DNA of 6,678 nt from an uncultured Lysobacteraceae bacterium (lineage in GTDB: Bacteria > Pseudomonadota > Gammaproteobacteria > Xanthomonadales > Rhodanobacteraceae), in NCBI GenBank assembly GCA_946480705.1, contig CAMLLF010000231.1, positions 1 through 6,678 on the forward strand, read 5' to 3'. The translations under genes were made by a program, and so were the position numbers. Within the stretch, counting starts at the first letter, position 1; every line of letters starts with the position of its first letter. The notes under the pieces are model-generated. The model worked only from the letters and a program-made list of their open reading frames with translations, ran no database searches and was not told where the DNA came from. Shown one piece after another: positions 1-6,678 of this stretch.

Positions 1-137
1 GCGTGATCGTCGAAGGCATGCAGCCCGGGCTCGCCTACGAAATCCGTCTCGTCGACGACAGCGGCGGCGAAGCCGAGCGGCTCGACGAGAACCTGTGCCC
101 GGTTCCGGTCTGCCCGGCCGACTACCGGAATCCCTGA
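1..137 (+). CDS. C-terminal end of an unrecognised protein (5' end outside window)
   Basis: The reading frame beginning with the codon at position 3 is open from the window edge and ends at TGA 135-137, giving 44 residues. The visible tail has an alternating pattern (YEIRLVDDSGGEAERLDENL) and a proline/cysteine-rich end (CPVPVCP). This could be the last strands of a small beta-sandwich or a secreted domain, with the two cysteines a possible disulfide. Third codon positions are almost all G or C, as in the other genes here, which supports real coding. The next gene on this strand begins 95 bases later, so co-transcription with it is possible. The family cannot be recognised from this fragment, and I assign no function. 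Confidence 0.6.
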   Translation, partial: VIVEGMQPGLAYEIRLVDDSGGEAERLDENLCPVPVCPADYRNP

Positions 138-174
138 CGGCGCGCGGCGCCGCGGATGTTCGACAAGGAACGGT

Positions 175-197
175 CGCCGCCGCGTCGCGCGGCGGCG
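175..197 (+). other. Intergenic GC hairpin, possible weak terminator or RNA structure
   Basis: A perfect 10-bp inverted repeat (CGCCGCCGCG and CGCGGCGGCG) flanks a 3-nt TCG loop, 38 bases after the upstream stop codon. No T-run follows, so a canonical intrinsic terminator is not supported. It may attenuate read-through or mark the end of the upstream transcript. It may also be a chance structure in very GC-rich DNA. The rest of 138-232 shows no convincing promoter. Confidence 0.35.
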
Positions 198-218
198 CAC
201 CGCGATGGATCGATTTGC

Positions 219-226
219 GGGGAGGA
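219..226 (+). promoter_or_regulatory. Strong Shine-Dalgarno sequence for ATG 233
   Basis: GGGGAGGA lies 6 bases before ATG 233. It is the clearest ribosome binding site in the + strand part of the window. It argues that 233 is the true translation start of the propeller-protein gene, although the frame it opens is interrupted at 341-343. Confidence 0.7.
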
Positions 227-232
227 TCAGCC

Positions 233-343
233 ATGACCACCGTTTCATGCACATTCGGCGCGCCGACGTCCGGCGCGCGCGTTTCATCCACGCACGCGCA
301 CCGGCGTTTCGTCGCGCCGGCCGCGGCCGTCGGGGCGCGGTGA
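233..343 (+). pseudogene. Start and signal-peptide n-region of the secreted propeller gene, out of frame with the rest
   Basis: ATG 233 follows a strong ribosome binding site and opens a 36-codon frame ending at TGA 341-343. It reads as a plausible long signal-peptide n-region: it has a His-Arg-Arg cluster (HAHRRF) and then VAPAAAV, the start of a hydrophobic core, before it breaks off. The same APAAAV peptide reappears in the frame of the long downstream gene at 396-413, followed there by the rest of a hydrophobic core. I infer that this is the true 5' end of that gene, displaced by the 82-bp repeat-bounded segment. It could instead be a small independent ORF or leader peptide: its TGA overlaps an ATG at 343-345, but that ATG opens a third frame that looks non-coding. 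Confidence 0.5.
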
Positions 344-414
344 TGCCGGACCCTGGGGGACGGCGGAGAGGCCCGCGCCGGGCCCGACCTCCGATGCCCC
401 GGCCGCGGCCGTCG
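317..414 (+). repeat. 16-bp direct repeats bounding an 82-bp frame-breaking duplication or insertion
   Basis: The 16-mer CCGGCCGCGGCCGTCG occurs exactly at 317-332 and again at 399-414, an offset of 82 bp, which is not a multiple of three. The core of each copy, 318-329 and 400-411, is a perfect 12-bp palindrome, so the copies can also pair with each other. The 66-bp spacer contains a 6-bp stem with a 3-nt loop at 370-384. Removing one copy plus the spacer fuses the ATG-233 frame to the long frame ending at 4460, with no mismatch in the reading. It may be a genomic insertion or duplication, a slippage hot spot, or an assembly error. Confidence 0.75.
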
Positions 415-3400
415 TCGGACTGGCCGCGCTGTTCGCGGCGACGGTCGCGACGGCGCAGAGCAGCTGGCGCATCGACAACATCAGTCCGGCCAGTTCCGAT
501 CGCGACGGCAGCGATCCGAACAGCGCAAGCGGCGGACGCGTCAACAAGATCGCAACGCATCCGACGAGCAACCAGATCTATTTCGCGGCCAGCGAATGGG
601 GCGGCCTGTTCCGCACCGGGGATGCGGGCCGCAACTGGGCCTACGTGCCCGGACATCGCCCCCAGGCGCTCTGGGACGTGAAGTTCAATCCGTCGAATGC
701 GCTCGTGCTCGTGGCGACCTCGCGCTACGACGGCAAGACCACGCCGGATTCCGGCATCAGTGTCAGCCGCGACGGCGGTGTGACGTGGTCGGTTCCGGCG
801 ACGGCGCGTCCGGCCGTCGGCGACTGCCGCTTCGCGGTCGATCGCACGGAGCCCGAAGGCTTCGGCATCGCGTTCGATCCGGCGAATGCGAATCGCATCT
901 ACGTCGGCACGGGCTGCGGCATCGCGATCAGCACCGACAACGGCCTGACCTGGGACTTCGTGGATCCGACGCCGGCGACGCCCGGCGGCTCGCGCGTCTG
1001 GGACGTCGAGGTGCATCACGGCGTCGTCGACGTCTGCGGCGCCGATGGCCACCAGCGTTCGAGTGACAACGGCGCGACGTTCGTCGCGGGCGCGGTCGAG
1101 GTCGGCGGCACGTGCTCGCTCGCCGCGTCGCCCGACGAGGCCAATGTGATATTCCGCGTCGTCGGCACGCAGATCTTCGAGAGCCGCGACGGCGGCGCGA
1201 GCTGGCCGACGACGTTCACGAACCCGGGCCCGCAGGGGCGCATTCCGTTCGTCAAGGTGAACGACCGGCCGGGCGCCGCGTTCGATCTGTGGTTCGGCGA
1301 CACGCAGCTGTTCCGCGCCGCGTGCACGACGCCGGCGAACACGGGTTCGACCGCGCAGCGCTGTCCCGCAAGCGGCGGCTGGAGCAACGCGCAGAACGGC
1401 AGCCATTGGGATGTCGGCGACATCGTGTTCAATCCGGCCGGCGGCGTCGGTGCCTGCCCGACGCTGTTCTCCAACGACGGCGGCATCTATTTCAACCAGC
1501 GCACGGGCGCGGACTGCCACGATCCGCGCTGGGAACAGCCGACGACGTCGGTCAGCGCGCTGTGGCTCTGGGACATGGACGGAAACGAGCGCGCGAACCT
1601 CGGCGAGGAAGGCGTGTATCTGGGTCAGCAGGACTCCGGCGCGTTCGGCACGCGCGACGGCGGCAAGAGCACGCTCGACTGGAACAGCCCGAGCTGCTGC
1701 GACGTGTTCGACGTCGAAGCCGAAGCCGCGCGCGTGGTGTATTCGATCTGCTGCTTCAACGGCGGGCGCGCGACGCGCCTGTTCCTCGACGACGACAGCA
1801 TGGACGGCGGCAGCGAAATTCCGACGTATCCGCCGGGCAATCTGCGCAGTTTCCAGGACCAGGGATCGCTGACGCACTACGCCGCGAACAGCTACGCGGT
1901 GGTCACGAGCGGCGGCGTGTTCTTCACGACCAACATCGGCGCCGGCACGGTCACCTGGCAGTCGCTCGGCACCGGCGCGCCCGCCGATGCCTGCGGCATC
2001 GTGCCTTCGCGTGCCGGCGCCACGGCGGTGTTCTATCTGCGCGGCGGCAATTGCTCGGTCGGCGGCACCGGCTCGCTGTGGCGGCACGACGGCGCCACGA
2101 CGACCGGCGCGTGGACCCAGGTGCGGCGCAACGGCGTCAGCCAGTTCGGCGTATTGGCGATCGACCGCAACGACGCCAATCACATCGTGGCGAGCGATCT
2201 CGCCGCGGCTGCGCCGCAGATGGTGCGCAGCACCGACGGCGGCGCGAGCTGGGCGGCGCTCGCGGGCATCGACGCGCTGCTGACCGGCAACGGCGCGTTC
2301 GTCGCGGAAGTGCAGCAGGGCCCGGGCGGCGGCGGCTATCCGCAGGCATCGCTTGCCGCGATCAGTCCGCTCGATCGCAATGTCTTCGTCGTCGGCGGCC
2401 AGGATTCCGGGCTGTACTACTCGGCCGACGCGGGCGCCAACTGGACGCTGCTGACCGATCCGGTCAGCAACGCGAGTCTGCGTCCGCACATTTCGCGGCC
2501 GCTGTTCGCGCATTTCGAGACGCTCGGCAGCCAGCGCAGCAATTTATACATTGGCGCACGCGGCCGCGGCGCGTGGCGCATCGCGATCGATCAGGAGAAT
2601 CGCTGGGCCGGCGCGATCTGGCGCGGCACCGGCGCGGCGTGCAGCGGCGAGAGCTGCCGGGGCTGGCAACGGCTCGACAACAACATCCGCACGACCGATA
2701 TCGCCGCGGCGTCGGACCGGCTGTATCAGCTGCACTACGACGGCGCGATCTGGCGCTCGACCGGCGCGGCCTGCACCGGCGAGAACTGTCCCGGCTGGCA
2801 GCGGCTCGACAACAACGCCCGCAGCATCGCGATCGTCGCCGGCGGCAGCAATCTGTTCCAGCTGCACAACGACGGCACGATCTGGCGCTCGACCGGCGGC
2901 GCCTGCAGCGGCGAGAGCTGCCCGGGCTGGCAGCGGCTCGACAACAACCCGGCAACCGTCGCGATAGCCGCCGGCGGCGCCAAGCTGTTCCAGCTGCACC
3001 GCGACGGGCGGATCTGGGAATGGACCGGCCAGCCCTGCGCCGGCGACAGCTGCCCGCACTGGCGCCAGCTCGACAACAACCCGCGCACGACCGCGATCTG
3101 GACGACGAATGGGCAATTGTTCCAATTGCACGCGGACGGACGCATCTGGCGCTCGACCGGCGCGGCCTGCGCCGGACAGAGCTGTCCCGGCTGGACGCTG
3201 CTCGACAACAACCCGGCGACGGCCGATCTCAGCGTCAACGGCGGCACGCTGTTCCAGCGCCATCGCAACGGCATGATCTGGCGTTCGACCGGTGCCGCCT
3301 GCGCGGGCGAGAGCTGCCCCGGCTGGCAGCGTCTCGACAACAACCCGCGCACCGGCGCGATCGCCGGCGGCGTCTATCAGGATCACCACGACGGACGCAT

Positions 3401-4460
3401 CTGGCGCGCGACCGGCACGCCGTGCAGCGGCGAGAGCTGCCCCGGCTGGACGCTGCTCGACAACAACCCGCGCAGCAAATTCAGCCTCGCGGCCGACGGC
3501 GACGACGCGCGCGTCTATCAGCTGCATGCGCCGAAGCTGTATCAGCTGCACAGCAACGGCGCGATCTGGCAATCGATCGGCGGCGCCTGCAGCGGCGAGT
3601 CCTGTCCGTCGTGGCAGCGGCTCGACAACAATCCGCAGACGCGCGCGATCGCCGCGAGCGGCGGCAAGGTGTATCAATTGCATGCCGGCGGGCGCATCTG
3701 GCGCTCCACCGGCCGGCCCTGCGCCGACGAGAGCTGCCCGGGCTGGGAACTGCTCGACAACAATCCGCGCACGGTCAAGATCGTGTCGTCGGCCGGGCAG
3801 TTGTTCCAGCTGCACAACAACGGACAGATCTGGCGCTTCACGGGACGCACCTGCAGCGGCGAGAGTTGTCCGGGCTGGGTGAGACTCGACAACAACGCGG
3901 CGACGCGCGACATCGTCACCGGCGGCGGCCAGCTCTATCAATTGCACAATGGCGGTCGCATCTGGCGCTGGACCGGCGTCAACTGCAATGGCGAATCGTG
4001 CCCGGGCTGGACGATGCTCGACAACAATCCGCGCACGGCTCGCATCGCCGCGGGCGGCGGACTGCTGCATCAGCTGCACAGCGACGGCAAGATCTGGACG
4101 CACACCGGCGTCGCCTGCACGAACGAGTCCTGCCCGGGCTGGCGCATGATGGACAACAACCCGCGCACGACCGACCTCGTTGCGGGCGGCCGCGAGCTGT
4201 ACCAGCGGCACAGCGACGGCCGCATCTGGGAATCGACCGGCGTCGCGTGCACGGGGACCTCGTGCCCGGGCTGGAGAATGCTCGACAACAATCCGCGCAC
4301 GCGCGCGCTGGCCGGCGCCGGCGGCCTGCTCTATCAGCTGCACGACAACGGCGCGATCTGGCGCAGCGACGGCCGCAGCTGCAGCGGCGAATCGTGTCCG
4401 GGCTGGGCGCGGCTCGACAACAATTCCCGGACGGTTGCAATCGTGTCCGCCGAAGACTGA
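399..4460 (+). CDS. Secreted multi-propeller protein: signal peptide, Asp-box propeller region, 14 tectonin-like blades
   Basis: The frame is open from 237 to TGA 4458-4460 but has no ATG or GTG before GTG 645, which would lose the signal peptide. I therefore mark the coding part from the repeat at 399 and take ATG 233 as the original start. Restored, the protein is 1381 residues and is numbered so here. The hydrophobic core AVVGLAALFAATVATA ends in an ATA/Q cleavage site after residue 47, implying Sec export. The N-terminal region, about 48-760, carries Asp-box motifs (S/T-x-D-x-G-x-x-W/F) near residues 100, 151, 206, 249, 290, 639 and 703. This is typical of BNR/sortilin/GH74-like propellers, though I see no catalytic signature and infer no enzyme activity. 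Residues 766-1381 form 14 repeats with paired cysteines. An extracellular binding or adhesion role is an inference. It is convergent with the flavoprotein gene downstream. Confidence 0.85.
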   Translation, partial: PAAAVVGLAALFAATVATAQSSWRIDNISPASSDRDGSDPNSASGGRVNKIATHPTSNQIYFAASEWGGLFRTGDAGRNWAYVPGHRPQALWDVKFNPSNALVLVATSRYDGKTTPDSGISVSRDGGVTWSVPATARPAVGDCRFAVDRTEPEGFGIAFDPANANRIYVGTGCGIAISTDNGLTWDFVDPTPATPGGSRVWDVEVHHGVVDVCGADGHQRSSDNGATFVAGAVEVGGTCSLAASPDEANVIFRVVGTQIFESRDGGASWPTTFTNPGPQGRIPFVKVNDRPGAAFDLWFGDTQLFRAACTTPANTGSTAQRCPASGGWSNAQNGSHWDVGDIVFNPAGGVGACPTLFSNDGGIYFNQRTGADCHDPRWEQPTTSVSALWLWDMDGNERANLGEEGVYLGQQDSGAFGTRDGGKSTLDWNSPSCCDVFDVEAEAARVVYSICCFNGGRATRLFLDDDSMDGGSEIPTYPPGNLRSFQDQGSLTHYAANSYAVVTSGGVFFTTNIGAGTVTWQSLGTGAPADACGIVPSRAGATAVFYLRGGNCSVGGTGSLWRHDGATTTGAWTQVRRNGVSQFGVLAIDRNDANHIVASDLAAAAPQMVRSTDGGASWAALAGIDALLTGNGAFVAEVQQGPGGGGYPQASLAAISPLDRNVFVVGGQDSGLYYSADAGANWTLLTDPVSNASLRPHISRPLFAHFETLGSQRSNLYIGARGRGAWRIAIDQENRWAGAIWRGTGAACSGESCRGWQRLDNNIRTTDIAAASDRLYQLHYDGAIWRSTGAACTGENCPGWQRLDNNARSIAIVAGGSNLFQLHNDGTIWRSTGGACSGESCPGWQRLDNNPATVAIAAGGAKLFQLHRDGRIWEWTGQPCAGDSCPHWRQLDNNPRTTAIWTTNGQLFQLHADGRIWRSTGAACAGQSCPGWTLLDNNPATADLSVNGGTLFQRHRNGMIWRSTGAACAGESCPGWQRLDNNPRTGAIAGGVYQDHHDGRIWRATGTPCSGESCPGWTLLDNNPRSKFSLAADGDDARVYQLHAPKLYQLHSNGAIWQSIGGACSGESCPSWQRLDNNPQTRAIAASGGKVYQLHAGGRIWRSTGRPCADESCPGWELLDNNPRTVKIVSSAGQLFQLHNNGQIWRFTGRTCSGESCPGWVRLDNNAATRDIVTGGGQLYQLHNGGRIWRWTGVNCNGESCPGWTMLDNNPRTARIAAGGGLLHQLHSDGKIWTHTGVACTNESCPGWRMMDNNPRTTDLVAGGRELYQRHSDGRIWESTGVACTGTSCPGWRMLDNNPRTRALAGAGGLLYQLHDNGAIWRSDGRSCSGESCPGWARLDNNSRTVAIVSAED
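2610..4457 (+). repeat. Fourteen in-frame 132-bp tandem repeats encoding tectonin-like propeller blades
   Basis: Units start at 2610, 2742, 2874, 3006, 3138, 3270, 3393, 3558, 3690, 3822, 3954, 4086, 4218 and 4350. Eleven are exactly 132 bp (44 residues). Unit 6 is 123 bp, unit 7 is 165 bp, and unit 14 stops after 36 residues. The consensus is G-[RA]-IWRSTG, C-x4-C-PGW, x-x-LDNNPRT, then AIAAGG and LYQLHND. Every unit keeps the IW, both cysteines, the second Trp and the DNN. The order of four short beta-like segments (AIAAGG, LYQLH, IWRSTG, W-x-x-LD) resembles a tectonin blade, with an added C-x4-C loop that probably forms a disulfide outside the cytoplasm. Neighbouring units are also similar as DNA, suggesting expansion by unequal recombination. 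Assignment to the tectonin family is by pattern only. Confidence 0.9.
3516..3550 (+). repeat. 24-bp offset micro-duplication inside repeat unit 7
   Basis: TATCAGCTGCA occurs at 3516-3526 and again at 3540-3550, so the blade strand YQLH is written twice, 8 residues apart (VYQLHAPKLYQLH). Together with a short acidic insert (DGDDA) this makes unit 7 11 residues longer than the standard unit. It lies at the midpoint of the 14-unit array and may act as the linker between two propellers. Confidence 0.7.
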
Positions 4461-4481
4461 CGACGTGACGCGAGCGGAATG

Positions 4482-4517
4482 AGTGCCGGCGGCGCGTCTC
4501 GACGCGCCGCCGGCACT
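4482..4517 (+). terminator. Perfect 16-bp stem-loop between convergent genes, likely bidirectional terminator
   Basis: AGTGCCGGCGGCGCGT at 4482-4497 and its exact reverse complement at 4502-4517 flank a CTCG loop. The hairpin sits between the stop of the propeller gene (4460) and the stop of the flavoprotein gene (4525-4527, minus strand), where a shared terminator is expected. The T-tract on the plus strand is short (GTCCGTTT), and none is visible on the minus strand, so termination may be partly structure-driven or factor-assisted. Confidence 0.75.
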
Positions 4518-4524
4518 GTCCGTT

Positions 4525-5622
4525 TCAGTACGACGCGCGTCGCGACCAGAACGCGCGATGCGCGAAGCGCACCGGCCCCGCATACGTATCGCGCAAGCGG
4601 TTCCGATAGTGCGCATGGACGGCGCGCATCTCGCCGGCAAACGCCGCGTGCGCCGCGATCGCGTCGTCACGCGCGATCGCATTCGCCGCACTCTCGGCCG
4701 ACGCCAGCGCGTGAAAGAGGCCCTGCGACGCGACCGGATCGAACGACAGCCCGGCGTCGCCGATCGCGAGAAACCCGGTCGCGCCGTGCGCGCCGGCTCC
4801 GCCGTCGAGCACGGCGCTGCCGGCCGGCCGCGCGTGCACGGCCGCATCCGACGCGTCGGGCAGCACGTCGGCGAGCACCGCGAGTCGGCGCGCCTTCGCG
4901 AGCAGATTCGACGCGACCCGAAGCGTGCGCAGTTCGGCATCGCCGGCATCGAGATGAAACGCGAGCACGCGTCGCCCGTCGGGAACGCGCACGCTGTACC
5001 ACCAGCCGTTGTCGTCGGCGCCGATGCGCGTGCACCGGTCGTCGTCGTCCGGATCGGCCGGCAGGTACGCGTGCAGGCAGATCAGTTCGTCCTCGACGCG
5101 GCGCGCGATGCCGAGCTGGCGCGCGATCGCGGCGCTGCGGCCGGTCGCGTCGATCAGCAGCGGCGCGCGGTGAACATCGCCGCGCGCACCGCCGGCAACC
5201 GTCCATCGATCACCGTCGCGCGCGATCCGCAGCGTGCCGGCGTCATCGAGGAGCACCGCACCGGCCGCGACGGCCGTATCGCGCAGATCGCGATCGAAGC
5301 GGTTGCGGTCGAGGTGCCAGCCCGGGCCGTTCGGGTCGCGCAGATGATCGAACCAGACCGGCTCGTCGCTGTCCCACTGCGACACGGTCGCGCCGCGCTC
5401 GGCGTGGCCGGCGGCGGCGAAGCGTTGCCAGGCGCCGCAGCGCTGCAGCACTACGCGTGCGGCACCGGGCAGCGATTCGCCGATGCGCGGCGCCGTTGCC
5501 GCGTCGCGCAGCGGCGCACGATCGAGCAGCAGTACGCGGCGCTGCGGACACAGACGGCAGGCCAGCGCCGAGCCCGCAGGCCCGGCGCCGACGACGATCG
5601 CGTCCCACTCGCCGTCGCTCAC
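4525..5622 (-). CDS. LodB-like FAD-dependent oxidoreductase (maturation partner of the LodA-like oxidase)
   Basis: A complete 365-residue protein. Its GTG start (5620-5622) overlaps the stop of the upstream oxidase gene by 4 nt (GTGA), and a weak AGGGG lies at 5634-5638. An N-terminal Rossmann nucleotide-binding motif, VVGAGPAGSALA, is at about residues 10-21. The acidic end of the second strand (LLLDR) is at 31-35. The GESLPG motif typical of the geranylgeranyl-reductase/tryptophan-halogenase-like flavoprotein group is at 48-53. IDATGR at 157-162 and the FAD-binding GDAGLSFDPVASQG at 288-301 follow. Length and neighbour fit LodB/GoxB, which is known to be needed to form the cysteine tryptophylquinone cofactor of LodA-type oxidases in the cytoplasm. 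Without the LodA-like neighbour it would be called only a halogenase-like monooxygenase, and the lysine of true flavin halogenases is not evident. The start is firm because the FAD motif begins 10 residues after it. Confidence 0.85.
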   Translation of the reverse strand: MSDGEWDAIVVGAGPAGSALACRLCPQRRVLLLDRAPLRDAATAPRIGESLPGAARVVLQRCGAWQRFAAAGHAERGATVSQWDSDEPVWFDHLRDPNGPGWHLDRNRFDRDLRDTAVAAGAVLLDDAGTLRIARDGDRWTVAGGARGDVHRAPLLIDATGRSAAIARQLGIARRVEDELICLHAYLPADPDDDDRCTRIGADDNGWWYSVRVPDGRRVLAFHLDAGDAELRTLRVASNLLAKARRLAVLADVLPDASDAAVHARPAGSAVLDGGAGAHGATGFLAIGDAGLSFDPVASQGLFHALASAESAANAIARDDAIAAHAAFAGEMRAVHAHYRNRLRDTYAGPVRFAHRAFWSRRASY

Positions 5623-6678
5623 GCGCGATCGGGCCCCTGCGTCGGCGTGCCGAGCATCGCGATCTTGCGCATGGTCGTGTCGGTCGCCACGCGTTCGGCC
5701 TCGCTCATGTCCTTGCCGCCGCGGTCCTCGACCTGCATCACCGGCGGGAAGTCCGGATCGTCGGCGATGCCCGGCCGCACTTCGACGATGCCCTGCCGGT
5801 CGAAGTGCTTGACCATGTTCACGAGCTGGTTCGAATAGCCGACGCCGAGCGTGCGGTCCCAGTCCGAGCGGTCGTTGAACGCGGCCAGGCGCTGGTCGCG
5901 CGGCAGCTTGAGATTCATGACCTTTCGGTAATTTTCCATACTGAGCACCTGGTTCGGCACGCGCGCGGGCCAGAACGTCGGTAGGTAAGGATCGTAGTTC
6001 GGCTGATAGCCCGAGCGGCAGCTCGCCGTGTCGGTCTGCCAGGGAATCGCCATCCAGCGCGTGATGGATCCGGGGAACTGCGCGTAGAGCGGACCGTTGT
6101 AGGACGTCGCCTCGCCCGGCGTCAGCGTCGTGCCGTAGTCGGGCTCGGGGTTGTCCTTCGCGCGATGCCGCCAGCGATACGGTTCGAGATACATGGTCGC
6201 GTGGCGCACGGGCCAGGTCATCTCGCAGCCCGGATGAAACGCGTCGGCGAGACAGAATTCCAGCGCGGCGCGATCGAGCATTGCCGGCTGTTCGGCGACC
6301 GGCACCTGATCGATGCTGCGCGGCGGCTCGGCCGCGGAGTCGTAGTCGGAAATGAAATTCCCCTCGGCCCACTGGTCGAGCAGCGCGAGCTGCGTCGTCG
6401 TCATCGCGGTCATCGCGCGCGGGATCGGCGGCATCGGCACGTCCATCGCATCGCCGTAGACCCAGGGCCAGGGTTTCTGCGAGACGTCCAGATCGAGCGG
6501 ATTGCGGAACGCGTTCGCGACGGTGCGGCGGAGCTCCTTGTAGGTGTCGCCGGGCATCGACAGCTTGCGCAGGTAGTTCGCGCGGAAGCGTGCCTTCTTT
6601 CCCACGACGAGGCGGGCATTCGCGCTCGGCTCGAGGAGCGCGACGGCCTGATCCGCGGCGAGGAGGAGCTGCGACTGC
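5619..6678 (-). CDS. LodA/GoxA-like CTQ-dependent amino-acid oxidase, C-terminal part (5' end outside window)
   Basis: The frame is open from the window edge to TGA 5619-5621, giving 352 residues. LodA-type enzymes are about 700 residues, so roughly the N-terminal half lies beyond the window, and a GTG at 6603-6605 is internal rather than the start. Family-like motifs in order are QKPWPWVYGDAM, ADAFHPGCEMTWPVR, MAIPWQTDTASC, YLPTFWPARVPNQVL and SDWDR. The family makes a cofactor from a Cys and a Trp (Cys516 and Trp581 in LodA, with Asp512 needed). Here Asp-x3-Cys in TDTASC (Cys codon 6018-6020) matches the Asp512-Cys516 spacing. The partner Trp is probably in SDWDR (codon 5859-5861) or in PTFWPARV (5970-5972). 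The enzymes oxidatively deaminate an amino acid (lysine or glycine in characterised members), releasing ammonia and hydrogen peroxide. The substrate here cannot be read. It is translationally coupled to the LodB-like gene. Confidence 0.85.
   Translation of the reverse strand, partial: QSQLLLAADQAVALLEPSANARLVVGKKARFRANYLRKLSMPGDTYKELRRTVANAFRNPLDLDVSQKPWPWVYGDAMDVPMPPIPRAMTAMTTTQLALLDQWAEGNFISDYDSAAEPPRSIDQVPVAEQPAMLDRAALEFCLADAFHPGCEMTWPVRHATMYLEPYRWRHRAKDNPEPDYGTTLTPGEATSYNGPLYAQFPGSITRWMAIPWQTDTASCRSGYQPNYDPYLPTFWPARVPNQVLSMENYRKVMNLKLPRDQRLAAFNDRSDWDRTLGVGYSNQLVNMVKHFDRQGIVEVRPGIADDPDFPPVMQVEDRGGKDMSEAERVATDTTMRKIAMLGTPTQGPDRA

Follow-up and report, generated by a model that had tools for sequence, protein, structure and literature searches.

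The 6,678-nucleotide stretch of DNA that we analysed (hereafter the window), from an uncultured Lysobacteraceae bacterium, carries a long gene with 82 bp more at its 5' end than the gene of a close relative. The extra DNA breaks the reading frame, the protein of the relative is identical to that of the window at nearly all downstream residues, and related proteins are encoded across this region in a single frame. We lean, as a matter of judgement, towards the view that the window holds a broken allele, produced by a short insertion in the segment encoding the signal peptide.

The comparison that carries this view is with P0001, the best match to the long frame (its first 400 residues were scored; 1212 proteins matched at E 0.001, the best 120 of which were listed). 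P0001 is a hypothetical protein of 1381 residues (VLF18_05685, MAG TPA Tahibacter sp., described as 'WD40/YVTN/BNR-like repeat-con...'). Its first 33 residues are those of the frame opened by ATG 233, up to base 331, and the 20 residues that run back from its Q48 are those of the long frame from base 396. These two pieces overlap in APAAAV and cover the N-terminus fully, with all 47 residues before the glutamine (Q456 in the window) shared. From that glutamine onward, the two proteins share 1331 of 1334 residues. The N-terminus and this identity together imply that the window holds 82 bp more than a close relative. Judged on its protein sequence, P0001 differs from the window in lacking the 82 bp and in having one frame from start to stop, and an intact, nearly identical gene without the insert thus exists at the protein level. 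The first-pass annotation had predicted that removing 82 bp would join the ATG 233 frame via RRFVAPAAAV to VGLAALFAATVATAQ, and P0001 has exactly that N-terminus. The genome encoding P0001 was not seen with the propeller query in 297 genomes from the family of genome G001, nor in 398 genomes of the order or 11 of the genus of G001; it was not seen with the oxidoreductase query in 395 family genomes or 13 chosen genomes, nor in 8 genomes from the genus of G514 (these draws overlap, and the family and the order were only sampled).

The features of the window are collected in the table below. The elements of the gene start were found as first annotated: the Shine-Dalgarno-like site lies 6 bases upstream of ATG 233, this codon opens a frame that differs from the long one and ends at TGA 341-343, and the long frame ending at 4460 has GTG 645 as its first ATG, GTG or TTG codon. 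The long frame follows TGA 234 and is open from 237 to 4457, with its stop at 4458-4460. Residue 111 of P0001 is the counterpart of GTG 645, and a product initiated at that GTG would be missing both the signal peptide and the start of the mature protein. Judging from these frames, the window copy, as sequenced, cannot make the exported protein by ordinary initiation.

Features of the window, with the evidence for each
Feature	Position	Strand	Evidence
3' end of upstream gene, stop TGA 135-137	3..137	+	Open to 135 in the frame phase of the long gene from the window edge
Shine-Dalgarno-like GGGGAGGA, 6 bases ahead of ATG 233	219..226	+	Sequence; G+A-rich sites at the equivalent place before the ATG in L001-L003
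Gene start as sequenced: ATG 233, with TGA 341-343 ending its frame; first 33 codons (233-331) match the start of P0001	233..343	+	Sequence, comparison with P0001
Long open frame, without ATG, GTG or TTG before 645	237..4460	+	Sequence
Left 16-bp direct repeat copy, with 12-bp perfect palindrome	317..332	+	Sequence
66-bp segment, its coding missing from the protein of the near-identical relative; 82% G+C, no second copy found	333..398	+	Comparison with P0001, copy searches
Right 16-bp direct repeat copy	399..414	+	Sequence
Putative signal-peptide core AVVGLAALFAATVATA in the long frame; from 396 on, P0001 agrees with this frame	408..455	+	Sequence, comparison with P0001, hydropathy
Sortilin-Vps10/BNR-type propeller match, first part of propeller	531..845	+	PF15902 39.8 bits (cut-off 33), PF02012 31.6 (cut-off 27)
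14 tandem tectonin-like repeats (...CxGESCPGWxxLDNN...)	2607..4457, left limit approximate	+	PF19193 Tectonin 33.1 bits (cut-off 30)
Flavin-dependent oxidoreductase related to GoxB/LodB maturases	4525-5622	-	ORFs, profile scores
LodA/GoxA-like oxidase, C-terminal part	5619 to window edge	-	ORFs, profile scores

More distant homologues point the same way. Three Lysobacteraceae loci (L001-L003) are 78% identical to the window over the propeller, and the end of their upstream gene, their Shine-Dalgarno-like site and their ATG line up with it. The distance from start to glutamine is 47 residues in P0001 and 49, 58 and 51 in L001, L002 and L003 when counted from the ATG beside the Shine-Dalgarno-like site, other in-frame start codons being present in these loci. 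They differ from the window in having no insert and in the variable n-region of their signal peptide. Among the 29 top-listed proteins (P0001-P0029, P0001 included), all have a hydrophobic stretch before a conserved NISP in one frame, with a best 14-residue mean hydropathy of 1.49-2.78; P0011 and P0014, the latter beginning with L, appear shortened at the start. The long form, with the segment, occurs in none of the 29 proteins examined, a set biased to intact starts because gene callers trim broken ones, so that protein databases would under-report it. The comparison of the 5' end with homologues, proposed at first annotation, thus shows no insert in L001-L003 and a single frame through the hydrophobic core in every protein examined. 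This single frame argues that the form without the 82 bp is the functional state and probably the ancestral one.

The extra DNA is bounded by a repeat. Two exact 16-bp direct copies lie 82 bp apart at 317-332 and 399-414, as first reported, and extend to 19 bp with one mismatch (314-332 and 396-414). The initial impression that such a clean arrangement is improbable by chance was borne out: none of 2000 dinucleotide shuffles of 200-460 contained an exact repeat of at least 16 bp (the longest reached 15), and the repeat in this region is more than chance. When the whole window was searched for exact direct repeats of at least 16 bp with a spacing of at most 300, leaving aside the tandem-repeat coding region (2609 to ~4300), this pair alone was found. 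With up to two mismatches allowed, 3 matches to the 16-mer occur in the window where 0.16 would be expected, and the third of them is the 16-mer's own palindrome on the other strand. The perfect 12-bp palindrome inside the 16-mer explains why the copies also match as an inverted pair. However, the description of the 82 bp as a repeat unit was a misnomer, because they comprise one 16-bp copy and 66 bp of unrelated, unique sequence (82% G+C), only the 16 bp (19 with one mismatch) being repeated. The segment does not form a hairpin stronger than expected, as MITE- or REP-like elements would: its fold has a z-score of -1.09, and 33 of 200 shuffles fold equally well or better. There was no match to Rfam families at gathering thresholds, and no promoter- or terminator-like site was found in 120-480.

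We searched for a donor or further copies of the 66 bp in the window, L001-L003, G001-G003, the sampled family genomes and the genus of G514. In the window, the best scores (13 on the forward strand, 12 on the reverse strand) were matched or exceeded by 51 and 94 of 200 shuffles, respectively. Against L001-L003 the scores were 11-13, computed without shuffles, and no second copy was found; a scan of G001-G003, run without a positive control, gave no match. With a 98-bp stretch as query, 35 of the 395 genomes from the family of G001 gave short matches, compared with 22 of 395 for a reversed-sequence control; two candidates were scored per genome in the rows shown for both, so a copy could be missed. 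The best real match (41 bp, 88%, E 3.2e-8) is stronger than the best match of the control (E 2.7e-5). It pairs window positions 374-414, the right part of the segment plus the repeat, with locus L038, within long open frames; one of these reads TAAAAAAEVAPGTTYTCPMHPQI, a sequence that we take to be a linker of copper-ATPase-like proteins. We read the short genome matches as Ala/Pro-rich coding DNA, although this leaves the excess over the reversed control unaccounted for. The segment had short matches in 1 of 8 genomes of the genus of G514. Exact matches to the 16-mer numbered 0, 0, 0 and 2 in G001, G002, G003 and G139, and 1, 1, 1 and 2 for the backwards pattern; the 16-mer is not common in these genomes. 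No donor for the 66 bp emerged beyond the short matches, and the candidate copies in the window were no better than shuffles.

Under the broken-allele reading, the 82 bp, made of 66 bp of unrelated sequence and one 16-bp copy, would have been placed between the n-region and the hydrophobic core of the signal peptide. A length of 82 bp is not divisible by three, so ribosomes that initiate at ATG 233 would stop at 341, and the exported protein would consequently not be made; a cytosolic product from GTG 645, lacking 110 residues, would at best be possible. The insert would most likely be the product of a single, recent event, a strand switch during replication or repair at the 16-mer, which is G+C-rich and partly palindromic. 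The three residues that distinguish the window from P0001 after the glutamine are of interest here. Where the window has V, 19 of the 29 proteins have A and none has V. Where it has R, all 11 proteins longer than 1300 residues (P0001 included) have P, the other 18 rows showing 16 gaps, one T and one V. Two of the three differences thus break conserved positions, which fits relaxed constraint on the window copy, but three substitutions cannot by themselves establish relaxed selection, and errors of sequencing or assembly could produce the same pattern. The third difference, near the C-terminus, says little: S in the window stands against P in P0001 and against A in 9 of the 11 long proteins.

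The first-pass annotation offered three causes, and two of them, a disrupted gene and an assembly artefact, fit the data. In the latter case, a chimeric read or a wrong path in the assembly graph would have joined unrelated DNA at the G+C-rich 16-mer, and the gene of the organism would be intact. We regard this as a serious possibility, though short of probable. It would account for a near-identical P0001 without the segment and for a segment that has no relative in L001-L003 and only short matches in other genomes, and polymerases typically jump at G+C-rich palindromic repeats. Moreover, the longest contig for P0121, the oxidoreductase of the window, has 6338 bases, 340 fewer than the window, and may mean a second, shorter assembly of the region. 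Yet the k-mers used in short-read assembly are usually longer than the 16-bp repeat, a chimeric join would have to be supported on either side of the 66-bp stretch, and the frames of the other coding stretches in the window are unbroken.

The third cause, an on/off switch in which the segment keeps the gene silent until a deletion between the 16-bp repeats turns it on, is very unlikely and is the least likely of the three. Two near-identical sequences do differ, at the protein level, by one repeat plus spacer, and DNA between short direct repeats is known to be lost by deletion. However, the repeated 16-19 bp are in direct orientation and the spacer is unique, occurring once in the window, and no tandem or invertible unit that would permit reversal is evident. 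Deletion would lose the 66 bp irreversibly, and no donor was found beyond the short matches in the 395 family genomes (two candidates scored per genome in the rows shown), so that the switch is left unsupported. Each form is represented by a single sequence, the two coming from different records, and none of the 29 proteins has the long form, under-reported as it would be. A one-way variant, in which the out-of-frame spacer silences the gene and a precise deletion between the palindromic direct repeats turns it on, seems to us just as improbable. Such a deletion would yield exactly the P0001 protein. Contingency (phase-variable) loci with short direct repeats are a known kind, and the window resembles them in having an out-of-frame segment between short direct repeats near a gene start; it differs in that its segment is unique rather than a tandem unit, so that loss is irreversible. 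Were this variant true, populations would mix silent cells with cells expressing a large exported protein. Hardly credible, finally, is that the window form is functional as it stands, through an unusual start (CTG 420 or 429) or through ribosomal frameshifting somewhere in 233-341. Both CTG codons fall in the long frame, which is open from 237, but either would shorten the signal core and leave no positive n-region, and P0001 and L001-L003 use an ordinary ATG and one frame.

The product of the intact gene is predicted to be a secreted protein, with an N-terminal signal peptide, a beta-propeller of the Vps10/BNR type and a C-terminal array of 14 tectonin-like repeats spaced by 44 residues, except for one spacing of 41 and one of 55. 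It scores above the Pfam gathering cut-offs for both the Sortilin-Vps10/BNR propeller (PF15902, PF02012) and the Tectonin repeats (PF19193). It departs from proteins with these domains in that a sequence search of solved structures gave no match at E 0.01 and that NCBIfam NF045728 reached 98.6 bits, under its cut-off of 175. Pfam matches to Imm27 and SAVED scored under their cut-offs. Several homologues, 64-69% identical in the scored N-terminal part, have FG-GAP type domains (PF01839/PF13517) in place of the tectonin-like repeats. The domain architectures suggest that the C-terminal part is exchanged as a module, and the domain names hint at a possible function in binding sugars or cell surfaces.

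By sequence similarity, the wider propeller family is common in protein databases, as the number of proteins matched above indicates, and its close relatives are scattered. In a pattern-based scan of a species-genome collection we found 10 loci, which come from Lysobacteraceae, Woeseiaceae, Cupriavidus, a Nitrospirae MAG, Holophagae and Acidobacteria MAGs, and Desulfogranum. The long gene has homologues on the Cupriavidus taiwanensis plasmid NZ_CP016951.1, which has a 74% identical stretch over 52% of window positions 1-1000, and on small Cupriavidus contigs (L006, L007). These plasmid and contig homologues suggest horizontal spread. The genus of G514, which is probably near the window's organism according to the oxidoreductase (71%), has weak matches in 6 of 8 genomes, none above 36% identity.

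The gene fragment upstream has no Pfam match; it can be aligned with the DNA that precedes the homologous gene in L001-L003, and gene order is therefore conserved. Downstream, the genes for the GoxB/LodB-like flavin maturase and the GoxA/LodA-like (CTQ) oxidase adjoin with a 4-base overlap (5619-5622). Their scores with the NCBIfam equivalog profiles are far under the cut-offs (169 of 400, and 175 of 750 for the oxidase, which is cut by the window edge). The two may possibly form a separate subfamily.

The N-terminus predicted from the raw sequence was recovered residue for residue in an independent, near-identical record, which makes this a clean case. Apart from this confirmed prediction, the locus would be an ordinary broken gene copy or an assembly fault. 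The long gene should accordingly be annotated as interrupted, or the contig flagged, instead of being called from GTG 645.
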